A DNA stretch of 64,000 nucleotides from Bacteroidia bacterium. Its GTDB lineage: Bacteria; Bacteroidota; Bacteroidia; Chitinophagales; JAUHXS01. Positions 1-64,000 of this stretch are shown piece after piece. Position 1 is the first letter of the stretch, and the number at the start of each line of letters is the position of its first letter. The notes under the pieces are model-generated. The model did not search any database. It was given only the letters and a program-made list of their open reading frames with translations, and was not told the origin of the DNA. The position numbers were made by a program, and so were the translations under genes. The stretch spans positions 62,001 to 126,000 of the forward strand of contig JAUHXS010000008.1 of NCBI GenBank assembly GCA_030426955.1, given 5' to 3'.

Positions 1-2
1 TT

Positions 3-254
3 ATCCCCAATGCGATCTCACTAAATGGGGATAATTTTAATGATGTGTTTAATGTTATTGAGCAAAATATATTAGAGGCACAAGTTAGTATTTATAATAG
101 GTCAGGTAAGCTTGTATTACAGTCAACAGTAGGAGACTTACCGAAGTATAAACAAAACTTAAATAAGGGATCATACATATATCACTTTGAGGGTATATCC
201 GCTTTTTCAAAGCAAAAAATTGAAAAAATTGGGAGTATTCTAGCAATAGAATAA
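3..254 (+). CDS. C-terminal part of a gliding-motility-type secreted protein (5' end outside window)
   Basis: The reading frame is open from the window edge to a stop at 254, giving the last 83 residues of a longer protein. It starts IPNAISLNGDNFNDVFNV, which matches the opening of the gliding-motility-associated C-terminal domain (CHU_C type, usually PNxFxPNGDGxND), and continues with the IYNRSGKLV strand typical of that domain. Such domains are C-terminal signals for type IX secretion and surface attachment. The GTG at 45 is internal and should not be taken as the start. The N-terminal function cannot be seen. Confidence 0.75.
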   Translation: MPNAISLNGDNFNDVFNVIEQNILEAQVSIYNRSGKLVLQSTVGDLPKYKQNLNKGSYIYHFEGISAFSKQKIEKIGSILAIE

Positions 255-498
255 GTACTCCTTTGCTATCTAATGTTAGATATAATACTAATAACCGATA
301 TGGGATGAAAGGTTATCTAAATATATCAGTTGTTTTGAGCTCGACAACTAAATGATTTTAAATAGATTCAGACCCCAAGGCGTCTTGACAATGCCAAACG
401 TTGATAACTAACCTCTGACTAGTTTATTGTTTTTAGTTATTCTATATTAATTTGTACCATTAGCTTTTCTATTTATATAGATATAATTTTACCTTAAT

Positions 499-2025
499 AT
501 GAATAAGCCTACGGAGCTGTATAGTCTTATTAAGTCTTTAACACAGGCCGAAAAAAGGTATATAAAAATACAGGCGTCTTTGCAGGTTAAAGGAGACAAA
601 AAAAATTACATTGCTCTTTTTGATGCAATTGACAATGCTAAAGACTATGATGAGTCAAGGCTACTAAAAGATTATCCAAATGCTTCTTTCTCTAAACACT
701 TTCGGTTTGCTAAGCACTACTTATATAATCTCATACTTCGGAATCTTCGTAATTATAATTACAATAACAATATAGAAATTGAATTATATAATACGTTAAT
801 TGATTTAAGAATATTATTTAATAAAGGTTTATATAATAAGTGCATAAAAACGACTCAAAAAGCATTTGCAACTGCATTGAAGTATGAATACTATGAAGTG
901 TGTAATATACTGTGTAGATGGGAAAGAAGAATAATTGGCATCACAAATAAACGCAATGAGGAAAGTTCTAAGAGAATTCATCTATTAACTGGTGAATTTG
1001 CAACCAGGTTAAAAAATCTATCTAGGTTGAGGTTTATTGAAGATGAAACAGCATGGAAAAGCAACAAAATTGGGGAGCCCAGAACAGATCAGGAGTTAGC
1101 ATGGGTTAGCGAACTAGCAGATGATGAAGTTTTAGAATCAACAGAATTGGACTCATTTTATGAAAAGGAATTTTATTTCTTTTTGAAATCCAAATTTGCA
1201 TTCTTTAGGAAAGATATTAAAGATTATTACCATTGGTCTCTTAAGTCTTGTGAGCTTTGGGATGAATATCCGCATATGATTCAGCAGAATAATACCAAGT
1301 ATATCGTATGCTTGTCAAAACTGATTTCTGCCACGATGATTTTAAAAGATTCAAAGTATGAGGAATATCTCTTAAAAATGGAAGGGTTACTGTCAAGTAA
1401 GCTTATTTCAAAGCACAATCATATTTATGTAGAAAACTATGTGCTGAGATTTAAGTTGATAGATAGTGCAGAACGTTTGCATTTTGAAGAAAGTGATCAG
1501 CTAATAGATGCGGTAAAAGCTCATCTGACAAAGCACTTGCCTAGGATTAAAGCGATAGATGTGCTTGCCTTGAGGATAAATGTAGCTAAGCTTTCGTTCT
1601 ACAAGGGGGATTATAAAAATTCAATTGATTGGCTGAATGCAATTATTAATCAGCACATTAGCGATATACGAAATGATATTCTTTCTTTTTCGGAAGTTTT
1701 ACTCATAGTTAATCATTATGAATTGGAAAACTATCAATTAATAAATGGTATCATCAAGTCTAAGATAGACAGGTTAAAGAAGCTAGAAAAGCTACATAAG
1801 TTTGAGCGCGTTCTCTTAAATTCATTCCGAAAAGAGCTTCCGAAAGTCTTTACGAAGAAAGAACTATTGAAGATGTTTCAAGATTTAAATGAGCGTATAT
1901 TACAAGAATGTTCAGCACAAGAGATATATGAAATAAATCAATTCTTTGAACTAAATACGTGGGTTAAAAGTAAAGTGGAGCAAAGACCCTTTATTACGAT
2001 GTTAAAAGAGAAGAAGAAAGGATAG
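499..2025 (+). CDS. Helical repeat-like protein of unknown function (508 aa)
   Basis: No recognised family. The 508-residue protein has no signal peptide or membrane segment and is almost entirely predicted helical, with many Leu/Tyr/Lys-rich amphipathic stretches, as in TPR-like solenoids. Its start (TELYSLIKSLTQAEKRYIK) and its layout resemble the 502-residue product at 26429-27937 (FEILIKIIGGMNREDVRSFK near its start), so the two appear to be distant paralogues. It stands alone, with 244 nt of AT-rich DNA upstream in which no clear promoter was found, and a palindromic repeat downstream. A cytoplasmic scaffold or regulator is possible, but that is a guess. Confidence 0.7.
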   Translation: MNKPTELYSLIKSLTQAEKRYIKIQASLQVKGDKKNYIALFDAIDNAKDYDESRLLKDYPNASFSKHFRFAKHYLYNLILRNLRNYNYNNNIEIELYNTLIDLRILFNKGLYNKCIKTTQKAFATALKYEYYEVCNILCRWERRIIGITNKRNEESSKRIHLLTGEFATRLKNLSRLRFIEDETAWKSNKIGEPRTDQELAWVSELADDEVLESTELDSFYEKEFYFFLKSKFAFFRKDIKDYYHWSLKSCELWDEYPHMIQQNNTKYIVCLSKLISATMILKDSKYEEYLLKMEGLLSSKLISKHNHIYVENYVLRFKLIDSAERLHFEESDQLIDAVKAHLTKHLPRIKAIDVLALRINVAKLSFYKGDYKNSIDWLNAIINQHISDIRNDILSFSEVLLIVNHYELENYQLINGIIKSKIDRLKKLEKLHKFERVLLNSFRKELPKVFTKKELLKMFQDLNERILQECSAQEIYEINQFFELNTWVKSKVEQRPFITMLKEKKKG

Positions 2026-2041
2026 TGTTTTTGTAATGGTG

Positions 2042-2117
2042 AAAGGATTATTTCATGATCCTTATACACTCTAAGGTCAAAATCAAAACATCATTCCGTT
2101 TCAACGGAATGCATTTT
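2042..2117. repeat. Intergenic double-hairpin repeat, copy 1
   Basis: The element holds hairpin AAGGAT/ATCCTT (2045-2062) followed by a near-perfect palindrome CATTCCGTTTCAACGGAATG (2092-2111). The 49 nt at 2069-2117 recur without a mismatch at 4016-4064. It lies between convergent genes and could act as a transcription stop or be a small palindromic mobile element. Confidence 0.8.
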
Positions 2118-2183
2118 TCTATTAGTGGGTAGTCCCTCCTCAGAAGATGGTATAGTTAGAGGTTATTTAATCGAAACTTTATC

Positions 2184-3698
2184 CTATTCCTTAACTACCT
2201 TCCGATAATACTTCTGATCTCCTACAGTAACTTCTAATAGGTATATTCCTTGATTTAGTCCTTTCATAGAAAACTGTGTTGAACTAGTGTTATGATCTTG
2301 CTGCTCAACTAAACGCCCCGTAAGTTCTAATAGTTTTATGTCGAAAGATTGATTGTTGTTAAGAGTAATAGTTATTTTTTCTTTAGTTGGGTTGGGGAAG
2401 AAGGAAATATTTTGTACCCGTTCCCAAACTATAACGTTAGTACTGGTACAAAAAGTATTAAATATAGCTTCAGAATCAATATTAAACCAATTAGCGGTTG
2501 AGTAACTTTTATCATCTACTTCAATACATTCTAGGTTAGGGTTTCCTGTTGCGTCAAAGCTAGTAATATATGTATTGCTGCCATTTTTAATAGATAAGAA
2601 TTGAAGTTTATTGGAGTCACATTCTAATATTTTTAAATCAGGATTGCTTTTAAGGTCAATGCTTTTAAGAAAATTGTTTGAACAAGTTAAATTAACGATA
2701 TTAGTATTTTTTACAATATCCAAATTAGTTAATTGATTATCTGTACACGATAGCGTAACTAAATTGTCATTTTTTGAAATATCCAAGTTAGATAGTTTAT
2801 TGTCAGAACATCCCAAAAATGATAAATTAATACAATGTGAGACATCCAAGCTAGCCAATTCGTTCTTATGACAAGATAGAATTTCTAAGCTATCATTCTG
2901 ACCAATATTTAAACTAGTTAATTGATTGCTTGAACAGATTACTTGTATTAGTTTTTCATTATTTGAAATATCTAAATTAGATAACTCATTATAGGAACAA
3001 TATAACTTAGATAAATTGATGTTTTGAGATATATCCAAGCTTGTCAACTTATTGCCTGTACAATCGAGTGAATGTAAGCTATCATTTTGAGTAAGATCTA
3101 AACTATCCAACTTATTGGATGAAATCCATAATAAATATAGATTGACGTTATTTGCAATATATAATTCGGACAACTCATTATAATCACATATTAGTGAATA
3201 TAAATTTATATTTTTATGCAGATCTAAACTTGTTAACTTATTACCTCGGCAATGTAGGTTAGATAAACTATCGTTTAGAGAAACGTTCAACTTAGCTAAT
3301 CGATTATATGAACAGTCTAAAAATTTCAATTTTTTATTTAGTGATAGCTCTAAACTATCTAGTTGATTTTCAGCGCACTCCAAGTATTCCAAATGGATAT
3401 TTTGAGTAACATTTAAATTCGTTAACAAATTTTTTGAACAATATAGCCTGCTTAAGGAAGCAAAATCCTCTATTCCTTCCAAACTAGTGATCATTCTGTT
3501 TTCTACACGCAGATACTTAATACTACTAATATTTGCTGTAAATATCTTCCCGTCAGGAACTCCCACATCATATCCATTGCTTATTAGTGCCTGCTCAAAT
3601 GCAGTATCTGGGATCAATGTTACTTGTGCATTAATATTGTTTATATTTTGTATAAGTGAAAAGGTGATAATATGAATGACTATATAAAGGTATTTCAT
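2184..3698 (-). CDS. Secreted leucine-rich-repeat protein with T9SS sorting domain
   Basis: The start chosen at 3698 gives MKYLYIVIHIITFSLIQ, a good signal peptide; an upstream ATG at 3734 would place 12 extra residues before it. The 504-residue product then has about 14 tandem 21-residue leucine-rich repeats of the pattern LxCxxNxLxxLDIxxNxxL (roughly residues 60-380), and ends in a 75-residue T9SS type-A sorting domain (FFPNPT ... GIYLLEV ... KVVKE). The LRR part should form a curved binding surface, and the protein is probably exported across the outer membrane and displayed or released. The ligand is unknown. Bacteroidota often carry families of such proteins. The conserved Cys in nearly every repeat is notable for an exported protein. 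Confidence 0.85.
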   Translation of the reverse strand: MKYLYIVIHIITFSLIQNINNINAQVTLIPDTAFEQALISNGYDVGVPDGKIFTANISSIKYLRVENRMITSLEGIEDFASLSRLYCSKNLLTNLNVTQNIHLEYLECAENQLDSLELSLNKKLKFLDCSYNRLAKLNVSLNDSLSNLHCRGNKLTSLDLHKNINLYSLICDYNELSELYIANNVNLYLLWISSNKLDSLDLTQNDSLHSLDCTGNKLTSLDISQNINLSKLYCSYNELSNLDISNNEKLIQVICSSNQLTSLNIGQNDSLEILSCHKNELASLDVSHCINLSFLGCSDNKLSNLDISKNDNLVTLSCTDNQLTNLDIVKNTNIVNLTCSNNFLKSIDLKSNPDLKILECDSNKLQFLSIKNGSNTYITSFDATGNPNLECIEVDDKSYSTANWFNIDSEAIFNTFCTSTNVIVWERVQNISFFPNPTKEKITITLNNNQSFDIKLLELTGRLVEQQDHNTSSTQFSMKGLNQGIYLLEVTVGDQKYYRKVVKE

Positions 3699-3987
3699 AT
3701 TCGAAATATACGACATAACACAGGTTGTTAGCAACTACAAATTCCACCTATTGTACGAACAATTTACGATAAAGTTGCGAAATGAGTAGTACGAAAACTC
3801 CATTATCTCAATTGGTTTGGTGATAATTTAAAAATAGTATTGTAAGATGAATATAAAACTGGGGGCTCTTTTGGGGGCGAAATATGGAGCAAAGGAGGAT
3901 TACCTCACTTCGTTCGGGATCCTTTCTCAATCTAAATTCTGAAAGCAAAGCGACAAATCAGAGATACTTAATGAGAACTCTGAAAAG
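3699..3987. other. Non-coding stretch upstream of the LRR gene
   Basis: No open frame of interest. It contains a hairpin at 3891-3925 with arms AAAGGAggat / gATCCTTT, which resembles the first hairpin of the double-hairpin repeat at 3988-4064 and may be an older, decayed copy of it. No clear TTTG / TAnnTTTG promoter pair for the LRR gene was found. Confidence 0.4.
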
Positions 3988-4064
3988 AAAAGGATTACTG
4001 CGTGATCCTTAAGCGCTCTAAGGTCAAAATCAAAACATCATTCCGTTTCAACGGAATGCATTTT
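3988..4064. repeat. Intergenic double-hairpin repeat, copy 2
   Basis: Same organisation as the copy at 2042-2117: AAGGAT/ATCCTT hairpin (3991-4010), then CATTCCGTTTCAACGGAATG at 4039-4058; 4016-4064 is identical to 2069-2117. In this copy the segment AATCAAAACATCATTC (4027-4042) can also pair, with one mismatch, with 4116-4131, enclosing the terminator at 4082-4110 in a larger hairpin. Confidence 0.8.
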
Positions 4065-4081
4065 CAATAACTCGCAAAAAC

Positions 4082-4110
4082 AAAAGCGAGCTTTCATTTT
4101 GCTCGCTTTT
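4082..4110 (-). terminator. Bidirectional hairpin terminator after tRNA-Arg
   Basis: A 10-bp stem AAAAGCGAGC / GCTCGCTTTT with a 9-nt loop, with T-runs on both strands. It lies 29 nt beyond the 3' end of tRNA-Arg on the minus strand and is a good intrinsic terminator for that unit. Confidence 0.8.
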
Positions 4111-4138
4111 GAAAATGAATCATGTTTTGATTCTCTTG

Positions 4139-4212
4139 TGATCGCGAAAGGATTCGAACCTTTGACCGTCTGCTTAGAAGGCAGATGCTCTATCCAGCTG
4201 AGCTACGCGACC
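4139..4212 (-). tRNA. tRNA-Arg (anticodon TCT)
   Basis: A full cloverleaf of 74 nt on the minus strand: acceptor GGTCGCG / CGCGATC (one G-T pair), D arm GCTC...GAGC, anticodon stem TCTGC / GCAGA around loop CTTCTAA, T arm AAAGG-TTCGAAT-CCTTT, discriminator A, CCA not encoded. Its 5' 23 nt overlap the 3' end of the GIY-YIG gene at 4190-4447. A broken copy of its 5' half lies at 4477-4565, on the other side of that gene. It is probably transcribed from the promoter at 4581-4610. Confidence 0.95.
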
Positions 4213-4447
4213 AATATCTTTTAATGAACTCTTTGCCTATTCCACTTTTTAAATATTTCTCTCTTTTTCTAGCTTCTTCTCGGGTTTTGAATTTTTCGAA
4301 GAAAACTAAAATCCATGGCGTATAGCCCTTCGTTGACTTTGTTCTACCGTTATTATGTTCTTTGATTCTTCGCTCCAAAGATTCAGTCATTCCTACATAA
4401 AAACGACCATCTTTCAAACTCCTTATAGAATAAACAAAAAAACTCAT
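4190..4447 (-). CDS. Small GIY-YIG endonuclease-domain protein, overlapping tRNA-Arg
   Basis: An 85-residue protein that is little more than a GIY-YIG nuclease domain of the short UvrC-N/YhbQ-like type. It has the VYS...FYVG core strands (residues 5-18), the helix Arg in ESLERRIKEHNNG, the TKGYTPWILVF strand, and a Glu in RKREKYLKSG that fits the metal-binding position. The start ATG is 30 nt beyond a fragment of tRNA-Arg. The last seven codons (WSRSSAG) and the stop TAG are read from the tRNA-Arg gene itself. Homologues are common, multi-copy and often tRNA-linked in Bacteroidota as far as I recall; their biological role is unsettled. Function as a nuclease is inferred from family only. Confidence 0.85.
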   Translation of the reverse strand: MSFFVYSIRSLKDGRFYVGMTESLERRIKEHNNGRTKSTKGYTPWILVFFEKFKTREEARKREKYLKSGIGKEFIKRYWSRSSAG

Positions 4448-4476
4448 TACTTAAAAGAACTTTTATCCCTTTGGTT

Positions 4477-4565
4477 GCAGATGCTCCCTGCCTGCCGGCA
4501 GGCAGGTATCCAGCTGAGCTACTTGTCCGCCGAATCCACCTTAGTGGGGAAGGAGGACGCGCACC
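4477..4565 (-). pseudogene. Broken 5' copy of tRNA-Arg carrying two inserted palindromes
   Basis: On the minus strand the segment reads as the 5' part of tRNA-Arg: flank ATATT, then GGTGCGC (acceptor, compare GGTCGCG), TAGCTCAGCTGGATA (4521-4507, identical), GAGCATCTGC (4486-4477, identical). It ends in the 5' anticodon stem. Two foreign pieces interrupt it: 37 nt at 4522-4558 that fold on themselves (GTCC...GGAC ends), and a perfect 20-nt palindrome CCTGCCTGCCGGCAGGCAGG at 4487-4506. It cannot make a tRNA. With the whole tRNA at 4139-4212 it brackets the GIY-YIG gene. Confidence 0.85.
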
Positions 4566-4580
4566 AATATTAATGGATCA

Positions 4581-4610
4581 CAAAATTACACTTTATTTAG
4601 AATTTTCAAA
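4581..4610 (-). promoter_or_regulatory. Bacteroidota-type promoter for the tRNA-Arg/GIY-YIG unit
   Basis: Minus strand: TTTG (4610-4607), 18-nt spacer, TAATTTTG (4588-4581), matching the -33/-7 consensus of the Bacteroidota primary sigma factor. It points at the broken tRNA copy, the GIY-YIG gene and tRNA-Arg. Confidence 0.6.
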
Positions 4611-4645
4611 GCATAATATAGTCAGCGGCGTAGTGTTTGATTGAA

Positions 4646-7600
4646 TCATTTAATTAAAACAATACTCCCACTTTTTTGATATAAGTTGTTATCCAGGCCA
4701 ACCACTTCATATTCGTAATAGTAAGTGCCTATATTTTGTGATTCTATATTTACGTTAGTGCCATCCCAGCCTTGAGTTAGGCTGTTGCTAGAAAACAGCA
4801 TATTACCCCATCTATCATAGATGTTAAAATAGTTTAAATGATCAATCCCTTCTGTAATAAGTGTTAAAAGATCGTTTTGTCCATCTTGATTGGGCGTAAA
4901 AGAGGAGGGCAGAGTGACTAGTATTTCTTTTATAATAGAGATATATACGGAGTCTACTGCTGTGCAAGCCCCATTAAAACCTGTTAGGAAATAAGTGATA
5001 TCGTCTTCAGGAGTAGCTATTGGATTTAAGATACTATTGTCAGAAAGCCAGGATGAAGGAGTCCAAGCAAAGCTATCGGCATTGGATATACTTCCTGTAA
5101 TCTCGATGCTTTCATCTGCTAGAATTGTAACGGATTTTTCATTGTCAACAAGTGCAGAAACTTCTGGGATAGGCAAAACATTAATATTAATGGAATCACT
5201 TGATGAGCATAACCCTCTACTAACATCCACAAAGTAGGTTATGGAGGCGTCTGGAGTAGTTGTAGGGTTTGGGATATCATCGTTGTCAAGGTAGGTATTA
5301 GGGGACCATTGATATTGAATACTGGTATCGACCAATGAAGGACCTATAGTTACAGATTCTCCTAGGCATATAGTAGTATCATCTCCAGCATCTACATTAA
5401 TTTGTGGCGAAACGGAGATTACGTGCCTTACATATACACTGCACGCTGGGTATTGAGTGGGATAGGTATTTAGATAGCAATATAAAGATGATGATGGGGA
5501 AGCTTTGGGGTTTGATGAAGACGGATCATCTAAAATAGAGGCTGGTGTCCATTCATAAGTTATGTCACTGCTTCCGGAGGCTGTAGGGTCGCTTCCTAGG
5601 GTCACAGAGTCACCTTGACAAATTGCTCTGTCGCCTCCCAAATCTACCTGAAGAGAGAATAGCGTTAAGGTATCATGCATTGTATCTCTTACACATGCAT
5701 TCAGCGAATCCCAAGCTATCAGGGTAATAGGAATAGTACCAGTCTCAAAAAGATAGGCATGTGACGGATTCTGTAAGATAGACATATTGCTAAAACCTAA
5801 ATCCCACGACCAATTTGTAAATGGTGTATGTGACGTATCTGTAAATTGTTGAATTTCTTCACATGCTCCTAAATGAGTGAAGCCATTATCTCCTTTCTTA
5901 GTTCCTATTATTACTTCAATCGTATCCTGTCGACTACATCCGATGCTATCAGTAACCGTCAAAGTATAAACTGTACTGGTATCAGGAAATGCTAGCGGAT
6001 TAGCAATCGTGTCATCTGATAAACTGTCTGCAGGCGTCCAGAGAAAGGAGGCGTTGTGATCTCCTGTGGGGCTTCCTCCTAAAGTTGCTGTATCGCCAGC
6101 ACACATCCAGATATCTGCTCCTGCGTCTATGACAGGGCCTATTCCTAAATTGATCGTATCGTAGTCAAAGCATTGATTACCCGAATTAATAGATAGAATA
6201 TAAGACTGTGATTGACTAGGCTTGGCAAAAGGCTGGAGAGTTGAATTGTCTGAAAGTCCTGAACTGGGTGTCCAAAGGTAAGTAAAATTAATATTTGTAG
6301 ACCCTATGCCTAATTGCAAGCTATCCCCAAAACAGATGCTAGTATCATTTCCAGCATTTGCAGTAGGCTTTTCAGTAATATAAATTTCTTGCACAATAGT
6401 ATCTATTTGGCAATACGTTTCTGCAATAAGGATAACTGTAAATGTACCTGTATCAGAAAATAAGTGTTTTGGATTTTCTATACTAGAAGTATTATTTCCT
6501 GAAGCAGGATCGTCAAAGTTCCAATTCCATGAAGCATAACTGGAGGAAGTTGCAGCATAAAATTGAGTAGAGTCCCCTTCACACGTTTTGTCTAATGAAA
6601 AGTTTGATGAAGCTGGATCGAATAAAAAAGATTGAACTAAAGTAGGTAAGCCCCATGCTGCATTTCTTCCAAGTAGATCTACAGATTCATGTTGGTAATT
6701 GCTGGCAACTCCTTCTTGAGTTGGGTTTTCAATGCTGCTCAAATAAGGTCGACTAGAGTAGGAGCTATATATTTTCCCATTATTAGCCAGTTGTAATCCA
6801 CCTTGTATGCCATAAACAAATCCCAAAGTATCATCGGGGTTGATTAAAATTCTGGATGCAATAATGTTGGAAGCATTGTCATTAGTTAAGTCGTATTGAA
6901 ATATTTTTTGAATATTTCCTAAATGTGAGGCATAATACAGCTTTTTATTATCGGCTGAAAACTCTACCCCGTATTCGCTGCCTATGGTAGGCAAAGCTAT
7001 GAGATCGGATATAGCGCCAGTAGCATTATTAAATTTGAACAATTCTGCTATGCCATTAGTCGTTCTTGTCGCTACAGCCAAATATCTTCCATTTGGAGAA
7101 ATTTTCATTTGGCCAATAGATTGGCCGCTTATGATGGGATGCGTGCTTCCTATATTTGATATAACCTCGTTTTCTATACCATTACAGGTTAGCTGAAAGG
7201 CATGAAATCGATTGTTATTCCATCCGTGTGCTATAATCCAGTAATCTGTTCCATTACAATGTCCAACTGCAGTTAACTTTTCAGTGGCAGCTGGTATTAG
7301 GTTAGTGTTTTTTTCTATTACTTTTCCTGTTCCTGAGTTTTCAGTTAAATCAACAATTGAATAATTGATGCCTTCATTGCTTGTACCAATGGCAGAAGTA
7401 AAAACATAGTATTGATCTTGATTACAAGGATGAGGAACAATAATTCCTGAATGTGTGCTGGAAGGATTTCCTAATAAATCTGTGCCATTGTCTACAATGA
7501 AATGATCTCCATTCCACACGGTTATCCCATCAGTATATAACAACAAATTTCCAAGGCTATCAGATAGCGTGGCACAACCCTCTGCTGTAAAAAGTTGACC

Positions 7601-7738
7601 GTCTAGGATAGAGTTTGGCTCTCCTGAACTGAATTCTATTCCAGCGTATCGACCAAAATACCAATTATCAGCTTGTTTTTGCCCCATAAGAGTAAGTGTC
7701 GTCAAAAACATAGATAGGGTTAAAATCAGTAGTCTCAT
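4646..7738 (-). CDS. Large secreted PKD/Ig-like protein with gliding-type C-terminal domain
   Basis: A 1030-residue surface protein. Residues 1-19 form a signal peptide (MRLLILTLSMFLTTLTLMGQ). Residues about 20-370 look like a beta-propeller-type region (repeated YYV/LYY strands, GLPTL before the end). PKD domains lie near 385-455 (WNWNFDDP ... HLFSDTGTFTV) and 625-700 (WSWDLGFSN). Between and after them come about five repeated modules of the form AGxDxxICxGDSxxLG ... YxWTPxxxLxDxxxxNPxAxP. The last ~100 residues form the gliding-motility-associated C-terminal domain (LPSSFTPNQDGQNDLLTL ... NIYDRWGNMLF). Such proteins are T9SS cargo, anchored or released at the cell surface, with roles in adhesion or gliding in relatives; the specific role here is unknown. 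Confidence 0.88.
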   Translation of the reverse strand: MRLLILTLSMFLTTLTLMGQKQADNWYFGRYAGIEFSSGEPNSILDGQLFTAEGCATLSDSLGNLLLYTDGITVWNGDHFIVDNGTDLLGNPSSTHSGIIVPHPCNQDQYYVFTSAIGTSNEGINYSIVDLTENSGTGKVIEKNTNLIPAATEKLTAVGHCNGTDYWIIAHGWNNNRFHAFQLTCNGIENEVISNIGSTHPIISGQSIGQMKISPNGRYLAVATRTTNGIAELFKFNNATGAISDLIALPTIGSEYGVEFSADNKKLYYASHLGNIQKIFQYDLTNDNASNIIASRILINPDDTLGFVYGIQGGLQLANNGKIYSSYSSRPYLSSIENPTQEGVASNYQHESVDLLGRNAAWGLPTLVQSFLFDPASSNFSLDKTCEGDSTQFYAATSSSYASWNWNFDDPASGNNTSSIENPKHLFSDTGTFTVILIAETYCQIDTIVQEIYITEKPTANAGNDTSICFGDSLQLGIGSTNINFTYLWTPSSGLSDNSTLQPFAKPSQSQSYILSINSGNQCFDYDTINLGIGPVIDAGADIWMCAGDTATLGGSPTGDHNASFLWTPADSLSDDTIANPLAFPDTSTVYTLTVTDSIGCSRQDTIEVIIGTKKGDNGFTHLGACEEIQQFTDTSHTPFTNWSWDLGFSNMSILQNPSHAYLFETGTIPITLIAWDSLNACVRDTMHDTLTLFSLQVDLGGDRAICQGDSVTLGSDPTASGSSDITYEWTPASILDDPSSSNPKASPSSSLYCYLNTYPTQYPACSVYVRHVISVSPQINVDAGDDTTICLGESVTIGPSLVDTSIQYQWSPNTYLDNDDIPNPTTTPDASITYFVDVSRGLCSSSDSININVLPIPEVSALVDNEKSVTILADESIEITGSISNADSFAWTPSSWLSDNSILNPIATPEDDITYFLTGFNGACTAVDSVYISIIKEILVTLPSSFTPNQDGQNDLLTLITEGIDHLNYFNIYDRWGNMLFSSNSLTQGWDGTNVNIESQNIGTYYYEYEVVGLDNNLYQKSGSIVLIK

Positions 7739-7953
7739 AATTTATTGCCTTTAATCCAAAAAAATATAGCAATTTGTAAGGAGCTAGAGGAACATATTTT
7801 TTTATTATTTAGTTAAGTTCATCTTGCTTTTTAATGCTATAAGTTATTGATTTTTATTGTACTTGTATTGACGTATTATGGTATATTGAGTATGTTGATT
7901 GAATCAGTTAAATTTGATAAGTAATAAGAGCTATTAATATTCGTTTCTAAGTT

Positions 7954-8574
7954 GTGAGAAATCAATTAATCATTTTAAACTTAATTTTTGCCCTCTTTTT
8001 GTTTGCTCAAGAAGAAAAGCTCATACAGCTTTCAGGTTTAGTAATGACTAGTGATAGTCTCCAATCCGTATCTTACTCTAGTGTATTAATTAAAAATGTT
8101 GGTCGAGGTACCATTAGTGACTATCGAGGCTTCTTTTCGATTGTTGTTACTGCTGGAGATACTATTTTGTTTTCAAGTATTGGATATTCTGATGAAGAAT
8201 ATGTTATTCCAAGTGATTTAAAAGAAACAAAATACTCTGTGATTCAATTATTGACAAGGGATACTATTCATCTTCCTGAAACGATGGTATATCCTTGGCC
8301 TACGCCTGAACAGTTTAAAAAAGCGTTTTTAAGTTTGAATATACCAGACGATGATTTGGAAAGAGCTAGAAAAAATCTTGAGAGAGAAAGGTTAAAAGAA
8401 CTTGGCGATGCCATGGCGATGGATGCAAATGAGGCAAAGGACTATTACCTAAGGCAGCAAGCTGCAAGTTTCTATTATGCAGGGCAGGCGCCTCCTATGA
8501 ACATATTTAACCCAATTGCCTGGGCTCAGTTTTTTCAGGCTTGGAAACGAGGTGATTTTAAGCGTAAGAAGTAG
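7954..8574 (+). CDS. Carboxypeptidase-regulatory-like domain protein, exported
   Basis: A 206-residue protein with a signal peptide (RNQLIILNLIFALFLFAQE) and a carboxypeptidase D regulatory-like beta-sandwich at about residues 25-110 (LSGLVMTSDSL ... GRGTISDYRGFFSIVV ... GDTILFSSIGY). The remaining C-terminal half is helical and charged. The domain is common at the N-termini of TonB-dependent receptors; here it stands alone with a helical tail, a form frequent in Bacteroidota with no assigned function. The start is GTG at 7954; no ATG is available upstream of the signal peptide. A hairpin terminator follows at 8601. Confidence 0.75.
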   Translation: MRNQLIILNLIFALFLFAQEEKLIQLSGLVMTSDSLQSVSYSSVLIKNVGRGTISDYRGFFSIVVTAGDTILFSSIGYSDEEYVIPSDLKETKYSVIQLLTRDTIHLPETMVYPWPTPEQFKKAFLSLNIPDDDLERARKNLERERLKELGDAMAMDANEAKDYYLRQQAASFYYAGQAPPMNIFNPIAWAQFFQAWKRGDFKRKK

Positions 8575-8600
8575 CCTGTTTCTTTAGTTAACCCAGTGGT

Positions 8601-8625
8601 TTATTAAAGCCTTTAAGGCTAATAA
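8601..8625 (+). terminator. Probable hairpin terminator
   Basis: Stem TTATT-(AA)-AGCCT / AGGCT-AATAA with a TTA loop, followed by AAAGTTTTT. It lies 27 nt after the stop of the upstream gene. The two-base bulge and the weak T-run lower confidence. Confidence 0.5.
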
Positions 8626-8673
8626 AAAGTTTTTATTACTTTTGAAACTTATTCATTTACAAAAACTAATTTG

Positions 8674-10272
8674 ATGAATCAATCTACAGCACAAGCAAAC
8701 AATAACTTTCCTGGTGGTGATATTCTAGGACATCATCCAGGCTTATTTACGCTATTCTTTACAGAAATGTGGGAGCGATTTAGTTATTATGGAATGCGTG
8801 CTTTGCTGGTTTTGTTTTTGGTAAGTGATATTGCCAAAGGCGGATGGGAATGGAGCAATGCAGAGGCGGCAAAACTTTATGCACTTTATACTGGGCTAGT
8901 TTATGTCACACCCATTTTCGGGGGGCTATTAGCAGATAAACTAATGGGTTATAGGAAAGCTGTTGTTTTAGGTGCTGTTTTGATGACTGCGGGACATGCC
9001 TCAATGGCCGCAGAAACACCTTTTTTCTTTTATTTAGGACTTACATTATTAATATTAGGGAATGGAGCATTTAAGCCAAATGTTTCCTCTATAGTTGGGG
9101 GGCTATATCCTGCTGGAAGCGATAAAAAAGATGGAGCATACACTATTTTTTATATGGGTATTAATGCAGGTGCATTTTTAGGAATTTTACTTTGTGGATA
9201 TATCGGAGAGAAGGTCGGATGGAGTTATGGTTTTGGATTAGCAGGCATATTCATGTTCGTCGGTATGATTCAATTCTGGTTCGGACAAGGGATTTTTGGT
9301 AATGTAGGCTTGAGTCCGAAACAAAAAAGAAACTTGAATGTCGCTGTGCATGAGACTGCAGCAATGGGAGATACCAACGAAGATGGCGTGGTAAAAAAAG
9401 AGGAGGATGCGCCAGAAGTCGTTAAAGATAGGTTGATAGTAATTGGCATATTAGCATTCTTTACCATTTTCTTTTGGTGGGCATTCGAGCAAGCAGGAAG
9501 TAGTATGACTATTTTTTCTAAAAACTTTACACAAAGGACGCTGTCTGGCGGAGGTGCGGTAATTTTTAAATGGGTTAATACAATATTAACAATTGTTCCT
9601 TTAGCAATCATCACGTGGGTGCTTACCATGCTGTTTAAGAAAACCGTTAAAGCATATCCTATATCTGTACTCTCTTTAGCAGCGAGTTTTGCAGCTATCT
9701 GGGGTATCGCCATTTGGATGTTAGTTCGTGAGTTTGGTGCTGACTCTTCTGAGGTGCCTGCCTCTTGGTTTGGGATTTTAAACTCTCTATTTATCATACT
9801 TTTTGCGCCTATGTTTTCTAAGCTTTGGGAAAGTAAGTACAATCCGTCTGCTTCGATAAAGTTTGCTATAGGGTTGATATTACTCGGAATTGGTTTTGGC
9901 GTATTGGCATTTGGAGCCTCCGCAATACCATCTGGAGCTGAAGCAGGTGCAGTTAGAGTGAGTATGATTTGGTTGATATTGGCTTACCTTTTACATACAC
10001 TTGGCGAATTGGTGCTTTCTCCAGTAGGGCTTTCTTATGTGAGTAAGTTGGCAACGGATAAGATTGTCGGCATGATGTTTGGATTATGGTTTACAGCGAC
10101 AGCTATTGCTAATTTCTTTGGTGGTATTACAGCTAGCTATATTGATAAGATAAGTGAGGAATACTCTTTGTCTATTTTCTTTTTGATTTTTACCGCTATT
10201 CCAATTTTTGCTGGATTAATCTTGGTGTTATTAACGCCTATGATCAAGAAAAAAATGCACGGCATACATTAG
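8674..10272 (+). CDS. POT/PTR family proton-dependent peptide transporter
   Basis: A 532-residue integral membrane protein of the proton-coupled oligopeptide transporter family (MFS superfamily). The first helix carries the family signature TEMWERFSYYGMRALL, with the ERFxYYG proton-coupling motif. Further signatures are GGLLADKLMGYRKAV (MFS loop 2-3) and GNGAFKPNVSSIVGGLY (POT signature 2). About 13-14 hydrophobic helices are visible, with a charged insert near residue 235-250 (DTNEDGVVKKEEDAPE) that would sit in the cytoplasm. Substrates are likely di- and tripeptides taken up with protons. Start is put at the ATG at 8674 rather than the TTG three bases before. Confidence 0.92.
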   Translation: MNQSTAQANNNFPGGDILGHHPGLFTLFFTEMWERFSYYGMRALLVLFLVSDIAKGGWEWSNAEAAKLYALYTGLVYVTPIFGGLLADKLMGYRKAVVLGAVLMTAGHASMAAETPFFFYLGLTLLILGNGAFKPNVSSIVGGLYPAGSDKKDGAYTIFYMGINAGAFLGILLCGYIGEKVGWSYGFGLAGIFMFVGMIQFWFGQGIFGNVGLSPKQKRNLNVAVHETAAMGDTNEDGVVKKEEDAPEVVKDRLIVIGILAFFTIFFWWAFEQAGSSMTIFSKNFTQRTLSGGGAVIFKWVNTILTIVPLAIITWVLTMLFKKTVKAYPISVLSLAASFAAIWGIAIWMLVREFGADSSEVPASWFGILNSLFIILFAPMFSKLWESKYNPSASIKFAIGLILLGIGFGVLAFGASAIPSGAEAGAVRVSMIWLILAYLLHTLGELVLSPVGLSYVSKLATDKIVGMMFGLWFTATAIANFFGGITASYIDKISEEYSLSIFFLIFTAIPIFAGLILVLLTPMIKKKMHGIH

Positions 10273-10319
10273 TTTGGTATGATTTTTGTTGAAAATAAAT
10301 ACAAGTAAAAAGCTTTAAT

Positions 10320-10709
10320 ATGAATGTGAAAACAATTTTTTTAGGCTGTTTTTTTGTGATAGGGTTAATAATTAGCCTTCTTGCACAAGAGAACATTGTA
10401 AACAAGTGGAATATAAAGGCAGTTGAGGAGTTTGGGGAGGAGTATCAACCCAAGCCTGAACAGACAAACGATTGGATTACCTTTAATGAAGATAAGACTT
10501 TTATTGGCTCTTTTGAAGGAAAAGAAATTAAGGGTAACTGGTCTGAAAAAGAAGGGAAAACGCACGTGACAGCGAGTAAAGATTCGGAGTTTAAGGTAAA
10601 TTGGATGAAAGTGGAATCGCTGGAGGAAGGTCGTTTGTCTCTAAGATTTCAAATACCTAACCTGATCAAGACAATTTACATATTAGTTCCAGAAAATTCT
10701 GAGGACTAG
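10320..10709 (+). CDS. Small exported lipocalin-like protein
   Basis: A 129-residue protein with a signal peptide (MNVKTIFLGCFFVIGLIIS, cleavage near AQE). The remainder is a small beta-rich domain: WNIKAVEEF, WITFNEDKTFIGSFEGKEIKGNWSE and WMKVESL resemble the strands of the lipocalin-like/DUF fold often annotated in Bacteroidota as lipocalin family. It follows the peptide transporter by 47 nt on the same strand and may be co-transcribed. Ligand and role unknown. Confidence 0.6.
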   Translation: MNVKTIFLGCFFVIGLIISLLAQENIVNKWNIKAVEEFGEEYQPKPEQTNDWITFNEDKTFIGSFEGKEIKGNWSEKEGKTHVTASKDSEFKVNWMKVESLEEGRLSLRFQIPNLIKTIYILVPENSED

Positions 10710-10748
10710 AGATACAGGTTTTGTCTATTTTTTAATATTTGGGGAGTT

Positions 10749-11183
10749 TTAGCTTTCTCCTGTGTGGCCAAAGCCACCCGATCCTCTTTCTGTTTGGTTT
10801 AATGAAGTGACTTCACTCCATTCAATTCGTTCATATTTTGATATGACCATTTGTGCAATTCGATCACCATCATTAATTGTTTGAACCTCATTTGATAAAT
10901 TGATCATGATGACACCTATCTCTCCCCGATAGTCTGAGTCTATTGTTCCTGGAGAGTTAGGTAGAGATAATCCTTTTTTCAAAGATAACCCGCTTCTAGG
11001 ACGTATTTGAGCCTCATATCCAATAGGAAGTTCTATGAACAGTCCTGTTGGAATGACTTTTCTCTCCATGGAGGCCAATGCAATTGGCTCATCAATGTTT
11101 GCTTTAAGGTCTAGGCCTGCAGAGCCGATTGTTTCATAAGAAGGAAGATCATGCTTAGACTGGTTGACAATATTTATCTTCAT
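10749..11183 (-). CDS. dut: dUTP diphosphatase
   Basis: A 144-residue trimeric-type dUTPase that hydrolyses dUTP to dUMP and pyrophosphate, keeping uracil out of DNA and feeding dTMP synthesis. All five family motifs are present: GLDLKAN (1), [11 protein letters not shown] (2), [14 protein letters not shown] with the catalytic Asp (3), GDRIAQMVI (4) and the flexible C-terminal [11 protein letters not shown] (5). Length is normal. It lies 10 nt downstream of glyS on the same strand and probably shares its transcript. Confidence 0.97.
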
Positions 11184-11193
11184 GAAAATGAGA

Positions 11194-12735
11194 TTAATTA
11201 AGATTTAATAGTCTTGTCATGCTAACTCGGCTTGTTAGCATTTCAAGTAGCACATTAATAGCAACTCGCTTTTGTTCTAAGGTATCTCTATCTCTTATCG
11301 TAACAGTATTGTCCTCTAAGCTTTGGTGGTCAATGGTAATGCAATAAGGGGTGCCAATAGCATCTTGCCTTCTGTAACGTTTACCAATTGAGTCTTTTTC
11401 ATCATACTGAACTGTGATGTCTAATTTTAATTGATTGATGATTTCCCTAGCCTTTTCAGGTAGTCCGTCTTTCTTGGTAAGCGGTAAGATGGCTGCTTTT
11501 GTAGGTGCTAAAGGGGCTGGTATTTTCATAACGACTCGTTCTGAGCCGTCGTCCAATTTTTCCTCTTGGTAGGCATTGGAAACAATAGCCAAAAACATTC
11601 GATCTAGCCCAATCGACGTTTCAATGACATAAGGGACATAGCTTGAATTGGTTTCATTATCAAAATATTGAAGCTTCTTGCCAGAATGCTCTTCATGACT
11701 TTTTAAATCAAAGTCTGTTCTGGAGTGTATGCCTTCTAGCTCTTTGAATCCCATGGGAAAGTTAAATTCAATATCGCAAGCAGCATTAGCATAATGTGCC
11801 AATTTAATATGATCATGGAAACGATATTTGTTGTCAGCTATACCTAACGACTTGTGCCATTTTATTCGATGTTCTTTCCAGTATTCATACCATTTTAGTT
11901 CTTCTCCAGGCTTAACAAAAAATTGCATCTCCATCTGTTCAAATTCTCTCATTCTAAATATAAATTGACGGGCAATGATTTCGTTTCTAAAAGCTTTTCC
12001 AATTTGAGCGATGCCAAAAGGAATTTTCATCCTGCCAGTTTTTTGAACGTTGAGGAAGTTGACAAAAATGCCTTGAGCTGTTTCAGGGCGAAGAAAAATG
12101 GTGTTAGCATTATCTACAGTAGAACCGACTTCGGTGCTAAACATTAAATTGAACTGTCTTACTTCCGTCCAATTTTTTGATCCACTAACGGGATCAGCAA
12201 TGTCGCAATCAATTATGATTTGTCTGACCTCGTTGAGGTCATTCTTTTCCATGGCATTTTTGAACCTTTCATTAATTGCATCAATCTTTTTTTTGTTATC
12301 AAGCACTCTTTGATTAGTAGCTAGGAATTGCTCTTTGTCAAACTGGTCTCCAAATCGCTTGGCAGCTTTGTCAACTTCCTTGTTGATCTTTCCCCTTATC
12401 TTTTCTGTATACTCTTCAATTAAAACATCAGCTCGATACCTTTTTTTTGAATCTTTATTATCTATCAAGGGATCATTGAACGCATCTACATGTCCAGATG
12501 CCTTCCATGTGGTAGGGTGCATGAAAATGGCAGAGTCAATACCTACAATGTTTTCGTGCATCTGCACCATTGCTTTCCACCAATACTGTTTAATATTATT
12601 TTTAAGCTCTACACCGTTCTGACCATAGTCATATACTGCTCCAAGTCCATCATAGATTTCACTCGAAGGGAAAATGTAGCCATATTCTTTACAGTGTGCA
12701 ATAATATTTTTAAAAGTATTGTTTTCGTTTGCCAT
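11194..12735 (-). CDS. glyS: Glycine--tRNA ligase (single-chain dimeric type)
   Basis: A 513-residue class II synthetase that charges tRNA-Gly in the cytoplasm. The start at 12735 ([19 protein letters not shown]) is the family start; an in-frame extension to 13116 has no resemblance to anything and overlaps yebC. Class II motifs are seen: [33 protein letters not shown] (motif 2) and the terminal motif 3 [11 protein letters not shown]. The C-terminal anticodon-binding domain has [16 protein letters not shown]. This is the eukaryote/archaea-like dimeric form, as is usual in Bacteroidota, not the GlyQ/GlyS tetramer. Divergent from yebC. Confidence 0.96.
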
Positions 12736-12740
12736 AATGG

Positions 12741-12748
12741 CAAAGATA
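12741..12748 (-). promoter_or_regulatory. Possible -7 element of glyS
   Basis: Minus strand TATCTTTG, an exact TAnnTTTG match, 5 nt before the glyS ATG. No TTTG was found at the expected -33 distance. If used, the transcript would begin at or next to the start codon. Confidence 0.35.
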
Positions 12749-12846
12749 AAATACATTTGTAATTTAAAGAATAGTGTGAAGTTGGTGGATTGTTTTTTTA
12801 GATAGATCACACCCATGCTCACACCCAAACTCAAAATACTTAATTT

Positions 12847-13557
12847 ATGGGTCGAGCCTTTGAATATCGTAGAGCAGCTAAAGAAAAAAGATGGGATAAG
12901 ATGTCTCGTTTGTTTCCAAAGTTGGCTAAAGCAATTACAGTAGCAGCCAAAGAGGGTGGAGCGGATCCCGAGATGAATGCAGCACTCAGAGCAGCTATTC
13001 AAAATGCTAAGGCTCAAAATATGCCTAAGGATAATATCGACTCTGCAATCAAAAGAGCTTCGGGAAAAGACGCAGAAACATTTACAGAAGTAAACTATGA
13101 AGGCAAAGGACCTCATGGTGTGTTGGTTTTTGTAGAATGTGCAACAGACAACTCAACTAGGACTGTAGCTAATGTAAAGTCTTATTTTAATAAGGCAGGA
13201 GGTAGTGTTGTACCGACTGGTTCTCTTGAGTTTATGTTTTCAAGAAAAGCAGTCTTCGAGTTTGAAAAGCCTGAAAATTTAGATTTAGAGGAATTGGAGC
13301 TTAACCTGATTGATGCGGGGCTGGAGGAAATTGACGAGAATGAAGGCACGGTTTATGTTTATGGAGACTATACCAATTTTGGCTCTTTGTCACAGGCATT
13401 AGAAGAAGCCTCTATTGATGTCAACAAAAGTAACCTTCAGCGCATTCCTAATACTCCCGTAGAGTTTACAGAGGAGCAGTTAGAGGAAATTGAAAAAATG
13501 CTCGATAAGATTGAAGAGGACGATGATATTCAGGCTGTCTTTACTAATATTGCTTAG
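12847..13557 (+). CDS. YebC/PmpR family regulatory or translation factor
   Basis: A 236-residue member of the YebC family with the full three-domain form. The N-terminal signature [20 protein letters not shown] is a Bacteroidota variant of the usual GHSKWxxIKHKK; then come [34 protein letters not shown] and [21 protein letters not shown]. Members act as DNA-binding regulators or, as shown for YebC in recent work, as translation factors that relieve stalling at proline stretches. Which applies here cannot be read from sequence. Divergent from glyS with 111 nt between. Confidence 0.93.
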
Positions 13558-13574
13558 CACTTCCCTCCCCAACT

Positions 13575-14460
13575 TTACTTAATGATCGTTAATTGATCAG
13601 TTGCAACCTTTTCATCAGAGTAAATGCTTAACCAATAAATACCTTCAGGTAACAGGTCTGTATTAATACTAGTTTTATTGCCAAGGAAATTGATTGACTT
13701 TTTCAATACAAGTCGACCAGTTACATCATGTAATGTGACTCTTTGAATCATTTTATCCGATTGAATATTGAAATATTCAGTAGCTGGGTTTGGAAAAATG
13801 TTAATGTCCATTACTTGAATATTTGTAACACTGTTTGTGTGTATTGTTATCCTGATTAGAAGTGCTATCATTGCTGGTATCACATATTGCTACAAATACA
13901 TTGATTTCATCAACCTGTATACATTGATCGTTTATAGGGCCATAGAATGTTGTAACACTATAAACATGATCTATATCTGGATTGCAAACCATAGGGCTTT
14001 GCACTTGCAGATCGTTTAACGTAGTATGATTCGCCCATTGATAGCTATTGCCACCAATTGGGCCAGAAATGGTCATGCAGGTATCGTTGCACATAGTAAT
14101 AGAGTCGACGTTTGGTTTGCCAAGAGGTGCTATGGTAGTCAGTATGACTTGACCTTGTGCGAGGGGATCTCCTTTCTTTGGATCGACACCTTTTTTGTAG
14201 ATGAAAACACGAACGGTGTCTACAGGGCCTTCAAGGGATATCGTGCCAGTATATGTGTTTTCATTTTCTCTTGACTCTTGGCTGTTGATATACCAAAGTA
14301 CAGTTTGATCGTCTTCTTCAAATTTTGTAATGTCATATTCAAGCTCGCCACCAGAACAAAGAGTCCTATTAGGACCCAAGTCGATGAATGCAATTTCACC
14401 AGCGCGAGTATAAATCGTGCTAAGCAATGTTATTAGTGCTAAAATTATATTTTTTTGCAT
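13575..14460 (-). pseudogene. Secreted T9SS-cargo protein broken by a frameshift
   Basis: The frame starting at 14460 gives a signal peptide (MQKNIILALITLLSTIYTRA) and about 200 residues of Ig-like secreted sequence, ending at 13801. A second frame, read from about 13850 to 13575, carries the rest of the protein: linker, then a T9SS sorting domain (NIFPNPATEYFNI ... GIYWLSIYS ... LTIIK). Both halves belong together; the switch is a +1 shift near 13840, in the short CA repeat AATACACACAAACAG. It may be a true inactivating mutation, a phase-variable slip site, or a sequencing error. Joined, the product would be about 290 residues. No function is recognised. Confidence 0.75.
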
Positions 14461-14588
14461 GGTATTTAATTCAGTTGATTGTTATATCTTTCTTATGATA
14501 TTTGAGTAGATACTGAATATAGTATACGATACCAGTAGTTAAAAATTCTTTTTTTAAGAATGTTCTTATCCCGATTGGATGGATGTTC

Positions 14589-15983
14589 TCATCGAAGCTC
14601 CATCAACGCAACATTTTCTACATGGTGTGTATGCGGAAACATATCAACTGGCTGGAGCTCTTTAACTGTATATTTAGCTAGCATTAAGTTAATATCCCGA
14701 GCCTGCGTACTTGGGTTACAGCTGACATAAATCACTTTTTTCGGAGCCATATGGACAATTTGCTGAACAACATCTGCATGTAGCCCTGCTCTGGGAGGAT
14801 CAACGATTAAAATATCCGGATTTCCATTTTTTTCAACAAATTCGTCAGTTAATAAGTCTTTTGTATCGCCTGCATAAAAGTATGCATGATCGATATTATT
14901 AAGTGAAGTGTTTTCTTTGGCATCTTTAATAGCCATTTCTATTTGCTCAATTCCGACCACTTTTTTGCAACTGTTAGCTATGAATAGTGCAATGCTTCCT
15001 AATCCGGTATAAAGATCGTAAACAATTTCATCCCCTTTAAGAGTAGCCATTTCTCTTACAATGCCGTATAGTTCTAAGGTCTGAGTTGTGTTTGTCTGAA
15101 AAAAAGACTTGGGTCTAATGCGAAATGTGATACCTTCTAACTTTTCCTCAATATAGGCCGATCCATGATAATTGATGATTTCTAAATCATAAATGGAGTC
15201 ATTTTTCTTGCTATTGATCACATAATTAATCGAGTTGATTTGGGGAAATAATTGAATAATATGATCTAATAATCCACCAATATTTTTGTTGTCATTTTCA
15301 AAAAATGAAAATATAAGCATCGCTTCTCCAAGGGATGAAGTCCTAACCGTCAAATTTCGTAATAGCCCAGTCTGATTGATGATATCAAAAAAGGTTAAAC
15401 CATTTTCAATAGCGTATTTTCTTGTTGCTAATCGTACCTCATTAGAAATATCATCTTGTAAATGACATTCATTAATATCTAACACTTTATCAAAATGACC
15501 TGCAATATGAAAACCAAGTGCGTTTTTGTTATCATAAACTTTATCGCTTTTTATCTCTTCATTAGTCAGCCATCTTTTGTTGGAAAAAGTGTATTCTAAT
15601 TTGTTTCTGTACCTGAAAATTTTTTTGCAACCGATAATTTTATTAATAGGGTGTTGTATTTTTCCTATTCGAGACATAGCCTGTTCCACTATGCTCTGTT
15701 TGTATAGTAGTTGCTGCTCGTACTGAATGTCTTGCCATTTACAGCCACCACAATGACCAAAATGCTCACAGTCCGCCTTATCTCTATGATCAGAATATTG
15801 ATGGAATTTTAGAGGCCTACCAATCAGAAAGTCTTTCTTTTTTCGAGTAACAAGTACATCTACAATATCTCCTGGTACTGTCTTTTCTACAAATGTAGCC
15901 TTGCCATCAATTCTTGTGAAGCCCTTGCCCTCAGGTGCAATATCAGATATCGCTACCTGTTCAAAAACTTTCTTTCTTCCCAT
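14589..15983 (-). CDS. rlmD: 23S rRNA (uracil-C5)-methyltransferase, RlmD/TrmA family
   Basis: A 464-residue class I SAM-dependent RNA methyltransferase. The N-terminal TRAM domain (residues ~1-58) precedes an iron-sulphur site CEHFGHCGGC (Cys72, 78, 81), with a likely fourth ligand in DINECHLQ. The catalytic domain has VYDLYTGLGSIALFIA (SAM site), LIVDPPRAGLH and the nucleophile motif VSCNPSTQARDI. The family methylates U747 and/or U1939 of 23S rRNA; which uracil is used here cannot be told, so the symbol is by family. Divergent from the phosphatase gene at 16058. Confidence 0.9.
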   Translation of the reverse strand: MGRKKVFEQVAISDIAPEGKGFTRIDGKATFVEKTVPGDIVDVLVTRKKKDFLIGRPLKFHQYSDHRDKADCEHFGHCGGCKWQDIQYEQQLLYKQSIVEQAMSRIGKIQHPINKIIGCKKIFRYRNKLEYTFSNKRWLTNEEIKSDKVYDNKNALGFHIAGHFDKVLDINECHLQDDISNEVRLATRKYAIENGLTFFDIINQTGLLRNLTVRTSSLGEAMLIFSFFENDNKNIGGLLDHIIQLFPQINSINYVINSKKNDSIYDLEIINYHGSAYIEEKLEGITFRIRPKSFFQTNTTQTLELYGIVREMATLKGDEIVYDLYTGLGSIALFIANSCKKVVGIEQIEMAIKDAKENTSLNNIDHAYFYAGDTKDLLTDEFVEKNGNPDILIVDPPRAGLHADVVQQIVHMAPKKVIYVSCNPSTQARDINLMLAKYTVKELQPVDMFPHTHHVENVALMELR

Positions 15984-16057
15984 TAATTCAACTTATATTA
16001 GCAACTAAGTCGTAAATTTAGCATTCTTCAACGATTTTAGTCTAATTAATAGTTAAC

Positions 16058-18115
16058 TTGATTGACGCGTTAAAAACTCCGAGATTTAATTACTTATGCC
16101 TTGGTGCAGGTTCAATTAGCTATATCATCTTTGCTATACTTCAGATGCTTTCGTTTTCAGGAAGTGATCAAGCATTTGCCTACCCCATTATGGGATTGCT
16201 TTATGCCATCTTCTTTGTAGGATATCTTTTCTATTTCCAAAATCTCGCGGATAAGATTGAAATGTATAATGTAGAGCAGTTGATCAAGTATGCACTAGTT
16301 CTGCAATTATTACCAGCCATAATTGGCACTGTATTTAAGTTTTTAATTAGTCCAAGTCATTCCGGGTGGTTAGAAGTGTTTTTAGATTCATTGTTTCATG
16401 TCATCATGACAATTAGTTTTATAGTGACTTTGTCATTATTCAAGAAGTTAATCCTCTTTAAAAAAGAACCTTCAGCCAAATTGATTTGGAGAATCTTTAT
16501 AGGTGGACTCGTATTATCGGCTTTATTTAGTTTAAATAGCTTATTTAATATTCCAACGTTAATCGTTACGATAGTTTATATAATTATTACTATTCTATCA
16601 GCATTACTCTCTTATAATATTAAGTGGATAGCATTTCTTAATTATAAATCAAAGTGGATCTGCCTAGCGCTCTTTCTGGCACTTAAGTTGTTACTGATAT
16701 TGAATGCCTATTATCTATTTAAAATAGATCATGTAAATGCCTTTAAAGTAAGTTCGTTTGTGTATGAAAGTGCTATTATCTTCTCAGGGGTTTTTGTAGC
16801 CATCTATGCCTCTACTTCTTTCTTCGGTATCTTATTTAATATTCCTATTGCAAAAGTTTTGGATGATAGAGAGACAGAGTTTAATAGCATTCAACAAATG
16901 CAGGAAATTATTGGTGATGATATTAACAAAAAGGAAATTTTTGAGAAGTTATTGAATATCAGCTTGAATAATACCAAATCAATTGCGGGTTGGGTTGCCA
17001 ATAGTAGAAAAGAGAAGAATATAAAATTCTTCAACAAGAGAAACATTACCGATGATACATTATTTCCTATTGATGGTATTATCAATGTTTTGACATCAAC
17101 ATCTAAATATTATGATCAAATATATGTGCCCAATATTCAAAAAGATGATTCTTTTATGCATGTAGATGAGCAATACAAGTCATTTGTATTCTTTCCCATT
17201 GTCTATCAAAATAAACTGATTGGGAAAATGGTATTGTTAAAAAATTCGGTTAATGGATTTGATGAGTATATGATCAGATTGGTGAAAACCTATATTGAAC
17301 AAACTGTATTAGCACTTAGCAAGGTTGAATTGATCCAAACAGCCATCGATTCTGCTAAGATGAGGGAGGAGCTTGATATTGCTCGGAATGTTCAGAAGAA
17401 ACTTTTACCTGAGCAGATGCCACTGACTGAATCTTTTGAAATTGCAGCGCATAGTGAGCCTGCATCTGAAGTAGGAGGAGATTATTACGATTACTATCAA
17501 ATTAACGATCATCAATATGCTGTAGTGATTGGTGATGTATCAGGTAAAGGAACTTCAGCAGCATTTCATATGGCTGAGATGAAAGGAATTTTTCAAGCTT
17601 TGGTGCAATTAGATCCAGATCCAAAGTCCTTTATTGCAAAAGCGAACAGTGCCATTCATAAATGTTTTGAAAAAGGAGTATTCATCACTTTAGTTTATTT
17701 GTTGATTGATACTAGAAAAAAAGAAGTTTTGTATTCCAGAGCTGGTCATTGTCCTATTTTACATTATAGTAATGCGGATAAAACATTGGGGTATTTAAAG
17801 GATGAAGGTATGGGGTTGGGAATATTGAGTAATGCATTGTATGAACCTCATATTGAAGTCTACAAAATGACATTTGCCGAAGGAGATATTATTGTGATGT
17901 ACACAGATGGTTTTATTGAAGCACGCTCTAGTAAGAGTAACAATACAAAAGAAATAGATCAATATGGATATGATAAACTCAAAGAGGTAGTGGCAAAAAC
18001 TCTTCATCTCTCTGCTTTAGAGATTAAAAACGCTTTAATAGATGACGTTAATGAATATCAGAAGGATGTTGGGAGCTTTGATGACAATACTTTAGTTGTG
18101 GTGAGATTTAAATAA
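16058..18115 (+). CDS. Membrane-bound SpoIIE/RsbU-type PP2C phosphatase with GAF domain
   Basis: A 685-residue sensor phosphatase. Residues ~10-260 contain about eight hydrophobic helices, ~285-420 form a GAF-like sensor (FFPIVYQNKLIGKMVLL), and a short coiled linker (AKMREELDIARNVQKKLLP, the usual RsbU entry) leads to the PP2C_SIG domain at ~450-685. Metal-binding motifs are EVGGDYYDY, VIGDVSGKG and VMYTDGFIEA. It should dephosphorylate the STAS protein encoded just downstream in response to a membrane or ligand signal. The start is TTG at 16058; the next Met lies inside the first helix. First gene of a three-gene partner-switching operon. Confidence 0.9.
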   Translation: MIDALKTPRFNYLCLGAGSISYIIFAILQMLSFSGSDQAFAYPIMGLLYAIFFVGYLFYFQNLADKIEMYNVEQLIKYALVLQLLPAIIGTVFKFLISPSHSGWLEVFLDSLFHVIMTISFIVTLSLFKKLILFKKEPSAKLIWRIFIGGLVLSALFSLNSLFNIPTLIVTIVYIIITILSALLSYNIKWIAFLNYKSKWICLALFLALKLLLILNAYYLFKIDHVNAFKVSSFVYESAIIFSGVFVAIYASTSFFGILFNIPIAKVLDDRETEFNSIQQMQEIIGDDINKKEIFEKLLNISLNNTKSIAGWVANSRKEKNIKFFNKRNITDDTLFPIDGIINVLTSTSKYYDQIYVPNIQKDDSFMHVDEQYKSFVFFPIVYQNKLIGKMVLLKNSVNGFDEYMIRLVKTYIEQTVLALSKVELIQTAIDSAKMREELDIARNVQKKLLPEQMPLTESFEIAAHSEPASEVGGDYYDYYQINDHQYAVVIGDVSGKGTSAAFHMAEMKGIFQALVQLDPDPKSFIAKANSAIHKCFEKGVFITLVYLLIDTRKKEVLYSRAGHCPILHYSNADKTLGYLKDEGMGLGILSNALYEPHIEVYKMTFAEGDIIVMYTDGFIEARSSKSNNTKEIDQYGYDKLKEVVAKTLHLSALEIKNALIDDVNEYQKDVGSFDDNTLVVVRFK

Positions 18116-18161
18116 GTTTTGTGCAACTTTTTCTTTGTTTAACCGTAAACGTGTGCCGAAT

Positions 18162-18497
18162 ATGCAGGTGAAAAAAAATCAAAATGAAGGGTATACTAAG
18201 TTTAGTATAATAGGAGAGTTAGATGCGAGCTCATCTATTCAAATGGATGATGCTTTAAAACAAGCATTAGAAGATGGGGATGTGCAAATGTTGATCGATT
18301 GCTCTGGTCTAGAGTATATATCTTCAGCAGGCTTAGGCGTTTTTGTGTCCAATATAGAAGATATAAAGAGCAAAAATGGCTCATTGGTTTTTTGTGATGT
18401 CAATGAAGAAATACTATCTGTCTTTCAAGTACTAGGGTTGGACAAGATAGTTACTATTGTTAAAGAAGAAAATGATGCCAAAGCGCTTTTTGTCTAA
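18162..18497 (+). CDS. STAS-domain anti-sigma factor antagonist (SpoIIAA/RsbV-like)
   Basis: A 111-residue STAS domain from the ATG at 18162 (MQVKKNQNEGYTKFSI); a TTG nine codons upstream is less likely. The diagnostic helix DCSGLEYISSAGLGVF carries the conserved Ser that the partner kinase phosphorylates. It starts 46 nt after the phosphatase gene and overlaps the kinase gene by about 26 nt, so the three are translated together. In the known cycle the dephosphorylated form binds the kinase and frees its target. Confidence 0.92.
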   Translation: MQVKKNQNEGYTKFSIIGELDASSSIQMDDALKQALEDGDVQMLIDCSGLEYISSAGLGVFVSNIEDIKSKNGSLVFCDVNEEILSVFQVLGLDKIVTIVKEENDAKALFV

Positions 18498-18906
18498 AAC
18501 TAAGCTTACCGTCCCATCAGTAAAAAAACACTTAACTGAAGTTCGAAAATTTGTTCGGCAGCAGTTAGAGGATATTAATTTGGGTAATGTTGACAAAAGT
18601 CAAATAGTACTTGCAATCGATGAGGCCTGTGCCAACGCCATGGTGCATGGTAATCAGGGCAATAAAAGTAAGTCTATCGATATTGAAATGTCAGTTGATA
18701 CGGAGCATCTTGAAATTAAAATATCGGATGACGGAAGTAATGATTTTGATATAGCAAAACACCTGTCAAAAGATATTGAAGAGCTTGTGAAAAATAAAGA
18801 AAAGGGCGGTATGGGCTTAAAACTGATGCATTCAGTAATGGATGAGGTCAGGTTTATAAGGGAGAAAAGTAAGAATGTTTGTTACCTGAGAAAGGTACTT
18901 CAATAG
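18472..18906 (+). CDS. Anti-sigma-type serine kinase (RsbW/SpoIIAB-like)
   Basis: A GHKL-ATPase of about 144 residues from the ATG at 18472 (or 18475), inside the end of the STAS gene. ATP-binding boxes are visible: N box DEACANAMVHGNQGN, G1 ISDDGSNDF, G2 KGGMGLKLMHSV. It should phosphorylate the STAS protein and bind a regulatory target in turn. No sigma-factor gene is adjacent, so the target is elsewhere or is not a sigma factor. The order phosphatase-STAS-kinase in one tight operon is strong context. Confidence 0.9.
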   Translation: MMPKRFLSKTKLTVPSVKKHLTEVRKFVRQQLEDINLGNVDKSQIVLAIDEACANAMVHGNQGNKSKSIDIEMSVDTEHLEIKISDDGSNDFDIAKHLSKDIEELVKNKEKGGMGLKLMHSVMDEVRFIREKSKNVCYLRKVLQ

Positions 18907-19024
18907 AACGAGCTGAGTAGTTTACTCTAGTTGTTTGATTTTAAGTATACTGTTCAAGTTTATCTAGATAATTCTGGTTTATTTACTATATTATAACGTT
19001 CTGAGTTTCATCAAGAATAGCATT

Positions 19025-21571
19025 GTGGTAAAAAATCTATTTTTCTGTTTCTTTTTTTTCTCTTTAGTAAGCCATTCTCAAAATAATTTTGGCACAAATT
19101 TTTGGATGGCATTTATGGAGCATACTGATGCAAACAACAATAATAAAATTTTAATGATTACCTCTAAGGATTCTACCTCTGGTAACATTAGATGCTCTTC
19201 TTTAGGTATCGATACTTTTTTTACAGTTAATGCAAACGAAATTACACTAATTGCCATGCCTAATACAGTGGAGGTATTGGGCTCGGAGATTATTGAAGAG
19301 AAAGCATTGCATATTTCTTCAGAAAAACCAATAGCGGTATATGCACATCAATATCAAAGTCAACGTTCAGAGGCAACCTTGATTCTTCCTGAGGAAGCAC
19401 TCGACAAAGGCTATTATGTAATGTCTTACAATGCAGATGGTTCAGAAAGTGCTCCTTCAGAATTTTTGGCGGTAGCTGTAGAAGATAGTACAAGTATTAA
19501 AATAAGCTTAACGAATACAACTATGTCAGGCAGATTGAAAGGAACTGAATTCTCGATCTTGCTTGATTCAGGTCAAGTATATCAAGTTCAATCAGCAATA
19601 TCATCAACCAATTTTGTCACACCTGATGATTTGACTGGAACTAAGGTTTCTGGCAACAAACCTTTTGCTTTATTTGCAGGTTCTGCAAAGTCGCGTGTCC
19701 CTGCAAATCCAGGAAATTGTTTTGCACAAGACAATTTATTTGAACAAATGTACCCTATTGAGAGTTGGGGGAAGAGATTTGTATATGTTCCGATTAAGCT
19801 TAAGGCATATGATGTGATTAGAATTATTGCATCAGAAGATAATACACAAATTAATATTAACGGTAACATCGTCTCTAATTTAAATGCAGGAACATTTTAT
19901 GAGGATACCATTTCAAAGCCTTCTTTTATATTCTCTAATAAAAGCATTATGGTTGCTCAATACATTACTGGTAATTCATGTAGTGGCAATATTGGTGACC
20001 CTGCAATGGTTTTGTTAAGCCCAATAGAACAAACTATAGATAGTATAACGTTTTTTAATTCTTCCTTTCAAAACATAGATTCAAGTTTTGTTAATATCAT
20101 AATTCGAACGGCTGATACCTCATTTATTAGATTGGATTCTATGAAAATAGGTGATCGATTTAGTGTATTACCTGCAGAACCTACTTATGCATATCTGCAA
20201 CAATCTGTTAGTCAGGGCGTTCATAATCTTTCTGTGGATAGTGGTTGCGGATTTAATGCTGTGGTTTATGGGCTTGGTCACAATTTGGAGTCCTATGCTT
20301 ATTCTGCAGGTTCAAATTTCAACAAAATCAATGTCAATATTGATATTGCTAACTTCAATGAGTTTGCATTACCTAATTCAGGTTGTCTGGAAGATACCTT
20401 CTATTTTAGCATAGAAACATCAGCAAACGTTAGCGAATATTATTGGGATTTTGGTGATGGTGTATTTGATAGTGTTTCTAGTCCAACTCATGTTTATTCA
20501 GACACTGGGCAATTCTTAGTCAATGCTTATGTTATAACAGTAGGAAACTGCGATGCCGATACTGCAAAAGCATTTAAATATATAGATGTCGGAGACATAG
20601 ATTCGGTGCAATTCCTTTTTGGTGATACTTGTTTAAAAGATAGTTCAAGGTTAATAGATATCTCATCAGTTCAAAATGATAGCGTAGTATCTTGGAATTG
20701 GGACTGGGGTGATGGTTTTATCGATACTATTCAAAACCCAACGCATCTATATAGCGACTCGGGAGGTTATAATGTCCGGCTCACGATACAAACCCAGTAT
20801 GGTTGTGTAGATAGCTCTGTTGATAATTTCTTGAAAATATTCCCATTGCCTAAAGCTAACCTCTTTGATGATAGTATTTGTTTAGGAGAATCTGTAATGA
20901 TTCAAAATAATGCTCCACACAATTATGCCTATGTTTGGACACCAAGCTCAAGCTTGGGAGATACTCTATCTGCTGAACCGATCGCATTTCCAGATTCTAC
21001 TACTACTTATCACCTTCTTGTTTCCAATCAGTACAATTGTGTGAAAAGAGACTCGGCTACAATTATAGTTTTGGAAAGACCGATTTCTCAACTTATTGAA
21101 GATACAATTATCTTTCTTGACGAATGTGTTTTGTTATCAGGTAAGACGGATAATTATAACTACATTTGGCGCCCAATAACAGGGTTGGATGACGAGAGTT
21201 CTGGTAGTCCATTGGCTTGTCCAAGACAAACAACGTTGTACTATGTAACGATAGATGACGGTAGTTGCACAATCAATGATTCTGTTTTGATAATTGTAAT
21301 ATCAGAGCACACAGTTGATTTTCCAAATGCCTTTGTTCCCGAAGGTAGAAATTCAAATTTTTATCCTATTGCACTTGGCATAAATAAGTGGCAACGTTTT
21401 ATCATTAGAAATCGTTGGGGAGATATCATTTACGATGATATAAGTGCTAACTGGGATGGGAAATACAAACACGAAGAGCAACCTATGGGGATGTATTTTT
21501 ATTATTTTGAAGCGATTACTTTTGACGATCAAAAAATTAGTGGAAGTGGGAGCTTTGCATTAATTCGTTAA
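19025..21571 (+). CDS. Secreted protein with IgGFc-binding-type N-terminal domain, PKD domains and gliding C-terminal domain
   Basis: An 848-residue surface protein. Start GTG at 19025 gives signal peptide MVKNLFFCFFFFSLVSHS. Residues ~22-300 match the IgGFc-binding N-terminal family (FGTNFWMAFMEHTDANNNNK ... PIAVYAHQYQ ... DKGYYVMSYN). Two PKD domains follow, near 435-505 (YYWDFGDGVFDS ... HVYSDTGQFLV) and 540-610 (WNWDWGDGFIDT ... HLYSDSGGYNV), then two Ig-like modules with YxWTPxSSLxD-like cores and a CHU_C-type domain (FPNAFVPEGRNS ... NRWGDIIYD). T9SS cargo is likely. Despite the family name, Fc binding is not established for bacterial members. Same Ig-like modules as the 1030-residue protein at 4646-7738. 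Confidence 0.87.
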   Translation: MVKNLFFCFFFFSLVSHSQNNFGTNFWMAFMEHTDANNNNKILMITSKDSTSGNIRCSSLGIDTFFTVNANEITLIAMPNTVEVLGSEIIEEKALHISSEKPIAVYAHQYQSQRSEATLILPEEALDKGYYVMSYNADGSESAPSEFLAVAVEDSTSIKISLTNTTMSGRLKGTEFSILLDSGQVYQVQSAISSTNFVTPDDLTGTKVSGNKPFALFAGSAKSRVPANPGNCFAQDNLFEQMYPIESWGKRFVYVPIKLKAYDVIRIIASEDNTQININGNIVSNLNAGTFYEDTISKPSFIFSNKSIMVAQYITGNSCSGNIGDPAMVLLSPIEQTIDSITFFNSSFQNIDSSFVNIIIRTADTSFIRLDSMKIGDRFSVLPAEPTYAYLQQSVSQGVHNLSVDSGCGFNAVVYGLGHNLESYAYSAGSNFNKINVNIDIANFNEFALPNSGCLEDTFYFSIETSANVSEYYWDFGDGVFDSVSSPTHVYSDTGQFLVNAYVITVGNCDADTAKAFKYIDVGDIDSVQFLFGDTCLKDSSRLIDISSVQNDSVVSWNWDWGDGFIDTIQNPTHLYSDSGGYNVRLTIQTQYGCVDSSVDNFLKIFPLPKANLFDDSICLGESVMIQNNAPHNYAYVWTPSSSLGDTLSAEPIAFPDSTTTYHLLVSNQYNCVKRDSATIIVLERPISQLIEDTIIFLDECVLLSGKTDNYNYIWRPITGLDDESSGSPLACPRQTTLYYVTIDDGSCTINDSVLIIVISEHTVDFPNAFVPEGRNSNFYPIALGINKWQRFIIRNRWGDIIYDDISANWDGKYKHEEQPMGMYFYYFEAITFDDQKISGSGSFALIR

Positions 21572-22113
21572 AATGTTTCCTTCTTGTCATAGCCTCTTTC
21601 TTTTATGATTTGTGCCTCTTCGTTATAAAGCGATACATCCTGAATAGGAACAGTTGCCAAACCATCAACATATTTATTATACATACAAAACGCTGCTGCA
21701 ATTAACACTGTGTCATGTATCATTTCATCCGTTGCACCATTTGATAGAGCAAGTTCAATGTCTTTCTGTAAAACTTTTTTAGCATCTTGTTGTACTTTCT
21801 TTGCAATTGTCAATAACGCCTTCATTAAATCATTAATTGGCGCACTTTTATAGTCTTTAATTACTGCATCTACTATTTCCTGTTCAGCTTCATTGGCTGC
21901 TTTTGCAATAGCCGTATGAGAGTTGGTACAATATTCACATTCATTAAGAGACGAGACAAACGCGGCAATGGTCTCTCTCTCGAAGTTGCTCAGTAGAGAT
22001 TCCTTTCTTAGAATTCGTTCCGCTAATAACCTCATGGGTAAGGCTGTTTCAGGACTATACTGAAACAAACTACTGATTCCATAATATCCTTCGGGAAGTT
22101 TGATGTGTGGCAT
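21568..22113 (-). CDS. Carboxymuconolactone decarboxylase/AhpD-family peroxidase-related protein
   Basis: An 181-residue all-helical protein of the AhpD-like family. The signature ECEYCTNSHTAIAKA provides the redox pair Cys59 and Cys62 and His66, as in AhpD, so a thiol peroxidase or reductant role is likely rather than decarboxylation. Its stop overlaps the stop of the convergent gene by 4 nt. It follows the outer-membrane barrel gene by 15 nt and is probably in its operon. Confidence 0.85.
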   Translation of the reverse strand: MPHIKLPEGYYGISSLFQYSPETALPMRLLAERILRKESLLSNFERETIAAFVSSLNECEYCTNSHTAIAKAANEAEQEIVDAVIKDYKSAPINDLMKALLTIAKKVQQDAKKVLQKDIELALSNGATDEMIHDTVLIAAAFCMYNKYVDGLATVPIQDVSLYNEEAQIIKERGYDKKETF

Positions 22114-22128
22114 TGTTATTATGATTAA

Positions 22129-23790
22129 TTAAAAAGTATATCCATATCGTACGCTTAGTCGAACTTCTCTAAAAGAGCCAACGTTGGGCATTAGGTTATT
22201 TCTTTGAATGTATCCTATATTCCCACTAATACTGTTATGCTCGTCAAGGGTATATGACGCAGAAGTGCGAAGATTTAGGATATTATTGATATTCTTAGAT
22301 TCGCTAAGTGTTTTTACAGAAGTTATAGAAAGATTTGTACGTAGCTTTTTATCCAAAAAAGACTTCGAACACCCTATAGATGGACCTAGTATCAGGTTTT
22401 GAGTATTGGCAAAACTACTAACGACTGTATTGAATGAAGTATTGAGTGAAAGTCCAATAGGTGTAATACTGTATTGGTAACCAGTTACAAAATTGTAAAA
22501 CTTAGATTTGTTATCTTGAATATCATCTGCAATTTGATAGTTTGCGTTAATGAAAATGTTTTGTTTTAACTGCTTAGTTCCGAAGTTATAGTTTGCTCCC
22601 AAGCCTGCACTTTGTGTTACCTGATAGTAATTTAAGGAATCTAGTTCATTCAATCTGACTTGGAATGTTGAAGTATTAAAGTTGGCATAACTAGCATTTA
22701 CGTTAAATTGCTCAGAAAATTGATAAGACATATTTACTGAGCCTATCAGGCGAATCATACTAGCGAGTTGAGATTTATCGAGGTTGTTTTTTTGAATTCC
22801 CCCAGAAGTCGCTATGTTTAGTTTATTCTGAAACATATTCCAAGATATGTTCGCTGATATATCTTCCAGATCATTATTTAAAAAAGGTGAGCCCAAAGTT
22901 TTATATTGTGGATCAATCCTTCGGTAGGCTAGTTTTAAATTATACTTTTTTGCATTATAAGTCACATCAGATAAGATTGCTTTGTTAAATTGTGCAGAAG
23001 AATTTGGCGTAAATAAAGACCCTAAATACATATATTGGTAATTATTTAGTTCTGCTGAGCTACTCCTTATATCTGTATTATATGCGCTAAAGGCGTATTC
23101 TAAATTAAAGTGAATGTTACGAGAGAGTTGCTGTTTGGTATTGATACCCAGTACAAGGTTTTCTGCAGGTGGTTCGATGCCCAAAGAATCTGGATCTCCA
23201 GAGATAGAGTTGACAATGTCTTTGGCTTTAAAGAAAATTAAATCAACATTGTGCTGAGGACTTCCGATGGTTACTTTACTTCCATATCCCCACCTTTCGT
23301 AAGCTGGTATACCAATGATATTACCAATAGTATCAGCTTCTGCTACCGCTCTAGAAAACCTGCCGTATAAGGCACTTACCTTAAAAAGAGAATTTTGTGG
23401 AATGATTTCAATTCCTGCACCCAAGAAAGTGTTTCCAGACTGCGTATAGTTTGAGAATGGCATATTGCGATAACCCACATGCAGTGTAATTGCCTTATAT
23501 GTGGGACTCAGGCCGTATTGATTAAAAGGTTGTGTAAAGCTTCTATCTTGCTGTGTAAAGGTAGCAGAGAAAGGAACAGCAATTCCATAGATATCAAAGT
23601 TGAGATTGGCATTAAGCATCCAAAAAAAAGGGTCTCTTCTATTTTCGATGCCATTTACATCGTATAGTGTGGCATCAGCAGATATTCCTCCAGATACAGT
23701 AATTGGCTTGCTTTTGCCTATTTCCTCAAGGTCTTGAGCTTGACTTGATAGGGTTAAGAATAAAATAATGACTTTTAAATACTGTTTCAT
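22129..23790 (-). CDS. Outer-membrane beta-barrel protein of unknown function
   Basis: A 553-residue protein from the ATG at 23790 (MKQYLKVIILFLTLSSQAQ, signal peptide); an ATG three codons upstream is less likely. The mature part is a long run of alternating amphipathic strands with aromatic ends (FNLEYAFSAYN, YNLKLAYRRIDP, FNVNASYANFN) and a C-terminal strand VRLSVRYGYTF ending in Phe, the mark of a BAM-inserted barrel. No plug domain, so it is not a TonB receptor. A 24-nt perfect palindrome lies 11 nt upstream of the start. Confidence 0.8.
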   Translation of the reverse strand: MKQYLKVIILFLTLSSQAQDLEEIGKSKPITVSGGISADATLYDVNGIENRRDPFFWMLNANLNFDIYGIAVPFSATFTQQDRSFTQPFNQYGLSPTYKAITLHVGYRNMPFSNYTQSGNTFLGAGIEIIPQNSLFKVSALYGRFSRAVAEADTIGNIIGIPAYERWGYGSKVTIGSPQHNVDLIFFKAKDIVNSISGDPDSLGIEPPAENLVLGINTKQQLSRNIHFNLEYAFSAYNTDIRSSSAELNNYQYMYLGSLFTPNSSAQFNKAILSDVTYNAKKYNLKLAYRRIDPQYKTLGSPFLNNDLEDISANISWNMFQNKLNIATSGGIQKNNLDKSQLASMIRLIGSVNMSYQFSEQFNVNASYANFNTSTFQVRLNELDSLNYYQVTQSAGLGANYNFGTKQLKQNIFINANYQIADDIQDNKSKFYNFVTGYQYSITPIGLSLNTSFNTVVSSFANTQNLILGPSIGCSKSFLDKKLRTNLSITSVKTLSESKNINNILNLRTSASYTLDEHNSISGNIGYIQRNNLMPNVGSFREVRLSVRYGYTF

Positions 23791-23800
23791 GTAAATCAAT

Positions 23801-23824
23801 AAGTGAGTGAGTACTCACTCACTT
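23801..23824. promoter_or_regulatory. Perfect 24-nt palindrome, TetR-type operator candidate
   Basis: Half-site AAGTGAGTGAGT followed directly by its exact reverse complement. This form, a GAGTGAGTACTCACTC core, is like operators of TetR-family repressors that control lipid or drug genes. It sits just upstream of the outer-membrane barrel gene and overlaps the 3' end of the MazG-like gene, so a repressor here would control the barrel and the AhpD-like gene. No tetR gene is in the window. A transcription terminator is less likely because no T-run follows. Confidence 0.65.
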
Positions 23825-24145
23825 TATTTTTTCATTATCTAAATGCCTTTGTGCATCTCTTTTTATCTTTTTAGCCAAGTTTTCCTCCAACGCTTGTGTC
23901 AAATCTATACCTGTTTGATTGGCTAGGCAGATTAAAACAAACAAAACATCTGCCAATTCATCATCTAGCTTCTTGTCTTTGTCAGATTCTTTAAAAGATT
24001 GCTCACCATATTTTCTAGAGATAATTCGAGCAACCTCACCGACCTCTTCGGTAAGCATTGCCATATTGGTTAACTCATTAAAGTAACGGATACCAGTGGT
24101 ATTGATCCAGTCGTCAACTAATTTTTGAGCTTCTTGAATTGTCAT
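23819..24145 (-). CDS. MazG-like nucleotide pyrophosphohydrolase
   Basis: A 108-residue all-alpha NTP pyrophosphatase. The metal-binding motifs are EEVGEVARIISRKYGEQ and DELADVLFVLICLANQTGID, the EExxE plus ExxD pattern of single-domain MazG-like enzymes. It should hydrolyse (d)NTPs to monophosphates, cleaning the nucleotide pool. Its ATG overlaps the stop of the upstream hydroxylase gene (TAATG), so the two are translationally coupled. Confidence 0.88.
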   Translation of the reverse strand: MTIQEAQKLVDDWINTTGIRYFNELTNMAMLTEEVGEVARIISRKYGEQSFKESDKDKKLDDELADVLFVLICLANQTGIDLTQALEENLAKKIKRDAQRHLDNEKIK

Positions 24146-24729
24146 TAGTGTAAAGCAGCTTTTAAAGGTAAGTTGAGTATGATCTTTCCTTCCTCCTCCA
24201 TTAAATATTCTAATCTGTCATACAGTTCCTGTTCATCAAAGTAGTGCATTAATAACTTTACAAAAAGATTGCCGTGTTTTGCCTCTGACGCCCAAAGATT
24301 GTGATAAAACTTTTTGAGTTCTTGATCTTGTTGGGCTTCGTAAACCAGCCTAAACCGTTCTGCCCCTCTACACTCCACAACAGATGCTAATAACATCCTA
24401 TCCATAAATCTTTCTTCTCTTCCTGTTCGGCATAAGTTTAGTAATTGGTGAATGTAAATATCTTGGCTCATTTCTTTTTTGAGCTGCACACCTCGTTTCT
24501 CCATGATCTCATAGACTTGCTGAAAATGTTCTAGTTCTTCAAGGGCGGTTTCAATTAGTTCAGGAATGATTTCTGTGCGATCGGGATATTTGGCGACAAA
24601 GCTCATTGCCATGGAGGAAGCTTTGCGTTCGCAATCGGCATGATCTTGAAGGAACGCATCAAAATCACTCATAACAGTTTCTATCCAGCCTGATGGTGAG
24701 GGAACCTTGATGTCAATGGAAAGCTTCAT
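24145..24729 (-). CDS. miaE: tRNA-(ms2io6A37) hydroxylase family, di-iron
   Basis: A 194-residue ferritin-like di-iron protein of the MiaE family, which hydroxylates the isopentenyl side chain of ms2i6A37 in tRNA. Ligand motifs EELEHFQQVYEIM and WASEAKHGNLFVKLL, plus VVECRGAERF, are in place. Its GxHxC-type context and length fit MiaE well. The pair with the MazG-like gene is coupled. Divergent from pdxH. Confidence 0.85.
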   Translation of the reverse strand: MKLSIDIKVPSPSGWIETVMSDFDAFLQDHADCERKASSMAMSFVAKYPDRTEIIPELIETALEELEHFQQVYEIMEKRGVQLKKEMSQDIYIHQLLNLCRTGREERFMDRMLLASVVECRGAERFRLVYEAQQDQELKKFYHNLWASEAKHGNLFVKLLMHYFDEQELYDRLEYLMEEEGKIILNLPLKAALH

Positions 24730-24758
24730 ACTAAAAGTAAAAATACTAAATTTACACT

Positions 24759-25400
24759 ATGAACCAAGATTTGGGAAATAGGAGAAAAGACTATGTGAAA
24801 TATACACTTGGAGAGGCAGATTTAACCGAACACCCAGTTGACCTGTTTGGCCTATGGTATGGAGCAGCAGAAAAGATGATCGTGCATGATGCTAATGCGA
24901 TGACACTGTCAACTGTAAGTAAAAATGGAATGCCTTCTTCTCGAATTGTCTTGCTTAAGGAGTTTAGTAAGGAGGGTTTTATTTTTTATACCAATTATAA
25001 CAGCGATAAAGGGGAACAGATAGAGTCAAACTCTAAAGTGGCACTCAACTTTTTTTGGCTTGAGCTGGAGCGTCAGGTACGAATTGAAGGAAAGGCAGAG
25101 AAGGTATCACCTGGTAAATCTGATGAATATTTTATGTCGAGACCTATTGATAGTCAAATAGCAGCTATTGCTTCAGGACAAAGCAAAGAAATGGCTAATA
25201 GAGATGTTCTAGAAGAAAAGGTTAAGCAGCTTAACAAGAGATACCAAAACGAACCTATTCAAAGACCGGCTCACTGGGGAGGCTATGTCGTAAAACCCTC
25301 AATGATTGAATTTTGGCAAGGAAGGGCTAATCGATTGCATGATCGATTTCGCTATATTCTTGAAAAGGGTAGTTGGAGAGTAAACAGGTTAAGCCCTTAA
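24759..25400 (+). CDS. pdxH: Pyridoxamine 5'-phosphate oxidase
   Basis: A 213-residue FMN enzyme that oxidises pyridoxamine or pyridoxine 5'-phosphate to pyridoxal 5'-phosphate, the last salvage step. FMN- and substrate-binding stretches are present: RIVLLKEFSKEGFIFYTNYN, SDKGEQI and the C-terminal family signature EFWQGRANRLHDR. Length is normal. PLP made here serves, among others, the class III aminotransferase and the decarboxylase NspC in this window. Confidence 0.96.
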   Translation: MNQDLGNRRKDYVKYTLGEADLTEHPVDLFGLWYGAAEKMIVHDANAMTLSTVSKNGMPSSRIVLLKEFSKEGFIFYTNYNSDKGEQIESNSKVALNFFWLELERQVRIEGKAEKVSPGKSDEYFMSRPIDSQIAAIASGQSKEMANRDVLEEKVKQLNKRYQNEPIQRPAHWGGYVVKPSMIEFWQGRANRLHDRFRYILEKGSWRVNRLSP

Positions 25401-25406
25401 TCTTTT

Positions 25407-26330
25407 TCAAATCTTGACCACAGACTTTCTGATAATACCTATTTTGTCTAAGAATACATCTACAAAGTAAAGTCCTTTAGGAAATGCACTAATATCAATT
25501 TTGTCATCTGGAGATATATTGAGTTCAAAGGATTTTCCTAAAATGTCAACTAGTGTGATTTTAATAATTTCATTATCAAGTGAATTGATGATTGTCATTA
25601 TGCCTTGCGAAGGATTAGGACTGATTGAAAATTTATAATTTGACGGACTAGCCGATTCGGATTTCTCGATTAATATATTCTTTGTCTCTACATCAGCACA
25701 GCCATTGGTATCTTGAATTATCAAACTTATGTTTATTGAAGTATTTATAGAATCTATAGACTTTATTATTGTTTGATCATGACTTAGCATTTCTTCATTA
25801 ATATGCCATTCATAATATAAACTTCCTGCTCCATAAGACTGATTTGAAGTTTTAAGGCGATGTTCTTCCTCATCAATAGTAACCTCAAAAGAACTTTTAC
25901 AAGTAGAGTCTATAAATAATGAATCGTAGATTTTATTGTCTTTAAACTCAGTCGGCCAAATTACCAAAACATTATTTCCAATTACAAATGGGCTAGAAGC
26001 GAAGTTTAATATAAAGCGATTATGATAGACCTTTTCTTCTCCAGGAGCTAACATTAGTCCAATGGTATCTAAAAATAAAGGAAGCGTATCAGGAAAAACA
26101 TTATAAGACAGTTCTAGTAAGCCGCTGTAAAGAGCATCTCCGTTGTTTTTAACCCTTAACCCAAATGTATCAACTGAATGCAAATAGACACTATCTGGTA
26201 ATACATTAGAGGAGGAAAAACTTATTTCAATGTTAGGTTGAGCTTTCAAAAAAGCATTAAACCCTACTAGTTCAACAACTACTGCAATGATGAAGAAAAA
26301 GTTTTTTATACTGATAGTAGTTCCTTTCAT
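25407..26330 (-). CDS. Secreted protein with T9SS sorting domain, function unknown
   Basis: A 307-residue protein with an N-terminal signal segment (NFFFIIAVVVELVGFNAFLKAQ, residues ~10-31). Residues ~35-150 form a beta-rich region with the CARDB-like motif FGLRVKNNGDALYSGLLELSY ... LAPGEEKVY, followed by an Ig-like stretch (YYEWHINEEML) and a type-A T9SS sorting domain at the end (FSISPNPSQGIMTI ... FPKGLYFVDVFL ... KSVVKI). Probably exported to the surface. No enzymatic motif. Confidence 0.75.
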   Translation of the reverse strand: MKGTTISIKNFFFIIAVVVELVGFNAFLKAQPNIEISFSSSNVLPDSVYLHSVDTFGLRVKNNGDALYSGLLELSYNVFPDTLPLFLDTIGLMLAPGEEKVYHNRFILNFASSPFVIGNNVLVIWPTEFKDNKIYDSLFIDSTCKSSFEVTIDEEEHRLKTSNQSYGAGSLYYEWHINEEMLSHDQTIIKSIDSINTSINISLIIQDTNGCADVETKNILIEKSESASPSNYKFSISPNPSQGIMTIINSLDNEIIKITLVDILGKSFELNISPDDKIDISAFPKGLYFVDVFLDKIGIIRKSVVKI

Positions 26331-26428
26331 AACTTATATTAGATAATAAGGATAATATGCACTACAAGCGCATTTAAGCATTAATAAATAAGCAGACTTA
26401 TGTGCGACTTTGGATAAAGATATATTAG

Positions 26429-27937
26429 ATGAAGGGGAAATTAGGTGACAAAAAAAACGGAATTCTTACACGTTCAAGAACTTTTGAGATCTTGATAAAG
26501 ATAATTGGAGGAATGAACAGGGAAGATGTGAGAAGTTTTAAGCTTTTTATCTCTCGAGTAAATATTGCCAGCAATAGGCGAGATGTAGAACTTTTTGACT
26601 ACATAAGAAAGTTAGGGGCGGAATCGGACGAAGAGTATATTTTGCAAAAGTTGTACTCCGAGAATAATAAGAATGCGCTTTATAGGCTAGAAGGTCGGTT
26701 GTTAGAAAGTCTGTATAATTATATAGGAACGGTCTGCTCTTCTTATAGTGAAAGCGAAGTACATATGCACCTTTCAATTTCCAAATACTTTTCAATTCAG
26801 CATCAATACGAGGTGGCCTTTTTTTTCTTAAAAAAGGCTGAGAAAAAGGCACTGCAAGGATCTTTTTTTGAGGTGCTTGATATCATCTATTCTACAATGT
26901 TAAAACTATCTAATCATTTGATTGAATTGGACTCGGAAAAATATTTAGAATTGAGAAGGAGTAATCTTGAAAAAATAAATGATCTAAGAACTATTGAAGA
27001 TATTTTGAGTATTGTCAATATTAGGCTTAGGAAGAGCTATAATGTATCGGAAACTACAGATGATCTTATTAGTTGGCTAGAACAAAATATAAAGAGATAT
27101 CATTCTTCTGAGAAGTTAGACAATAACTTAAAGTTGAAATTCGCACTGATAGAAGGTGTATGTAAAATATTGATACATAAACATGATTATAAGGGCCTTG
27201 AAAAGTACTTGATAGATAATATGCCAAGTTTTGAAGATGATAATGATCCGACTGTATTGGAACAAAGAATAAAAGCATACATTACATTGATTAACGCATT
27301 GTTTAAAAATGGAAAATTTAAGAAATCCCTAAAGTATACAGAGCGTCTTAAGTACCTTTTAGAACAAAGTGGTAGGTTGTATTTTTATAAATACCTTTTG
27401 TATTATTACAACTCTCTTATTATTAATTACTCTGAGGTTGATCTCGCTGTTGCATTAGAGAAGTTGTCTGAACTGGAGAAGAACAAACAGCTGATACAGT
27501 CTCCTCAATACGATATATTTTATAATTCAAATTTGCTGAGCTTATCGTTTAAAACCAAAGACTATAAAGGCTCATTAGATGCAGTAATAGATATGTATAA
27601 TTCAAATATATACAATGGTCTAGAGGAAAGTTTTAAGCTGCGACTAAATATTAGTGAACTTATTGTTCGTTATGAGCTTAATGATTTTGAATTTTTGTCG
27701 AACAAGATTTTATATGTAAAAAGAAAGTTTCGTGCTGTATTGAAGCATGAATCTTTTGAGTATGATAATCAATTTTTGAACCTTTTAAGCGCCATTGTTA
27801 AATATAAACAGACAAAATACTGGGGTAAGACTTTAATTAAAATAAAGAATTTTTCAGCTCTAGAAGCATCTGATCATTTAAATGAGTACAGATTTATCAA
27901 ATACGGTTTGTGGTTAGATGATTTGATATCCAGATAG
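26429..27937 (+). CDS. Helical repeat-like protein of unknown function (502 aa)
   Basis: No recognised family. Like the 508-residue protein at 499-2025 it has a short basic start, then a conserved-looking opening (RTFEILIKIIGGMNREDVRSF), followed by helix after helix without signal or membrane segments. Repeated Tyr/Leu-rich helices (YLLYYYNSLIINYSEVDL, DIFYNSNLLSLSFKTKDY) suggest a TPR-like superhelix, possibly a scaffold. Expressed alone; neither neighbour suggests a role. Confidence 0.68.
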   Translation: MKGKLGDKKNGILTRSRTFEILIKIIGGMNREDVRSFKLFISRVNIASNRRDVELFDYIRKLGAESDEEYILQKLYSENNKNALYRLEGRLLESLYNYIGTVCSSYSESEVHMHLSISKYFSIQHQYEVAFFFLKKAEKKALQGSFFEVLDIIYSTMLKLSNHLIELDSEKYLELRRSNLEKINDLRTIEDILSIVNIRLRKSYNVSETTDDLISWLEQNIKRYHSSEKLDNNLKLKFALIEGVCKILIHKHDYKGLEKYLIDNMPSFEDDNDPTVLEQRIKAYITLINALFKNGKFKKSLKYTERLKYLLEQSGRLYFYKYLLYYYNSLIINYSEVDLAVALEKLSELEKNKQLIQSPQYDIFYNSNLLSLSFKTKDYKGSLDAVIDMYNSNIYNGLEESFKLRLNISELIVRYELNDFEFLSNKILYVKRKFRAVLKHESFEYDNQFLNLLSAIVKYKQTKYWGKTLIKIKNFSALEASDHLNEYRFIKYGLWLDDLISR

Positions 27938-28050
27938 TTGTGTGTTTTTTATTATTTTTTGATTCAAAATAGATGTTATTTAAGCCGTATAATATGTCGT
28001 TTAATTGTTAGCAGATTTGTTGTTGTCACTTCTTTTATTTGAAGAAAAAA

Positions 28051-28818
28051 ATGGTACAAACAGCGGAGAGAGTATCCCCATCTTTGAAATCTGATAATGT
28101 AATATTCCAACGATCTAAGTTTGCTTATGAAGTAGCAAAGAAATATGTTTCTGGGCAAGTGCTAGAGATAGGCTGTGGAGAAGGCTATGGTATTAAAATC
28201 CTATCCCCTAATTGTCAAACATATTATGCATTAGATAAACATAAGAGCCCTGTGATAGAACACTTAGGTTATCCCCATTTGGTTTTTATCAAAGAGAAAG
28301 TGCCACCTATAAAAAGCTTTAATAGTAATAGCTTGGATACGATTGTTTGTTTTCAGTTAATTGAGCATATAGAGGATGATACGTTTTTTATTGAAGAGCT
28401 TTATAGGGTGCTAAAACCTGGAGGTAAATTGATAATGACCACGCCAAATATAAAAATGTCATTAACAAGAAACCCTTGGCATTGCAGAGAATATACAAAA
28501 GAGGGATTGACGTATCTTGTCACTCAGAAGTTCAAAAAAATAGATTTATTGGGTGTGTTTGGTAGTGAGAATGCAAAAATGTATTATGAGAACAACAAAA
28601 AATCCGTACAAAGCATTACAAAGTTTGATATTCTTAATCTTCAATACAGATTGCCAAGGCAATTGCTTCAAATTCCTTATGATATACTCAATAGGATAAA
28701 TAGGAATAAATTGTCGAAGGATAATGCAGAGTTGGTAAATGAGATATCTATAGAGGATTACTATCTTGATACTGCAACTGATGAGTGTTATGATCTTTTT
28801 TGTATTGCAGAAAAGTAG
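28051..28818 (+). CDS. Class I SAM-dependent methyltransferase
   Basis: A 255-residue Methyltransf_11-type protein. Motif I is VLEIGCGEGYGIKIL, motif II region YYALDKHKSP, then FNSNSLDTIVCFQLIEHIEDD and VLKPGGKLIMTTPN, which is the canonical series for small-molecule or glycan methyltransferases. The C-terminal third is variable and helical. Start is given at the ATG at 28051; a TTG four codons earlier is possible. Substrate unknown. Confidence 0.85.
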   Translation: MVQTAERVSPSLKSDNVIFQRSKFAYEVAKKYVSGQVLEIGCGEGYGIKILSPNCQTYYALDKHKSPVIEHLGYPHLVFIKEKVPPIKSFNSNSLDTIVCFQLIEHIEDDTFFIEELYRVLKPGGKLIMTTPNIKMSLTRNPWHCREYTKEGLTYLVTQKFKKIDLLGVFGSENAKMYYENNKKSVQSITKFDILNLQYRLPRQLLQIPYDILNRINRNKLSKDNAELVNEISIEDYYLDTATDECYDLFCIAEK

Positions 28819-28826
28819 ATTGTAAA

Positions 28827-28892
28827 AAGTGGGAACGGGCGGATTCCTGCCCGACTGTCTAGCGTCAGCGGTCAGGCGGGGAACCGCTGACA
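28827..28892 (-). pseudogene. Broken 3' copy of tRNA-Phe carrying an inserted palindrome
   Basis: Minus strand: TGTCAGCGGTTC (28892-28881) and AATCCGCCCGTTCCCACTTT (28845-28826) copy the T arm and 3' acceptor of the tRNA-Phe at 29124-29196 with single differences. They are split by 35 foreign nt at 28846-28880 whose ends pair as a 10-bp imperfect stem (CCTGCCCGAC / GTCAGGCGGG). The fragment lies on the far side of the GIY-YIG remnant from the complete tRNA. Confidence 0.85.
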
Positions 28893-29112
28893 ATCTTATT
28901 TATTTTTCTTCTACCTACAGCAGACTTGTAGTACTTTTCTAACTTTCTAACTTCTTGTCTGGAAGTTGTTTCTTCCTGATAGATGACTTTCCAAGGAATA
29001 AAAGCTTTGGTAAATTTGCTTTTTCCAGAGTTATGTTCTTTAAGTCGACGATCTATATCCTCAGAAAATATCCCACATATCGTTTCTTTGCAGAAAGGCT
29101 CTCTAAAACATG
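28887..29112 (-). pseudogene. GIY-YIG endonuclease remnant next to tRNA-Phe
   Basis: Read on the minus strand, KKRYVGY then, after a 2-nt frameshift near 29068, SEDIDRRLKEHNSGKSKFTK, AFIPWKVIYQEETTSRQEVR and KLEKYYKSAVGRRKINK give a GIY-YIG domain close to that at 4190-4447. The first strand is mostly deleted (ATG TTT TAG start). Its last codons run into the tRNA-Phe fragment at 28881-28892. It is inactive. Confidence 0.85.
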
Positions 29113-29123
29113 GTTAAGGAAAG

Positions 29124-29196
29124 TGGGAACGGGCGGGATTGAACCGCCGACACCAGGATTTTCAGTCCTGTGCTCTACCAACTGAGCTACATTCCC
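29124..29196 (-). tRNA. tRNA-Phe (anticodon GAA)
   Basis: Complete 73-nt cloverleaf: acceptor GGGAATG / CGTTCCC, D arm GCTC...GAGC, anticodon loop CTGAAAA in stem AGGA.../...TCCT, T arm GGCGG-TTCAATC-CCGCC, discriminator A, no encoded CCA. A partial 3' copy lies about 230 nt downstream. Confidence 0.95.
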
Positions 29197-29212
29197 AACT
29201 TTTGGAGAGTGG

Positions 29213-29220
29213 CAAAGATA
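29213..29220 (-). promoter_or_regulatory. -7 element upstream of tRNA-Phe
   Basis: Minus strand TATCTTTG, exact TAnnTTTG match, 16 nt before the tRNA. No TTTG at the -33 distance. Confidence 0.45.
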
Positions 29221-29283
29221 AAATTTTTTAATTATTGGTAGGTAATATCTGTCTTGTTTTATCAGATTGCTATTCAAAAATTC

Positions 29284-29291
29284 TAAATTTG
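29284..29291 (+). promoter_or_regulatory. -7 element upstream of tRNA-Pro
   Basis: TAAATTTG, exact TAnnTTTG match, 9 nt before the tRNA-Pro gene. The -33 TTTG is not clear. Confidence 0.45.
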
Positions 29292-29300
29292 TAACTTGCT

Positions 29301-29378
29301 CGGGGTATAGCTCAGTCCGGTTAGAGTACACGTCTGGGGGGCGTGGGGTCGGCAGTTCGAATCTGCCTACCCCGACCA
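29301..29378 (+). tRNA. tRNA-Pro (anticodon GGG), CCA encoded
   Basis: Acceptor CGGGGTA / TACCCCG, D arm GCTC...GAGT, anticodon stem CACGT / GCGTG around CTGGGGG, T arm GGCAG-TTCGAAT-CTGCC, discriminator A at 29375 and encoded CCA at 29376-29378. A 17-nt copy of its 3' end recurs at 29523-29539. Confidence 0.95.
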
Positions 29379-29640
29379 AGAAAAGGGAACCTGCAACGAA
29401 GTTGCCACCTTTTGATGCGATGAAATGATCCAAGCGAAGCTTGTGAGAATGAAGGAGCATACAAAAGGTAAATCAATAAGAGGTTTCCTTTTCGGAATTT
29501 GCAGAGTAAAAGATCATGAAATAATCTGCCTACCCCGACTTATGAAAAGAAAATCAAATAGAAGGTTTTATGCATAGGTATTTAAGGGATCATAAAATGA
29601 ATCTACCTGCTTTGGCTTTTCCGATTAAAGGAATACAAAG
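29379..29640 (+). other. Decayed interval after tRNA-Pro, with a 3' tRNA-Pro fragment
   Basis: No intact gene. At 29523-29539, 17 nt (AATCTGCCTACCCCGAC) are identical to the 3' end of tRNA-Pro. Between the tRNA and this fragment, a plus-strand reading near 29450-29482 (MKEHTKGKSIRG) faintly recalls the central GIY-YIG helix, and AAAAGGGAACC (29380) has a near inverted copy at 29489-29499. A degenerate second copy of the fragment and its left flank (GATCATxAAATxAATCTxCC) is visible at 29588-29608. This looks like the most decayed of the tRNA/GIY-YIG units. Confidence 0.55.
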
Positions 29641-29794
29641 CATATGAAAAATAGAAATATATCAACAAGTAAAGGCATTCCTTGGGAGGTAGTTTATCAT
29701 GAGGAATATGAAGTGAGATTGACCTAATAGCAGAGAAATGGAGATAAAATCAAAGAAAAGCAGAAAATATATCGAAAACTTATTAAATAAGTGA
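29641..29794 (+). pseudogene. GIY-YIG endonuclease remnant upstream of the tRNA-Met copies
   Basis: The plus strand encodes NISTSKGIPWEVVYHEEYEV, then stops, then REMEIKSKKSRKYIENLLNK before a TGA at 29792. This is the C-terminal two thirds of the domain encoded intact at 29921-30166. The N-terminal strands are gone and internal stops and an indel break the frame. Its last 50 nt are almost identical to the intact gene. Confidence 0.85.
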
Positions 29795-29817
29795 TCCCTT
29801 TAGGGCCCATAGCTCAG
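29741..29817 (+). repeat. Tandem-duplication repeat, copy 1 (GIY-YIG end plus tRNA 5' end)
   Basis: These 77 nt match 30113-30189 with four substitutions and no gaps. The unit covers the last ~54 nt of the GIY-YIG frame, the 8-nt spacer GATCCCTTTAG region, and the first 15 nt of the tRNA with anticodon CAT. Confidence 0.9.
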
Positions 29818-29916
29818 CTCCGATACGACAAAATTTCTAATTTTAATCGTATCGAGAGTTCTCGGAGTTTTTTCAAAATTGAAAATTTTGGAAACTTCGG
29901 AATTGGTTAGAGCAGT
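29803..29916 (+). pseudogene. Broken 5' copy of tRNA-Met/Ile2 carrying an 85-nt insert
   Basis: GGGCCCATAGCTCAG (29803-29817) and TTGGTTAGAGCAGT (29903-29916) together make the first 29 nt of the tRNA at 30175-30248, unchanged. Between them are 85 foreign nt (29818-29902) rich in self-complementary arms: CGATACGA / TCGTATCG, CTCCGA / TCGGAG and CAAAATT / AATTTTG. The copy ends in the anticodon stem, 4 nt before the ATG of the GIY-YIG gene. Confidence 0.88.
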
Positions 29917-29920
29917 TTTC

Positions 29921-30166
29921 ATGAAATACTTTACTTATATCTTAAAAAGTACATATAGAGGGCAATTCTATATAGGAAGCACACAAAACCTGAAGGCTCG
30001 AATCATTAAACATAATTCTGGTCAAAATAAATCAACCAAGGAGGGTATTCCTTGGGTACTAGTTTACCATGAGGAATACGAAACGAGATCTGACGCCTAC
30101 AGAAGAGAAAAAGAGATTAAATCGAAGAAAAGCAGAAAATATATCGAAAACTTATTAAATTCGTGA
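29921..30166 (+). CDS. Small GIY-YIG endonuclease-domain protein
   Basis: An 81-residue single-domain protein. The ATG at 29921 gives MKYFTYILKSTYRGQFYIG, where TYIL and FYIG are the GIY and YIG strands; an in-frame extension to 29879 would read through tRNA sequence and is rejected. Arg in LKARIIKHNSG and Glu in RREKEIKSKKS fit the catalytic and metal-binding positions. It is complete and may be active. It lies between a broken and a complete copy of the same tRNA, starting 4 nt after the first and ending 8 nt before the second. Cutting specificity unknown. Confidence 0.85.
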   Translation: MKYFTYILKSTYRGQFYIGSTQNLKARIIKHNSGQNKSTKEGIPWVLVYHEEYETRSDAYRREKEIKSKKSRKYIENLLNS

Positions 30167-30189
30167 TCCCTTTAGGGCCCATAGCTCAG
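30113..30189 (+). repeat. Tandem-duplication repeat, copy 2
   Basis: Second copy of the 77-nt unit at 29741-29817 (four differences). The high identity points to a recent duplication of the whole GIY-YIG + tRNA unit. Confidence 0.9.
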
Positions 30190-30248
30190 TTGGTTAGAGC
30201 AGTGGACTCATAATCCATTGGTCGCAGGTTCAAGTCCTGCTGGGCCCA
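30175..30248 (+). tRNA. tRNA with anticodon CAT (Met elongator or Ile2)
   Basis: Complete cloverleaf: acceptor GGGCCCA / TGGGCCC, D arm GCTC...GAGC, anticodon stem GTGGA / TCCAT around CTCATAA, T arm GCAGG-TTCAAGT-CCTGC, discriminator A. The T-arm and variable-loop sequence is closer to the tRNA-Ile2 that carries lysidine than to initiator Met, but elongator Met cannot be excluded. Confidence 0.93.
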
Positions 30249-30555
30249 CTTTAGTATGTACTTCTGCACGTTTCAGTAACCCTCTATACCCCTTTTTCGC
30301 ACCTTTTTTAAAGCTCGTAATCACTGACACGCTTGAGTAAGTGTACAAAACCGTGACCGATTTCATGGCTGATTGACAAAGAGGCACCTAAGTGAAAACA
30401 TAATGGTTCAGATGGCCTAAATATGAAAACAAACTAGCAGTCGCAAAGTTAAATATCAGATTTAGTATGTCAATTTGTCGGCTTTTTGGATCTAAAAAAC
30501 AGTTTTTGTCTTAACAATTACCTTTGGCACGATTTATGTATATGTTAAACAAATT
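30249..30555. other. Non-coding stretch between the CAT-anticodon tRNA and the RNA candidate
   Basis: No coding frame with family resemblance. Mixed composition with several T-runs (for example CCCCTTTTTCG near 30290, possibly the tRNA terminator without a clear stem). A promoter for the downstream RNA would be expected near 30515-30545, where TTTGGCA and TATATGTT occur, but the spacing does not match the consensus. Confidence 0.4.
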
Positions 30556-30859
30556 AAAGTCGGGTCAAGACTGGTGGATACGTTTTATGTAAAGTACACA
30601 TTAGTGTCCCACGCGCAGATTTTGGCTGACGTGTGAAGAGAGATTCCAATTATACAAATCTGGAACCATATGTTTACAACCTGTATGGCTAGAAGTATAA
30701 TAGGAACTAACTTAAGTTCGGTTTCTGTTGATGCTGTTATAATTGATGGCATAAGCAAAGTTACAAACTTTATTCTATCAATGAGTGGCGTTGTGTATTG
30801 TAAAAACAAGAAGCAACTTCAAGATTGTACCCATCAATAGGTTAGCCACGACCGACTTT
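30556..30859 (+). ncRNA. Structured RNA candidate upstream of a reverse transcriptase
   Basis: About 304 nt whose ends pair: AAAGTCGG-G-TC (30556-30566) with GACCGACTTT (30850-30859), a 10-bp stem with one bulge, followed by a T-rich run. Nested inside are GTGGC / GCCAC (30785-30789 with 30845-30849), CACGCG / CGTGTG (30610-30615 with 30630-30635), AAAGT / ACTTT (30757-30771) and GAACT / AGTTC near 30710. No protein frame fits. Known defence reverse transcriptases (for example DRT2 and DRT9) have a structured template RNA in exactly this place. Pairings were found by eye; folding energy and conservation were not tested. Confidence 0.5.
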
Positions 30860-30872
30860 AATTTTTTTCATT

Positions 30873-31562
30873 ATGGAAAACGAATGGCTTAAATTCAAAA
30901 AATACCCCCATATTGGAAAGCCACTGACAAAGAAAAAAGACAGTGGATGGGTTAAGCGCTTTGTTGCAAATCCAGATAAAATTGCCAATCACAAGTTCGT
31001 TCCACTACTTCATAGAAGTATAAGTCAAAGAAAGTACAGACCTGCAAAAGATGCACCTAAAAATATAAGTGGGAAAAGACAACGCTCCGTGAGTGATAAG
31101 AAAAAGCGACATATTTATTATCCCTCACACTTGGATTCTGTTATTTATGCTTACTACAGTCATCTATTAATCGAAAAATATGAAGAATATCTAAATGAAA
31201 AACCGTATGGTTCTGTAGCTGTAGCATATAGAAAGATACCTATTGAAAATGGTCGCAGCGGAAATAAATCTAACGTCGAATTTGCTTTTGAGGCTTTAGA
31301 TTTTATAGAAAATAATAAGGATAGAAAGCTTTCAATAATCGTTGCTGACGTGACTTCCTTTTTTGATAACTTGGATCACTGGTTATTGCATCAGCAATGG
31401 AAAAGAGTTCTCAATGTAAATAACTTGCCAGATGACCATTATGCAGTGTTTAAAAACCTTATTGGCAAGCGATATGTCAATGAAAACGAATTGTTTAACA
31501 GGTTTCAAAATAAGCTTATAGTTGAACGCTATAAGCCACATTGTCAGTCTCCCATAAAATAG
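30873..31562 (+). pseudogene. Truncated reverse transcriptase (RNA-directed DNA polymerase)
   Basis: The 229-residue frame is the N-terminal half of a reverse transcriptase. After a basic head (YPHIGKPLTKKKDSGWVKRF) come RKYRPAKD, KKKRHIYYPSHLDSVIYAYY (fingers) and the palm motif A IIVADVTSFFDNLDH with the first catalytic Asp. It stops after RYKPHCQSPIK with no YxDD motif, thumb or C-terminal part. The last seven codons and the stop come from an insertion-sequence end that begins at 31542. The head is unlike group II intron or retron enzymes and more like the UG/abortive-infection group, but the class is not certain. Probably inactive. Confidence 0.82.
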
Positions 31563-31645
31563 GACAGTATAAAATTACACAAATTCATGTTTTTTTAAGT
31601 ATTGAATAGGTGCAATATTATTTAAGCTGTGATAGATAATAACAC
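31542..31645 (-). mobile_element. IS3-type insertion sequence remnant (one end only)
   Basis: The end begins TGTCAGTCTCCCATAAAATA and continues GGACAGT, in the style of IS3-family inverted repeats. On the minus strand the adjacent frame reads YHSLNNIAPIQYLKKHEFV then stop (31575), like the C-terminus of an IS3 OrfB transposase with its last integrase-core helix. Nothing of the element remains beyond about 31645, where the promoter region of the toxin-antitoxin pair starts. The insertion truncated the reverse transcriptase. Confidence 0.65.
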
Positions 31646-31660
31646 TATATGTAATTATTA

Positions 31661-31692
31661 TTTTAAAAGTGTAACTTTTTGAAGTATTTTTG
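31661..31692 (+). promoter_or_regulatory. Probable promoter of the HigBA-like pair
   Basis: TATTTTTG at 31685-31692 is an exact TAnnTTTG -7; a weak -33 (TTTT, 31661-31664) lies 20 nt upstream. It is 19 nt before the toxin start. Confidence 0.45.
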
Positions 31693-31711
31693 CGTTATAA
31701 AAAGAAAGTGA

Positions 31712-32005
31712 TTGAGAATAATACCATTTAAGGCGATTAAAGATTATGTAAAAGAAAATGCCAATACTAGAGTAGCACTAGGTGATTGGTATAGTAGGAC
31801 AAAGCGTGCAGACTGGCATAGCCTTATGGATATAAAAAGAGACTTTAATAGTGTTGATTATGTTGGAAATGATAGATATGTATTTAATATAAAAGGCAAT
31901 CATTATAGGCTAGTAGCCATAATAGTTTTTGCCTCACAAAAGGTTTACATACGATTTATAGGTAGCCATAAAGAATATGATAAAATAAAAGCTAATAAAA
32001 TTTAG
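31712..32005 (+). CDS. higB: HigB-family mRNA interferase toxin
   Basis: A 97-residue protein of the HigB (RelE-fold) toxin family. Diagnostic stretches are FKAIKDYVKENANTRVALGDWYSRTKRADW, split here as AIKDYVKENAN and ALGDWYSRTKRADWHSLMDI, then YVFNIKGNHYRLVAIIVF and the end VYIRFIGSHKEYDKI. Family members cut ribosome-bound mRNA. The start is TTG at 31712, since no ATG fits before the conserved RIIPF strand. The antitoxin gene follows after 4 nt, in the toxin-first order typical of higBA. Confidence 0.9.
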   Translation: MRIIPFKAIKDYVKENANTRVALGDWYSRTKRADWHSLMDIKRDFNSVDYVGNDRYVFNIKGNHYRLVAIIVFASQKVYIRFIGSHKEYDKIKANKI

Positions 32006-32009
32006 AATA

Positions 32010-32372
32010 ATGAAAGCAATACAAAACGAAGCAGCTTATCAAAAGGCAATTGTACGTATTGAAGAGTTATTATTAATTGTTGATAATAATACACCTAAGA
32101 CTAATAAATATTTCATCGAGTTAGATGAATTGTCCGACATAGTAGCGAACTATGAGGAGGAGCATTATCCTGTTGACGTGCCTACACTTATTGAGGTTAT
32201 TAGGCTAAGAATGTTTGAAATGAATCTAAAACAAAAGGATTTAGCAGAATTGCTAGGTACATCAGCAACAAGGGTGAGCGAATACTTAAAAGGTAAACGG
32301 CAAATAACAATGGACGTAGCCAAAGCTTTGTATAAAAAGTTAAATATAGCACCAGAACTTATATTGAGTTAA
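32010..32372 (+). CDS. higA: HigA-family antitoxin with helix-turn-helix domain
   Basis: A 120-residue antitoxin partner. The N-terminal half (residues 1-65, DELSDIVANYEEEHYPVD) is the toxin-facing helical part, the C-terminal half is an XRE helix-turn-helix (MNLKQKDLAELLGTSATRVSEYLKG) followed by ALYKKLNIAPELIL. It should neutralise HigB and repress the operon promoter at 31661-31692. Both genes are intact, so the module is likely functional and would help retain this stretch of DNA. Confidence 0.92.
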   Translation: MKAIQNEAAYQKAIVRIEELLLIVDNNTPKTNKYFIELDELSDIVANYEEEHYPVDVPTLIEVIRLRMFEMNLKQKDLAELLGTSATRVSEYLKGKRQITMDVAKALYKKLNIAPELILS

Positions 32373-32397
32373 AAAAATGATGTTTAACGTTATTGCA

Positions 32398-32589
32398 TCC
32401 CTTCTCTCTCGAAAGCATTAGCGTAACTTGTTCCCCTCTCTGTTCCAAGCATATAGAATTCTGTTTCAAGCGTCCGCTTGGAACAATGATATAGAAATAT
32501 TTATCTTTAATACATGAGTAGGGTTTACAAGTTTAGAGTAAATGATCAGATTATTCAATCACAAGCGGACGCTTGCGAGAGAGGAGGGA
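32398..32589. repeat. MITE-like palindromic element of ~190 bp
   Basis: The ends are inverted copies: TCCCTTCTCTCTCGAAAG (32398-32415) against the reverse of 32572-32589, with two or three mismatches. Inside, CAAGCGTCCGCTTG (32467-32480) has its exact reverse complement at 32562-32575, and TGTTCCAAGC / GCTTGGAACA (32441-32450, 32476-32485) makes a further hairpin. No frame inside. It lies between the toxin-antitoxin pair and the orphan XRE gene. Confidence 0.7.
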
Positions 32590-32613
32590 CGAATATTTAA
32601 ATAGGAGGATTTT

Positions 32614-32943
32614 ATGAAAAACAAGAAAATCAATACATACTCATTAGACCAAGTAACCGATGAAATCATTGGCAAGAAAGGTACACTAGAAAGGGAACAA
32701 TTTGAGTACGACTTAAAGCTAGATGTCTTAGGAGAAATGATAAAAAGCACAAGGTTGGAGAGAAACTTAACCCAAGAACAACTAGGCGAATTGATAGGCG
32801 TTCAAAAAGCCCAAATATCAAAGCTAGAACGCAATGCCAATAACGTTACCTTATCAACGATTCTAAAAGTATTTAAGGCATTAAAAGCTAAAATTAAATT
32901 TAAGATAGAGTTGAATAACAACCAACGCTTAGAGGTAGCCTAA
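32614..32943 (+). CDS. Orphan XRE-family regulator (antitoxin-like)
   Basis: A 109-residue protein with a helix-turn-helix (RLERNLTQEQLGELIGVQKA, QISKLERN) preceded by a short N-terminal arm and followed by LKVFKALKAKIKFKIEL. This layout is that of HigA/HipB-like antitoxins that follow a RelE/Gp49-like toxin gene, but no toxin gene precedes it; the palindromic element ends 24 nt upstream. AGGAGG at 32602-32607 is an unusually good Shine-Dalgarno for this genome, which hints at foreign origin. May act as a stand-alone repressor or be a leftover antitoxin. Confidence 0.8.
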   Translation: MKNKKINTYSLDQVTDEIIGKKGTLEREQFEYDLKLDVLGEMIKSTRLERNLTQEQLGELIGVQKAQISKLERNANNVTLSTILKVFKALKAKIKFKIELNNNQRLEVA

Positions 32944-32968
32944 TACGTTATTAATTATAATAACGAAA

Positions 32969-33162
32969 ATGAGGGTCATAATAATAGATGATTCACTAAA
33001 TACAAATGTAGAGATGAGCCTCTTTATCACCGCGGATGCAACAAAAGCAAATAAAGGAAAACAGCATGGAGATAGTAGTGCTGTGAGGATTAGATTAAAT
33101 TACTGACCAAAGGCTTACGCAATAAAGAAGTCGCACAGAGGCTTAAAATAAGCTACGGTTAG
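32969..33162 (+). pseudogene. Remnant of a LuxR-type response regulator
   Basis: The frame opens MRVIIIDDS, the first strand and acidic pocket of a receiver domain, then loses resemblance. In another frame, ending at the TAG at 33160, IKLLTKGLRNKEVAQRLKIS is the first half of a LuxR/FixJ DNA-binding domain. Everything between has been deleted, so only the two ends of a ~210-residue regulator remain. Confidence 0.7.
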
Positions 33163-33180
33163 TTTAAACCGACTGTGTGT

Positions 33181-34371
33181 TTACGAAGACACAGCATTTA
33201 GCGTTTTGCAAACTTGCTCAATTTGCTCTTCCGATATTGTAAGAGGAGGTGCAATTCTTAGACAATCATCTGCATATAAGAACCAGTCTGTTAAGATACC
33301 TTCTTCGTAACATCTTTGGATGACCTGATGATTTTTCTCCGCATTTTCAAGTTCTAGTGCCATCATTAAACCCTTTTGTCTCAAATCCACAATAGTATTT
33401 GAGGTTAATAGTTTCTTAAAGAGATCTGCTTTTGGTTGAACCTCTTGAATGATCTTTTTATCATTTTTAAGCAATAGCTTAAGGTGGGCTAATCCAGCTG
33501 CACAAGAAACGGGATGCCCCCCAAAAGTGGTAATATGTCCCAGAGCAGGATGATTAGAAAGTGATTGCATCATTTCATTGGATGCTATAAAAGCACCCAA
33601 TGGCATGCCACCACCTAATGCTTTTGCCAATAACAAGATATCTGGGACTATCCCAAATTGCTCAAATGCGAATAAACTCCCTGTTCGCCCAAAACCAGTT
33701 TGCGCTTCATCGAAAATAAGTAAAGTGCCTGTTTGATTACACCTTTTCCTTAGTGCTTCAAGGTATCCCTCTTGTGGAAGAACTACTCCAGCTTCTCCCT
33801 GAATAGGCTCAATGATTATACAAGCAGTGCTTTTACTAATTTGTTTAATATGTTCAAGGTTATTAAACTCAATCAGTTTGATATTAGGTAATAATGGACC
33901 ATATTGGTCGATATAATCGTTTCCCGTCATTAAGCTCATAGCACCTTGTGTATTTCCATGATAGGCATTTTTACAAGCTATAATTTCTTTTCTACCTGTT
34001 ACTCTTTTTGCTAACTTCATAGCACCTTCAGTAGCTTCAGAACCAGAATTGGTGAAATACACGGTGTTAAGCATTTTGGGAAGATGGTCGGTAAGTAGCT
34101 TGGCAAATTCAACTTGAATGGACTGAATATATTCTCCGTATACCATGAGGTGAGTATACTTGTCCACTTGCTTTTTTATGGCAGATTTGATTTCAGGATG
34201 ATTATGGCCGAGGTTAGCAACTGCAATTCCTGATATTAAGTCAATGTAGGACTTCCTTGATTGATCATATATGTAAATACCATCGGCACTCTCAGCTTCC
34301 AACATTAGTGGATATTCACTTGTTTGAGCTAAATGTTTTAAAAAAAGCTGTTTGATATTCAAGTTTTTCAT
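33181..34371 (-). CDS. Class III PLP-dependent aminotransferase (acetylornithine/ornithine type)
   Basis: A 396-residue aminotransferase. The PLP lysine is Lys250 in LLLAKALGGGMPLGAF, Asp221 in FDEAQTGFGRTG binds the pyridine nitrogen, and TNSGSEATEGAMKLAKR binds the phosphate. Overall it resembles acetylornithine, ornithine and related aminotransferases. No arginine-biosynthesis gene is next to it, so the substrate is not fixed by context. First of a run of four closely spaced minus-strand genes with the nitroreductase, murB and TlpA genes upstream. Confidence 0.9.
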   Translation of the reverse strand: MKNLNIKQLFLKHLAQTSEYPLMLEAESADGIYIYDQSRKSYIDLISGIAVANLGHNHPEIKSAIKKQVDKYTHLMVYGEYIQSIQVEFAKLLTDHLPKMLNTVYFTNSGSEATEGAMKLAKRVTGRKEIIACKNAYHGNTQGAMSLMTGNDYIDQYGPLLPNIKLIEFNNLEHIKQISKSTACIIIEPIQGEAGVVLPQEGYLEALRKRCNQTGTLLIFDEAQTGFGRTGSLFAFEQFGIVPDILLLAKALGGGMPLGAFIASNEMMQSLSNHPALGHITTFGGHPVSCAAGLAHLKLLLKNDKKIIQEVQPKADLFKKLLTSNTIVDLRQKGLMMALELENAEKNHQVIQRCYEEGILTDWFLYADDCLRIAPPLTISEEQIEQVCKTLNAVSS

Positions 34372-34377
34372 TTTTTG

Positions 34378-34953
34378 TTATGAAGCCCATTCTATTTTGG
34401 CACCGATATCTCCCCTTTTCCTGCCTCTGGGAACTTTACCGTCAAACTGACCGAGAAAAAAGAATCCGATCAACCTTTCATCATCGTTTAAATTTAGAAA
34501 AGAGTGCATTTCTTTAGAATATGTTCCCAGCCCAGTACTGAGATAGCCACCTAAACCATATTCTGTAATGGTTAAATAGATATTCTGAATTGTGCATCCG
34601 ATGGAAAGTACATCTTCTATCTCTGGGGTATCCGAAGTCTGATCTCTTTTCATGTAAATTGCAATGATGTGAGATGTTTGCTGAGGTAAGGATTGATATT
34701 TTTCAATCTTCTTAGGATTAAACTTTTCTTCAGGGGTGTTTTGTTGGTATTGGCTAATAATAAAGTCTACTAAAGTTTGAATACTCTCATTTTTAAAAAT
34801 TTTAAAACGCCAGGGCTCAGTATAATGGTGAGTAGGTGCCCAGTTGGCATTTTCTAATATCTGTAGAATGATATTGTCGTCTATCTTTTTGCCATTATAC
34901 TGAATAGGGTAAATAGATCGTCTTTTTGAAATTAGTTCATCAATATGCATCAT
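34378..34953 (-). CDS. Nitroreductase-family FMN oxidoreductase
   Basis: A 191-residue protein of the single-domain nitroreductase family: the N-terminal RRSIYPIQYNGKKID and ILENANWAPTHHYTEPWRF bind FMN, and IGCTIQNIYLTITEYGLGGYL and FFFLGQFDG complete the fold. It should reduce quinones or nitro compounds with NAD(P)H; the natural substrate is unknown. Its start overlaps the stop of murB by 4 nt, so the two are co-translated. Confidence 0.9.
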   Translation of the reverse strand: MMHIDELISKRRSIYPIQYNGKKIDDNIILQILENANWAPTHHYTEPWRFKIFKNESIQTLVDFIISQYQQNTPEEKFNPKKIEKYQSLPQQTSHIIAIYMKRDQTSDTPEIEDVLSIGCTIQNIYLTITEYGLGGYLSTGLGTYSKEMHSFLNLNDDERLIGFFFLGQFDGKVPRGRKRGDIGAKIEWAS

Positions 34954-35963
34954 ATAATATTTACTTCAGGGGTAATCTCAATTCCAAATTTTTTATCTAC
35001 AGAGTTTTGAATTTCATATGCCAATTGTTCAATCTCTAGTCCACTTGCATTGCCATAATTGACTAAAACCAAAGCTTGATCTTTATGCGCCCCTGTGTTC
35101 CCTACTATTTTACCTTTCCATCCACATTGCTCAATTAGCCATCCAGCAGCTACTTTCATATTTCCATCTTCAAGAGGATAGCCAACAATATTGGAATAAT
35201 CTTTCTTTAAGTTTTCAAATTGTGTTTGAGGTATGGTCGGATTCTTGAAAAAGCTTCCAGCATTGCCTATATTCTTAGGATTGGGTAGCTTGCTAGACCT
35301 TATTTTAATAACGGCATCACTAATGGTCTTTATACTTAGAGGGGTGTTTTGCTCTTTTAAAACATCTTGAATCGCGCCATAAGAAGTATTAAACTTTGGT
35401 GTCTTGTTTAATCTTAAAGTAACCGAGTATATAAAATATTGACCTTTAAGTTCATTTTTGAAAACACTCGTTCGGTAACCAAACTGGCAACCCTCATTTG
35501 TAAAGGTTTCAATATTTCCATTTTCTAGATTTACAGCTTCTAATGATTTAAAAACGTCTTTTAGCTCCACACCGTAGGCCCCAATATTTTGCATCGGTGC
35601 TGCACCAATGTTACCAGGAATTAGAGATAAATTTTCTATGCCCGCATAATTATTTTTAATGCAATAAAGCACTACTTCATGCCATACTTCTCCTGCATAA
35701 GCCTTAATATAAAAGTGTTCTTGGTCTTCCTTTATTTTCTCAATGCCTTTGATGTTGTTTTTAATGACAATACCATTAAAGTCTTTTGTGAATAGAATAT
35801 TGCTACCTCCGCCAAGTATCAGCCTTTCATTTGTCTTAAACTCATCGGTTTGGATAAGGGACTTCAACTCCTCTAGTTGGGATATTTCACAGAAATACTT
35901 CGCATTTGCATGGATGCCAAATGTATTCAACTCTTTTAATGGTGTATTTCTCGCTATATTCAT
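34950..35963 (-). CDS. murB: UDP-N-acetylenolpyruvoylglucosamine reductase
   Basis: A 337-residue FAD enzyme that makes UDP-MurNAc for peptidoglycan. The FAD-binding GGGSNILFTKDFNGIVIKN, IPGNIGAAPMQNIGAYGVEL, YRTSVFKNEL and the catalytic NAGSFFKNPTI (Ser) are all present, with the terminal VNYGNASGLEI typical of type I MurB. Length is normal for the type I form. It overlaps both neighbours by 4 nt. Confidence 0.97.
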   Translation of the reverse strand: MNIARNTPLKELNTFGIHANAKYFCEISQLEELKSLIQTDEFKTNERLILGGGSNILFTKDFNGIVIKNNIKGIEKIKEDQEHFYIKAYAGEVWHEVVLYCIKNNYAGIENLSLIPGNIGAAPMQNIGAYGVELKDVFKSLEAVNLENGNIETFTNEGCQFGYRTSVFKNELKGQYFIYSVTLRLNKTPKFNTSYGAIQDVLKEQNTPLSIKTISDAVIKIRSSKLPNPKNIGNAGSFFKNPTIPQTQFENLKKDYSNIVGYPLEDGNMKVAAGWLIEQCGWKGKIVGNTGAHKDQALVLVNYGNASGLEIEQLAYEIQNSVDKKFGIEITPEVNII

Positions 35964-37177
35964 TTAGTTATCCTTTCAACTAAAACATGAAATTTTTCTA
36001 CAAAGTCATCATAATGATTTCCTGTTGCAGGCCCTGTAAATCCAGTATGGATATGCTCTACGTCATGATTTTTGTTTAAGAAAATAGTCGTTGGGTACGA
36101 TAAAATATGATTTAGCATAGGTAAGGTTTTACCCGCTTGCTGTTTATTGGTAGTACCAATTTGACCTATTAAAACTTCATAGTTAATGTCATACTCACGT
36201 ATTAGTTTGGTAAGTATTTGCTTTGCTTTAGAAAAATTGGGGGCATTCTCGTAAGCTATTGCAATCAATGCTAAGCTATCCTTCTTTTTATATTGATTAT
36301 AAAAACTAGATAAAAATTCGGTTTCATCTTTACAGTTGGGACACCAGGATCCCATTATTTGAATGATAACAGCTTTATTCTTATAAATGCTATCATTCAA
36401 GCTTACAATGTTGCTGTCAAGATTTGGAAAGGCAAAGCTCAATGATGAATAACCAGACTTTAGGTAAGTCAGCGTATCCGCATCAGGAAGTTGAAAGCCT
36501 CCATTTCTAACTGCATACCAGCTTTCTTTCCAGTGATTACCAGCAAGAAATATGCCTTGTATAGAATCATTATTAAATATTCGGGCCTTGAATAAAAAGG
36601 CATGTGCTCCATCAAAGCAAGATAGAAAAAGGGAATCTCCATTTACAACTCCTTCTAGGTAGCGATAGTCTCCAGTTGGTGTTAAAAAAGTACCATTCAC
36701 TTGTCCACCTTGTTGTGCGAATAATCCAATGGCTGGATAGTGATTTGGAGAATTAAGGCTAAAATGCGCTTCCCATTTACCCGATATAGAATTACTTGGT
36801 TTTTTATTTATTGAAAATCGCTCGGTTATATTCTTTTGGGCACTAAAAGAAATCTTTTTATCATTCTTTCTCGCGTTATTCAACCAAAAGCCTTGCATTT
36901 TGTCATTAAAGACTTTTGCACGTATTTCTGAGTCAAACACGGGGAGTTTAATTCTAATGGAATCACTCAAAATAGCGACTTCCTCTACTTGAATCTTTTC
37001 TTCTGCGTTTAAAATAAGAATAGTTGAGTCGTCTTTAATCTCAAATATAAAGGGTAAAAAATGCTTGTCATCTAGTTTTAATGAAGCCCTCCAAGTTCCA
37101 AATATCTTTTCTTTTGGCTGATCTACATTGCATCCCCAGATAACGAGAGAGGTAAGCGCTATATGTAAATATCTCAT
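35960..37177 (-). CDS. TlpA-like thioredoxin-domain lipoprotein
   Basis: A 405-residue lipoprotein; the signal MRYLHIALTSLVIWGC has a lipobox Cys at 16. Residues ~30-250 form a beta-rich N-terminal region with repeated ISGKWEAHFS / GTFLTPTGDYRYLEG modules as in DUF4369/DUF-like partners of TlpA proteins. The thioredoxin domain is at ~270-395 with active site GSWCPNCKDE and the cis-Pro region TLPMLNHILSYPTTIFL. It likely reduces or isomerises disulphides in the periplasm. Overlaps murB by 4 nt. Confidence 0.87.
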   Translation of the reverse strand: MRYLHIALTSLVIWGCNVDQPKEKIFGTWRASLKLDDKHFLPFIFEIKDDSTILILNAEEKIQVEEVAILSDSIRIKLPVFDSEIRAKVFNDKMQGFWLNNARKNDKKISFSAQKNITERFSINKKPSNSISGKWEAHFSLNSPNHYPAIGLFAQQGGQVNGTFLTPTGDYRYLEGVVNGDSLFLSCFDGAHAFLFKARIFNNDSIQGIFLAGNHWKESWYAVRNGGFQLPDADTLTYLKSGYSSLSFAFPNLDSNIVSLNDSIYKNKAVIIQIMGSWCPNCKDETEFLSSFYNQYKKKDSLALIAIAYENAPNFSKAKQILTKLIREYDINYEVLIGQIGTTNKQQAGKTLPMLNHILSYPTTIFLNKNHDVEHIHTGFTGPATGNHYDDFVEKFHVLVERITK

Positions 37178-37178
37178 A

Positions 37179-37670
37179 TCAGGGGAGCCACATTTTATTT
37201 TTTACTAAACCAGCAAATTGGGTCAATTGCAACTTGTCTTTAAACGTTGATTCTGGAAAGATTTTTTCTTTATAAAGATGACTTAACACTTCTGTACTAT
37301 TATACTTTCTATCTTCTAAGCCATTCCAAAAAGCTTCTGTTTGTTTTGTCCAGCGCACACGATAACAAATCTCTAATGATAAGTCAATGATTACGTAATC
37401 ACATAGCTTGTTGAGTAAAAATTCATTAAATAAAGCAAATCGTCCATCAGAAGACCACTTAACAATATTCGTATTGGGCATTAAGTTTGCAAAGTAGCCC
37501 TGTCTATAATATAGTGACTTATTCTGAGTGGTAAACAAAGCTACCTTACAAATCCATATTCCCCACTGAACCTCTTGGGGTTCGCTTATCTTGTAAAAAA
37601 ATTGCTGATTAGGGCTCAGCGTATTAATCTCAGGCCAACCTTCTTTTTTATAAATATGATTTTTTGACAT
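37179..37670 (-). CDS. Hypothetical protein (163 aa)
   Basis: No family recognised. A soluble protein with no signal peptide, rich in aromatic residues (WGIWICKVALF, YYRQGYFANLM, VKWSSDGRFALF, CYRVRWTKQTEAFW). The pattern of short strands with the phrase KWSSDGRFALFNE looks beta-propeller- or immunity-protein-like, but that is weak. It ends 1 nt before the start of the TlpA-like gene, so it is likely the first gene of that operon. Confidence 0.65.
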   Translation of the reverse strand: MSKNHIYKKEGWPEINTLSPNQQFFYKISEPQEVQWGIWICKVALFTTQNKSLYYRQGYFANLMPNTNIVKWSSDGRFALFNEFLLNKLCDYVIIDLSLEICYRVRWTKQTEAFWNGLEDRKYNSTEVLSHLYKEKIFPESTFKDKLQLTQFAGLVKNKMWLP

Positions 37671-37763
37671 CAGCCGCTCAGTATATATTGATTTTAGAGA
37701 CCATAAGATTATTAAGACTAAAAATAATTTGTTAACTTGAAGATGCCAAATTTATGACAATTT

Positions 37764-37961
37764 ATGAGAACGAGTAAAGATGTTCTTAAAGCATTAGCAA
37801 GAGCAATCAAACAAATCGATAGTATAGAGACTACAGAGATTTCAGACTTAGATCAGTTTTATATTGATACTGCTCGTCAAAACCTTTTAAAGGTACTTAC
37901 ATCTAATAGATACGAATTAGCAGAAGGTAGCTATAGAATCAGGCAAATTAAGCGCAGATAG
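37764..37961 (+). CDS. Small conserved-looking protein (65 aa), unknown
   Basis: MRTSKDVLKALARAIKQIDS then a short acidic stretch and LDQFYIDTARQNLLKVLTSN. It is predicted all-helical, soluble and slightly basic at the C-terminus (IRQIKRR). No family recognised. Coding is supported by the clean start, the charged composition and its placement between two convergent/divergent units with no overlap. Confidence 0.5.
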   Translation: MRTSKDVLKALARAIKQIDSIETTEISDLDQFYIDTARQNLLKVLTSNRYELAEGSYRIRQIKRR

Positions 37962-38013
37962 GAAATAAGTCCTTTCTAGTCTCTGCTTTCAAGTCTCTAA
38001 TTTCTAGTTTGAA

Positions 38014-39402
38014 TTATAAGTGTATCACTTCCCCATAAGCAGCAGCAGCAGCTTCCATAACGGCTTCAGACATAGTTGGGTGTGGGTGAACGGACTTAAT
38101 GATCTCATGTCCAGTTGTTTCCAGTTTTCTTGCAGCAACTACTTCAGCAATCATTTCTGTTACGTTTGCACCAATCATATGAGCGCCTAGAAATTCACCA
38201 TACTTTGCGTCAAAGATTACTTTTACAAAGCCTTCTTTACTACCTGCTGCACTAGCTTTTCCAGAAGCACTAAAAGGAAACTTCCCAACCTTTATCTCGT
38301 AACCTGCCTCTTTTGCAGCCTTTTCTGTGTAGCCAACTGACGCAACTTCAGGGGAACAATAAGTACATCCTGGAATGTTATTATAATCTAATGGCTCTGG
38401 ATTTTCTCCAGCAATTTTCTCAACGCATATTATACCTTCCGCAGAAGCTACATGAGCAAGCGCTGGTCCGTGTACAATATCACCAATAGCATAAATTCCT
38501 TCTACATTTGTTTTGTAGTAGTCGTCTACAACAACTTTACCTTTTTCTGTTTTAATACCAAGGCTTTCTAATCCAATATTTTCAATATTGGAAGTTACGC
38601 CTACAGCAGAAAGCACTACGTCAACATCTAAGCTTTCTGATCCTTTTGATGTTTTGATGGCAACTTTGCATTTTTTACCCTTTGTGTCAACAGACTCGAC
38701 AGATGCTCCTGTCATAACGTCAATACCAGCTTTTTTGAAAGATTTTGTGAGCTCTTTTGATACATCTTCATCTTCAACAGGAACTAGATTTGGCAAGTAC
38801 TCAATGATGGTAACTTTAGTTCCAAGAGCATTGTAAAAGTAGGCAAATTCAACTCCAATGGCACCTGCTCCCACAACCGCTATGCTATCTGGTTTTTTGT
38901 CTAAATTCATCGCTTCTCTATAGCCAATAATTTTCTTTCCATCTTGCTTCAAGCTAGGAAGCTCTTTAGATCTAGCACCTGTTGCTAGGATAATGCTCTT
39001 GGCAGTATAATCTGTTTTTTTGCCTTTATCATCTGTTACTTCAAGCTTTTTCCCAACTTTTAACTTCCCAGTTCCCATGATGACATCAATTTTATTCTTC
39101 TTCATCAGAAACTGAATTCCTTTGCTCATGCCTTCTGCCACGCCTCTGCTTCTTTTAACGATATTTTTAAAATCTGCAGTAGCACCTTTTACTGTAATGC
39201 CGTAATCACTAGCGTGGTTGATGTATTCAAAAACTTGAGCACTTTTTAATAAAGCTTTTGTTGGTATACATCCCCAGTTGAGACAAATTCCTCCGAGAGA
39301 CTCTCGTTCTACAACTGCTGTCTTTAAACCCAGTTGTGCTGCTCTAATAGCCGCAACATATCCTCCTGGTCCGCTTCCTAGTACAATTACATCATAGTTC
39401 AT
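38014..39402 (-). CDS. lpdA: Dihydrolipoyl dehydrogenase (E3)
   Basis: A 462-residue flavoprotein that reoxidises lipoyl groups of 2-oxoacid dehydrogenase complexes and the glycine cleavage system. FAD site VIVLGSGPGGYVAAIRAAQL, redox disulphide GGICLNWGCIPTKALL (Cys40, Cys45), NAD site AVVGAGAIGVEFAYFYNALG and the C-terminal active-site HPHPTMSEAVMEAA are all intact. Stands alone, without E1/E2 genes. Length normal. Confidence 0.97.
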   Translation of the reverse strand: MNYDVIVLGSGPGGYVAAIRAAQLGLKTAVVERESLGGICLNWGCIPTKALLKSAQVFEYINHASDYGITVKGATADFKNIVKRSRGVAEGMSKGIQFLMKKNKIDVIMGTGKLKVGKKLEVTDDKGKKTDYTAKSIILATGARSKELPSLKQDGKKIIGYREAMNLDKKPDSIAVVGAGAIGVEFAYFYNALGTKVTIIEYLPNLVPVEDEDVSKELTKSFKKAGIDVMTGASVESVDTKGKKCKVAIKTSKGSESLDVDVVLSAVGVTSNIENIGLESLGIKTEKGKVVVDDYYKTNVEGIYAIGDIVHGPALAHVASAEGIICVEKIAGENPEPLDYNNIPGCTYCSPEVASVGYTEKAAKEAGYEIKVGKFPFSASGKASAAGSKEGFVKVIFDAKYGEFLGAHMIGANVTEMIAEVVAARKLETTGHEIIKSVHPHPTMSEAVMEAAAAAYGEVIHL

Positions 39403-39477
39403 AAGTAGTTCTTTTCAAGTGTTTGAATGGGGCTGCAATTTAGCTAGATTTCGATAAAATTTATAATGATTTTTAAG

Positions 39478-40233
39478 TTATACTTTCTTGGACTTAAATG
39501 CAGCACAAATAATGCCTGTTGCTATAGCTACATTGAGGGAATCAGCTTTAGAAGAATACGATGGAATCTTCACTTTTTGATTCACTTTTTTTAATACATT
39601 TTCGCTTATTCCCTTTGACTCGTTTCCAAGAACTATAAATCCATTGGATTTTAATCTGCTTTCGAAAATATCATTTCCGTCTAGGGTAGTCGCAAATGAG
39701 GTAAGTTGCTGATAATGATCAAGCAATGACAATATATCTGTATAAATTACTTTCACTCTGGTAATGCTTCCCATTGTTGCATTAACAGTTTTAGGATTAT
39801 AAAGATCAACGGTATCTGGCGAGCAAAAAATATATGGTATGCCAAACCAATCTGCTGTTCTGACAATACTGCCTAAATTTCCAGGATCTTGAATGTTATC
39901 TAATACAAGTGATAGGCTGTTTTGGATAGTGCTTTTATCCTCTTTAACTTCAGGAATGGATATTAAAGCAATTGTCCCACTAGGCGTTTTTTGAGTAGAT
40001 ATTCTATTTAGCTCTTTTTCAGAGATGTGGTTTACCTTGTTAATATGCGCATCAAGGGAATCTTGATGATCCTCAATCCAAGAGCTAAGAGCAAAAATTT
40101 GAATAACCGTATAGTCAGATTGTAATATTTCCAGTACATTTTTGCTTCCCTCGATAACAAACTGTTGAAGTTTAGTTCTGTACTTTTTTAACTGAAGTGA
40201 TTTTATATGCTTAATTTCACTATTAGAAAGCAT
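39478..40233 (-). CDS. TrmH/SpoU-family RNA 2'-O-ribose methyltransferase
   Basis: A 251-residue SPOUT methyltransferase with an N-terminal substrate-binding domain (KKYRTKLQQFVIEGSKNVLE, residues 15-34) and the three knot motifs: LVLDNIQDPGNLGSIVRTAD, IVLGNESKGI and IPSYSSKADSLNVAIATGI. It methylates rRNA or tRNA riboses; the target nucleotide is not clear. Its start lies in the region of the divergent BamA-like gene. Confidence 0.93.
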   Translation of the reverse strand: MLSNSEIKHIKSLQLKKYRTKLQQFVIEGSKNVLEILQSDYTVIQIFALSSWIEDHQDSLDAHINKVNHISEKELNRISTQKTPSGTIALISIPEVKEDKSTIQNSLSLVLDNIQDPGNLGSIVRTADWFGIPYIFCSPDTVDLYNPKTVNATMGSITRVKVIYTDILSLLDHYQQLTSFATTLDGNDIFESRLKSNGFIVLGNESKGISENVLKKVNQKVKIPSYSSKADSLNVAIATGIICAAFKSKKV

Positions 40234-40248
40234 CAGACCATATTTTTT

Positions 40249-42522
40249 GTGATTAAAAGGATAGTTCCATTCTTATTTTTATCAAGCATTATACTATTTA
40301 GTTGTAGTAATACAAAGTATATGTCGGAGGGAGAGTATTTGCTCATAAACAATAAAATAAATATATCTCAAAGTGAAGTTAAAAATAAAAATGACCTTAA
40401 AGAAGATACTAAGAGTGTAATTATTCAAAAACCAAATCACAAACTATTTGGTATAGGGAGGTATAAACTTTGGAACTACAATAGAGTAAAGAAAAAGATT
40501 GAAATGGGCAAGAGCGTTCCAGAAAAGCAGGTAGGAGAACCCCCTGTTCTATATGATTCACTATCAGCCAACAAAACGATCACTAATATTGAAAAATACT
40601 TGACTAATGTTGGTTACTTTGAAAGCCAAGCAAGCCATTCATTAATCAAGAAAAAAAAGAAAAAGGTAATCATTGAATATCAAGTTGATCTTGGAAAACC
40701 TTTTTTGATCAAACAAGTTTCTTATAGCATTGATGATAATGCCATTGCATCCGTGTTGGATAAAAATAAAGCAAATAGTTACCTGAAAATCAATGAATGC
40801 TATAATGTTGACAAAATAAAAAAGGAAAGAGACCGTATAACAACAACCTTGAAAAATGCTGGTTATTACAGGTTCAATAGAGAGTTTGTCGTATTTGAAG
40901 TAGATACCCTAGACTCTCATTATGACCTGTCCTTGGATGTTGTTGTCAAGAATCCGGGACAAGAAGCTAAACATAAAGTTTATACCGTGAAAGACATTTT
41001 TATTTATTCCGATAATGATACCGTCTTGTCGACATTAGATACTTTGGTTGTAGACTCTTTCTACAAAATTGTTCGATCAGGTTTAAGATACAAACCTGAA
41101 ATTCTAATAGATAATATTTATTTGGAAAAAGATGATAACTACAGTTTAAGGAAGCATTTATATACAATTAGTACTTTATCAAATTTATATGCTTTCAAAT
41201 ACGTATCAATGAAGTTTGAGCCTGATGATTTGCAGCAAACCTTAAGAGGCTCTTTGTATTTAACACCTGAAAAGCTTAATGACATTCAGTTTGAGATAGA
41301 GGCGAGCAATACAGATTTGCAGCAAACCTTAGGGTCAGCAGCTAAACTCTCATATAATAGACGAAATTTATTAAAACTAGCAGATCTCTTAACGCTTAAT
41401 ATTAGAGGTGGAGTAGAATTTCTATTTGCCAATGGAGAGTCTGGGCTGTTTTCGTCTAATGTAAGTTTGAGCGGAGATTGGTATGTGCCCAAATTTGTCA
41501 CACCAATAAAGCTAAAAGGATTGTCCAAATATTTTAATCCAACAACACACTTTAGCACAAATTATAACTTCTATACAAGGACTGGTTTTTATACTATGAA
41601 TAATACCAGTTTTAGTATCAACTATGACTGGAAAGAAGATGTTCAGAAAAGACATGTTGTCACACCATTGACGGCAACTTTTACAAAGTTGGCAAATACA
41701 ACATTTGAATTTCAACAAAGGTTGCAAGGAGATAATGTGTTAAGAAATAGTTTTCGTAATCAATTGATTATTGGTAGTGGATATACTTTCTTGTTCAATA
41801 ATCAAAACGCTTCTAAGCGGAAGAATTTTATCAACTTTCAAAATGATATTCAAATTGCTGGAAATCTATTGAGGCTTGCTAATAATCTATTGTATGATGT
41901 AAATCCAGATGACATTAGCTATACCTTTTTAGATGTTGCTTTCTCCCAATTTGTTAGAATTAAAAGTGACCTCAGGTATTATCAAATTCTAAGCAAGGAA
42001 AAGACAATGGTTTATAGGCTACTTGGTGGTATAGGTGTTCCTTATGGCAATTCTGTTGTAATGCCTTATATAAAGCAGTTTTTTGCAGGCGGTCCCAATA
42101 GTATTAGGGCATGGCGTGTTAGAAGTCTTGGTCCAGGAGCTTATGCACCACCAGCTGATGCGAATAATAATGGTTTTCTTGATCAAACAGGAGATATAAT
42201 AATCGAGGCGAATATGGAATACCGATTTCCTATCGCAGGTGTATTAAAAGGTGCAGCATTTGTTGATGCTGGGAATATTTGGACGCTTCGTGAGGATACC
42301 ATAAGACCTGGAGCTCAGTTTGAAGTAAATGATTTTTTAAGAGAATTTGCCATAGGAACTGGGTTTGGATTGAGGTTTGACTTTGATTTTTTAGTTCTGA
42401 GGTTGGATATGAGTGTTCCATTTATAGACCCCTCGTACCCAGAAGGCGATAGACTATATATTAATAAAGTAGACTTAAGAAACGATATCGTTTATAACTT
42501 GGCTATAGGTTTCCCATTCTAG
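40249..42522 (+). CDS. BamA/TamA-family outer-membrane protein (lipoprotein-anchored N-terminus)
   Basis: An Omp85-family protein of about 757 residues. A GTG start at 40249 gives a clean lipoprotein signal (IKRIVPFLFLSSIILFSC); an ATG at 40207 would add 14 residues and overlap the divergent methyltransferase gene by 27 nt, so GTG is preferred. POTRA-like repeats are at about 90-300 (TITNIEKYLTNVGYFESQAS, LKNAGYYRFNREFVVFEVDT). The C-terminal barrel has the Omp85 signature FFAGGPNSIRAWRVRSLGPG and ends in the strand YNLAIGFPF. It belongs to the TamA-like Bacteroidota subgroup rather than the main BamA. Function: outer-membrane protein insertion or export. Confidence 0.9.
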   Translation: MIKRIVPFLFLSSIILFSCSNTKYMSEGEYLLINNKINISQSEVKNKNDLKEDTKSVIIQKPNHKLFGIGRYKLWNYNRVKKKIEMGKSVPEKQVGEPPVLYDSLSANKTITNIEKYLTNVGYFESQASHSLIKKKKKKVIIEYQVDLGKPFLIKQVSYSIDDNAIASVLDKNKANSYLKINECYNVDKIKKERDRITTTLKNAGYYRFNREFVVFEVDTLDSHYDLSLDVVVKNPGQEAKHKVYTVKDIFIYSDNDTVLSTLDTLVVDSFYKIVRSGLRYKPEILIDNIYLEKDDNYSLRKHLYTISTLSNLYAFKYVSMKFEPDDLQQTLRGSLYLTPEKLNDIQFEIEASNTDLQQTLGSAAKLSYNRRNLLKLADLLTLNIRGGVEFLFANGESGLFSSNVSLSGDWYVPKFVTPIKLKGLSKYFNPTTHFSTNYNFYTRTGFYTMNNTSFSINYDWKEDVQKRHVVTPLTATFTKLANTTFEFQQRLQGDNVLRNSFRNQLIIGSGYTFLFNNQNASKRKNFINFQNDIQIAGNLLRLANNLLYDVNPDDISYTFLDVAFSQFVRIKSDLRYYQILSKEKTMVYRLLGGIGVPYGNSVVMPYIKQFFAGGPNSIRAWRVRSLGPGAYAPPADANNNGFLDQTGDIIIEANMEYRFPIAGVLKGAAFVDAGNIWTLREDTIRPGAQFEVNDFLREFAIGTGFGLRFDFDFLVLRLDMSVPFIDPSYPEGDRLYINKVDLRNDIVYNLAIGFPF

Positions 42523-42528
42523 CCCTTA

Positions 42529-44445
42529 CTAGACTTGTTTATAACTTTGCTTGCCCACAAAATGAATCGTTGCGTAAAGCATTATAATACCAACAAAGAT
42601 GCTGATTAGCCAATGTCCACCTAAAACGGTAATAGTAGCAACTATTAAACTAACAACAGCTACTGTTATGGCATAAGGCATTTGTGTTTTAACATGAGAT
42701 ATATGATCACATTTACTAGATAAGGAGCTTAAAATACTAGTATCGGATATAGGGGAGCAGTGATCACCAAAAACAGATCCTGCAATAACAACGGAGACCG
42801 TATGATAGAGTATTTCTAAGCTTTCCGCATTAGAAATAGCTTGGCTTTGGGATAGTTGCCAGCAAACAGGAATTACAAACGGGTATAAGATAGCCATTGT
42901 ACCCCAACTCGAACCAGTTGCAAAAGATATGCTCGCGCTTATGATGAAGATAAGCAATGGGAAATATATAGCAGAAATTTCTCCTTGCAATAAAGACAAA
43001 AAGAACTCAGCAGTATGAAGTTCTTTTACCGTTTGGGCTAAGGACCATGCTAGAATCAAGATAATGATAGGTAAAAGCATCGACTTAAATCCTTTAATCA
43101 TTTCCTCTGAAGTCTCTTTGAGTGTCATTATTTTTTGAGTTGTCGTCAATAAGAAAGCAATCAATAAACTAACAGATGAGCCCCAAAGTAGAGCCTTATA
43201 GGAGTCTGCATTTCCAATAGTTTGAGAAAGCTTACTGAAAAATGTATTATCTGATGCCCAAGTAGATTTACTGTAGCCTGTTGATATGAGTCCAGCAAAT
43301 GTAATAAGTATAATAGATAGTATTGGAATCATGGCGTTATACCATCGACTTTTTTTAGAATTTGGTATAGTTTGTTGTGTATCAAATAATGGTAGTTGGT
43401 TGTTCAGAGATTTCTTTGAAGAACTTCTCTCAGCTTTTAGCATTGGGCCAAAGTCTTTTTGCTTTAAAATGAGCATGAGAACAAAAATCAACGTTAAAAT
43501 TGGATAAAACATATATTTTAAAGAGTTAAAAAATATTTGATATGCCCCTTGATTTATGCTGATGCCTTGAGTTGCATCTTGAATATAAGAAAGCTCAGCA
43601 CCAATCCACGTGGTAATAAAGGCTATGCATGCTATAGGGGCCGCCGTGCTATCTGCAATGTAAGCCAGCTTTTCTCTCGATACGTTGTATTTATCCATTA
43701 TCGGTCGCATGGTATTACCCACAACCAAAGTATTTGCATAATCATCGAAGAATATGACAATTCCCATAAGCCAAGTTACTAGTTGGGTATTTTTTGCAGA
43801 GTTTGCAAAGGTTGAAAGGTGGTTTATAATGCCCTGCATACCACCATTTTTTGAAATAATAGCTACAGTGCCTCCTATAATAGTCGAAAAAACCATTATT
43901 GATATATGGCCTGAGTCATAAACCGCATTGATAATATAATGATCTACAATAGCTGTAAAACTTTCCCATATAGATGTTATTAATAGTCCTCTGGAGATAA
44001 AGGAGCCTAATAATATGCCAAGAAAAAGCGCAATAATTACTTCCTTGAATAGGAGTGCCAAAAGTATAGTTAAAAGAGGTGGGAGAATGGAGAGCCATAG
44101 TGGAAGATGTATAAGTCTTGGATCTTTTTTATCATACCTGAAAAAGTATAATTTAAACAGCTTGCTTTCTTTATGTGATACCGAAATCAAAGAGGATTTA
44201 GGCTCGACATGGGTTAGGTAACCCTTACCATTTCTTAACTCAATATCATGGTTTTTGGAATTGATCTTAAAGCGAGTTTTTTCATTTATTTCTGAGCCAT
44301 TATCTGCTTTGGCGGATATTTGAATGCTATTTCTAGCAGGCTCTATGATTAGATTAAGCTCAATATCTTGTAACAAATTTTCCTGACCAAATAATGAAAT
44401 GGTTAAAATGGTCAGGAAGACAGAAATGAAATATCTGAGATGCAT
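42529..44445 (-). CDS. NhaC-type Na+/H+ antiporter with an exported N-terminal domain
   Basis: A 638-residue protein. Residues 1-20 form a signal peptide (MHLRYFISVFLTILTISLFG), ~25-105 a small beta-rich domain (LNLIIEPARNSIQISAKAD), then 11-12 membrane helices from ~118. Antiporter motifs TAAPIACIAFITTWIGAELSY and SVFGDHCSPISDTSILSSL, plus FFDDYANTLVVGNTMRPI, place it in the NhaC family. The periplasmic domain before the first helix is not part of the core family and is an unusual addition. It should exchange Na+ (or other cation or malate-type substrates) for protons. Confidence 0.88.
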   Translation of the reverse strand: MHLRYFISVFLTILTISLFGQENLLQDIELNLIIEPARNSIQISAKADNGSEINEKTRFKINSKNHDIELRNGKGYLTHVEPKSSLISVSHKESKLFKLYFFRYDKKDPRLIHLPLWLSILPPLLTILLALLFKEVIIALFLGILLGSFISRGLLITSIWESFTAIVDHYIINAVYDSGHISIMVFSTIIGGTVAIISKNGGMQGIINHLSTFANSAKNTQLVTWLMGIVIFFDDYANTLVVGNTMRPIMDKYNVSREKLAYIADSTAAPIACIAFITTWIGAELSYIQDATQGISINQGAYQIFFNSLKYMFYPILTLIFVLMLILKQKDFGPMLKAERSSSKKSLNNQLPLFDTQQTIPNSKKSRWYNAMIPILSIILITFAGLISTGYSKSTWASDNTFFSKLSQTIGNADSYKALLWGSSVSLLIAFLLTTTQKIMTLKETSEEMIKGFKSMLLPIIILILAWSLAQTVKELHTAEFFLSLLQGEISAIYFPLLIFIISASISFATGSSWGTMAILYPFVIPVCWQLSQSQAISNAESLEILYHTVSVVIAGSVFGDHCSPISDTSILSSLSSKCDHISHVKTQMPYAITVAVVSLIVATITVLGGHWLISIFVGIIMLYATIHFVGKQSYKQV

Positions 44446-44530
44446 TTCTCGAAAGATAGTAATTTAGATAATCTTATTATAGCTAATATTAGCCTTGAAA
44501 ATGTTGTGTTTTTTCTATATATTACTTTAG

Positions 44531-45007
44531 GTGGAAAACTATTATAGCGTACTAGGTGTTCCTCGGGAATGCGACATAAATCAGGTAAAGCGATCTTACA
44601 GAAAGAAAGTGTTAACCTGCCACCCCGATCATAATAAATCTCCACGTGCTCACGAGGAGTTTATTCAAATCAACAGAGCATACGAGGTATTAAAAAATCA
44701 AAATTCTAGGTTAAAGTATGACTATTTACTGAGTAGCTATGAGCTGGGGTTGAGCATGAAGCGCACTAAGGCGTGGAGTGATTCAAGATCATACAATTAT
44801 CAATCGAGAGGAGCTGCTGTAACCGAGGAATATATGCCGTCTTGGAAAAAGAAATATCCTGTTAAGGAAATCATAATAGGAATAGTGTTCATTACAGTCA
44901 CACCTAATCTTCTGCTGTTTATATTCACACTTATATTTGGTGTGCAAAACGAGGATATTGCACAGACCATCAGATCATATGAATGGCTTAGTTTCTTGCT
45001 GAACTAA
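44531..45007 (+). CDS. J-domain protein with a C-terminal membrane helix
   Basis: A 158-residue protein. The J domain occupies residues 1-68 with HPD at 31-33 (VLTCHPDHNKSPRAHEEF). After a basic linker comes one hydrophobic helix near 115-140 (IIIGIVFITVTPNLLLFIF). No G/F or zinc domain, so it is not DnaJ itself but a membrane-linked co-chaperone that should stimulate DnaK ATPase near the membrane. Start is GTG at 44531. Divergent from the antiporter gene. Confidence 0.88.
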   Translation: MENYYSVLGVPRECDINQVKRSYRKKVLTCHPDHNKSPRAHEEFIQINRAYEVLKNQNSRLKYDYLLSSYELGLSMKRTKAWSDSRSYNYQSRGAAVTEEYMPSWKKKYPVKEIIIGIVFITVTPNLLLFIFTLIFGVQNEDIAQTIRSYEWLSFLLN

Positions 45008-45015
45008 ATCAGGAG

Positions 45016-47499
45016 TTAAAAGTCAAATTGAATACTACCTCGAATGCCAAATTTGTTAGCATTCGGTAAGTCTAAGTAAGTAAGACGCCACACTCCGTCT
45101 ATTCTGATAAATTTTAATATATTTTCAATACCAACCCCTGCCTCAACATATGGCTTTCTGGAAAGGGTATTGAGGTTATTCAGCTCATTGGCCTTTTGGT
45201 TAGCTCTGCTTAAAGAGCCAATTGCAGACTTAGCAGTTAATAAAGAACGCCATTTTAGTTTTTTCATCAATGGGATTTTATCTAGTAAGAATCCTCTAAA
45301 GTGGTGATCGATCATTAACTGAGCATATACGTCGCTAATAAATTCATAACGTCGCATATTGTTGAATGCGCTTGGGATATAATAATATGTTTCATTAGCC
45401 CTATGTGTTTCTAAAATAAGATAAGGCAAGGTGCCAAATATCTTACCTGCTTTAAAGTGATAGCGCAAGTTCCCAATGGGATTGATTATTATCTTGTCCC
45501 GCAATCCAAGTTCTAGCTTTTGATAATTAAAGTCACCTTGAAATAAGTCCTGAACACCAAAGATGAAATTAAGCTCTGGAATCGGATATTTGCTGCCCAA
45601 GCTTATTCGTTCAAATTCGCCAGATACAAATTTTTCCTGATAAGCATATCTAAGCTTTAACCCTACCTCTGCTGTAGAGAAGCGGTCATTTATATTAGCA
45701 AATCCATTGTAGTCAGAAGGAAAGTCAAACAAAAATTCGTTGTGAATATGAGGTGAAATGGATCTTTTGTTTACCGAAGTTTCTATAGAAAACCCTGTTC
45801 GCCACTCCTTAAAATGGTAAAGTCGGTATTCTTCAATTCTAACCAAACGCATAGGGATATTTCTTCTGAAAAGACCTGAAAACTGACTATTCCTGCTGAA
45901 TTCATTGATATGGGCATATGCTAGATTCAAGTCGTCTTTGTATTGAGCACCTATTGCTTGGCGCGGCTTTTTATCTATAAATACTAATGTTTCTAGAGCA
46001 TACTTAAAATCTTTATCTTTCAGTCCATATGCGAGGTATCCTCCAAACATCCAATTGGTACTGAACTGATTGCTTGTTCTAAACCCTCCTTTCAGCCTCC
46101 ACCCTTCGACATCATCCTTGCCAATAAAAGAGAAATAAGGGCCAACTTCTATATTCCCCCAAACTTTATACCCTGTAAATAAAAGCTGGGCTATATCAAC
46201 ATATGTTTTGTAAATAGGGACATTTTGTATCTGGTCGACTAACTTGTAAATGGCAACCTCATTACCTGAAAGTGAATCGTGTCTCGCATGTGTCCAAAAA
46301 TCATCACCTTTTTCTTCTGCCCCAGTTTTTACTTGAACATCGACTTTCGTATCAAATATTGGATCTAGTTCCTCTGTTTCTAGTTGGAATTTGTCATAGG
46401 AAATATTTCTTCTGCCAATTAAACCAGGAGCATCTACAGGAGCGGTAAACTCAATAATCAATTTATCTTTGGACATCATCCAAAATTTATTGTCGATAAA
46501 GTGGTAAGATTGAAAAGCGCTAACACGGTTTACGAAGTTTACATTGCAGTGCTCTGCTATTTGCATACTGACTTGTGCAACGGCATAAGTGTTTTTCCCA
46601 ATCCAAATTTCTCCAATGAAAGTGTTTTCAGTTTTTCGTTTGGGTTTGAAAAGCATTTTATAGCATAGTTGATCGTTTATCAAAGCACTATCTTGTAGAT
46701 CGTATTTGTAATACATCAAGCCATGGTCAGAAACGGGGCTAACAAAATTTTGCCCAAGAATGGATATCCAATTATCATAGATATTCATATCAAGGTACAT
46801 TTTTCCTAAAAACTGATTAATACTTTCGTTATTGATTCCAGAAACTTTGGTAGCTCTGATAACCTCTTTTTCTTTTTTAGGCGCACTTTTATAGTAATAA
46901 TCGGAAATGCTTTCTGTTAGAAAAAGCGGCAAAAAGGGCTTATCCTCGGAGGTGCTATCTATATTATCAAAGATGAAGTCAAATGGTTTTAAGAAACGAT
47001 TGTTTTGTAACTTCCTGCTTATTTCATGTATGTCGATCTCAATCTTATTATACACTTCATAATGAAAATTATTTAGTTTTTCAGGGTTGTTGTTCTCCTT
47101 GTTTTCAACGATTTTACGTAGCAATATATGAGCGGGGTTCTCGCCAGCTATAATTGTTACTTCTTCTAAGTCGAAGGTCGTTCGATTTACTTTGAAGATA
47201 AAAGCTTGATTGACATTTTGTGTGAGAATTTTTCCACTCGGTTTGTATCCTATTGCCGATGTGAAAATGCTATCTCCAGATTGAATAGAATTACATGAAA
47301 AAGCAAAGTTGCCATCAAAGTCTGTAGTCGTTCCAGTTTTATTACTTCCAGCTTTACTTTTGACAAATACGTTAGCGAAAGGAACAGGCTCTTCTGTCGA
47401 TTTGTCTAAGACCTTGCCCGTTAAAGATACTTGTTGACCATAGCAGATAGATGATGCAAATAAAAGGCAAAGTAAAAGCTTATTGATAAAAGAAATCAT
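45016..47499 (-). CDS. DUF5686-type outer-membrane protein with carboxypeptidase-regulatory domain
   Basis: An 827-residue protein from ATG 47499 (MISFINKLLLCLLFASSICY, signal peptide); 16 upstream residues are not needed. A carboxypeptidase-regulatory-like domain at ~23-95 (SLTGKVLDKSTEEPVPFANV) is followed by the DUF5686 region (IVENKENNNPEKLNNFHYEVYNK, split as IVENKENNNPEKL and NFHYEVYNKIEI) and a C-terminal barrel ending in IRGSIQFDF. Usually found as a family of several copies in Bacteroidota; function not established, thought to be surface-linked. Convergent with the J-domain gene. Confidence 0.85.
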   Translation of the reverse strand: MISFINKLLLCLLFASSICYGQQVSLTGKVLDKSTEEPVPFANVFVKSKAGSNKTGTTTDFDGNFAFSCNSIQSGDSIFTSAIGYKPSGKILTQNVNQAFIFKVNRTTFDLEEVTIIAGENPAHILLRKIVENKENNNPEKLNNFHYEVYNKIEIDIHEISRKLQNNRFLKPFDFIFDNIDSTSEDKPFLPLFLTESISDYYYKSAPKKEKEVIRATKVSGINNESINQFLGKMYLDMNIYDNWISILGQNFVSPVSDHGLMYYKYDLQDSALINDQLCYKMLFKPKRKTENTFIGEIWIGKNTYAVAQVSMQIAEHCNVNFVNRVSAFQSYHFIDNKFWMMSKDKLIIEFTAPVDAPGLIGRRNISYDKFQLETEELDPIFDTKVDVQVKTGAEEKGDDFWTHARHDSLSGNEVAIYKLVDQIQNVPIYKTYVDIAQLLFTGYKVWGNIEVGPYFSFIGKDDVEGWRLKGGFRTSNQFSTNWMFGGYLAYGLKDKDFKYALETLVFIDKKPRQAIGAQYKDDLNLAYAHINEFSRNSQFSGLFRRNIPMRLVRIEEYRLYHFKEWRTGFSIETSVNKRSISPHIHNEFLFDFPSDYNGFANINDRFSTAEVGLKLRYAYQEKFVSGEFERISLGSKYPIPELNFIFGVQDLFQGDFNYQKLELGLRDKIIINPIGNLRYHFKAGKIFGTLPYLILETHRANETYYYIPSAFNNMRRYEFISDVYAQLMIDHHFRGFLLDKIPLMKKLKWRSLLTAKSAIGSLSRANQKANELNNLNTLSRKPYVEAGVGIENILKFIRIDGVWRLTYLDLPNANKFGIRGSIQFDF

Positions 47500-47570
47500 T
47501 GTTAATTGAAAACTGCCGAACAGAAAGCAATTTATAAAAAATATCATTACTTATGTATTTAGATATTGAA

Positions 47571-47578
47571 TATCTTTG
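47571..47578 (+). promoter_or_regulatory. -7 element upstream of the carboxynorspermidine genes
   Basis: TATCTTTG, exact TAnnTTTG match, 27 nt before the ATG at 47606. The -33 is not a clear TTTG. Confidence 0.4.
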
Positions 47579-47605
47579 AACTTTAATATTTAAACTAGAT
47601 TGATA

Positions 47606-48817
47606 ATGAGCAAAGTTTTGATAATTGGAGCAGGAGGAGTTGGGAATGTTGTGGTTAAAAAATGTGCTATGAATAGTGATGTTTTTAGTGAAATTATGTT
47701 GGCAAGCAGGACAAAGGAAAAATGTGATCAGATTGCATCAGAGGTTAAAAACATGGTTGTTAAAACGGCTCAAGTAGACGCAGATAATGTGCCAGAGCTT
47801 GTTTCGTTGATCAATGAATTCAAGCCTAAGTTAGTCATCAATGTGGCATTACCATATCAAGACTTAACTATCATGGATGCTTGTTTAGAGTGCGGTGTGC
47901 ATTATATGGATACCGCTAACTATGAACCTAAAGATGAAGCTAAATTTGAATATAAATGGCAATGGGCTTATCAAGATAGATTTAAAGAAAAAGGGTTGAT
48001 GGCATTATTGGGTTGTGGTTTTGATCCAGGGGTAACACAAGTATTTACTGCATATGCCTTAAAACATCATTTCGATGAAATTCATTATTTAGATATTGTT
48101 GATTGCAACGCAGGAGATCATGGTAAGTCATTCGCTACTAACTTTAATCCTGAAATCAATATTAGAGAAATCACACAAAAAGGTAAATATTGGGAAGATG
48201 GTAAATGGGTAGAAATAGATCCAATGTCAATACATAAGCCTATTGATTATCCTGAGGTTGGCCCGAAAGAATCATATCTTCTATATCATGAAGAACTGGA
48301 GTCACTTGTTAAAAATATACCTACTATTAAGCGAGCAAGGTTTTGGATGACCTTTTCTCCACAGTACATTAACTTCCTCAATGTATTACAGGAAGTAGGT
48401 ATGACTAGAATTGACACTATTAATTATGAAGGCAAGGAAATAGTACCTTTGCAATTTTTAAAAGCAGTCTTGCCCGAACCTGGTAGTTTGGGTGAAAACT
48501 ATACTGGTCAAACGTCTATTGGCTGTCAAATAAAAGGAATTAAAGATGGAAAAGAAAAGACCTATTTTGTCTACAATAACTGTAATCATGCAGAGACTTA
48601 TAAAGAAGTTGGAGCACAGGCAGTTTCATATACTACAGGAGTTCCTGCAATGATTGGAGCTAAAATGATGCTGACCAGTCAATGGATGAAACCAGGGGTG
48701 TTTAATATGGAAGAGTTTAACCCAGATCCTTTCATGGATGAGCTGAATAAACATGGCTTACCTTGGCATGAAAAAGTGAATGTTGAGCTACCACACGAAT
48801 ATCCTGTGTCAGTTTAG
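47606..48817 (+). CDS. Carboxynorspermidine dehydrogenase/synthase (saccharopine dehydrogenase family)
   Basis: A 403-residue NAD(P)H enzyme from the ATG at 47606 (MSKVLIIGAGGVGNVVVKKC), with the Rossmann motif at 5-18. Conserved runs include INVALPYQDLTIMDACLECG and LMALLGCGFDPGVTQVFTAY. Proteins of this family condense aspartate semialdehyde with a diamine to give carboxynorspermidine or carboxyspermidine. The next gene encodes the matching decarboxylase, which decides this against lysine metabolism. A two-gene pathway operon for norspermidine/spermidine that does not need S-adenosylmethionine decarboxylase. Confidence 0.92.
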   Translation: MSKVLIIGAGGVGNVVVKKCAMNSDVFSEIMLASRTKEKCDQIASEVKNMVVKTAQVDADNVPELVSLINEFKPKLVINVALPYQDLTIMDACLECGVHYMDTANYEPKDEAKFEYKWQWAYQDRFKEKGLMALLGCGFDPGVTQVFTAYALKHHFDEIHYLDIVDCNAGDHGKSFATNFNPEINIREITQKGKYWEDGKWVEIDPMSIHKPIDYPEVGPKESYLLYHEELESLVKNIPTIKRARFWMTFSPQYINFLNVLQEVGMTRIDTINYEGKEIVPLQFLKAVLPEPGSLGENYTGQTSIGCQIKGIKDGKEKTYFVYNNCNHAETYKEVGAQAVSYTTGVPAMIGAKMMLTSQWMKPGVFNMEEFNPDPFMDELNKHGLPWHEKVNVELPHEYPVSV

Positions 48818-48865
48818 AGTTGTGAATTTAGAATTTCTTTGAAATGAGTTCAATTATGCGTGTCA

Positions 48866-49996
48866 ATGATTGATTTTGATAAAATACCCTCTCCTTGCTT
48901 TGTTTTGGAAGAGGGTCTGCTTAGGCGCAATCTTGAAATATTAGACTCAGTTCAAAAAGAGACTGGAGCACAGATTCTTTGTGCCCTAAAGGGTTTTGCG
49001 ATGTATAGCACTTTTCCCATGGTGAAAGAATATTTGCCTACTTGCACCGCTAGTTCTTTAAATGAGGCAAGGTTGTGTTTTGAAGAATTTGGTGAAAAAG
49101 CACATTTGTGTGCACCTGTTTACTTAGAGCATGAATTTGATGAATTAACAAAATATACCAGTCATATTACGTTTAATTCATTAGGACAATGGGATCGTTT
49201 TAAACAAAGCGCGCGAAACGCTGGACTCTCTTGTGCACTGAGAATCAATCCAGAATACAGTGAAGTAGAAACAGACCTATATAATCCATGTATGCCTGGA
49301 TCAAGACTAGGGATTACTGCCAATAAACTAGATAATCAACTTCCCGAAGGAATTGAGGGTTTGCATTTTCATGCCCTGTGTGAAGATTCTGCTGAAACGT
49401 TGCAAAACACGCTGAAGGCAGTTGAGGAAAAATTTGGAAAATACTTACACCAAGCAAAATGGCTCAATATGGGCGGTGGTCATCATATTACCAGAAAGGA
49501 TTACAATATTGAGCTGTTGATAGAGCTTATTAAAAATATTTCAGACAAGTATGACCTCAACGTAATATTAGAGCCAGGAGAAGCAGTAGGTTGGCAAACT
49601 GGTTATTTGGTATCTTCTGTTCAAGATATCTTTGAAAATGACGGTGTGCAAATTGCTATGTTAGACGTTTCAGTAGCGGCGCACATGCCCGACTGTTTAG
49701 AAATGCCCTACAAACCTAAAGTTCTGTGTGCCTCAGATCCAGTTAAGGGAAAGCCCACTTATCGATTTGGAGGAATGACCTGTTTATCCGGCGACTTTAT
49801 CGGTGATTATTCTTTTGATCAGCCTCTATCAATTGGTGATAAGATCATTTTTGACGATATGATACATTATACGATGGTTAAGACAACAACTTTTAACGGA
49901 GTTGGGTTGCCTGCTATTGGTATTTGGACGGAGGATAATATGTTTAAATTGATCCGAAAATTTGGGTTTGATAGTTATAAAGATAGACTTTCATAA
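48866..49996 (+). CDS. nspC: Carboxynorspermidine decarboxylase
   Basis: A 376-residue PLP enzyme of the alanine-racemase fold, group IV decarboxylases. The Schiff-base Lys sits in ILCALKGFAMYS and the PLP phosphate site is WLNMGGGHHITRKDY, with EPGEAVGWQTGYLV typical of NspC. It removes CO2 from carboxynorspermidine or carboxyspermidine to yield the triamine. Start at ATG 48866 rather than GTG 48860. Follows the dehydrogenase gene by 48 nt. Confidence 0.94.
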   Translation: MIDFDKIPSPCFVLEEGLLRRNLEILDSVQKETGAQILCALKGFAMYSTFPMVKEYLPTCTASSLNEARLCFEEFGEKAHLCAPVYLEHEFDELTKYTSHITFNSLGQWDRFKQSARNAGLSCALRINPEYSEVETDLYNPCMPGSRLGITANKLDNQLPEGIEGLHFHALCEDSAETLQNTLKAVEEKFGKYLHQAKWLNMGGGHHITRKDYNIELLIELIKNISDKYDLNVILEPGEAVGWQTGYLVSSVQDIFENDGVQIAMLDVSVAAHMPDCLEMPYKPKVLCASDPVKGKPTYRFGGMTCLSGDFIGDYSFDQPLSIGDKIIFDDMIHYTMVKTTTFNGVGLPAIGIWTEDNMFKLIRKFGFDSYKDRLS

Positions 49997-50026
49997 TAGA
50001 GGTATAAAAATATTCCAATCCATGAA

Positions 50027-50057
50027 TTTGGATTAAAAAATAAGTTGTTTATCTTTG
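50027..50057 (+). promoter_or_regulatory. Bacteroidota-type promoter of rpsU
   Basis: TTTG (50027-50030), 19-nt spacer, TATCTTTG (50050-50057): a full match to the -33/-7 consensus, 32 nt before the S21 start. The best such pair together with 51531-51561. Confidence 0.75.
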
Positions 50058-50088
50058 CAATCCTTAAAATATACAAAGCGACAAATAT

Positions 50089-50271
50089 ATGTTGATTATT
50101 GATGTAAAAAATGCTGATTCCCTTGATAGAGCTTTAAAGCAATACAAGAAGAAGTTTGAAAAAACTAAAGTATTGAGGGAATTGAGAAATCGCAAGCAGT
50201 TTACAAAACCTTCTGTAAAAAGAAGACAAGAAGTGCTGAAAGCGATTTACGTTGAGCAAATGGACTTCTAA
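50089..50271 (+). CDS. rpsU: 30S ribosomal protein S21
   Basis: A 60-residue basic protein with the S21 layout: short N-terminal strand (MLIIDVKNADSLDRALKQYK), then two basic helices (KKKFEKTKVLRELRNRKQF, KPSVKRRQEVLKAIY). S21 binds next to the anti-Shine-Dalgarno region of 16S rRNA; in Bacteroidota that region is sequestered in part by S21, which fits the near absence of Shine-Dalgarno sites in this window. Followed by a tyrosine recombinase and hpf. Confidence 0.95.
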   Translation: MLIIDVKNADSLDRALKQYKKKFEKTKVLRELRNRKQFTKPSVKRRQEVLKAIYVEQMDF

Positions 50272-50325
50272 TTTAGTCCTCCCTTCTTATTTAAAGTTCC
50301 TTTTTCGTATATTTAGTATATCTGT

Positions 50326-51213
50326 ATGGATGTGCTAATTCAGACTTTTATAAAGTACTTGCGTTTTCAGAAAAGATATTCTGAGCATACTGTTATGAAT
50401 TATCAAAATGACATTATAGGTTTTGGAGGCTTTCTGAAATCTACTTTTGAAATTGAGCATTTTGTTGAAGTCGAACATGAACATGTTAGGTCGTGGGTGG
50501 TTAATTTAATGGAGTTGAGTAATAAGGAAACTTCTATCAATAGAAAATTATCATCCTTAAGGTCTTTCTATAAGTTCCTTATTCGAGAGGGCAAAATAAA
50601 AATTAGTCCTGTTGCCAAAATTACCGCCCTTAAAACACCGAAACGATTGCCCCATTTTGTAGAAGAAAACAAAATAGATAAACTATTTGATCCAGAATTA
50701 TTTGAAGACTCTTTTGAGGGGCTACGTGACAAGACGATTTTAGAAATCTTCTACGCAACTGGAATAAGACAGTCGGAATTGATTGATCTAAGAGAAAAGT
50801 CATTTGACTTTCCTAATAATCAAGTAAAAATATTCGGAAAAGGCAAGAAAGAGCGAGTGATACCGTTTGGGAACGATCTTAGGTCGACCATCCTAAACTA
50901 CATTAAAGAGAGAGAAAGAAATAATTTAGGCGAACAAGATTTTTTGTTTCTTACTTCAAAAGGAAAAAAAATTTATCCTAAATTAGTTTATCAAATTGTA
51001 AAAAAGTACTTGAGTCTGATTACAACAATGAATAAGAAGAGCCCACATGTATTGCGGCATACTTTTGCTACCCATTTGTCAAATAATGGTGCCCCACTTA
51101 ATGCGATTAAAGAGTTATTGGGGCATAGTAGCTTGGCAGCTACTCAGGTGTATACTCACAATAATATTGAGAAATTAAAACAAGCATATAAACAAGCACA
51201 TCCAAAAGCATAA
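50326..51213 (+). CDS. xerC: XerC-like tyrosine recombinase
   Basis: A 295-residue tyrosine recombinase with an N-terminal SAM-like core-binding domain (residues ~1-85) and a C-terminal catalytic domain. All catalytic residues are visible: Arg148 (TGIRQSEL), Lys172 (GKGKKERVIP), His241 and Arg244 (HVLRHTFATH), His267 (LLGHSSL) and Tyr276 (VYTHNN). Position between rpsU and hpf is the standard Bacteroidota chromosomal locus, so a Xer role in chromosome-dimer resolution is more likely than a phage integrase. Confidence 0.92.
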   Translation: MDVLIQTFIKYLRFQKRYSEHTVMNYQNDIIGFGGFLKSTFEIEHFVEVEHEHVRSWVVNLMELSNKETSINRKLSSLRSFYKFLIREGKIKISPVAKITALKTPKRLPHFVEENKIDKLFDPELFEDSFEGLRDKTILEIFYATGIRQSELIDLREKSFDFPNNQVKIFGKGKKERVIPFGNDLRSTILNYIKERERNNLGEQDFLFLTSKGKKIYPKLVYQIVKKYLSLITTMNKKSPHVLRHTFATHLSNNGAPLNAIKELLGHSSLAATQVYTHNNIEKLKQAYKQAHPKA

Positions 51214-51217
51214 TATC

Positions 51218-51514
51218 ATGAACGTAAAGAAACAAGCAGTAAACTTCGATGCAGATCAAAAATTATTAGATTTTATAGACAAGAAGGTAGGGAAATTAGA
51301 AACCTTTTATGACAAGATTGTAGATGCCGAGGTTTTTTTGAAAACTATTCAGGGAAGTGCACAGGTCAAAGATAAAATTGCCGAATTAAAGCTTAATATT
51401 CCAGGTAAGACGCTCTTTGCTTCTGGAGAAAGCAAATCATTTGAAGAATCAGTAGATATGTCTGTGGAGTCAGTTAGGAAGCAGTTGCAAAAGCATAAAG
51501 AAAAAAATAGATAA
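51218..51514 (+). CDS. hpf: Ribosome hibernation-promoting factor, short form
   Basis: A 98-residue HPF/YfiA-family protein (VNFDADQKLLDFIDKKVGKL ... DKIVDAEVFLK ... LNIPGKTLFASGESKSFEES) that binds the 30S decoding site and inactivates ribosomes in stationary phase. Short form without the C-terminal dimerisation domain. Starts 4 nt after the recombinase stop. Confidence 0.93.
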   Translation: MNVKKQAVNFDADQKLLDFIDKKVGKLETFYDKIVDAEVFLKTIQGSAQVKDKIAELKLNIPGKTLFASGESKSFEESVDMSVESVRKQLQKHKEKNR

Positions 51515-51530
51515 AAAATCCCACAATAGT

Positions 51531-51561
51531 TTTGGTTTTATTTACAAAAAGACTAATTTTG
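51531..51561 (+). promoter_or_regulatory. Bacteroidota-type promoter of the tRNA-tuf-rpo cluster
   Basis: TTTG (51531-51534), 19-nt spacer, TAATTTTG (51554-51561), an exact consensus match. Transcription would start about 137 nt before the first tRNA. Confidence 0.75.
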
Positions 51562-51703
51562 CAAGCCAATTTTTTAATTGGGTGAAATAGTTCTTTTGAA
51601 ATATTGAAAAATTATTTAAGCTGATAAGGCTTGTGGGACAAGGAGTTTAATGAAAAACTTCCTGCTGATTTAGTGCGATTTTAATCGTATTAAAACGTTT
51701 TAT

Positions 51704-51777
51704 GCCAGTATAGCTCAGTTGGCCAGAGCAGCTGATTTGTAATCAGCCGGTCGGGGGTTCGAATCCCTCTACTGGCT
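51704..51777 (+). tRNA. tRNA-Thr (anticodon TGT)
   Basis: Acceptor GCCAGTA / TACTGGC, anticodon stem CTGAT / ATCAG around TTTGTA(A), T arm GGGGG-TTCGAAT-CCCTC, discriminator T, CCA not encoded. First of four tandem tRNAs before tuf. Confidence 0.95.
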
Positions 51778-51801
51778 CGCTTAATTTACAAGCTTAATAG
51801 T

Positions 51802-51887
51802 GGGGAGATTCCAGAGCGGCCAAATGGGGCAGACTGTAAATCTGTTGGCGTATGCCTTCGGAGGTTCGAATCCTCCTCTCCCCACCA
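51802..51887 (+). tRNA. tRNA-Tyr (anticodon GTA), CCA encoded
   Basis: Class II tRNA with long variable arm: acceptor GGGGAGA / TCTCCCC, anticodon stem CAGA / TCTG around CTGTAAA, variable arm after TTGGCG, T arm GGAGG-TTCGAAT-CCTCC, discriminator A at 51884, CCA at 51885-51887. Confidence 0.95.
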
Positions 51888-51922
51888 ATTTTATCAGCAC
51901 TTAAATAATAGCCAAAACTTTT

Positions 51923-51996
51923 GCGGGAGTAGCTCAGCTGGCTAGAGCATCAGCCTTCCAAGCTGAGGGTCGCGGGTTCGAATCCCGTTTCCCGCT
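51923..51996 (+). tRNA. tRNA-Gly (anticodon TCC)
   Basis: Acceptor GCGGGAG / TTCCCGC, anticodon stem CAGC / GCTG around CTTCCAA, T arm GCGGG-TTCGAAT-CCCGT, discriminator T. No encoded CCA. Confidence 0.95.
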
Positions 51997-52096
51997 CATA
52001 AAGTTTAAAATGAAGATTTAGAACAAATTTTTGTTCTCGTCTGCATTTATTGGGATACACTGCTTCTATTGATGACTTTATAGTTATTCATAAGAA

Positions 52097-52168
<72 letters not shown>

Positions 52169-52224
52169 CGAAAAAAATTATAATTAATTAACTAAAACTG
52201 ATTTAAACAAAAAAACTGTAAATC

Positions 52225-53412
52225 ATGGCAAAAGAAAATTTTGTAAGAAATAAACCTCACGTAAACATTGGTACTATCGGTCACGTAGATCACGGAAAAA
52301 CTACATTGACTGCTGCCATTACAAATGTATTAGCAAGTAAAGGATACGCTGAGAAAAAAGAATATGATTCTATTGATAATGCTCCTGAAGAAAAAGAAAG
52401 GGGTATCACGATCAATACGGCTCACGTAGAATACGAAACTGATAATAGACACTATGCTCACGTTGACTGTCCAGGTCACGCTGACTACGTTAAGAACATG
52501 GTAACTGGTGCTGCCCAGATGGACGGTGCTATTTTGGTAGTAGCTGCTACGGACGGACCAATGCCTCAAACTAGAGAGCATATCCTTCTTGCTCGTCAGG
52601 TAGGTGTACCTCAAATTGTTGTTTTCTTGAACAAAGTTGACCTAGTAGATGACGCTGAGTTACTAGAGCTAGTAGAGATGGAAGTAAGAGAGCTATTAAG
52701 CTTCTATGAGTTTGATGGTGACAATATTCCGATTATCTCTGGTTCTGCATTGAAAGCATTAAACGCAGAAGCTGATGGTGTTGAAGCTATTGATAAATTA
52801 ATGGCTGCAGTTGATGAGACTATTCCAATGCCAGAAAGACTAGTTGACAAAGATTTCTTAATGCCAGTTGAGGACGTATTCTCTATTACTGGTAGAGGAA
52901 CTGTTGCTACTGGTAGAATTGAGAGAGGTGTTATCAACTCAAACGATCCTGTTGACATTATTGGTATGGGCGCTGAAGACTTAAAGTCTACAGTTACTGG
53001 AGTAGAGATGTTTAGAAAAATTCTAGACAGAGGGGAAGCTGGTGACAACGTAGGTCTATTATTAAGAGGTATTGAGAAAACTGATATCGCTAGAGGTATG
53101 GTTATCTGTAAGCCTGGTAGTGTTACTCCTCATACTGAGTTTAAATGTGAGGTATATGTGTTGAAAAAAGAAGAAGGTGGAAGACATACTCCTTTCTTCA
53201 AAAACTACAGACCTCAGTTTTACTTCAGAACAACTGATGTAACTGGTGAAGTAAGTTTACCAGATAATGTGGAGATGGTAATGCCTGGTGATAATGTAAC
53301 TTTAACTGTTAAATTAATCAACCCTGTTGCTCTTGAAAAAGGACTAAGATTCGCAATCAGAGAGGGTGGAAGAACAGTAGGTGCAGGTCAGGTTACTGAA
53401 GTTATAAAGTAA
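52225..53412 (+). CDS. tuf: Elongation factor Tu
   Basis: A 395-residue GTPase that delivers aminoacyl-tRNA to the ribosome. G motifs [25 protein letters not shown] and NKVDLVDD are intact; domains 2 and 3 follow with [13 protein letters not shown] and VNLTV-like [20 protein letters not shown]. Its codon use differs from neighbours in favouring frequent codons, as expected for a highly expressed gene. It lies between tRNA-Thr and tRNA-Trp, as in other Bacteroidota. Confidence 0.98.
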
Positions 53413-53431
53413 AATTAAGCTTTAAAAGCTT

Positions 53432-53504
53432 AGGGGAGTAGCTCAACTGGTAGAGCGTCGGTCTCCAAAACCGAAGGTCGCAGGTTCGATCCCTGTCTCC
53501 CCTG
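53432..53504 (+). tRNA. tRNA-Trp (anticodon CCA)
   Basis: Acceptor AGGGGAG / CTCCCCT, D arm GCTC...GAGC, anticodon stem TCGGT / ACCGA around CTCCAAA, T arm GCAGG-TTCGATC-CCTGT, discriminator G. Between tuf and secE. Confidence 0.95.
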
Positions 53505-53543
53505 CGGTTTTGAAGACCACATTCCCCTTGAAAAAATTAGATT

Positions 53544-53726
53544 ATGGGCGGATATTTGAAGGAAACAATAAATGAGCTTCTATACAAGGTGTCTTGGCCA
53601 AGTTGGCAAGAACTTCAAAATAGTACTATAATCGTTATGGTAGCATCGCTTTTAATTGGTATTATCGTTTTTCTTATGGATAAAAGCTTTAATACAATTT
53701 TGAGCACTTACTATCATTTATTTTAA
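53544..53726 (+). CDS. secE: Preprotein translocase subunit SecE
   Basis: A 60-residue single-helix SecE: amphipathic start (YLKETINELLYKVSWPSWQELQ split as YLKETINELLYK and VSWPSWQELQ) followed by one membrane helix (STIIVMVASLLIGIIVFLMD). It clamps SecY in the inner-membrane channel. Minimal length is normal outside enterobacteria. Confidence 0.95.
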   Translation: MGGYLKETINELLYKVSWPSWQELQNSTIIVMVASLLIGIIVFLMDKSFNTILSTYYHLF

Positions 53727-53746
53727 AAACTAGGAACACAATAATA

Positions 53747-54295
53747 ATGTCCGAGAACGGTAAATATTGGTTTGTACTGAGAGTGATCAGCGGAAAGGAG
53801 CGTAAGACGAAAGAGTATATTGAGTCTGAAGTGAACCGTTCTGGCTGGGATACGACTATTTCTCAAGTATTGGTTCCAACAGAGAAGGTATTTAAAATTC
53901 AGAAGGGGAAAAAAGTAACGAAAGAAAGAAACTTTTTTCCAGGTTATATATTAATCGAATCCGCTGCGGGTAAATTGAGCGGTGAATTAATCCAAGGAAT
54001 TAGAAATATCAATAATGTAATCAACTTTTTAGGAGAGGGGCAACCAGTTCCTTTGAGAAAATCTGAAGTAAACAGAATTCTAGGAAAAGTTGATGAAATG
54101 CAAGAAATGGGCGAAACGATAAATGAGCCATTCATCGTGGATGAAACGGTTAAAATTATCGATGGTCCTTTCAACGACTTCAACGGAGTAGTAGAAGAGG
54201 TCTTTGAAGACAAAAAGAAATTAAGAGTAATTGTTAAAATTTTCGGCAGAAGAACTCCAGTAGAGTTAAACTTCATGCAGGTAGAAAAGGTATAA
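53747..54295 (+). CDS. nusG: Transcription antitermination/elongation factor NusG
   Basis: A 182-residue NusG. The NGN domain ([19 protein letters not shown] ... [13 protein letters not shown] ... [10 protein letters not shown]) is followed by the C-terminal KOW domain ([20 protein letters not shown]). NusG binds RNA polymerase encoded downstream and couples it to the ribosome or Rho. Lies 20 nt after secE. Confidence 0.96.
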
Positions 54296-54306
54296 TATAA
54301 GTAGCA

Positions 54307-54768
54307 ATGGCAAAACAAGTTAGCGGTTTCGTAAAACTACAAATCAGAGGTGGGGCAGCCAATCCAGCTCCTCCTATTGGACCAGCATTAGGTGCAAAAG
54401 GTGTAAATATTGCAGAGTTTTGTAAGCAATTTAATGCTAGAACTCAAGACAAACCTGGCAAAGTATTGCCTGTTGTTATTACAGTGTACCAAGATAAGTC
54501 TTTTGACTTTGTGATTAAGACTCCTCCTGCGGCTGTTTTGTTAATGGAGGCATCTAAAAAGAAAAAAGGATCAGCAGAGTCTAACCGTATTAAAATAGGT
54601 TCTGTTACTTGGGATCAGGTAAAAGCAATTGCTGAAGAAAAAATGCCAGATTTAAATGCATTTACAGTAGAATCTGGAATGAAAATGGTTGCAGGAACAG
54701 CTCGCAGTATGGGATTAAATGTTACTGGTACTCCTCCATGGAAAGAAACAAAACCCGCTGAAGCGTAA
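54307..54768 (+). CDS. rplK: 50S ribosomal protein L11
   Basis: A 153-residue L11 with the family start [20 protein letters not shown] and C-terminal 23S-binding domain ([35 protein letters not shown]). Slightly longer than usual through a short tail ([12 protein letters not shown]). It forms the GTPase-associated stalk base together with L10 and L7/L12 encoded downstream. Confidence 0.97.
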
Positions 54769-54798
54769 TTTATATAAGAAACCAAACAACGTTAAGAA

Positions 54799-55494
54799 GT
54801 GAAACTGACTAAAAACAGAAAAAAAGCACTAGAGAAAATCGAAAAGGATAAGTTGTATTCTCTAGAAGAGGCTACCAAGTTGTTGAAGGAAATTAATGCC
54901 ACTAAGTTTGATGCTTCTATTGATTTACATGTCAATTTAGGAGTTGATCCAACTAAAGCTGATCAAGCAATCAGAGGTACAGTGGTTTTGCCACATGGTA
55001 CTGGTAAGTCTAAAACTGTATTGGTTTTATGTAATCCTGACAAGGAGAAAGAAGCTAAGGATGCAGGTGCAGACCATGTAGGTTTAAAGGATTATGTCGA
55101 AAAAATCGAGAAAGGTTGGACTGATATTGATGTAGTAATTGCAACACCAAATGTGATGCCTCAAATTGCTAGACTAGGTAAAGTATTAGGACCAAGAAAC
55201 TTGATGCCGAACCCTAAATCAGGAACTGTTAGTGATGATGTTGCAGAAGCAGTTAATGCAGTAAAAGGTGGTAAAATAGCGTTTAAAGTGGATAAGTTCG
55301 GAATCATTCATTCTTCGATTGGCCGAGTTTCTTTTGAGCCTAAAAAGAATTGGGAGAATGCATTAGAGTTAATACAAACTTTAGCGAAAATGAAGCCATC
55401 CTCATCTAAAGGAGCATATTTTAAGAGCATAAATATGGCAACAACTATGTCGCCATCTATTTCAATTGATACAAAATCAATAGACGGTATCTAA
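54799..55494 (+). CDS. rplA: 50S ribosomal protein L1
   Basis: A 231-residue L1, start GTG at 54799 (no ATG fits the conserved [15 protein letters not shown] start). Family signatures [20 protein letters not shown] and [12 protein letters not shown] are present, with the RNA-contacting [10 protein letters not shown]1 binds 23S rRNA and in many bacteria also its own mRNA to limit synthesis of L11 and L1. Confidence 0.97.
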
Positions 55495-55506
55495 AGCTGA
55501 AAAGTC

Positions 55507-56028
55507 ATGACAAGAGAAGATAAAAAGAAAGAAATTGCATTTCTAACGAGTCAGTTAGATTCATATGATGCTGTATACGTAACCGATTCCTCGGAGTTAA
55601 CAGTTGAGGAGGTTTCTCAGTTAAGGAGAAAGTGCCATAAAGAAGGTGTGAAGATGAGGGTTACGAAAAATACACTTGCAATAAAAGCAATGGAAGCTCA
55701 TGAAAAAGATTTTTCTGAGTTATACGATACCTTAAAAGGATCTACGTCTTTAATGTTTGCTGAGAGAGCAAATACTCCAGCAAAAGTTATTAAAGACTTT
55801 AGAAAGAAATTTGATAAACCTATTTTAAAAGGAGCATATATAGACTCTGAGGTTTATATTGGCGATGATCAGGTAACACCATTATCTGAACTTAAGTCAA
55901 AAGAAGAACTTATTGGAGAGGTTATTGGATTACTCCAATCTCCAATCAAGAACGTTGTTTCTGCCCTTCAATCGGGTCAAAACAACATTACTGGTGTCTT
56001 GAAAACTTTATCAGAAAGAGCGGAATAA
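55507..56028 (+). CDS. rplJ: 50S ribosomal protein L10
   Basis: A 173-residue L10. The N-terminal rRNA-binding domain (YDAVYVTDSSELTVEEVSQL, RVTKNTLAIKAM) is followed by the C-terminal helix that carries L7/L12 dimers (EVIGLLQSPIKNVVSALQSG). In relatives L10 with L7/L12 represses this operon. Confidence 0.96.
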   Translation: MTREDKKKEIAFLTSQLDSYDAVYVTDSSELTVEEVSQLRRKCHKEGVKMRVTKNTLAIKAMEAHEKDFSELYDTLKGSTSLMFAERANTPAKVIKDFRKKFDKPILKGAYIDSEVYIGDDQVTPLSELKSKEELIGEVIGLLQSPIKNVVSALQSGQNNITGVLKTLSERAE

Positions 56029-56068
56029 GGATAACAGTAAATTTTTAAATTTTATAAATTAAACAAAA

Positions 56069-56452
56069 ATGGCAGACGTAAAAGCAATAGCAGAGCAGTT
56101 AGTTGGATTAACAGTAAAAGAAGTTAACGAATTAACAGAAGTGCTTAAAAATGACTATAACATCGAACCAGCGGCAGCGGCGGCTCCAGTAATGGTTGCA
56201 GGTGGAGCAGCAGGAGGTGGTGATGCAGGAGGTGAAGAAAAAACTGAATTTAATGTAGTATTAAAATCAGGTGGAGGTCAAAAACTTTCAGTTGTTAAGT
56301 TGGTAAAAGAAATTACAGGTCTAGGTCTTAAAGAAGCTAAAGAATTAGTAGACGGAGCGCCTAAACCAGTTAAAGAAGGTGTTGCTAAAGACGAAGCAGA
56401 GTCTATCAAAGCAAAACTAGAAGAAGCTGGTGCTGAAGTAGAATTAAGCTAA
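56069..56452 (+). CDS. rplL: 50S ribosomal protein L7/L12
   Basis: A 127-residue acidic stalk protein: dimerisation helices at 1-35, an Ala/Gly hinge ([20 protein letters not shown]), and the globular factor-binding C-terminal domain ([20 protein letters not shown]). It recruits EF-Tu and EF-G. Confidence 0.97.
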
Positions 56453-56475
56453 TTAATTCTACTTCCATTTAATTT

Positions 56476-56507
56476 AAGTCGATAGGATAAGTGTGCCTAT
56501 GCGACTT
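56476..56507 (+). promoter_or_regulatory. Hairpin between rplL and rpoB
   Basis: AAGTCG-ATAGG / CCTAT-G-CGACTT, an 11-bp stem with one bulge and a 9-nt loop, without a strong T-run. By position it may be an attenuator or a processing site setting the ratio of ribosomal protein to polymerase expression, as in other bacteria. Confidence 0.5.
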
Positions 56508-56550
56508 TGTTGTGCACTTGTTTATATAATTTAAAGCTCTTAACCATAAT

Positions 56551-59500
56551 ATGGCAAATCAAAAAGTTAATCAATCTGAAAGAATCAATTTCGGAAAAAT
56601 AAAAGCAACTCATGAAACGCCGGGTCTTTTAGACATACAAATACAATCATTTCAAGACTTTTTCCAATTAGAAACGACTCCTGAAAATCGTTCTAATGAG
56701 GGATTGTTTAAAGTATTTCAGGAGAATTTTCCAATTACAGATGCTAGAAACATCTTTGTACTAGAGTTCTTGGACTATTTTGTCGATCCGCCTAGGTATA
56801 GTATAGATGAGTGTATCGAGCGTGGTTTGACATATAGCGTTCCTTTAAAAGCAAAATTACGTCTGTCATGTAATGATGAGGAACATATTGATTTTCAGAC
56901 TATAGTTCAGGATGTTTTCTTGGGCAATTTGCCATACATGACCCCTAAGGGGACATTTGTGGTTAATGGAGCAGAAAGAGTAATTGTATCTCAATTGCAC
57001 AGATCTCCTGGTGTTTTCTTTGGACAAAGTGTACACCCTAATGGAACTAAAATTTACTCAGCAAGAGTAATTCCATTCAAAGGAGCATGGATGGAATTTG
57101 CAACTGACATTAACAATGTCATGTATGCTTACATTGATAGAAAGAAAAAATTCCCTGTTACAACATTATTAAGAGCAATCGGTTACGAATACGATAAAGA
57201 TATCTTAGAGTTGTTCGGGTTGGCAGACGAAGTTTCTGCTACAAAGGCCAATTTAAAGAAAGCTATCGGCAGACGACTTGCAGCTAGAGTATTGAAAAGC
57301 TGGATCGAGGATTTTGTAGATGAAGATACAGGAGAAGTTGTTTCTATTGAGAGAAACGAGGTGATCTTAGAAAGGGATATAGAGCTTGACGAAGATAACA
57401 TTAAGGAAATTATAGACACAGGAGTTAAGTCTATTATCCTGCAAAAGGAAGATGTTAATTCAGATTTCTCAATAATTTACAACACACTTCAGAAAGACTC
57501 TTCAAACTCAGAGCTTGAGGCAGTGCAGTTGGTTTATCGTCAGTTAAGAGGTACCGATGCACCTGATGAAGAGACAGCAAGAGGTATTATTGAAAAACTA
57601 TTCTTTTCTGATAAAAGATATGATCTAGGAGAAGTTGGTCGATACAAAATCAATAGAAAGCTTAAGCTTGATATCGATGTCGAAAATAGAGTACTTACAA
57701 AAGACGATATTATTGAAATCGTTAAATATTTGGTACAGCTAAGTAACGGTAAAGCTGAGTTTGACGATATTGACCATTTAAGTAACAGAAGAGTTAGAAC
57801 GGTTGGAGAGCAATTATATGCTCAGTTTGGTGTTGGTTTGGCAAGAATGGCAAGAACTATCCGTGATAGGATGAATGTTAGAGATAACGAGGTTTTTGCA
57901 CCAGTTGACTTGATCAATGCAAGAACATTATCATCTGTTATCAATTCATTCTTCGGAACAAGTCAATTGTCTCAATTTGGTGATCAAACCAACTCGCTTG
58001 CAGAGATCACTCATAAAAGAAGAATTTCAGCTTTAGGCCCTGGTGGTTTATCCAGAGAGAGAGCAGGTTTCGAAGTAAGAGACGTACACTATTCGCACTA
58101 TGGACGTTTATGTACAATTGAAACTCCTGAGGGACCCAATATTGGTCTGATTTCGACCCTTTGCGTACACGCTAAGATCAATAAGATGGGCTTCATCGAG
58201 ACACCTTATCGTGATGTTAAAGATGGAAGAGTAAAAATAGAGGATAAAGTAAAATATTTGTCTGCTGCTGATGAGGACAACAAAACAATTGCACAATCTA
58301 ATGCAGTAATTGATGAGAAAGGAAACTTTGTTGGAGATAGAATCAAAGGGCGTCATCACGGTGACTTCCCAATTTTAGAGCCAAAAGAAATTGAATACAT
58401 GGATGTTGCTCCTAACCAGATTGTAGGGGTTTCAGCATCATTGATTCCTTTCCTTGAAAATGACGATGCAAACCGTGCCTTGATGGGGTCGAATATGCAA
58501 CGTCAGGCAGTACCTTTGATTAATCCTGAATCTCCAATTGTAGGAACAGGCTTAGAGGCAAAGGTAGCGCGTGATTCACACGTTTTAATCAATGCAGAAG
58601 GGAACGGTGTTGTTCAATATGTTGATGCAAATGAAATCATTATCAAGTACGATCGAAGTGAAAGTGATCGTATAGTTAGTTTTGATACTGATGAAGTAAC
58701 GTATAAGCTCACTAAGTTTAGAAAGACAAATCAGAGCACTACTGTAAACTTAAAGCCAATTGTTAAGAAAGGAGATAAGGTTAAAAAGGGTCAGATTCTT
58801 TGTGAAGGTTATGCAACACAAGGTGGCGAATTAGCCTTAGGCAGAAATCTGACAGTCGCATTTATGCCTTGGAAAGGGTATAACTTTGAGGATGCTATTG
58901 TGCTTTCTGAAAGAGTCGTTAGAGAAGATGTCTTTACGTCTATTCACGTAGAGGAATACCAAATGGAAGTTAGAGATACTAAGTTAGGAGAAGAAGAATT
59001 GACTTCTGATATTCCAAACGTTAGTGAAGAAGCAATCAAAGACCTTGATGAACATGGAATTATCAGGGTTGGTGCAGAAATAAAGGAAGGAGATATTCTT
59101 ATTGGTAAAATAACACCAAAAGGAGAGTCTGATCCTACTCCAGAAGAAAAACTATTAAGAGCAATTTTTGGTGACAAAGCTGGAGATGTTAAAGATGCTT
59201 CATTAAAAGCACCTCCATCAACAAAAGGTGTCGTTATTGACAAAAAACTTTTTGCTAAGATCAAGAAAGACAAAACTGGAAAAGCAAAAGAGAAAGTCGT
59301 TCTTGAAAAACTAGAAAAAGACCATAAGGCTAAGCTTGAGGAGATCAAAGGTATATTAATTGAAAAACTATATACTTTAATCAAGGACAAAACAGCTAAG
59401 TCAATCACTAATGTCTATAATGAGGAATTAATTCCTAAAGGAGCTAAGTTTACGCAAAAAGCTTTATCAGGACTAGATTTTGACGCAATCAACCCTCAAG

Positions 59501-60363
59501 AGTGGACCAATGATGATACTGTAAATGAGCAAGTAAAAACATTATTGCACAATCACAATATCAAGTCTAGTGAAGAGACAGGTAGATATAATAGGGAGCG
59601 TTTTAATATCAGTGTTGGAGACGAATTACCAGCTGGTGTGCTAAAACTTGCTAAGGTTTATGTGGCTAAGAAACGTAAACTAAAAGTAGGTGATAAGCTA
59701 GCAGGAAGGCATGGTAACAAAGGTATTGTTGCTAGAATTGTTAGAGATGAAGATATGCCTTTCTTAGAAGATGGAACCCCAATGGATATTGTATTAAATC
59801 CATTAGGCGTACCTTCTAGGATGAACTTGGGACAGATTTATGAAACTGTGCTTGGTTGGGCAGGTAAAAAATTGGATAGAAAATATGCTACGCCAATCTT
59901 TGATGGTGCTTCTATTGATAACATTGAAGATCAAATTCAAGAAGCAGAACTTCCTTCCTTAGGGCAAACGTATCTTTACGATGGAGAAACTGGTCAAAGG
60001 TTTGACCAAAAAGCAACAGTAGGTGTTATTTACATGTTGAAGCTTTCTCACATGGTGGATGATAAAATGCATGCTAGATCTATAGGTCCATACTCATTGA
60101 TTACACAGCAACCTCTTGGTGGTAAAGCACAGTTTGGAGGTCAGCGTCTTGGAGAGATGGAGGTTTGGGCACTAGAGGCATTCGGAGCATCAAACATTCT
60201 ACAAGAATTATTGACGATAAAGTCCGATGATATTCAGGGTAGAGCCAAAGCATACGAAACTATCGTGAAAGGAGATAATTTACCTTCAGCTAACATTCCT
60301 GAATCATTCAATGTATTGGTACATGAATTGAGAGGACTAGCTTTAGATTTAAAATTTGATTAA
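56551..60363 (+). CDS. rpoB: DNA-directed RNA polymerase subunit beta
   Basis: A 1270-residue RpoB, full length for Bacteroidota. Signatures include [40 protein letters not shown] with the following [20 protein letters not shown] (rifampicin-cluster region, wild-type pattern), [20 protein letters not shown] and the C-terminal [19 protein letters not shown]. The variable insert near 910-990 rich in [12 protein letters not shown] is a lineage-type insertion. Together with rpoC it forms the polymerase core. Confidence 0.98.
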
Positions 60364-60382
60364 TTTATAAATTCAATCATAT

Positions 60383-63300
60383 ATGCCTTACGCAAAGGAT
60401 AAAAACAAAATAAATTCTGATTTTTCAACAATCAGTATCACACTTGCTTCACCTGATGACATCTTAGGGCGTTCTCATGGAGAAATCAAGAAACCTGAAA
60501 CCATTAATTACCGAACATTTAAGCCTGAGATGGAAGGTTTATTCTGTGAGCGTATTTTTGGTCCAACAAAGGATTATGAGTGCTACTGTGGTAAGTATAA
60601 AAGAATCAGATATAAGGGAATTATCTGTGATAGATGTGGTGTTGAAGTAACCGAGAAAAAAGTAAGGAGAGAGCGAATGGGACATATCAAGTTAGTTGTT
60701 CCTGTTATGCATATTTGGTACTTTAAATCTTTACCAAATAAAGCAGCTTATTTATTAGGAATACCGTCTAAAAAGCTAGAGACAATTATCTACTATGAAA
60801 GATATGTCGTTATTCAACCAGGCATTAAGGCTTCTGATGAGATTCAGCACCTAGATCTTTTGACGGAGGAGGAGTACTTAGATATCATGGAGACGCTTCC
60901 AAAAGAAAATCTTCAGCTTGAGGAGGATGATCCCAACAAATTCATCGCTAAGATGGGAGCAGAGGCGATTAGAGATTTACTTGGAAGATTAGACTTGGAT
61001 GAACTTTCTTACAGTTTAAGATACCAAGCGGCTAATGAAACTTCACAACAGAGAAAGGCAGATGCACTTAAGAGGTTGAGCGTTGTGGAGAAATTTAGAG
61101 ATGCTAACCTCAGAATTCAAAATGACCCTAAGTGGATGGTAGTTGATTACTTACCAGTTATTCCACCAGAATTGAGACCGCTAGTTCCATTAGATGGAGG
61201 AAGATTTGCTAGTTCTGATTTGAACGACTTATATAGAAGGGTAATCATTAGAAACAATCGTCTGAAGAGATTAATAGAGATTAAAGCACCTGAAGTTATT
61301 TTGAGAAATGAGAAGAGGATGCTTCAGGAATCTGTTGATTCATTATTCGATAACTCTAGAAAATCTAATGCTGTAAAAGCGGAAGGAGGAAGAGCACTTA
61401 AATCTCTTAGTGATGTTTTAAAAGGTAAGCAAGGACGTTTCCGTCAAAACTTACTTGGAAAAAGGGTAGACTACTCGGGTCGTTCTGTAATTGTGGTAGG
61501 ACCAGAATTACAACTTCATGAGTGTGGTATCCCTAAGGATATGGCTGCTGAGTTATTTAAGCCTTTTGTTATAAGGAAACTAATAGAGAGAGGTGTTGTG
61601 AAAACAGTTAAGTCTGCTAAGAAGTTGGTAGACAAAAAAGAGCCTGTGATTTGGGATATTTTAGAGAATGTTTTAAAAGGACATCCTGTATTACTAAACA
61701 GAGCTCCAACACTACACAGACTGAGTATCCAAGCATTTCAGCCAAAACTAATTGAAGGAAAAGCGATCCAATTGCATCCATTAGTTTGTACGGCATTCAA
61801 CGCGGATTTTGATGGTGACCAAATGGCAGTACATGTTCCGTTGAGCAATGCAGCCATTCTAGAAGCACAAATGTTGATGTTAGCTTCTCATAATATTTTG
61901 AATCCTCAGAATGGTGCTCCAATTACTATTCCTTCTCAGGATATGGTTCTAGGACTATATTACATGACTAAAGGTAAAAAGTCCACTAAAGAAGAGCCTG
62001 TAAAAGGCGAAGGAAGAACTTTTTATTCTGCAGAAGAGGTAATAATAGCACATAATGAAGGGCAAGTTGCATTACATGCTTTTATTAAAGTAAGAACTAT
62101 TGCTAGAAATGAAAATGGTGAGCTAGCTTCTCAGATTATTGAGACAACAGTCGGAAGAACGTTATTTAATGAAGTCGTTCCTGAAGAAGTTGGATTTATC
62201 AATGCACTACTTACTAAGAAAGCATTAAAAGTTATTATTAGTGATGTAATAAAGTATACAGACGTACCTGGAGCTGCTAAATTCTTAGATGAGATTAAAC
62301 ATTTAGGATTTACAATGGCTTATAAAGGCGGACTTTCATTTAATCTTTCTGACGTTAGAATTCCAGATACAAAGCAAGAAATCTTGGATAAAGCTCAAGA
62401 TGAGATCAACGATGTTTGGGAAAACTACAACATGGGTCTTATAACGAATAACGAGCGTTATAACCAAATAATTGATATCTGGACAAGAGCCAACAATAAG
62501 ATCACCAATAGTTTGATGGATGATCTGTCAACTGATAAACAAGGTTTCAACTCTGTTTATATGATGCTTGACTCAGGTGCAAGGGGATCAAAAGAACAGA
62601 TTAGACAGCTGGGTGGTATTAGGGGATTAATGGCAAAACCTAGAAAGTCTGGAAGTACGGGTGCTGAGATTATCGAAAACCCGATCTTGACAAACTTTAA
62701 AGAGGGTTTATCTATTCTGGAATACTTTATCTCTACTCACGGTGCGAGAAAAGGTCTTGCGGATACTGCCTTGAAAACGGCAGATGCAGGATACTTAACT
62801 AGAAGACTGGTAGACGTTGCACAAGATGTTGTAATTAGAGAAGAAGATTGCGAGACGCTAAGAGGTATATCAATCTCTGCTCTAAAAGATAATGAAGAGA
62901 TAGTAGAACCACTTTATGATAGAATTCTTGGTAGAACAAGTTTGTATGATGTTTATGATCCATTAAACAAAGAAGATCTTTTAGTTGAAGCAGGTGCTGA
63001 AATAACGGAAGATATCGCTAAGAAAATCAGTGAAACATCTATTGAGACAGTAGAAATTCGTTCTGTATTAACTTGCGAAACAAAACGTGGCGTTTGTGTT
63101 AAATGTTACGGTAAAAACCTAGCAAACGGCAGAATGGCTCAAATGGGAGATGCTGTAGGCATTATCGCAGCGCAGTCCATTGGAGAGCCTGGAACACAGT
63201 TGACGCTTCGTACTTTTCACGTGGGGGGTACAGCTTCTAGTGTGGCTGCTGAGTCTCAGTTAACCGCCAAATTTGACGGAGTACTTGAGTTTGATGGTGT

Positions 63301-64000
63301 CAAGACTACTGAATACAAAGATGAGAATGGCGATAAAGTCAATGTTGTATTAGGCAGAACTGGTGAGGTGAAAATTATGGATTCTGACAATAACAGAATG
63401 CTAATTGCTAATCACGTTCCTTATGGTTCTCATTTGATGGTTAAAAAAGGACAAAAAGTTTCTAAAGGAGACGTGATTTGCTCTTGGGACCCTTATAATG
63501 CGGTTATTATATCCGACTTTGCTGGTAAGGTTAAGTTTGATAACATCATAGAAGGAGCTACTTATCGTGAAGAATCTGATGAACAAACAGGTCACAGAGA
63601 AAAAGTAGTAATTGAGTCTAGGGACAAAACTAAAATTCCTGGAATTGAGATTGTTGATAAAAAAGGGAATAGCCTAAGATCGTATAATATTCCAGTAGGT
63701 GCGCACATTGCGATTGATGATAAAGAAGAGATTCAGCCTGGTAAAGTATTGGTTAAAATTCCTAGAACATTAGGTAAGTTACGTGACATTACTGGAGGTC
63801 TTCCAAGGGTTACCGAGCTTTTTGAAGCTAGAAATCCTTCAAATCCAGCGGTAGTATCAGAAATTGATGGAGTTGTAAGCTATGGTAGTATCAAGCGTGG
63901 TAATAGGGAAATCATGATTGAGTCCAAAGATGGAGAGCAAAAAACATATATGGTTTCTTTGACCAAGCATATCTTGGTTCAAGAAGGGGATTTTGTATAT
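60383..64000 (+). CDS. rpoC: DNA-directed RNA polymerase subunit beta' (3' end outside window)
   Basis: The frame from ATG 60383 ([20 protein letters not shown]) stays open to the window edge, giving 1206 residues. Visible are the zinc site [20 protein letters not shown], the lid/rudder region [20 protein letters not shown], the catalytic [16 protein letters not shown] with three Asp, the second zinc site start [20 protein letters not shown] and the trigger/bridge region [20 protein letters not shown]. It starts 19 nt after rpoB. The end of the protein is missing only because the window stops. Confidence 0.97.

Follow-up and report, generated by a model that had tools for sequence, protein, structure and literature searches.

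This locus raises the question of how a perfect 20-nt palindrome came to lie inside a broken tRNA gene. The palindrome, CCTGCCTGCCGGCAGGCAGG, which we call P, occupies positions 4487-4506 (no strand assigned) of the window, the 64,000-nt stretch of DNA analysed here, and as RNA it would form an 8-bp stem closed by a 4-nt loop; the initial annotation had given its sequence and coordinates exactly. On the minus strand, P stands in the context GTAGCTCAGCTGGATA-P-GAGCATCTGC, and the corresponding stretch of the intact tRNA-Arg(TCT) gene at 4138-4212 (minus strand) reads GTAGCTCAGCTGGATAGAGCATCTGC. The piece preceding P (4507-4522, minus) is an exact match to positions 7-22 of the intact tRNA-Arg, running from the acceptor end to the D loop, and the piece directly after P (4477-4486, minus) continues with positions 23-32, from the 3' strand of the D stem to the anticodon stem. 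With P removed, GTAGCTCAGCTGGATA and GAGCATCTGC together match positions 7-32 of the intact tRNA-Arg gene without a difference, bearing out the earlier proposal that excision restores the tRNA sequence. Exactly 20 nt have thus been added between tRNA positions 22 and 23, at the 3' border of the D loop, and no target bases are duplicated. The site is the only match to P in the window at up to three mismatches, where shuffled sequences gave an expectation of zero.

What P interrupts is not a whole tRNA-Arg but a 5' remnant of one. Further 5', it is probably interrupted again, by a hairpin at 4523-4557 (minus strand, boundaries uncertain by about one base) that folds at -10.3 kcal/mol with one extra base included. 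Beyond this hairpin, an acceptor-like GGTGCGCG at 4558-4565 (minus; GGTCGCG in the intact gene) is tentatively placed as a possible 5' end of the remnant, and because this acceptor part is an inexact match, the assignment of 4523-4557 as a second insert is less certain. A search of Rfam returned a good match only to the intact tRNA, with the lactis-plasmid and leu-phe leader models falling below their gathering scores. Just 3' of the intact tRNA-Arg, at 4030-4132 (minus), we also observed a long nested hairpin, one arm of which is broken by a 20-nt palindrome-like sequence, CATTCCGTTTCAACGGAATG, as if a hairpin had been placed inside a hairpin.

The initial annotation overlooked the larger unit in which the broken tRNA lies. 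Between the remnant and the intact gene, an ORF of 85 aa at 4190-4447 (minus) encodes a GIY-YIG nuclease domain (PF01541, E 6.8e-18), its last codons falling within the 5' end of the intact tRNA-Arg. The protein resembles a PHROG homing endonuclease family (1.5e-7) and scored below the cut-off for TIGR01453; its relatives of solved structure are the UPF0213 proteins 1ywl (2.8e-8) and 1zg2 (5.3e-8), with SLX1 at only 0.076. A search of phage records with the protein returned 17 records, all at less than 60% identity. A second unit of the same design lies on the plus strand of the window, where positions 1-15 of a tRNA-Met(CAT) remnant (29803-29817) are followed by an 85-nt insert in the D loop (29818-29902) that consists of two hairpins (-27.1 kcal/mol with two flanking bases), after which the remnant resumes from position 16 (29903-29915). 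There follow a GIY-YIG ORF of 81 aa counted from ATG (29921-30166, or 29879-30166 if started from TTG) and an intact tRNA-Met(CAT) at 30175-30249. The window therefore holds two units consisting of a tRNA half with a hairpin, a GIY-YIG ORF and an intact tRNA.

GIY-YIG homologues of this kind were found in 182 of 296 genomes of the phylum, with up to 18 per genome, sometimes as runs at regular intervals, for example five in G287 at a spacing of 450 bp. We surveyed 127 copies of the ORF in 90 loci, 30 of which were given by the search and 60 picked roughly by E-value, not at random. The ORF is open in 118 of the 127 copies, and the catalytic Y, Y, G, R, H and E residues are conserved in 105-111 of 113 distinct ORFs. 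An intact tRNA was present within 700 bp of 100 copies, on the same strand in all 100 and almost equally often downstream (48) or upstream (52) of the ORF; the remaining 27 copies, having no intact same-strand tRNA within this distance, were left out of the scoring of remnants. For 91 of these 100 copies, a stretch of 10 nt or more from the same tRNA recurs beyond the ORF, compared to a remnant in 133 of 2000 control trials in which a tRNA of another isotype was swapped in. The ORF is therefore enclosed by two versions of one tRNA, the one a remnant and the other intact. The remnants are 5' halves in some units and 3' halves in others. Four loci (L277, L302, L312 and L342, in G287, G345, G185 and G107) contain GIY-YIG ORFs in tandem arrays with a spacing of 316-450 bp, and in the arrays inspected the ORFs alternate with tRNA pieces.

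Interruption by hairpins is common among these remnants. Inserts of at least 9 nt divide 53 or more of the 91, a lower bound, given that reading the sequences shows further inserts missed by the method, and 18 of the 91 are unsplit with at least 25 nt matched, some of them spanning the T arm (for example at L340 and L305). Forty-one distinct clean inserts leave the tRNA numbering unbroken. Their folding energy falls within the lowest 5% of same-length segments from their own locus in 31 cases, and 36 touch an unpaired tRNA position where 22.9 would be expected. Nearly half (19 of the 41) lie at just three points: in the D loop before its 3' stem (8), in the T loop at GTTC|GA (7) and in the anticodon region of tRNA-Ser at G|C (4). 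The first of these, the border of D loop and stem, is the same point at which P is inserted in the window, and the presence of unrelated hairpins at the same tRNA positions in other units had escaped the initial annotation. The sequences inserted differ by point: D loops carry P and its sisters, T loops carry paired TCC...GGA mini-hairpins, and tRNA-Ser carries longer nested hairpins. At L286, L292, L300, L313 and L339, two tandem mini-hairpins (e.g. TCCCGTAGGGACCCCTTTGGGG) occupy tRNA T loops and anticodon arms. Both the sequence and the position of the hairpins differ among units of one tRNA type. These tRNA halves, flanking small GIY-YIG genes in many bacteria and very often bearing hairpins, suggest a little-known way of invading tRNA genes.

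P itself is a dispersed insertion. The genome from which the window derives (3.4 Mb in 23 contigs) contains two exact copies and one with a single mismatch. A tRNA-like piece again surrounds the other exact copy (GTGAGAATA-P-GCTCAGCT), and an intact tRNA-Gly starting GCGAGAATAGCTCAGCT follows less than 100 nt downstream. Exact P was found in 8 of 59 order-level relatives and 27 of 395 genomes of the phylum, the genome of the window being included in both, and in 65 of 286 Patescibacteria genomes, the phylum of a Collierbacteria record (L072), where a genome of 0.9 Mb reaches the maximum of 26 copies. The reversed palindrome, a control of the same composition, was absent from all three sets of 59, 395 and 286 genomes. 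A scan of species genomes for exact P returned at least 116 stretches, and the records among the matches listed belong to Patescibacteria groups, Bacteroidetes, Omnitrophota, Nitrospirae, Elusimicrobia, Verrucomicrobia, Planctomycetales, WOR-1 and, once, Chloroflexi. Only 33 stretches with exact P were found in 2.9 million viral contigs, and plasmids, searched with a 30-nt query, yielded nothing beyond chance-like partial matches.

Filled and empty versions of the same site, the pairs by which the initial annotation had hoped to recognize an inserting palindrome, were found in addition to the tRNA copies. One copy of P lies in Winogradskyella echinorum (L027), and at eight sites in congeners its left 16-mer is joined directly to the right flank with P absent; six of these share the 9-nt right side TTATAGGAC exactly and two have diverged. 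In the tRNA copies as well as at the Winogradskyella empty sites the difference is exactly 20 nt, and no target duplication is present. The P-bearing Winogradskyella site in L350 is itself a clustered repeat, with several per genome in the genus, and this repeat is perhaps integron-like. In G034, copies of P split GACACAA repeats without disturbing their register. GACACAA minisatellites are scattered in two related genomes, G020 and G034 (L007, L008, L014, L019 and L137-L141), and the exact copies of P at these loci sit inside them.

To describe the insertion sites, we counted flanks, ORFs, tRNA junctions and hairpin loops after leaving out L007 (one real copy, in G020) and true duplicates. 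In a set of 179 distinct copies, A immediately precedes P in 47%, compared to 27% in controls, and T does so in 10%; A is also enriched at position -3. The junction falls inside a short tandem repeat of at least 8 nt in 19% of these copies as against 2% of controls, and P is often nested in repeats of the CGTCATT... type. Insertions are mostly intergenic, 67 of 180 copies (viral loci included) lying within an ORF of at least 120 aa compared to 75% of random positions. With viral loci excluded, 12 of 181 copies are at tRNA-like junctions, as opposed to 2 of 900 random positions, and in 8 of these 12 a GIY-YIG ORF lies within 600 nt. The other 169 copies are away from tRNAs, and P therefore spreads without GIY-YIG/tRNA units. 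At three loci (L006, L122 and positions 2400-2700 of L147), a P-bearing tRNA 5' half was observed shortly upstream of an intact tRNA with no GIY-YIG ORF detected between the two; these are possibly units that have lost the ORF. We rejected the idea that P is a general seeker of hairpin loops, since 34 of 176 copies (again excluding viral loci) were in loops compared to 19.0% of intergenic control positions. A narrower test for stems that meet at the junction gave a small excess, with a stem score of at least 7 in 5 of 179 copies versus 0.3%.

P belongs to a family of perfect and imperfect inserting palindromes of about 20 nt. When two mismatches are allowed, copy numbers climb to 39 in G447, 34 in G345 and 23 in G451, and individual genomes favour sister palindromes of their own, such as CCTGTCTGCCGACAGGCAGG, CCTGCCTGCCGGTAGGCAAG and CCTGCCTGACGGCAGTCAGG; the reversed control, searched at three mismatches in 15 genomes, gave three matches in G291, one in G453 and none in the rest. 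In G451, CCTGCCTGACGGCAGTCAGG is central in P-like arms at the ten places read (L220-L229), once twice running, and the asymmetric copies of G345 are oriented, with A on the left in nearly all. G345 also carries a sister palindrome in frame, read as LPAGRQ (..GQNLPAGRQGLSSGIYFY..), in seven T9SS tail domains (L230-L236), where a CGTC-like repeat adjoins it; in both tails tested, the TIGR04183 match lies after the insert. The initial annotation had anticipated a family of tiny inserting palindromes, and in this it was right: the 20-mer is dispersed, with two exact copies in its own genome, many in others and clean empty sites, through Bacteroidota and far beyond. Its accompanying suggestion, that P is read as PACRQAG inside many hypothetical Bacteroidota proteins, found little backing. 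Because P is 20 nt long, it shifts the frame when inside an ORF, and in the window PACRQAG is read in an ORF at 4355-4573 (plus strand) that runs antisense to the GIY-YIG gene and the tRNA remnant.

The reading that we favour, and that we hold with about even confidence, is that P is one of a family of hairpin insertions of about 20 nt that enter DNA cleanly, here into a tRNA-Arg half left by a GIY-YIG unit nested in a duplicated tRNA gene, and that the predicted nuclease cuts tRNA genes while the hairpins protect the spare half. The small nuclease, acting as a putative homing enzyme, would cut tRNA genes as SegB of phages does, and repair would then copy the unit in with one whole tRNA kept, so that each round would leave a spare tRNA half and could build tandem arrays. 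Hairpins placed by a presumed inserting enzyme at a few fixed points, at or beside the loops of the spare half, would break both the cut site and the direct repeat, and the unit would therefore be neither recut there nor looped out. The units that persist would be those with hairpins in the spare half. Accordingly, we favour a role of the hairpins in blocking recutting or recombinational loss.

A possible, if doubtful, alternative is that hairpin families insert genome-wide by a separate process with no link to the nuclease, and that tRNA halves, being free of selection, simply keep their inserts while intact tRNAs with inserts are lost. This explanation remains a serious one because most copies of P lie elsewhere, 169 of 181 being outside tRNAs, with P present in T9SS tails and in repeats of both the tandem and the CGTC type, and it would also account for remnants that hold P-family and unrelated hairpins alike. 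However, neither the 19 of 41 inserts that place different hairpins at three exact tRNA points nor the 31 of 41 with extreme local folding energy would be expected from random decay. The presence of P is also tracked by GIY-YIG number: among 23 P-positive and 100 P-negative Bacteroidota genomes, drawn out of 296 from the ten families with both kinds, the P-positive genomes have a mean excess of 2.35 (family-stratified p 1.5e-4). In Patescibacteria, the mean number of GIY-YIG genes was 8.0 in 25 genomes with at least four copies of P and 3.08 in 25 with none, although these groups were unmatched by lineage and the zero-copy genomes were taken mostly from the first part of the table. Among the 25 P-rich Patescibacteria genomes, P copy number and GIY-YIG number did not rise jointly (Spearman 0.07). 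A bolder extension of the favoured reading, which we consider rather unlikely, is that the units are widespread tRNA-gene parasites of bacterial chromosomes: the tiny GIY-YIG genes would insert and rebuild one whole tRNA, hairpin insertion at their own cut points would mark the left-over half as uncuttable, and P would be an escaped mark that is now present in many phyla.

It is improbable that P is instead a REP-like element moved in trans, as single-stranded DNA, by a Y1 (HUH) transposase of the RAYT/IS200 type. Its hairpin form, precise insertion and lack of target duplication would suit such a mechanism, as would the imperfect palindromes of one genome with their fixed orientation and A on the left, and Y1 genes are common in both phyla, with at least one match in 28 of 33 P-positive Bacteroidota. 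Nevertheless, Y1 numbers were not raised in P-positive genomes (stratified p 0.12 in Bacteroidota, p 0.24 in Patescibacteria), and the P-rich genomes G635 (23 copies) and G465 (15 copies), for both of which completeness is unstated, had no Y1 match. In addition, the junctions carry no GTAG or CGTC tag and are A-rich only at positions -1 and -3. These results do not support a Y1 transposase as the mobilizer of P. Still less probable, and in our view very unlikely, is that the hairpin-bearing halves are functional RNAs, such as decoys or antitoxins in the manner of RNA-antitoxin systems, which would bind the adjacent nuclease or feed it, with the hairpins fixing their fold; while the shared strand in 100 of 100 cases, the strong folds and the arrays would fit this, hairpin sequence and position vary within one tRNA type, and which half is present, 5' or 3', differs from unit to unit. 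Finally, although a perfect palindrome of extreme GC content could point to a sequencing or assembly artefact from adapter or hairpin ligation, this is hardly conceivable for a sequence that occurs in the single-contig genomes G156, G187, G249, G277 and G345, and in isolates and MAGs of many projects with variants that differ by lineage.

If the favoured reading of hairpins that protect tRNA halves left by a nuclease unit is true, it would tie tiny palindromes that insert exactly and encode no enzyme to the many small GIY-YIG ORFs beside tRNA genes, linking two features of environmental bacterial genomes that are so far unexplained. It would also offer a concrete and cheap test of how a 20-nt sequence moves, namely whether the nuclease cuts at the hairpin points, and it would serve as a warning for annotation, as hairpin-bearing tRNA halves and ORFs with PACRQAG or LPAGRQ would be products of insertion.

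Judged by titles and abstract openings, the open-licence full-text literature searched contained no publication on the P 20-mer, its 18- and 16-nt cores, PACRQAG or LPAGRQ, or on the GIY-YIG/tRNA unit. With its dispersed copies and clean filled and empty sites, P takes its place as an inserting palindrome family, and it lacks the target-site duplication of a MITE with terminal inverted repeats. The small dispersed repeats of cyanobacteria resemble P in being very small mobile insertions that are nested in other repeats, but differ from it in sequence and host range. As characterized in the excerpts of PMC3733652, GTAG REPs and their RAYT partners share with P the form of short dispersed imperfect palindromes (20-40 nt), the mostly intergenic location and the lineage-specific variants. 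In contrast to these, P lacks a GTAG tag, both within itself and in the flanks of 179 copies, its presence in a genome does not go with raised Y1 numbers, and it spans phyla as one exact 20-mer. CGTC REPs and the Rickettsia palindromic elements, as the excerpts of PMC3733652 and PMC2229807 present them, are likewise short palindromes without a known transposase, some of them inside genes. By the excerpted definition of CGTC REPs (PMC3733652), which includes a CGTC tag and an unpaired CCA-like tail, P differs in having no such tail and no tag in the flanks of the 179 copies, and the Rickettsia elements, at 105-146 bp (excerpts of PMC2229807), are far longer than the 20 nt of P.

The units, for their part, can be compared with SegB of the T-even phages. 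The excerpts of PMC13096335 describe SegB as a free-standing GIY-YIG enzyme whose cleavage motif, RAWTSGAAC, lies inside tRNA genes and which drives the tandem repetition of tRNA-Tyr plus segB; the 5' end of the tRNA resembles the 3' end of segB. Measured against that excerpted account, both systems have a GIY-YIG nuclease adjoining tRNA genes, tandem repeats of tRNA and nuclease gene, and a tRNA 5' end that resembles the 3' end of the nuclease gene, and the ORFs described here have the GIY-YIG domain with conserved catalytic residues. Unlike SegB, however, the units are located in bacterial chromosomes and encode proteins of about 85 aa with a GIY-YIG domain only, the ORF being enclosed by an intact tRNA and a hairpin-bearing remnant of the same isotype. 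The T-loop hairpin point falls inside GTTCSAWTY, the complement of the SegB motif, and we read GTTCSAWTY as the tRNA T loop, an equation of our own rather than one taken from PMC13096335. The link to SegB is thus an analogy drawn from domain, location and motif. Given these parallels, the units may be chromosomal relatives of SegB in the way they work.

Follow-up and report, generated by a model that had tools for sequence, protein, structure and literature searches.

The closest known system to the locus described here is the anti-phage system DRT2 of Klebsiella pneumoniae (Tang et al. 2024, PMC11100668; Wilkinson et al. 2024, PMC12039810; PDB 9C0I), and it is in these two papers that the neo mechanism was published. 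In the first neo preprint (PMC11100668), Neo annotation was described as "more challenging" in divergent DRT2 clades and alternative mechanisms were proposed; whether these clades make Neo was left open. In the main texts of the DRT2 papers searched, no treatment of Bacteroidota systems and their ncRNA was found. Here, a stretch of 64,000 nucleotides from a Bacteroidia bacterium (the window) was analysed, in which a truncated reverse transcriptase (RT) lies downstream of a structured RNA. With a probability of roughly 0.86, the locus represents the decayed DRT2 of a Bacteroidota host, the intact relatives of which would use the published neo mechanism with other borders and another promoter.

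The identity of the enzyme and the point at which it breaks off are given by two features:

30873..31541, + strand: N-terminal part of a Drt2 reverse transcriptase, about 222 codons, with YxDD and thumb missing
31542..31625, - strand: IS-end remnant (TGTCAGTCTCCCATAAAATAGGACA...), which cuts off the RT before YxDD and adds about 7 foreign codons

The open reading frame at 30873-31562 encodes 229 amino acids, and homology stops near residue 222. It can be observed that PADLOC assigns the protein to Drt2 at E = 4e-68 (two Drt2 models), with the next families at 1e-5 or worse and Drt9 at 0.002. The NCBIfam model for Drt2, NF041746, matches at E = 1.8e-51 over model positions 1-188 of 416, a match that is partial and under the whole-protein cut-off because half of the RT is missing. 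The PDB sequences matched belong to Drt2 only (9C0I and relatives, E = 5e-26), and in a quick tree the window RT is located in clade A with a support of 99. Identity to the full-length Drt2 of two Bacteroidota genomes, both with RYSDD, reaches 69-75%. In the full-length relatives examined, YxDD is situated near residue 320 (for example RYSDD in P0001). By all four routes, PADLOC, NCBIfam, PDB and tree, the window RT is Drt2 (UG2). The original prediction had read the pair as possibly a DRT-like system of unassigned class, a reading which is now scarcely credible. The one observation in its favour, the failure of Pfam RVT to match, arises from the truncation of the RT, whereas in PADLOC any other UG family falls short of Drt2 by tens of orders of magnitude, E values of about 1e-128 or better are reached by full-length relatives against Drt2, and the window RT is placed inside the Drt2 tree. 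A structured RNA upstream of an RT would also be expected if the RNA formed the 5' portion of a group II intron and the RT were its maturase, but the chance of this is negligible: the group II RT model gave at best 14.7 bits, where the cut-off is 300, an Rfam search of the locus returned no intron match (nor a matching DRT2 RNA model), and the RNA, of about 300 nt, has a DRT2-like architecture. That the RT belongs to neither retrons nor group II introns had been anticipated correctly.

The truncation itself, likewise expected, is explained by what follows residue 222 or so. The bases after the end of homology (TGTCAGTCTCCCATAAAATAGGACAG...) recur, whole or partial, at four other sites in the same genome, and are interpreted as an insertion-sequence end, IS3-like as judged by eye; no annotation for this remnant was found in the plasmid collection. 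No other Drt2 was found in the host genome (97% complete, 23 contigs). Since the catalytic half is gone and no second Drt2 is present, the window copy should be dead, a remnant of a DRT2 system that would be unable to polymerise DNA. A second case in which the enzyme is broken and the RNA intact is probably provided by the clade A DRT2 on the 25-kb plasmid p1 of Marivirga sp. (L111), where the template RNA is complete and the RT, matched in five pieces, is probably interrupted. Directly after the IS remnant, a HigB/HigA-like toxin-antitoxin pair is located at 31712-32372 (HigB_toxin, 8e-32), with a HipB-like HTH ORF further downstream at 32614-32943. On the other side of the RNA, a module of a GIY-YIG ORF and tRNA-Met(CAT) is duplicated (29780-29915 and 30155-30249). 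In the first copy the tRNA is interrupted after GGGCCCATAGCTCAG (29803-29817) by a palindromic insert of about 85 nt; in the second (30175-30249) it is complete. The GIY-YIG ORF at 29879-30166 (Pfam, 9e-15) is preceded by the remnant of another.

Upstream of the RT, a structured element of about 304 nt is present at 30556-30859. The region 30550-30872 folds with -91 kcal/mol, whereas shuffled sequences average -68 (z -4.4; none of 100 shuffles equally good). Its ends pair, and the 3' arm stops just short of the ATG at 30873, as had been predicted for an RNA with paired ends and several hairpins. For comparison, a Drt2 scan of 84,980 species genomes yielded 79 Drt2 loci. The same RNA was found upstream in all 24 Bacteroidota relatives whose identity to the reference Drt2 is 59% or more, and these, together with the window locus, form the set of 25 sequences used below. 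Viral contigs scanned with the RT gave no relatives, and phage records contained distant Drt2 only, at about 30% identity. A structure consisting of P1, P2, two 5' hairpins, a tower-like hairpin and a pseudoknot of 5 bp was drawn by hand and scored on the 25 sequences:

30551..30563, + strand: outer stem P1, 5' arm, paired with 30852-30864
30573..30582, + strand: stem P2, 5' arm, paired with 30826-30835; double changes in 5 of 10 pairs
30596..30607, + strand: 5' hairpin ACAC/GUGU, from the comparative structure
30610..30635, + strand: 5' hairpin CACGCGCAG/CUGACGUG directly before the template, 5' handle-like, from the comparative structure
30785..30789, + strand: pseudoknot arm GUGGC, 100% paired with GCCAC at 30845-30849
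30790..30817, + strand: tower-like hairpin GUUGU...GCAAC, from the comparative structure
30826..30835, + strand: stem P2, 3' arm, paired with 30573-30582
30845..30849, + strand: pseudoknot 3' arm GCCAC, paired with GUGGC at 30785-30789
30852..30864, + strand: outer stem P1, 3' arm, paired with 30551-30563

In this structure 97.9% of cells are paired and 14 pairs are changed on both sides, a result equalled in none of 500 shuffles; on four of five measures it beats every shuffle. When the partner was shifted by one to three columns, pairing fell to 20-42%. The tower-like hairpin displays double changes from GUUGC/GCAAC to the CUAC/GUAG type in seven sequences, and in L026 both arms of the pseudoknot have changed together (compensatory GUAGC/GCUAC). 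The pseudoknot is placed as is G155-C159/G250-C254 in Klebsiella DRT2 (PMC12596737). The RNA thus covaries among homologues, which bears out the original prediction of a DRT-type template RNA beside the RT. Overall, that prediction identified the type of the RNA/RT pair and erred in its class; the neo frame, the borders, the junction promoter and the IS remnant had escaped it.

The RNA is most variable in the stretch that separates the conserved 5' hairpin from the 3' scaffold, which is likewise conserved. Borders were searched by a grid over both positions in the 25 sequences, identical border words being required, and the best pair defines the following features:

30643..30771, + strand: 129-nt template unit of the ncRNA, equal to 43 codons, as delimited by the top-scoring pair of borders in the grid
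30643..30646, + strand: border (jump) motif 1, AUUC, with which the template begins
30772..30775, + strand: border (jump) motif 2, AUUC, immediately after the 3' end of the template
30643..30771, - strand: neo frame (repeat unit KFVTLLMPSIITASTETELKLVPIILLAIQVVNIWFQICIIGI), stop-free with units head to tail, open in 25 of 25

With ATTC at 30643 and at 30772, the border 4-mers are identical in 24 of 25 sequences and the joined units are open in every one; in the single exception, L025, both borders have changed alike to TTTC (UUUC). Other clade A borders (a one-base shift, CAAT/CAAT) were rejected for a lower score or an identical junction. The unit is 129 nt long in 18 sequences and 132-141 nt in the rest of the clade A set. 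The Marivirga plasmid copy, kept out of the alignment, agrees in every respect with the template model. A detector of units in single sequences found one in 22 of 25 clade A loci and in 11 of 12 clade B1 loci, compared with 0-2% of shuffles; when applied to 318 real tiles of 400 nt from the window, 15 passed a loose threshold, and the only score of 10/10 was this element. The window unit is without the ATG at codon 11 that most close relatives have, its sole ATG being located 3 nt past the -7 box.

That box belongs to a predicted promoter, the parts of which are found at the two ends of the template:

30655..30658, - strand: -33 box TTTG; TTTG or CTTG in 25 of 25, with a spacing of 20 to the -7 box
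30756..30763, - strand: -7 box TAACTTTG (TAnnTTTG), found in 25 of 25 with unchanged spacing, in part as variants that differ by one or two letters

TTTG and TAnnTTTG are the -33 and -7 boxes of Bacteroidota housekeeping promoters. When units are joined, TTTG-N20-TAnnTTT(G/A) is rebuilt at the junction, and a promoter of Bacteroidota type would thereby form across it. On the chromosome the two boxes stand at opposite template ends in the wrong order, so that the promoter can exist only once the identical borders have been joined. A different element, possibly concerned with expression of the RNA itself, precedes the 5' arm:

30525..30539, + strand: TGGCACGATTTATGT, a conserved element located about 24 nt upstream of the 5' arm of the RNA and resembling a sigma-54 -24/-12 promoter (GG-N10-G)

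At about 24 nt from the RNA, TGGnAYRnTTTRTG is kept in 18 of 18 close relatives, with flanks that are not conserved; these relatives include L015-L029, L034 and L035, in which the positions are homologous. Position -12 is not C. The host encodes RpoN, and the element was not seen in clade B. Clade A RNA and RT may be a case of sigma-54 control, a suggestion offered as a lead only.

Whether the unit is read as protein is the point at which two further explanations must be weighed. It is conceivable, if improbable, that in divergent clades the RNA is copied into repeats which act without encoding protein; Tang et al. (PMC11100668) did not find Neo easy to annotate there, and Neo amino acids are weakly conserved. 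Indeed, dN/dS in the neo frame is about 0.75, not below that of the other frames, and no strong purifying selection on amino acids is displayed. Constraint on the Neo sequence thus appears weak; in the Klebsiella DRT2 paper, too, most of the conserved Neo residues were ascribed to conservation at the nucleotide level. The case for neo therefore rests on stops, length, borders and promoter. The variable stretch is a multiple of three in length in 25 of 25 sequences, and the same reverse-complement frame is open in all of them, whereas indels in the flanking segments outside the template are not limited to multiples of three. When substitutions were placed randomly on an open consensus, about 25 stops were expected in the 17 representatives less than 85% identical; none was observed, and none of 5000 simulations did as well. 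Strong hydrophobicity is confined to the neo frame (mean GRAVY +1.1, compared with -0.7 and -0.4), and the promoter boxes keep a fixed spacing. All of this argues against repeats without a coding function. The hydrophobic product and a linear antisense ORF of 74 aa at 30585-30809 might also suggest an ordinary small gene overlapping the RNA, for example of a type I toxin-like kind, read from linear DNA. This is quite implausible, because on linear DNA the promoter boxes are misordered, and the identity of the borders, including the double change in L025, would be left unexplained. A neo frame read from joined units remains the preferred reading.

The same analysis was extended to other DRT2 clades, with unsupervised border grids for clades B and C that gave one best pair each. 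In clade B the border is ATACC (AUACC in RNA) and all 22 loci are open; in clade C it is AATT (AAUU in RNA), with seven of eight open. The eighth, L067 of Flavobacterium tistrianum, has a template insertion of 5 nt which extends the unit to 167 nt and breaks the neo frame; its RT is still open, making it a natural frame-broken allele. The spacing of the junction promoter is 20 in B1 and C, as in clade A. In subclade B2 the junction carries TTGACA-N17-TATATT, a better fit than the Bacteroidota consensus, and a perfect TTGACA-N17-TATAAT (12/12) was found in the gammaproteobacterial Psychrobacter L061, Moraxella L082 and Photobacterium L108, in none of 100 shuffles each. Photobacterium L108 shares 53% identity with Klebsiella Drt2 over the N-terminal part of the latter. 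The motif groups A, B1, B2 and C each form one clade in the quick RT tree (support 99-100). There, L061 (Psychrobacter immobilis) nests, on a long branch, among Bacteroidota clade C relatives, and a promoter switch after transfer is possible. For several of the divergent loci from Bacteroidota, analysis one by one revealed no clear unit. ACA borders tried on gammaproteobacterial and other plasmid loci gave no convincing unit, and the perfect sigma-70 junctions came from an ACA-free search with other borders; there is therefore no locus with an exact ACA pair as a positive control here. We consider it somewhat probable that neo synthesis is general across divergent DRT2 clades, with a jump motif of its own for each RT clade (AUUC, AUACC, AAUU), with a junction promoter rewritten to suit the host phylum, Psychrobacter L061 included, and with clade A RNA and RT perhaps under sigma-54 control.

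For clade A, the process can be outlined by extension of the published Klebsiella work. In intact relatives, among them the type strains of Flagellimonas pacifica (DSM 25885), Cellulophaga baltica and Aureivirga marina, Drt2 would bind the upstream RNA and copy the template unit (129-141 nt). At each round it would jump back from the 5' AUUC to the 3' AUUC, giving head-to-tail cDNA. After second-strand synthesis, the double-stranded concatemer would carry the promoter (TTTG-N20-TAnnTTTG) across the junction only; its transcription would read an endless hydrophobic ORF, Neo, and the toxic product would arrest the infected cell, phage being the presumed trigger. In the host genome analysed here, IS insertion and deletion would have removed the catalytic half of the enzyme and left the template RNA complete, with no other Drt2 in the genome able to copy it.

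The sequences point to candidate neo templates in at least three clades of Bacteroidota, where the jump motifs differ from ACA and the promoters suit the clades' own RNA polymerase. These divergent clades appear to fit the known neo mechanism with other borders and promoters, and not an alternative one; it can be inferred that a search by the border words and promoter consensus of the Klebsiella clade would miss them. If this is true, the ACA motif is not the rule, nature supplies evidence that a junction promoter has to function in its host, and type strains with exact predicted junctions are on offer for tests.

In comparison with known systems, the locus has much in common with Klebsiella DRT2: the RT family, the ncRNA directly upstream, a template between identical short motifs, a pseudoknot of 5 bp linking the post-template segment to the 3' part, a stop-free antisense unit in multiples of three, a predicted junction-only promoter and a hydrophobic Neo. 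The differences lie in the details. The borders are AUUC in clade A, and AUACC or AAUU in its sister clades, in contrast to ACA (ACA-1/ACA-2) in Klebsiella; the promoter is TTTG-N20-TAnnTTTG in place of TTGACA-N17-TATAAT; and the unit measures 129-141 nt in clade A and up to 156-162 nt in others, compared with 111-129 nt. The RNA of the window type is longer than that of Klebsiella, with a covarying 5'-3' closing stem, and, unlike Klebsiella DRT2, the window copy has lost the catalytic half of its RT. DRT9 is a system of ncRNA-templated homopolymer synthesis. It resembles the present locus in having an RT with an upstream ncRNA template, but differs in that the template of the window would be a coding unit and not a homopolymer tract, and in the poor Drt9 score of the window RT.
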